From Thermococcus sp. (GTDB lineage: Archaea > Methanobacteriota_B > Thermococci > Thermococcales > Thermococcaceae): a DNA stretch of 13,905 nt. Below the pieces are notes generated by a model that made no database searches, was not told the DNA's origin, and saw nothing but the letters and a program-made list of their open reading frames with translations. Shown here piece by piece: positions 1-13,905 of this stretch (position 1 is its first letter; each line of letters begins with the position of its first letter). A program made the position numbers and the translations under genes. The stretch is taken from assembly GCA_027065835.1 (NCBI GenBank), contig JAMONK010000069.1:1-13905 (forward strand). The letters run 5' to 3'.

Positions 1-963
1 CTCGTCCTTTCCTATGTACGTGGTCACGAAGCTAACCTTCGAGTGCAGGCTTGAAGGAACACGCAGAATCCTCTTAACATCAACGGTGACCCTGCCGTCG
101 AAGTACGCCTTTGAGAACGTGCTCGATGCATTGAGGAGTATCATGAGGCCACTTCTTTTTTCGCCCTTTCGTGGAGGCCTTTTAAGGGAGCCAGGAAAAG
201 ACACGTTGGGAGATTTTGCGTTTAGCACAAACTCATTGTAGATCTTCTCTATGTTCTCAAGGATGTCCTGAATCTGCTTTGGACTTAATCCGAAGTTCTC
301 TAAGTGGTTTTTGTTAATTCTTTTTATGAAGTATCCAAATCTCAGCCGAAACACTCGATGGTAGCCGGAGGAGAGCATTATCATGTTACTTCCAATGTCC
401 TTCTTGTAGTTTAACTCCTCCGCGGCGCTTATGTACGACAGAATCTTCTCCCTGGATTTTCCGTCCAATCTCAGCGCCCATTCGTCCAGCACCCGTATGT
501 GGTACCCCCTTCCGGAGTACACAACGTGAACGTTCTCAAGCCCGAAATCCTCCTTCAGAACGATCAGCGTGTCCCTGGCAAGCTCCTTCGCGTCCTCAAG
601 GCATATCGGGCAGACCTTCCCATGCTCGTGAATGTTCTGGCACCTCCTCAGCGGCAGGTCCTTGGCGTCTATGTCAAAAACGAGCTCCGCACCAAGCCAC
701 CCCTCCATCTTTCCTGGTTCCTCGTACAGGGCAACGCTGGAGTACATCGCGTACGGGGCCGTTGCCCTCACGTAGTCCTCAAGGTCCCGGGGGTCACTGA
801 AGACGTTCTTCCTGTCGCTGGGACCTTCACCGGTATGGTCGAATCCGAATTCCCTGTGTTCCAGCGTTTTTAAGAGAAACTCCGGAAGCTTTTTTATGCT
901 CCATTCCCTGCTGTAGTACCTTCTCCTTTCCGCAGGGGTGGCCTCCCGGAAGAGTTCACCCAT
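1..963 (-). CDS. priS: DNA primase small (catalytic) subunit PriS, 3' end cut off by the window
   Basis: This is the catalytic subunit of the archaeal/eukaryotic primase; with PriL it makes primers for replication. Reading the minus strand from ATG at 963 gives 321 codons with no stop, so about 25 C-terminal residues probably lie outside (the family is near 346 aa). The catalytic motif VFDID puts the metal-binding aspartates at D97 and D99. A zinc-knuckle region follows with C108, H112/H114, C118 and C121. SGRGYH lies at 150-155, and a conserved PSSLHSK motif lies near residue 310. The start overlaps the priL stop by 8 nt (956-963), and GGTGAG just upstream is a good ribosome binding site, so the two are translationally coupled. 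The reading frame is intact. Family identity is very secure; function is from family knowledge. Confidence 0.96.
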   Translation of the reverse strand, partial: MGELFREATPAERRRYYSREWSIKKLPEFLLKTLEHREFGFDHTGEGPSDRKNVFSDPRDLEDYVRATAPYAMYSSVALYEEPGKMEGWLGAELVFDIDAKDLPLRRCQNIHEHGKVCPICLEDAKELARDTLIVLKEDFGLENVHVVYSGRGYHIRVLDEWALRLDGKSREKILSYISAAEELNYKKDIGSNMIMLSSGYHRVFRLRFGYFIKRINKNHLENFGLSPKQIQDILENIEKIYNEFVLNAKSPNVSFPGSLKRPPRKGEKRSGLMILLNASSTFSKAYFDGRVTVDVKRILRVPSSLHSKVSFVTTYIGKDE

Positions 964-2164
964 TCTCCTCACCCCCGTTCTCCCCTGCCGCCTTCCCGGT
1001 CCTGCCCTCGAAGTAGAGCTTTCTCAGGTAGTACGTCAGTGGATTCTTGATGTGCCGGCAGTCCCTGTCGGGATTGCAGAGGGCGGGGGCGTTCGCCCGT
1101 ACCTTGTCGCAGTTGGGGGGGAAATACCACGGTGAGTTCCCGCTGTCCTCAAGGCTTGGTTTGTCCGTCAGTCCAAAGCCTAAATGGTACCAGATGTTCT
1201 TGATCTCATGGGGCTGGTCCTCAAAAAGCGGTGGGGTGCACCTGTTTCCAGCCTCTACTATCAGTGGGATGACCTCCCTTTCCAGCACGTTTAGATCCTG
1301 GACGCAGTCCCTAACGCGAACGTCCCTCTTCGGGGGGTTCGGGCAGATCCTCGCGTAGCTCAGGAAGGAGGTTAGGAGTACGGTTATCGCGTAGTTCCTG
1401 AGACCCGCCGGCACGCCGCCCATCGCTTTCTTTATACACGGCGGGAAAAACTCAAACCTCAAAGGCGCCGCCTCTGCGCTCCCGTACCTCTCCAGCCGTT
1501 CCTTAAAGACTTCCCTTGCCAGGGCGTTCAGCTTCTCGTGTAGTTCGGTGTAGTACCCGGGGAGCTCATCCTTTATCTCGTAGAGTACGCTAACCGCCCG
1601 TTCGATATTGTGCTCGAAGGCTTTCTCCCAGAGTTTGAGGACGTTCCCCTTTGTAACGTAAGCGTAGCCGTCCCTCACGTAAATCTCCTTCAGGCTCCCC
1701 TCCCAGAACTCCAGAAAATCCGAGAGGTGCAGCTTGTACTTAAGTCTGAGCTCTTCCTTCTTCTCGGGCCCCAGGTTTCCTTCCCCCCGTCTCTCGAGGA
1801 TGAACGCGTCCTTTGAGGGTATCTCGTTTTTATCGGTGGTTTTGAGGGGTATCGATAGTTCTGCGAGGTTCTGGTCCCGTTTTATCCTCTCCGAGTATAT
1901 CCTCATGTTGGCATCCTTTACCAGTTCTCCCTCCAGGCCGTACGGTGAAAACGCAAGGGCCCCCAATAGAGCATAAAACGTCATTAGGTCCATCAGATCG
2001 TCCATCTCGGAAACGTCGTCTGGTATCTCTCCTGACCTGAGCCATGAAACCCTCTTGAGGGCGAGATCGGGGGCAACGTATGAGGGTATTCTCTCCAGCA
2101 CCGCCTCTATTCCACCCAGCTCCTTAACGAGCTCCCGTGCCCTGCTTCCAAAGGGGTCTAGCAT
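956..2164 (-). CDS. priL: DNA primase large subunit PriL with Fe-S C-terminal domain
   Basis: This is the regulatory partner of PriS, modulating initiation and primer length. The chosen start gives 402 aa beginning MLDPFG, the usual N terminus of the family. The N-terminal half is helical; the C-terminal Fe-S domain begins near FPPC (C243). Candidate cluster ligands are C243, C352, C363 and C369; the 17-residue C352-C369 spacing and the CRHIKNPLTYY segment match the eukaryotic PriL pattern. C309 is another cysteine in the domain. The frame is open 48 nt further, to an ATG at 2212, but I reject that start: GGTGAGG sits immediately before ATG 2164, and the TATA box at 2220-2230 predicts transcription starting near 2200, downstream of 2212. 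The gene is first in a priL-priS operon. The tail is Gly/Glu-rich and probably disordered. Confidence 0.95.
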   Translation of the reverse strand: MLDPFGSRARELVKELGGIEAVLERIPSYVAPDLALKRVSWLRSGEIPDDVSEMDDLMDLMTFYALLGALAFSPYGLEGELVKDANMRIYSERIKRDQNLAELSIPLKTTDKNEIPSKDAFILERRGEGNLGPEKKEELRLKYKLHLSDFLEFWEGSLKEIYVRDGYAYVTKGNVLKLWEKAFEHNIERAVSVLYEIKDELPGYYTELHEKLNALAREVFKERLERYGSAEAAPLRFEFFPPCIKKAMGGVPAGLRNYAITVLLTSFLSYARICPNPPKRDVRVRDCVQDLNVLEREVIPLIVEAGNRCTPPLFEDQPHEIKNIWYHLGFGLTDKPSLEDSGNSPWYFPPNCDKVRANAPALCNPDRDCRHIKNPLTYYLRKLYFEGRTGKAAGENGGEENG

Positions 2165-2219
2165 ATCCTCACCGCATTCAGTAGGTACGGATAGCATAAA
2201 ACTCTTGTGCATCCCAAAA

Positions 2220-2230
2220 CTTTTATATCC
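2220..2230 (-). promoter_or_regulatory. priL promoter (TATA box)
   Basis: The minus strand reads GGATATAAAAG. A start site about 25 bp downstream falls near 2200, giving a leader of about 36 nt before ATG 2164 with GGTGAGG next to the start. This is inferred from archaeal promoter spacing. It argues against the in-frame ATG at 2212, which would lie upstream of the transcript. Confidence 0.65.
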
Positions 2231-2245
2231 CTTTTAACACAGAAA

Positions 2246-2253
2246 GTATATTA
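2246..2253 (+). promoter_or_regulatory. Promoter of the KaiC-like gene (TATA box)
   Basis: GTATATTA is preceded by an A-rich BRE-like stretch (AGAAA). A start site about 25 bp on, near 2274, gives a leader of about 23 nt containing GGTGATC before ATG 2297. The priL TATA element is only about 20 bp away on the other strand, so the two divergent promoters nearly touch. The second TATA (TTTTATATCC, 2221-2230) could also be read on this strand. Confidence 0.45.
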
Positions 2254-2296
2254 GGGAGCGGTGACAATCTTCAATCGGCACCAGAAGGTGATCACG

Positions 2297-3046
2297 ATGA
2301 TTGAAAAATATGAAGTTGAGCGTGTGAAGAGTGGCATTCCTGGTTTTGATGAGTTAATAGAGGGCGGATTCCCGACGGGTACAACCGTCCTCGTAACAGG
2401 TCCAACTGGCAGTGGAAAGACGACGTTTGGTGTTCAGTTCGTGTACAAGGGTGCAGAGGAACATGATGAGCACGGTGTTATAGTAACACTCGAGGAGCGC
2501 GCCCAGGATCTCCGGCGTGAAATGAGGACATTTGGATGGGACCTTGAACGCTATGAACGTGAGGGTAAGATAGCCATAATAGACGGTGTCAGTGCAGTTG
2601 TGGGCCTGCCTTCCGAGGAGCAGTTCGTCCTCGAAGGCAACCTGAATCCCGAGGACTTTCTGAGGTACGTCTACCGGGTTGTTAAATCGATAGATGCAAA
2701 AAGGCTCGTTATAGACTCCATCCCCTCAATCGCGTTTCGCCTGAGGGAGGAGAGGGACATCCGTAAGGTGCTGCTCCAGCTCAACACGATTCTCCTCGAG
2801 ATGGGGGTGACGTCGATCCTCACCACCGAGGCGCCGGACCCCATGCAGGGTAGAATAAGCAGATACGGTGTTGAGGAGTACATCTCCAGGGGTGTGGTCC
2901 TCCTGGACTTCATAGAGAAGGACGTGGAGCTCAAACGCTACCTGCTGATAAGGAAGATGCGTGAGACGAGACACTCAATGAAGAAGTTCCCGTTTGAGAT
3001 AACCTCGGAGGGCATCACGGTCTACCCAAGCGGTGAGGTGTACTAG
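2297..3046 (+). CDS. KaiC-like RecA-superfamily ATPase, single domain
   Basis: This 249-aa protein has one RecA/KaiC core. Walker A is GPTGSGKT (35-42). Tandem glutamates E66-E67 in TLEER match the catalytic Glu pair of KaiC proteins. Walker B ends at D140 (KRLVIDS). The C-terminal RKMRETRHSMKKFPFEIT segment is typical of archaeal KaiC-like proteins such as PH0284, whose structure is hexameric. The start at ATG 2297 is chosen for GGTGAT a few bases upstream; an in-frame GTG at 2261 has no comparable site and lies before the predicted transcription start. It is half the size of cyanobacterial KaiC and no KaiA/KaiB genes are nearby, so a clock role is not implied. Archaeal members are usually suggested to act in signalling or regulation; the partner is unknown. 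It is divergent from priL. Confidence 0.9.
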   Translation: MIEKYEVERVKSGIPGFDELIEGGFPTGTTVLVTGPTGSGKTTFGVQFVYKGAEEHDEHGVIVTLEERAQDLRREMRTFGWDLERYEREGKIAIIDGVSAVVGLPSEEQFVLEGNLNPEDFLRYVYRVVKSIDAKRLVIDSIPSIAFRLREERDIRKVLLQLNTILLEMGVTSILTTEAPDPMQGRISRYGVEEYISRGVVLLDFIEKDVELKRYLLIRKMRETRHSMKKFPFEITSEGITVYPSGEVY

Positions 3047-3057
3047 GGATCCTGCGG

Positions 3058-3062
3058 TTTTT
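3058..3062 (+). terminator. T-run after the KaiC-like gene
   Basis: TTTTT begins 12 nt after the stop codon, followed by ATCTACTTT. Archaeal RNA polymerase ends at short T tracts, so this is a plausible intrinsic terminator. No strong hairpin is visible before it. Confidence 0.4.
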
Positions 3063-3082
3063 ATCTACTTTGCATAGTAATC

Positions 3083-3092
3083 CTTTTAAAGG
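3083..3092 (+). promoter_or_regulatory. Promoter of the OB-fold protein gene; predicted leaderless
   Basis: CTTTTAAAGG is centred about 24-25 bp before ATG 3112, exactly the archaeal TATA-to-start distance, so transcription probably begins at or next to the start codon. GGTTGA at 3091-3096 is too far from the ATG, about 15 nt, to act as a ribosome binding site. Confidence 0.5.
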
Positions 3093-3111
3093 TTGAAACA
3101 TACTTTTATTC

Positions 3112-4278
3112 ATGCCATCGGTTGGAACATGGCGGGCGTACTTGGCGGTGGGTGCGGTTCTCACCCTGCTCCTCATGGCGGTCGTTGCCGATTCCGGCGG
3201 AAATCCCGACACTTTTACGGGTCTCTGCATAAGCTCCTCCGGCTCGTTCTCCCTCCTGACGGACGGAAGCCGGACCCTGGCGGTTTATACCCACCTGTCA
3301 CCCGGAACAGTCTACCGTGTGGAGGGTGTGATGCGGAAGTCCAAGTCAGGCTGGGCCATGAATCCCGTGAAAGTCGTTAGAACCTCCCCCGCCTTTCCCC
3401 TTGAGCGTATAAGGGCCGCATACTGGCCTTCGAGGGGTTGCTATCTGCTGACACCTGAAAAAATTCGACTTGGGTGGTGTCTCCATGCGGAGAAAGGGGC
3501 GATCCTGCGGCTCAGGGGACTGTGGTATGGAAACCGCTTTTACGTTGTAGAGTTCACGTCTGAAGGATTTCCCTGGAGGCCCAGAGACGGGATGCCCTGG
3601 ACGGTGGAAGGGGTGGTTCTCTCCTCCGGGAGGAGAACGATCCTCTGGAACGGGAGTGAGGAGATCGTACTGTACCTACCCTACGGTACCCGTTTAACCC
3701 CTGGAACGCGCGTCAGGGTTGAAGGAATCGTCAGGTTCTACTCCAGACTCTCCATTCTGGTTGACTCAAAACGCGATGTTGAGGTTACGGGGAGGTCCCG
3801 AGAGGCCCCCGTGAACATGGCCGGGGTTGGTGACATCGCCACGGGTACATGCACGGTGACGTCGGCTGGCAGGGGGCTGGCATTGAACTGCACATCACTG
3901 CCCCTCTACGGTTTCAGTGCGAAACCTGGGGACGTTGTCAAAATTGAGGCTCTGAAACGCCGCTCTTCCCTGCTCTGTATTAACTGCCGTCTGCTTGAGG
4001 GAAGGGAGACTTTGCCAAACGGCATATGCGGTTTTGAGCCGGGGAACTTTGCTAAAATAAGGGGCAGGGTGAAGTGGGTGAGGGTCTACAGAAACGGCTT
4101 TGGACTGGCCAACATCACCAAAGATGACTGTTGGGTTCTGCTTAAGCTGCGAAAGTCTCTTGGCGTCCACCTTTCAGCCAATGAAACCCTTACGGCATAC
4201 GGAACGTTCACCACTTACAGGGGGCTTAGGGCCTTTGAGGTTCAGTCGGGGGATGATCTGTGCTCGGGGAACTGCTGA
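3112..4278 (+). CDS. Membrane-anchored protein of tandem OB-like domains, unknown function
   Basis: I do not recognise a named family. The 388-aa product starts with a short positive segment and one hydrophobic stretch (about residues 9-25), a signal anchor or uncleaved signal, so the rest should be outside the cell. The remainder is beta-rich and appears to hold four or five OB-like units. Each has a turn of the type PGTVYRVEGV, PGTRVRVEGIV, PGDVVKIEAL or GNFAKIRGRV, followed by a strand and a segment ending in a hydrophobic/charged strand. Several cysteines (for example LCINC, GICG, CSGNC at the C terminus) and Asn-X-Ser/Thr sites (NGS, NCT, NIT, NET) fit an extracellular protein. No catalytic motif is seen. 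Its last 19 nt overlap the downstream permease gene, so the two are co-translated and may act together. The start has no ribosome binding site (leaderless). Confidence 0.75.
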   Translation: MPSVGTWRAYLAVGAVLTLLLMAVVADSGGNPDTFTGLCISSSGSFSLLTDGSRTLAVYTHLSPGTVYRVEGVMRKSKSGWAMNPVKVVRTSPAFPLERIRAAYWPSRGCYLLTPEKIRLGWCLHAEKGAILRLRGLWYGNRFYVVEFTSEGFPWRPRDGMPWTVEGVVLSSGRRTILWNGSEEIVLYLPYGTRLTPGTRVRVEGIVRFYSRLSILVDSKRDVEVTGRSREAPVNMAGVGDIATGTCTVTSAGRGLALNCTSLPLYGFSAKPGDVVKIEALKRRSSLLCINCRLLEGRETLPNGICGFEPGNFAKIRGRVKWVRVYRNGFGLANITKDDCWVLLKLRKSLGVHLSANETLTAYGTFTTYRGLRAFEVQSGDDLCSGNC

Positions 4279-5387
4279 TGGGGATTCTTGCGGGAACCCT
4301 CAGTGGCATTACCCCGGGAATTCACGTTAACACCCTAGCCGCGTTCCTCGCCACCCTGAACGTTTCGGGCGATCTCCTGCTGTTTTCGATGGGGCTCGTT
4401 CACACGTTCCTGGACGCGGTGCCGTCGGTTTTTCTTGGAGTTCCCGATGAGGGTACGGCCCTCGGTGTTCTCCCAGCCCACAGGCTCGTTTTAAAGGGGA
4501 GGGCCATGGAGGTCATCAGAATGTCCCTGTGGGCAAGTTCCCTGGCCATGGTCTTTTCTCTGCCCCTCCTTCCGGTCTACCTCCCCCTGGCACACCTCTA
4601 CACCCCTGAGCTGGGGCGGCTGTTGGTGGCTCTAATTGCACTCGTGCTGGTGCTGACCGAGAAGGGCATTAAAAGGCTCTATGCGGTCTTTATCCTTCTG
4701 CTATCCGGTCTGCTCGGAATCCTGACCTTCAGATTGTCCCTGGGGCAGCCCTACTACCACCTCTTCACCGGCCTCTTCGGCGTCCCCGTGCTGGTTGGGG
4801 CCCTGAGGTCGAGTGGACCTCCCACCGGCGATGAAGACCCCTCGATCAGAATGGGACACGCGAGGTTCCTGGGTCTCTCATTCGTGGGGACCGTGCTTGG
4901 GATGGTGGCATCCCTGATCCCCGCTTTTACGGCGTCCCAGGCGGCGCTCATCGGTTCGTTCATGTCGCGGGACGAGCGTTCCTTCCTCACCATCGTCTTC
5001 TCGGTCAACACCTCAAACTTCGTGTTCTCCTTCGTAAACTTCGTGGGGACGGGGAGGGTTAGAAACGGCATCGTGGCCCTGATGAGCCCGCTCGGTGTTG
5101 GGTCCCTTATACTCTACGTACCCGCGGCCCTGTTCATTGCGATGGTGGTTCTCCTGTACGGCGAGCCCCTTGCATCCGCGATCTTAAAGCTGATAAGCAG
5201 GCTTCCCTACAGGTGGATGAACCTTTCCATCCTGCTGTTCCTTACCGTGCTGTCCTTTCTGTTTGACGGCCCCTCTGGAATCATCGTGCTGGTTGGGGCA
5301 TCGCTCGTGGGTCTCCTGGCCCTGAGTCTTGGTGTCAAAAGAACGAACTGCATGGGAGTTCTGATGCTTCCGGTGATCCTCGGCTGA
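4260..5387 (+). CDS. TctA-family (tripartite tricarboxylate transporter-like) membrane permease
   Basis: This 375-aa protein is almost entirely hydrophobic, with roughly ten membrane segments. It shows the TctA-type internal duplication: GILAGTLSGITPGIHVNT near residue 8 and a second copy around GTVLGMVASLIPAFTASQAA near residue 210. The stretch LGVPDEGTALGVLPAHRLVLKG (about 59-80) is typical of the archaeal branch of the family. Classical systems add TctB and a periplasmic TctC; neither is adjacent, so substrate and mechanism are unknown. The start is GTG 4260, with a purine-rich GGATGATCT before it and seven residues before the first conserved Gly. ATG 4278, which overlaps the upstream stop as TGATG, is the alternative and would shorten the protein by six residues. 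It is co-transcribed with the OB-like protein. Confidence 0.8.
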   Translation: MLGELLMGILAGTLSGITPGIHVNTLAAFLATLNVSGDLLLFSMGLVHTFLDAVPSVFLGVPDEGTALGVLPAHRLVLKGRAMEVIRMSLWASSLAMVFSLPLLPVYLPLAHLYTPELGRLLVALIALVLVLTEKGIKRLYAVFILLLSGLLGILTFRLSLGQPYYHLFTGLFGVPVLVGALRSSGPPTGDEDPSIRMGHARFLGLSFVGTVLGMVASLIPAFTASQAALIGSFMSRDERSFLTIVFSVNTSNFVFSFVNFVGTGRVRNGIVALMSPLGVGSLILYVPAALFIAMVVLLYGEPLASAILKLISRLPYRWMNLSILLFLTVLSFLFDGPSGIIVLVGASLVGLLALSLGVKRTNCMGVLMLPVILG

Positions 5388-5408
5388 AACAAGAATGAGA
5401 GGGACAAA

Positions 5409-5717
5409 TCAAGGGCTTTTTTCCTTCATAATCCTCTGGAACTCCGGATAGTCGGTGACGATCCTCTTTCCGTCCAGGGTCTCAAAGTACGCCTTCTTGA
5501 CCCTGATCTTTTTCGCGTCCGTGTACTTCATCTCAGGTGGGTCGTAGGATCCGGGTTCCACAACTTCGTCTTCTATTACGTAGGTTTCGAGGTCCGGCTG
5601 ACCCACGTATTTCCAGACCTCGTAGAATACCTCCGGGTCCAGGTGGATCTCCCCTTCAATCTCTGTCCAGTCTGCCCCGATGTCTTCCAGAAACTCTTTC
5701 ACCACCTCAAAGTGCAT
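5409..5717 (-). CDS. Small acidic protein of unknown function
   Basis: I do not recognise this family. The 102-aa product is acidic and soluble, with no signal or membrane segment. It has an N-terminal helix (residues 1-13), then a beta-like central part with the acidic loop DEVVEPGSYDPPEMKYTDAKK, and a C-terminal strand-turn-helix (YFETLDGKRIVTDYPEF). No cysteine or obvious metal site is seen. The start ATG 5717 follows GGGTGGTT, and a TATA box lies at 5750-5759. It converges with the permease gene (21-nt gap) and diverges from the methyltransferase gene. Base composition and codon use look like the neighbours. It is probably a real, conserved Thermococcales gene, since the frame fits neatly between neighbours with its own signals. 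Confidence 0.75.
   Translation of the reverse strand: MHFEVVKEFLEDIGADWTEIEGEIHLDPEVFYEVWKYVGQPDLETYVIEDEVVEPGSYDPPEMKYTDAKKIRVKKAYFETLDGKRIVTDYPEFQRIMKEKSP
5417..5422 (+). terminator. T-run after the TctA-like gene
   Basis: Six Ts, preceded by GGGC, lie 29 nt after the permease stop and inside the 3' end of the convergent small gene. This is a plausible intrinsic terminator for the plus-strand pair. Confidence 0.35.
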
Positions 5718-5749
5718 AGAACCACCCGCAATACTTTACGACTTCGAGG

Positions 5750-5759
5750 GTTATATACC
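5750..5759 (-). promoter_or_regulatory. TATA box for the small protein gene (near-symmetric)
   Basis: The minus strand reads GGTATATAAC. A start about 25 bp downstream, near 5730, leaves a short leader carrying GGGTGGTT before ATG 5717. The core TATATA is symmetric, so it could also fire toward the methyltransferase gene. Confidence 0.5.
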
Positions 5760-5778
5760 TATCGCACCGGACGGCCAA

Positions 5779-5788
5779 CCTTTTAAAC
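5779..5788 (+). promoter_or_regulatory. Promoter of the PUA methyltransferase gene
   Basis: CCTTTTAAAC predicts a transcription start near 5809, leaving a short leader that contains GGTGAGG immediately before ATG 5818. The upstream TTATATACC at 5751-5759 is an alternative with a longer leader. Confidence 0.5.
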
Positions 5789-5817
5789 CCCTTTTCCTAA
5801 CCGGCCCGGTGGTGAGG

Positions 5818-7008
5818 ATGGCTGAGGTAACGGTTGACGCCCAGGCCGCGAGGGCAATAGGCAAGGGCGCGATGATAGTGTTCAGAAAAGGTGTTGTGAG
5901 AGTCGAGGGTGAGATAAAACCGGGTGATGTGGTTGAGGTTTACACCCGGGGCGGCAAGTTCCTCGGGAGGGGTTTCGTCAACCCGAATTCCAACATCATG
6001 ATAAGGCTGGTAACTACGAACCGGGACACCGTGGTGAACAGGGGGCTCTTCCGCGAGAGGATTAGGAGGGCCAACGAGTACAGGAAAAAGGTCCTCGGCT
6101 ACGATAAGGCTTACAGGATGGTCTACGGTGAAGCTGATTACCTGCCGGGCCTGATCGTTGACCGCTTCAACGAGATAGCCTCCATACAGATCTCGAGCAT
6201 AGGGATGGAGAAGTTCAAGCTCGATTTGGCGGAGGCCATAATGGAGGCTGAACCGGAAATCGAGACGGTCTTCGAGAAGAACACCGGCCGCTCAAGGAGG
6301 AGGGAAGGTTTACCTGAGATAGAGCGCGTCCTCCTAGGCAAGGAGAAGTACCGGACTGTAATCGAGGAGGGTAAAGCCAAGTTCATCGTCGACATGCGCG
6401 GTCAGAAGACGGGCTTCTTCCTCGACCAGAGGGAGAACCGCATCGCTTTGGAGAAGTACGTCAAGCCCGGAATGAGGGTTCTCGACGTCTTCACCTACAC
6501 CGGCGGGTTCGCGATACACGCGGCGGTGGCGGGCGCTGATGAGGTCGTCGCCGTCGATAAGTCGCCGTGGGCAATCAACATGGTGAAGGAGAACGCCAAG
6601 CTCAACGGCGTCGAGGAGAGGATGAAGTACGTGGTCGGCTCGGCCTTCCAGGTCATGGAGGACATGATAAAGAGGGGCGAGAAGTTCGATGTGGTGATTC
6701 TCGACCCGCCCGCCTTCGTCCAGCACGAGAAGGACCTGAAAAGGGGTCTCAGGGCCTACTTCAACGTGAACTACGCCGGCTTACAGCTGGTGAAGGAGGG
6801 TGGAATACTCGTCACCGCTTCGTGCTCCCAGCACGTTGACATGGGGGCCTTCAAGGATATGGTGATAGCGGCCGCGGCAAAGGCAGGCAAGTTCCTCAAG
6901 CTCCTTGAACCCTACAGAACGCAGGCTCCCGACCATCCGATACTGATGGCATCAAAGGACACGGAGTACCTCAAGGCACTCTTCCTCTACGTTGAGGACA
7001 TGAAGTGA
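5818..7008 (+). CDS. PUA-domain class I SAM-dependent rRNA methyltransferase, RlmI/PH1915 family
   Basis: The 396-aa product matches the family length. Residues 1-70 form a PUA RNA-binding domain (GKGAMIVFRKGVVRVEG, KPGDVVEVY, FLGRGFVNP). A middle domain follows, then a Rossmann methyltransferase core. SAM motif I is LDVFTYTGGFAIHAA (222-236), the acidic residue of motif II is D247 in VVAVD, motif IV is DPPAF (296-300), and the likely catalytic cysteine is C336 in TASCSQH. E. coli RlmI makes m5C in 23S rRNA, and P. horikoshii PH1915 is the structural relative; the archaeal target is inferred. The frame is open 138 nt upstream to 5680, but that stretch overlaps the divergent gene and its promoter. 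GGTGAGG next to ATG 5818 and the PUA start set the true start. A guide-RNA candidate begins 2 nt after the stop. Confidence 0.92.
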   Translation: MAEVTVDAQAARAIGKGAMIVFRKGVVRVEGEIKPGDVVEVYTRGGKFLGRGFVNPNSNIMIRLVTTNRDTVVNRGLFRERIRRANEYRKKVLGYDKAYRMVYGEADYLPGLIVDRFNEIASIQISSIGMEKFKLDLAEAIMEAEPEIETVFEKNTGRSRRREGLPEIERVLLGKEKYRTVIEEGKAKFIVDMRGQKTGFFLDQRENRIALEKYVKPGMRVLDVFTYTGGFAIHAAVAGADEVVAVDKSPWAINMVKENAKLNGVEERMKYVVGSAFQVMEDMIKRGEKFDVVILDPPAFVQHEKDLKRGLRAYFNVNYAGLQLVKEGGILVTASCSQHVDMGAFKDMVIAAAAKAGKFLKLLEPYRTQAPDHPILMASKDTEYLKALFLYVEDMK

Positions 7009-7009
7009 A

Positions 7010-7084
7010 TGTGGGGACGATGAGGAGAAAGCACCTCCACTGAACCCGGCAAGGATGATGAGAAAACGGGTCCGAGTCCCTACA
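7010..7084 (+). ncRNA. C/D-box guide sRNA candidate between convergent methyltransferase genes
   Basis: All box elements occur in order. Box C-like ATGAGGA is at 7020-7026, guide 1 at 7027-7039, box D' CTGA at 7040-7043, an 11-nt spacer, box C' ATGATGA at 7055-7061, guide 2 at 7062-7071, and box D-like CCGA at 7072-7075. A terminal stem pairs 7010-7018 with 7076-7084 (nine pairs, one G-U), leaving G7019 as the first loop nucleotide of a kink-turn. Box C has U5 changed to G and box D has U2 changed to C; those two nucleotides face each other in a kink-turn, so the change is compensatory (G-C for U-U). By the D+5 rule the predicted targets are G in UGGAGGUGCUUUC (opposite C7035) and G in ACCCGUUUUC (opposite C7067). 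Archaeal guides direct 2'-O-methylation with fibrillarin, Nop5 and L7Ae. The weak points are two non-consensus boxes, a long D'-C' spacer and a short second guide. Confidence 0.62.
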
Positions 7085-7823
7085 CACCCAGTATCAGACT
7101 GTGCCTCCACCGCGTTCCCGCTTTAAAGCGCACGTCCCTCACGGAGTAGCCCAGCTCTTCCCCTTTTTCTGTTATGGCCTCGATTAGAGGCTTTTTATCT
7201 GGAAGAAAGAGGGCAACCTTTCCTCTGGGCTTCAGATATTCCAGGGCCTCCTCGATGAGCCTCACCGAGAAGGCCTCTCCGTGTTCGCCTCCGCCAACGC
7301 CTTCCCTCTCCGTCAGAACCCCCTTCGTGGGCCTCTCGTAGTAGGGCGGGGCGGAAAAGATTACATCAAAGAGCTCGCCCTCGGGGATTATCCCCCTGAT
7401 TATCCCACCGTCGCTCTTGATTAACCTGACTCTTCCCCCGTTCCTCTCGATGTTCTTCATGGCATAATCGAAGAACTCTTCGTCGAGCTCCGTCGCGGTA
7501 ACGTCGCACTTGAAGAGCTTGGCCGCCATAAGGGCCATCATGGCGGTGTGACCGGTTCCGATTTCCAGAACCTTCTCGCCCCCGCGCAGGAATGTCTTGA
7601 GGAAGAGGTATCGCGAGACGGGAGTTGTCACGAGCCCGTGCGGATGGTACTCTATCTCCAGCCCGAAGATAGCCTTCGCTATCGCCCTGTTGTAGAGAAT
7701 TCTGGCTTTTCTGTTCGAGAAGTCGAGCCTTCCGCGCCCGTCTAGGTAGTTGTTCAGCTCTGGAAAGAGCTTCACGGCCTCTTTTGCCGGCAGTCCTAGC
7801 TTTCCGTCCTTCCAAGCTGGCAT
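7080..7823 (-). CDS. RlmF-related SAM-dependent methyltransferase (likely N6-adenine type)
   Basis: This 247-aa Rossmann methyltransferase has SAM motif I LEIGTGHTA (86-94), an acidic motif II in TELDEEF (111-117) and motif IV SAPPYYERP (157-165). Motif IV is a variant of the NPPF/NPPY signature of amino-group (N6-adenine) methyltransferases; the first Asn is replaced by Ser-Ala. The overall pattern resembles RlmF/METTL16-type enzymes acting on structured RNA, but the archaeal substrate cannot be read from sequence. The gene lies 30 nt behind the serpin gene on the same strand. No GGTGA-type site precedes ATG 7823; instead a TATA-like box sits about 25 bp upstream, so the message is probably leaderless and independent of the serpin transcript. 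The stop codon overlaps the 3' stem of the guide-RNA candidate on the other strand. Confidence 0.82.
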   Translation of the reverse strand: MPAWKDGKLGLPAKEAVKLFPELNNYLDGRGRLDFSNRKARILYNRAIAKAIFGLEIEYHPHGLVTTPVSRYLFLKTFLRGGEKVLEIGTGHTAMMALMAAKLFKCDVTATELDEEFFDYAMKNIERNGGRVRLIKSDGGIIRGIIPEGELFDVIFSAPPYYERPTKGVLTEREGVGGGEHGEAFSVRLIEEALEYLKPRGKVALFLPDKKPLIEAITEKGEELGYSVRDVRFKAGTRWRHSLILGV

Positions 7824-7842
7824 GAAAAGAGTTGGGGGAGGG

Positions 7843-7852
7843 GCTTAAAAAG
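7843..7852 (-). promoter_or_regulatory. Promoter of the RlmF-related gene; predicted leaderless
   Basis: The minus strand reads CTTTTTAAGC, centred 25 bp before ATG 7823 and immediately after the serpin stop codon (7854-7856). The stretch between box and ATG is C-rich and has no ribosome binding site. Confidence 0.5.
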
Positions 7853-7853
7853 C

Positions 7854-9134
7854 TCAACCCCCTGGATCCATCAGCCTGCCCATGAAGAGTATCAGCCCCG
7901 TCTTCCTGTCGATTATGAAGAACAGGAACGGGTGATCCGCCTTGAAGACCTTGTACTCCGGATTTGTTCCGGGTGCGGCGGCTACTGTCATGACAACAGC
8001 CGTCGCTGCGGCCGCCTCCGTGCCGTTCTCTGCGACGCTGATGAACGTCTTGTGGATCACCTGGCTTATCGCCAGAGGTTTATCCGAGATGCCGCTGAAG
8101 TCTGCATCGTCACTGAATGCTTTCCCCATGCCCATACTCGCCAGAACACCTTTGAGAAGGTACCTTCTCTCAAACCTGAACTTCGGAAGGGTGAGCTTTA
8201 CGTTCTCTTCCTTCATGCCCTCGACTACGTCATCCACGAACTCGGGGGTGAGTTTTCCCTCGATCTCCTTTAATCTGCCCCTTTCCGGGAGGATAATCAC
8301 CATGCTCAGCCTTCCATCCTCGTAGGGAAGATCGATAGCCTGGAAGTGTTCTCCCTCCATATACCTGAAGCGTCCCTTCTGGTGCATCATTGGGGTGGTA
8401 ACCGTTCCGTTGGGCGTATAAAAAATCTCGTTCCTTGTGTTCTGCGGCTCGAACCTCCTCGACCAGTTGGCTTTGAAGTAAATCGCGTTGGTTATGACAA
8501 GCCTCGTGAGGGGGCTTAGACCGGAGACGAGTTCTCTGATCTTTCCGGCGGTCTGCTCCTCAACCCACCGGTTTATCTGGTTCTCAGCGCCCCTGGGGTC
8601 GTTTTTGAAATCCACCTCCCCCACCTCGCTCAGGTAGAATTTCTTCAGGATGGAGATGTAAGTCCTTTTCACGGGGTAGTCCTTCTGAACCCAGACGGCG
8701 TTTGCGGTTCTGAGTACGTAGGCATCACTGGCGGGGTTGTTCACACCGAGGATCAGCTCCCTCATTCCCTCCCTCCTCGTCAGATTCTCGCGTGGGATGT
8801 GGAGGACGGCCCCGATCTCTTCCGCGGTTTTACCACCCGCTCCCTCGTAGACCATCGCGAGGGCCGTGAAGATGCTGTAGGGTGATATGAACATGTTGCC
8901 ATCATCCGGAAGTGTCCTGTAGAGGTCGAGGGCGAAGCTGTTGCTTGAAGCGATCGTCTCCTCCATCTGCGGGGAGATGAGTCCGCCGATGTCGGTTGTG
9001 ATCCCGCTTGAGCCCCCACCACTTCCGGGGGACGTCGCAGTTTCCCCATTTTCTCCCCCGATGCATCCGCTCACGAGAACCATCGCCACAACCATCAAGA
9101 TCAAAACGAAACTCCCTGGTCGGGACGCTCTCAT
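7854..9134 (-). CDS. Lipoprotein serpin (serine protease inhibitor)
   Basis: The 426-aa product starts with a signal peptide and lipobox ending LVSGC (C24), then a Gly/Ser-rich linker to about residue 50, so it is probably lipid-anchored outside the cell. The serpin body follows: NMFISPYSIFTALAMVYEGA near 80-98, TNAIYFKANW, and the C-terminal FKADHPFLFFI signature. The reactive loop hinge is GTEAAAAT (371-378), with small residues suited to insertion, so it should be inhibitory. Counting from the hinge Glu (E369, P17) puts the scissile bond at about A385-A386, suggesting an elastase- or subtilisin-like target; this is inferred. T. kodakarensis Tk-serpin inhibits chymotrypsin- and subtilisin-like proteases. 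The start ATG 9134 is supported by GGTGAT three bases upstream. Upstream on the same strand is an M20 peptidase gene, separated by its own promoter region. Confidence 0.94.
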   Translation of the reverse strand: MRASRPGSFVLILMVVAMVLVSGCIGGENGETATSPGSGGGSSGITTDIGGLISPQMEETIASSNSFALDLYRTLPDDGNMFISPYSIFTALAMVYEGAGGKTAEEIGAVLHIPRENLTRREGMRELILGVNNPASDAYVLRTANAVWVQKDYPVKRTYISILKKFYLSEVGEVDFKNDPRGAENQINRWVEEQTAGKIRELVSGLSPLTRLVITNAIYFKANWSRRFEPQNTRNEIFYTPNGTVTTPMMHQKGRFRYMEGEHFQAIDLPYEDGRLSMVIILPERGRLKEIEGKLTPEFVDDVVEGMKEENVKLTLPKFRFERRYLLKGVLASMGMGKAFSDDADFSGISDKPLAISQVIHKTFISVAENGTEAAAATAVVMTVAAAPGTNPEYKVFKADHPFLFFIIDRKTGLILFMGRLMDPGG

Positions 9135-9164
9135 ACCATCACCTAGAAGAACTATATCCCTCGT

Positions 9165-9174
9165 GTTATAAATA
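9165..9174 (-). promoter_or_regulatory. Serpin promoter (TATA box)
   Basis: The minus strand reads TATTTATAAC. The predicted start is near 9145, just before GGTGAT and ATG 9134, so the leader is about 11 nt. CGTGTT repeats directly on both sides (9163-9168 and 9175-9180 on the plus strand). A second TATA-like element (GGATATAGT) lies closer to the gene, around 9151-9159, but is too near the start codon to be the main one. Confidence 0.55.
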
Positions 9175-9206
9175 CGTGTTCATCGCTTTAAAACGGGTTG
9201 AAGCAT

Positions 9207-9222
9207 TTGACACGTCAACGTG
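9207..9222. repeat. Overlapping small inverted repeats upstream of the serpin promoter
   Basis: TTGAC-AC-GTCAA (9207-9218) is a perfect 5-bp inverted repeat with a 2-bp centre, and CACG-TCAA-CGTG (9211-9222) overlaps it. They lie about 35 bp upstream of the serpin TATA box, where an archaeal activator could bind, in the gap after the M20 gene stop. The site is short enough to be chance. Confidence 0.3.
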
Positions 9223-9245
9223 GGTAATGAGGAAATAAGGAGAGA

Positions 9246-10514
9246 TCACAGAATGGGGAGTATTGCCATAACCTTCGCGTCCTCCACCATGTTGTCGATC
9301 TTCGCGTACTCGTTGGGTTGGTGTGCGGTCTCGTCAAGCGTCGCCCACACAACCGCCGGGATTCCAAGCCTCCGGAAGTAAGCCGCGAAGGTACCACCGC
9401 CTATTCCGCCGACCTTGGCTTCCTTCCCGCGGAGTCTTCTGATGGCTTCCTTCAGCAGAACCACGATCTCACCCTCCGGGTTCGTTGGTGGGGCGGCGTC
9501 CCCCCTCTGGAGGATCTCAACGTCGATCTCCGGTAGGATATCTCCCGCTATCTCCTTCCTGTATTTCTCCCTGACCTCCTCTATGAGTCTCTTAACATCC
9601 CCCATTATCTCGTCGAGGCTGTAGTCGGGGAGGACACGACAGTCGAAGACGATCTCGTGCTCGCCCGGTGCTATGTTCGGGCTGTCCGCTGGGTTCCTGA
9701 CCATCGTTGGCTCGAAGGTGCTGGTCGGTGGGTCGAAGAGTGGGTCGGCCCTGTCGTACTTCTCGTGGAGCAGTTTATCGAGGTGGTAGGCCAGGTCCAG
9801 AGCGACGCGGTGGGCGTTCAGACCCTTGTCGGGCATACTGGCGTGAACCTGCTTGCCTCTGACCTTGATCCTGAGCCAGAGGATGCTCTTCTCGGCGACT
9901 TCTATGAAGGTTCCGTCCTCGTTTCCGCCGTCGGGCACAAGAACGAGGTCGTCCTTTCTGAACAGCTCCGGGTGCTCCCTCATCAACCATTCAACACCGT
10001 ACTTGCTTCCCGTTTCCTCGTCGGCAACGAACGCGAGTACTACCGTCCGCTTGGGCCTTACCCCGAGGTTCATCATGGCCCTTACCGCGTAAAGCGAAGC
10101 CACGAGGCTCTGTCCGTTGTCCTCGCTTCCCCTGCCGTAGACCTTGCCGTCCTTGACGAGCGGCTTGAAGGGCTCGGTGATCGTCCACTTGCTCAAGTCC
10201 CCTGGCGGAACTATGTCCATATGGGTGAGAATCCATAGCCTCGGGCTCTTCTCACCCCTCTCGCCGTAGTAGTAGGCCAGAATGCTCGGCCTCACTCCGT
10301 TCTTGGCCCTCTCGTCGGGCGCGTTGTAGACCTCAACCCTGTCGAAGGGCCAGTCCTTGATTATCTCGAGCAGCTTCTGAGCCTTGTCGTATTCGCCTTC
10401 TCCACCGTAATCCGGGCTCAGTGCCGGAATTTTTACGAGTTCCATCAGGGTCTCCGCCATTTTATCCCGGAGCCCCTCCACTTCCCGAAGGATGCTCTCA
10501 ATGTTTTCGGGCAT
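9246..10514 (-). CDS. M20-family zinc metallopeptidase/deacylase (DapE/ArgE-like)
   Basis: The 422-aa product has the full M20 metal site: H98 and catalytic D100 in THMDIVPPGD, bridging D132 in GRGSEDNGQ, catalytic E166 and ligand E167 in ADEETGS, D195 in VPDGG, and H398 in DETAHQPNEY. A lid/dimerisation domain lies between about residues 205 and 320 (HASMPDKGLNAH). M20 enzymes hydrolyse dipeptides or N-acyl amino acids. The DapE/ArgE-like label does not fix the substrate, and no lysine or arginine pathway gene is adjacent. ATG 10514 is preferred because GGTGGT precedes it; an in-frame GTG at 10523 would coincide with the predicted transcription start and add three residues. It is cytoplasmic, with no signal peptide. 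The serpin gene follows after 111 nt with its own promoter, so the two are probably separate units. Confidence 0.88.
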   Translation of the reverse strand: MPENIESILREVEGLRDKMAETLMELVKIPALSPDYGGEGEYDKAQKLLEIIKDWPFDRVEVYNAPDERAKNGVRPSILAYYYGERGEKSPRLWILTHMDIVPPGDLSKWTITEPFKPLVKDGKVYGRGSEDNGQSLVASLYAVRAMMNLGVRPKRTVVLAFVADEETGSKYGVEWLMREHPELFRKDDLVLVPDGGNEDGTFIEVAEKSILWLRIKVRGKQVHASMPDKGLNAHRVALDLAYHLDKLLHEKYDRADPLFDPPTSTFEPTMVRNPADSPNIAPGEHEIVFDCRVLPDYSLDEIMGDVKRLIEEVREKYRKEIAGDILPEIDVEILQRGDAAPPTNPEGEIVVLLKEAIRRLRGKEAKVGGIGGGTFAAYFRRLGIPAVVWATLDETAHQPNEYAKIDNMVEDAKVMAILPIL

Positions 10515-10544
10515 GGGTACCACCGTTTTCAGTTGGTTTCGGGG

Positions 10545-10553
10545 CTTTTAAAC
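10545..10553 (-). promoter_or_regulatory. Promoter of the M20 gene; near-symmetric TTTAAA core
   Basis: The minus strand reads GTTTAAAAG, predicting a start near 10524 and a leader of about 10 nt with GGTGGT before ATG 10514. The plus strand reads CTTTTAAAC, so the same element could also drive transcription rightward into the hairpin at 10578-10618. Confidence 0.5.
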
Positions 10554-10577
10554 CCACTGAGGTCTACCCTCACTGTC

Positions 10578-10618
10578 GGTGCCCTCTGGAGCACGGTGCC
10601 TCCCAAGCAGAGGTCACC
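10578..10618. other. Strong intergenic hairpin, possible small RNA
   Basis: GGTGCCCTCTG (10578-10588) pairs with CAGAGGTCACC (10608-10618) at ten of eleven positions, the exception being C10582/T10614. The 19-nt loop can pair again weakly (GCA at 10591-10593 with TGC at 10597-10599). It lies between the M20 promoter and the MBL promoter, in about 90 nt that no gene or promoter explains. On the plus strand it is followed by a pyrimidine-rich tract (CCTTTGCCCTTGCGCCCTTC). On the minus strand an ACA follows the stem by one nucleotide, as in H/ACA RNAs, but no pseudouridylation pocket is seen. I assign no function. Confidence 0.4.
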
Positions 10619-10654
10619 TTTGCCCTTGCGCCCTTCTATCTAGCCGGGCAATAC

Positions 10655-10664
10655 CTTATATACC
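10655..10664 (+). promoter_or_regulatory. Promoter of the MBL-fold hydrolase gene
   Basis: CTTATATACC is preceded by the BRE-like GCAATA. The predicted start is near 10685, giving a leader of about 27 nt that contains GGAGGTG before the TTG start at 10712. Confidence 0.6.
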
Positions 10665-10711
10665 ACCCTGAGAATAGTTAAACATCCGCAGAGGAAAAGG
10701 GAGGTGTTGAG

Positions 10712-11527
10712 TTGATAGAGATCACTTTCCTGGGGAGCGGTGGTGGCAGGTTCATAACGATCACCCAGTTCCGCTCCACGGGGGGATTCCACATACGGGC
10801 CAGCAGAAACCTTTACGTTGATCCTGGGCCGGGGGCGCTCGTGAGGAGCTGGCGCTACAAGCTCGACCCGCGGAGGCTCGACGCCATCTTCGTCTCCCAC
10901 AGGCACGTTGACCACTGCAACGACCTTGAGGTCATGATCGAGGCCATGACTGGAGGGGCCCTGAAAAGAAGGGGGACCCTGATAGCCTCCAAAAGCGTCG
11001 TCTACGGGGACGAGACCCACACTCCCGCCGTCAGCGGCTACCACATCGACGTCCTTGAGGGCGTTCACACCCCCGAACCCGGTAACAAAATCTCCCTTGG
11101 GGACGAGGAGCTCCTCATAACACCGTGCCAGCACTCCGACCCGACGACGATAGGCTTCAGGATGAGGACCGCCTACGGGGATATCTCGTACATCCCAGAC
11201 ACGGCCTACTTTGAAGACCTCATCCGATGGCACGATGGTTCCAGGGTTTTGATCGCGGCGATAACCCGGCCGAGGGACATGGGAATACCCTACCACATGA
11301 GCACCGACGATGCGGTTGAGATGCTCAAGAACATGAGGAAGAAGCCCGAGGTCCTGATAATGAACCACATCGGCATGAAAATGCACTTCGCCAACCCCTA
11401 CAAGGAGGCCAAGTACCTCGAGACCGTGACAGGGGTGAAGACGTACATAGCGAAGGAGGGTTTCAAGGTGATGGTCAAAAAGGGCGAGATAAACGTTAGG
11501 ACGATGCGACCCGCGAGGTTCGTTTGA
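10712..11527 (+). CDS. Metallo-beta-lactamase-fold metal-dependent hydrolase
   Basis: The 271-aa product carries a complete MBL metal site: H63, H65, D67 and H68 in SHRHVDH, H141 in CQHSDP, D163 in IPDTAYF, and H219 in MNHIGM. The fold is compact with no added beta-CASP, rhodanese or RNA-binding domain, so it belongs with small stand-alone hydrolases. RNase Z-like or cyclic phosphodiester hydrolysis is possible, but the substrate is not visible. The protein begins MIEITFLGSGGG, the usual first strand of the fold, which fixes the start at TTG 10712. It is preceded by GGAGGTG at good spacing, and no ATG or GTG in frame fits. It is a single gene with its own TATA box, convergent with the phosphomutase gene, whose stop is one base away. 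Confidence 0.88.
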   Translation: MIEITFLGSGGGRFITITQFRSTGGFHIRASRNLYVDPGPGALVRSWRYKLDPRRLDAIFVSHRHVDHCNDLEVMIEAMTGGALKRRGTLIASKSVVYGDETHTPAVSGYHIDVLEGVHTPEPGNKISLGDEELLITPCQHSDPTTIGFRMRTAYGDISYIPDTAYFEDLIRWHDGSRVLIAAITRPRDMGIPYHMSTDDAVEMLKNMRKKPEVLIMNHIGMKMHFANPYKEAKYLETVTGVKTYIAKEGFKVMVKKGEINVRTMRPARFV

Positions 11528-11528
11528 G

Positions 11529-12896
11529 TTACCCTTTCTTTCCCTTCAAAGTCTTCTTAACGGTCTCGCTGACAACCCTGTAGGCCATTTCGAACAGTTC
11601 ATCCCTCCTCTTCTCACTGGGGCCCTCCACGACGACCCTTATCTTGGGCTCTGTTCCACTCGGCCTCACCAGAACCCAGGAGCCGTCTCTGAGGTTGAAG
11701 CGGATGCCGGATACCGTGAGGATCCTCTTTATCTCCCCCGCGAGCCGTTCCTCAAGTACCTCACTGACCCTTTCTAGGACCTCTCCTTTCAGCTCATCCG
11801 GGCATTTCACGTTTCTTTTGGTCAGGTAGTACGTTGGTACGTTCTCCTCCACGATTTTCGATAGGGGCCTTCCCGCTTCATCTATGAGTTTTATCAGGAG
11901 TCCCATGGTGACGAAGCTGTCTATCCAGAGGCCAAATTCGGGATGGATGAACTTCCAGGGCTCCGCCGCAAAGATGGCGTTGTACCTTTTGATCCCGTCG
12001 TGGGGCTGGCCAAGCGGCACCCGATGAACCCTTCCACCCGCGCTTTCAACGACGTCGTCTATCCTTGAGCCAGTGTTTATTGAGGTGACCACGGTTCCTC
12101 CACCTTTCTTCTCAACGTAGAGCTTCGCGAAGAGGGCTATCAGGGTATCCTCGTCGATGTAGTTGCCCTTCTCATCGAAGACCGCTATTCTGTCCGCATC
12201 CCCGTCCTGCGCCACCGCTAGGTCAGCGCCGAGTTTCCTAACCAGCGCACCCAGGTAGGATATGTTCTCGTAGCGTGGCTCCGGCTTCCTCCCCGGGAAA
12301 TGTCCGTCAACGTGGGCGTTGATACTTATCACCCCCGCCCCCATCTCGCGCAGGAGGTATGGTGCAACGAGACTTCCCACGCCGTTGGCACCGTCGTACA
12401 GAACCTTCAAACCGGTTTCATGGTTCACAAAATCCAGGACGGCGCTTATGTATTCGTCGATAATGTCCATTGGCCGGACGCCCTTCACCTCGTCCCATCC
12501 AGCCCGTCTGTACTCTCCCGAGAAAACGATCCTCTCAAGCTCCTCCTCCTGCTCGGTGTAGAACTCGGTGCCATCACCGTTGAACACCTTGATGCCGTTG
12601 TCCGTTGGGGGGTTGTGGCTCGCAGTTATCATAACCCCAGCGTCGCCGTAGCGGTTGGTTCCCCACGCCAGGGTGGGGGTGGGAACGGGACCGAAGTCGA
12701 GCACCTCCATACCCGATCCAAGGAGTCCAGAAACGAGGGCATTACGCAGCATCGTGCTGGAGGTTCTCCCGTCCCTCGCGACGACGGCTTTTCCAGTTTT
12801 GTACGTTCCGACCGCCATTCCGACCTTCAAAGCGAGTTCGGGCGTTACCTTCTCCCAGAGAGTCCCGCGTATTCCCGCAGTCCCGAAGAGCCTCAT
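11529..12896 (-). CDS. Phosphohexomutase-superfamily enzyme, probably phosphopentomutase (TK1777-like)
   Basis: The 455-aa alpha-D-phosphohexomutase has all four active-site regions: the phosphoserine loop TASHNPPTDNG (S93), the Mg2+ loop DGDADR (231-236), the sugar-binding region and the phosphate loop RPSGTEPKIR (411-420). The sugar loop is unusual: where most members have GEXSG or GEENGG, this one reads AEPWKFIHPEFG (311-322). T. kodakarensis TK1777, in this family, was shown to be a phosphopentomutase. Synteny from memory (serpin TK1782 nearby, primase TK1790/1791 further on) points to the same ortholog, which would interconvert ribose or deoxyribose 1- and 5-phosphates. Automatic labels would be phosphoglucosamine or phosphomannomutase. 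GGTGGT precedes ATG 12896, and the TATA box lies inside the end of the UPF0146 gene, 29 nt upstream. Confidence 0.88.
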   Translation of the reverse strand: MRLFGTAGIRGTLWEKVTPELALKVGMAVGTYKTGKAVVARDGRTSSTMLRNALVSGLLGSGMEVLDFGPVPTPTLAWGTNRYGDAGVMITASHNPPTDNGIKVFNGDGTEFYTEQEEELERIVFSGEYRRAGWDEVKGVRPMDIIDEYISAVLDFVNHETGLKVLYDGANGVGSLVAPYLLREMGAGVISINAHVDGHFPGRKPEPRYENISYLGALVRKLGADLAVAQDGDADRIAVFDEKGNYIDEDTLIALFAKLYVEKKGGGTVVTSINTGSRIDDVVESAGGRVHRVPLGQPHDGIKRYNAIFAAEPWKFIHPEFGLWIDSFVTMGLLIKLIDEAGRPLSKIVEENVPTYYLTKRNVKCPDELKGEVLERVSEVLEERLAGEIKRILTVSGIRFNLRDGSWVLVRPSGTEPKIRVVVEGPSEKRRDELFEMAYRVVSETVKKTLKGKKG

Positions 12897-12923
12897 AGTA
12901 CCACCGTAACTACTTGGAAGTTG

Positions 12924-12933
12924 CCTTAAATAG
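12924..12933 (-). promoter_or_regulatory. Promoter of the phosphomutase gene
   Basis: The minus strand reads CTATTTAAGG, overlapping the UPF0146 stop codon (12926-12928). The predicted start is near 12904, just at GGTGGT (12905-12900), giving an extremely short leader. It would let the phosphomutase be expressed apart from the upstream gene. Confidence 0.5.
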
Positions 12934-13327
12934 GTTTGGTGGTGTAGATGGCCAGGCCCCTGAAGTTTACGAGCCTCATGGAACGGGGCATCGTGTCCCC
13001 CGCGAGGGGCAGTATGAAAACCGGTGTTCCAAGGATCCTGCCAAGTTCAAGGATCGGTTTGATGATCTCTGGGGTTGGTCTGACGCTGTACAGTGCCCGG
13101 GATCCCTCGTACAGCTCAAGACTGGGGTGAAAGATGTCATCGATGTAAGCGTTTATGCCGAGTTCCCTGGCTTTCTCAACGGCATCCCGGTTCCAGTCGA
13201 TGGCGGTGACCTCTCGCCCCCTCTCCATGAGTCTCAGGGCCACCTTGAACTGGAACCCTATCCCTACCTCCGTGAGTTGCCCCCCTGTGTGTTCCAGTAG
13301 AAAATCGGCGAAATCTTCGATCGGCAT
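12926..13327 (-). CDS. UPF0146 family protein with truncated methyltransferase-like Rossmann fold
   Basis: The 133-aa product belongs to the archaeal UPF0146 family. It keeps a SAM-binding-like start, TEVGIGFQFKVALRLMERG (residues 19-37), and an acidic strand end TAIDWNRDAV (41-50), but is far shorter than a full methyltransferase and lacks a DPP- or NPP-type catalytic motif. It then has IDDIFHPSLELYEGSRALYSVRPTPE, characteristic of the family. Biochemical function is unknown. No ribosome binding site precedes ATG 13327; a TATA-like box about 24 bp upstream suggests a leaderless message. It sits between the MalK-type gene and the phosphomutase gene on the same strand, 29 nt from the latter. 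Confidence 0.85.
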   Translation of the reverse strand: MPIEDFADFLLEHTGGQLTEVGIGFQFKVALRLMERGREVTAIDWNRDAVEKARELGINAYIDDIFHPSLELYEGSRALYSVRPTPEIIKPILELGRILGTPVFILPLAGDTMPRSMRLVNFRGLAIYTTKPI

Positions 13328-13346
13328 GCCGGGACTTGGAGGTATA

Positions 13347-13355
13347 CCTTAAAAT
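13347..13355 (-). promoter_or_regulatory. Promoter of the UPF0146 gene; predicted leaderless
   Basis: The minus strand reads ATTTTAAGG, centred about 24 bp before ATG 13327. The stretch between box and ATG (TATACCTCCAAGTCCCGGC) has no GGTGA-like site. Confidence 0.45.
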
Positions 13356-13376
13356 GGTTTACCTTCAAACGGCTCC

Positions 13377-13394
13377 AGAAAGTAAGAAGAAAAG
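13377..13394 (-). terminator. T-rich terminator after the ABC ATPase gene
   Basis: Directly after the stop codon the minus strand reads CTTTTCTTCTTACTTTCT, a T-rich tract of the kind that stops archaeal RNA polymerase. It lies about 20 nt before the UPF0146 TATA box and separates the two units. Confidence 0.5.
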
Positions 13395-13905
13395 TCAGAA
13401 CACCGCCGTTTGGGTGTTCTTGTTGAAGATGTGCACCTTCTTCATGTCGAAGACGATGTCCACTTCGGTGTCCTCTTGGACTTTGGACTCGGCCGGGAAC
13501 TTGGCCAGGAACGTCAGGTCGCCGGCGCTGAGGTGGGCGATTTTCTCCCCTCCGAGGTTCTCGATGATCTCTATCCTGACGCGTGTCATGTTCTCCCCCG
13601 GCACTTTGACCTGGGCGAAGATCGCGTCGTAGATGTCCTCGGGCCTTATTCCGAACACGACCTCCTTCCCGAGAAGTCCCTTCTCCTTAAGTACCTCCAC
13701 CTGGTCTGGGAGGAGCTTGAGCTTGAACTGACCGAAGTCTATGAAGCCGTCCTCTCCAACCGTTGCGTCCAGGAAGTTCATCGGCGGGGATCCTATGAAG
13801 CCGCCCACGAACATGTTGGATGGGTGATCGTAGACGTCCTCCGGCGTTCCGACCTGCTGGAGTTCGCCATGGTTGATTATGGCAATTCTGTCGCCCATCG
13901 TCATT
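13395..13905 (-). CDS. malK: MalK-type ABC transporter ATPase, C-terminal part only (5' end outside window)
   Basis: The visible 169 codons run from MTMGDRIAIINHGELQQVG, the segment just after the H-loop of the ATPase, through the DHPSNMFVGGFIGSPPMNF junction into the C-terminal MalK/TOBE regulatory domain (FGIRPEDIYD, then beta strands to the end). The frame is open to the window edge, so Walker A, signature and Walker B lie outside; the M at 13904 is internal. MalK/MsmX/UgpC ATPases power carbohydrate uptake. The neighbourhood fits the Thermococcus maltodextrin transporter ATPase (TK1775, next to amylopullulanase and transport genes, from memory), but related sugar ATPases cannot be excluded from this part alone. 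A T-rich terminator follows the stop. In Thermococcales such genes are commonly under TrmB-type control, but no operator falls in this window. Confidence 0.85.
   Translation of the reverse strand, partial: MTMGDRIAIINHGELQQVGTPEDVYDHPSNMFVGGFIGSPPMNFLDATVGEDGFIDFGQFKLKLLPDQVEVLKEKGLLGKEVVFGIRPEDIYDAIFAQVKVPGENMTRVRIEIIENLGGEKIAHLSAGDLTFLAKFPAESKVQEDTEVDIVFDMKKVHIFNKNTQTAVF

Follow-up and report, generated by a model that had tools for sequence, protein, structure and literature searches.

Which RNA is encoded in the gap between the two methyltransferase genes that converge in the window (the whole stretch of 13,905 nucleotides of Thermococcus sp. DNA analysed here), and what do its two off-consensus boxes mean? 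A sequence-only reading had proposed a C/D-box guide RNA with a compensated kink-turn. Our analysis identifies positions 7014-7080 (+) very probably as a box C/D guide RNA of the Rfam family RF01128. The box C/D sRNA is not new, as the family is already catalogued. By comparison with its relatives it is a known-family RNA with a minor evolutionary departure, the replacement of one guide in the window lineage. Going by the sequences compared, methylation of ribosomal RNA is the most likely task of the sRNA.

Identity and family membership

The covariance model of RF01128 matched positions 7015-7077 with 48.3 bits (cut-off 45, E = 3.7e-9). A scan of 94 genomes of the taxonomic family gave RF01128 matches in 89, with 73 of the 74 high-quality genomes and all 6 genera represented; the cut-off was passed in 71 of the 94. 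All 89 matching loci were fetched and one was cut by a contig end, which left 88 members with a readable box D. Chance as the origin of the feature was ruled out because of the Rfam E-value, the number of matching genomes and the covariation of the terminal stem. The sole high-quality genome of the family in which no RF01128 match was found was G035 (1.5 Mb, one contig, 99% complete), and a pattern search for the D' guide likewise gave nothing there. The source assembly of the window comprises 1.42 Mb in 260 contigs and is 75% complete.

Rfam names the family sR43 and describes it as 'Small nucleolar RNA sR42'. The T. kodakarensis sR42 of PMC9014305 is a different RNA. Because these labels clash, names should not be matched across the sources. 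No mention of RF01128 was found in the literature searched, and earlier reports may exist.

The features are collected in Table 1. The D' guide of the window RNA comprises 13 nt and the D guide 10 nt, within the range of about 10-13 nt for archaeal box C/D sRNAs. The window RNA shares with the RF01128 model the order of the boxes, the D' guide AAAGCACCUCC and its box CUGA. It differs from the model in its D guide, GAAAACGGGU where RF01128 has ACGCCCACGG, in its box C AUGAGGA and box D CCGA, and in an insertion of 11 nt between D' and C' in the alignment. The same box C and box D, and the same G-C at position 3b.3n of the kink-turn, occur in sR05, a circular C/D sRNA of T. kodakarensis listed in Table 1 of PMC9014305, which has other guides and lies at another locus. 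An alternative box C, ACGAUGA (7017-7023), was considered and rejected: this register would set G7015 against G7076 and break the stem beside box D, and the AUGAGGA register was preferred because its stem stays unbroken.

Table 1. Features of the guide RNA locus in the window.
Feature	Coordinates	Strand	Basis or remark
PUA-domain SAM-dependent methyltransferase (RlmI-like), upstream	5680..7008	+	PF10672, PF17785, PF01472
Stem extension in source genome, 5' side	7010-7013	+	pairs 6-9, not conserved
Box C/D sRNA core	7014..7080	+	Rfam 7015-7077, conserved alignment, circular homolog
Conserved terminal stem, 5' strand GGGAC	7014..7018	+	5 pairs with double-sided changes
First nucleotide of three-nucleotide kink-turn loop	7019	+	G in 74/88, A in 13/88, U in 1/88 relatives
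Box C AUGAGGA; position 5 = G = k-turn 3b	7020..7026	+	AUGAGGA in 43/88
D' guide GAAAGCACCUCCA, core GCACCUCC invariant	7027..7039	+	core in 88/88; candidate 16S and 23S targets
Box D' CUGA	7040..7043	+	CUGA in 85/88
D'-C' spacer ACCCGGCAAGG	7044..7054	+	first five bases complementary to D guide end
Box C' AUGAUGA	7055..7061	+	sequence
D guide GAAAACGGGU, canonical ACGCCCACGG replaced	7062..7071	+	alignment of relatives
Box D CCGA; position 2 = C = k-turn 3n	7072..7075	+	CCGA in 31/88
Conserved terminal stem, 3' strand GUCCC	7076..7080	+	pairing and covariation
Stem extension in source genome, 3' side	7081-7084	+	pairs 6-9, not conserved
Methyltransf_10 protein, distantly RlmF-like, convergent	7080..7823	-	PF05971, 36.5 bits

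The sequence-only reading had described boxes C, D', C' and D in this order, within a C/D-box guide RNA that fills the gap between two methyltransferase stops. The sequence confirmed the order and the coordinates the placement; the identity was borne out by the Rfam match, the conservation in the family, the covariation of the stem and an expressed circular homolog. Its expectation that consensus-based scanners could miss the RNA held in part. Rfam does detect the window RNA, 3 bits above the cut-off, but the stricter filters of the 94-genome scan left a shorter match (7015-7063), whose 35.8 bits did not reach the cut-off. Likewise, the homolog ncRNA03 is tabled apart from the named C/D RNAs in PMC9014305, yet the text of the same paper notes a C/D resemblance.

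An expressed circular homolog in T. kodakarensis

The RF01128 match of T. kodakarensis (G024), at 1593071-1593134 (-), coincided with ncRNA03 (1593064-1593134), which the table of PMC9014305 gives as a ligase-dependent circular RNA of 71 nt; the 16S of G024 falls inside the stretch of the T. kodakarensis 16S circle in that table. In the small-RNA reads given there, ncRNA03 had 403 circular and 7,565 aligned reads in the wild type and 1 circular and 9,633 aligned reads in the Rnl knockout. The total-RNA set contained 4 circular and 149 aligned reads in the wild type, against 0 and 83 in the knockout. The table gives no alias for ncRNA03; the text names it among three non-coding RNAs and describes all affected circular RNAs as homologous to C/D box sRNAs.

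Judged by its family match, its D' guide and the genes beside it, ncRNA03 is orthologous to the window RNA. Unlike the window RNA it has G-U at 3b.3n, the canonical D guide and a degenerate box C' (GUGCUGA). An RNA without a C/D name in the table of its own paper is now tied to a catalogued guide-RNA family, and thereby gains two candidate rRNA targets.

By analogy with this homolog the mature window RNA is probably circular and would extend over about 7015-7083, with the junction placed to +/-5 nt. It is probably processed from a transcript running on out of the upstream methyltransferase gene. The ATP-dependent RNA ligase Rnl, shown to circularise the T. kodakarensis homolog, probably closes this RNA as well. 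A scan for bacterial-type promoters, which does not cover archaeal ones, found no promoter-like site just upstream of the sRNA.

Gene neighbourhood and strand

The sRNA lies between the stops of two genes, the PUA methyltransferase gene (7008) and the one that converges on it (7080-7082). Neither flanking gene reached the cut-off of the specific model with which it was compared: the upstream methyltransferase scored 305.5 bits against NF053718 (cut-off 575), and the convergent gene 31.4 bits against the RlmF model, far below its cut-off of 302. Beyond the convergent gene, and adjoining it, a serpin gene was found at 7857-9134 (-) (PF00079, 409 bits), the protein having a lipoprotein-like start by eye; a serpin homolog stands at the same place in several relatives.

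The neighbourhood was parsed in 87 relatives, with an identity of at least 60% required for a neighbour call. The arrangement of the window, in which the sRNA follows the PUA methyltransferase gene on one strand and meets a convergent RlmF-like gene downstream, was found in 37 of them, in some with a flanking gene up to about 1.4 kb away. In eight the gene gap was the same but the sRNA was encoded on its other strand; 35 had one of the two flanking genes and 7 had neither within the fetched 1 to 1.5 kb on each side. The sRNAs of the same gap whose strand is opposite relative to both genes are those of L004, L005, L017, L028, L031, L032, L035 and L046; they lie at about 1000-1060 or 1500-1563 and have a terminal stem of the GGCA or GACA type. 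In L048, and in six further members with a stem of the GCCGC or ACCGC type, the sRNA and the PUA gene were opposed and an RlmF-like gene was not seen. From these arrangements the guide gene appears to have switched strands at least twice.

The position of the RNA, a few bases past the stop codon of the upstream gene, means that it may be part of a 3' UTR, and the element could then be no guide RNA at all but a kink-turn that acts in cis, binding L7Ae near the 3' end of the message for the methyltransferase. We consider this very improbable, given that the D' guide is invariant, both internal boxes are present, the homolog is circular and the sRNA is oriented against the flanking genes in other genera.

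Terminal stem

The stem 7010-7018/7076-7084 forms nine pairs in the window, including G7013-U7081, as the sequence-only reading had counted them, but conservation reaches only pairs 1 to 5. These inner pairs (7014-7018/7076-7080) were formed in 67, 67, 65, 68 and 60 of 69 unique sequences, respectively, and pairs 6 to 10 in 44, 32, 24, 30 and 28. Covariation was assessed in an alignment of 45 sequences, chosen as representatives of the 65 unique sequences with a stem of at least four pairs. All five inner pairs had changed on both sides and 96.9% of the cells were paired; the named structure held 62 double-change cells, against 15.4 in shuffles. We concluded from the double-sided changes in all five pairs and the paired cells that the terminal stem is under selection over a length of five pairs. 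The nine-pair stem appears partly incidental, as its outer four pairs were not kept in the relatives. On its 3' strand the stem runs into the convergent gene and shares sequence with its stop codon.

The kink-turn and its 3b.3n pair

The kink-turn of archaeal C/D sRNAs binds L7Ae, and then Nop5 and fibrillarin. By analogy the terminal stem and boxes C and D of the window RNA would form a kink-turn that binds L7Ae, followed by Nop5 and fibrillarin. G7019, A7020 and U7021 make up the three-nucleotide loop, and G7024 therefore faces C7073 at 3b.3n. The letters for the tandem sheared G-A pairs and for G-C at 4b.4n are present in the window; they were kept in 87 of the 88 members, and in 16 of 16 members that lack the canonical D guide, the window included. 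The geometry thus agrees with the sequence-only reading, which had set G7019 as the first base of the loop and G-C at 3b.3n.

That reading had further regarded the two box changes as defects that compensate each other. Within the family the 3b.3n position was found in many states. Among the 69 unique sequences these were G-C (17), G-U (15), A-U (8), C.C (7), C-G (5), A.G (4), A.A (4), U.U (4), A.C (2), U-A (1), U-G (1) and C.U (1). The U.U of the consensus (RUGAUGA with CUGA) was present in 4 of the 88 members, and the window has G-C. Standard pairs were enriched: 47 were observed where shuffles that ignore relatedness gave 35.5 (p = 4.5e-4). Even so, 22 of the 69 unique sequences have no standard pair, and the position is unpaired in 14 of the 45 aligned sequences. 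As both positions vary throughout the family and these 22 sequences have no standard pair, 'compensated' holds only in part, and two defects cancelling each other is, on this comparison, too strong a description. The check for covariation of the two box positions across relatives gave this enrichment, in a count that ignores relatedness. On a poorly resolved tree of 82 rows, parsimony required 16 changes for the fifth nucleotide of box C and 20 for the second of box D. In the flanking-protein tree 35 of 79 inner branches were open, and the supported branches provided the tree-aware test with between 1 and 4 independent pairs, a number insufficient for testing a linkage of the box positions.

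As a control set we used the 24 circular RNAs of T. kodakarensis in Table 1 of PMC9014305, one of which was masked and two of which were unparsed, leaving 21 including ncRNA03. Their 3b.3n states were U.U (12), C.C (4), G-U (2), A-U (1), G-C (1) and A.C (1). Thus 9 of the 21 have a state other than U.U, and one of these is the same G-C as in the window. Wherever box D position 2 was not U, box C position 5 was not U either (6/6, Fisher p = 0.0015); box C position 5 departed from U alone in 3 of the 21. Off-consensus box pairs in the circular RNAs of T. kodakarensis (L149, L150, L151-L171) are often C.C. U.U at 3b.3n is common, but it is not defining for an archaeal box C/D sRNA. The alignments indicate that box C position 5 and box D position 2 are linked, yet nearly every combination is tolerated. 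No paper on covariation of these two positions surfaced in the literature search.

According to published work, archaeal C/D kink-turns favour U.U at 3b.3n, and a Watson-Crick pair there prevents folding in metal ions alone (McPhee et al. 2014, PMC4382518; also PMC5689011). The G-C of the window is one of many tolerated states, and its kink-turn is predicted to fold only upon binding of protein (L7Ae). The family provides 88 natural k-turn variants at 3b.3n, where the published folding rules predict directly.

The D' guide and its candidate rRNA targets

The core GCACCTCC of the D' guide was invariant in all 88 members. Target tests used the rRNA of relatives; the source assembly gave no 16S or 23S match. 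A search of rRNAs and tRNAs with both guides, proposed as a check by the sequence-only reading, gave conserved candidates in 16S and 23S for the D' guide, none for the D guide and nothing convincing among tRNAs.

All 13 SSU sequences examined, including one fragment, contained the 16S site GGAGGTGCATGG. The letters of the window form 8 Watson-Crick pairs there (score 8.0), a guide ending in U (39/88) forms 9 and the guide ATGCACCTCC (9/88) forms 10. The best conserved score, at this site, was reached by 7 of 400 shuffles for the U-ending guide and by 2 of 400 for ATGCACCTCC. Archaeal box C/D sRNAs direct methylation to the nucleotide that faces the fifth base upstream of D or D'; in 16S this nucleotide is G991 of G013, at about E. 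coli 1050. It lies in helix 34; the number presumes that the E. coli gene, in which the position is 1052, runs 2 bases long, as judged by its landmarks.

With the letters of the window, the best conserved score belonged to a site in 23S rRNA, UGGGGGUGUU at about G2646 of G013 (8.6, against 8.0 for the 16S site), which was present in 14 of 14 LSU sequences; the score was reached by 3 of 400 shuffles. With the guide string shifted by one base the score was 8.0, reached by 34 of 400 shuffles. The D' guide could then act on 23S and not, or not only, on 16S, which we regard as possible but doubtful. A guide ending in A, as in 47 of 88 members and in the window, pairs with 23S over 10 positions, two of them G-U. 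Guides ending in U or C (41/88), however, lose the first of these pairs and ATGCACC guides the tenth, and both the final U and ATGCACC lengthen the pairing with 16S. Because the guide variants of the family lengthen the 16S pairing, the 16S target was preferred, as a judgement and not a proof. The D' guide is accordingly given a slightly favoured prediction, that it directs 2'-O-methylation of the 16S G at about E. coli 1050. No methylation map of the 16S or the 23S candidate site was found. Among the 44 tRNA matches of G014 the best run score for the D' guide was 7.3, which was not convincing.

Turnover of the D guide

The canonical D guide ACGCCCACGG was exact in 68 of the 88 members and present as a close variant in 4 more (72/88); the remaining 16, the window among them, are without it. 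The canonical guide forms 8 pairs at 16S U568, at about E. coli 625, a result reached by 64 of 400 shuffles. A search for the canonical guide at another sRNA gave 8 hits in 15 genomes, of which 2 were the RF01128 loci of G013 and G024 and the other 6 had no C/D box arrangement by eye, so that a move of the guide to another sRNA was rejected.

For the guide of the window, GAAAACGGGU, no conserved rRNA site was found (the best match was reached by 195 of 400 shuffles), and the best run score among the 44 tRNA matches of G014 was 5.3. The D guide of the window lineage has, on the alignment, lost the canonical sequence and has probably ceased to act as a guide on rRNA. The RNA presents a double-guide case with turnover of one guide beside an invariant core in the other.

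It is conceivable that the new guide is functional, on a new 23S site (about G2945) or on another RNA. Among the genomes with the ACGGGU form, 3 of the 4 tested offer 8 Watson-Crick pairs at the G2945 site and the fourth offers 7. Four of 5 tested genomes with the AAGGGU form keep the 23S sequence too, but there the fifth guide base is A in place of C and mispairs at the very nucleotide to be methylated. Together with the shuffles of the window guide, nearly half of which did equally well on conserved sites, and with the tRNAs of G014, none of which pairs well, this makes a functional D guide unlikely.

A different fate of the D half is suggested by the spacer between D' and C'. Many Thermococcus members with the canonical D guide have a spacer, GACCGGCGU, that can pair with it (GGCGU/ACGCC), and in the window lineage the spacer ACCCGGC and the guide end CGGGU are again complementary; in L079 a third guide type and the spacer form a stem of nine pairs. 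ACCCG/CGGGU is part of the minimum-energy fold of the window. The D half might accordingly have become a structural hairpin in which spacer and guide pair, the RNA being a single-guide sRNA. Shuffles of single sequences, however, gave p values for this stem from 0.002 to 1.0 overall (0.042 for the window). Among members whose stem has at least four pairs, most values lay at 0.04-0.3 and the highest was 0.46. Three or fewer spacer-guide pairs were found in L086-L088, and no or few in members with short spacers, and such pairing would compete with the RNP. We consider the hairpin rather unlikely, and take the complementarity of the compared spacers and guides as a lead and no more.

The two themes can be joined. 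One Thermococcus lineage would have replaced D guide and spacer together with their complementarity kept, giving a self-pairing module and a single-guide RNA; across the C/D RNAs of Thermococcales, the two facing box positions would moreover evolve as a linked pair that decides between kink-turn folding in ions alone and folding only on protein. As a whole we hold this joint reading to be improbable. The replaced D guide that probably no longer acts on rRNA, beside an invariant D' guide, is the reading kept here.

Distribution beyond the family

In a search of 115 genomes of the phylum, the pattern of D' guide and D' box was found in 83, once in each, and the reversed pattern gave 0 hits. Of these 83 genomes 82 belong to the family. 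Among the 21 genomes of other families the pattern occurred only in G114, in a sequence without C/D boxes and with no such sRNA.

Two further loci, titled Thermofilum and Methanomethylicota (L131:1556-1578 (-) and L143:2977-2999 (-)), carry a different C/D-like RNA with the guide AAAAGCACCTCC. This is the same guide as the D' guide of the window, but it is placed before box D; no Rfam sRNA match was found at either locus. The scan from which they come listed at least 22 stretches and is no census, as T. kodakarensis has the pattern yet was unlisted. By estimate one or two chance hits of the pattern were expected in that scan, but L131 and L143 also share a second guide, TGACCTGCTC. Their shared guides suggest that separate sRNAs may target the same rRNA site.
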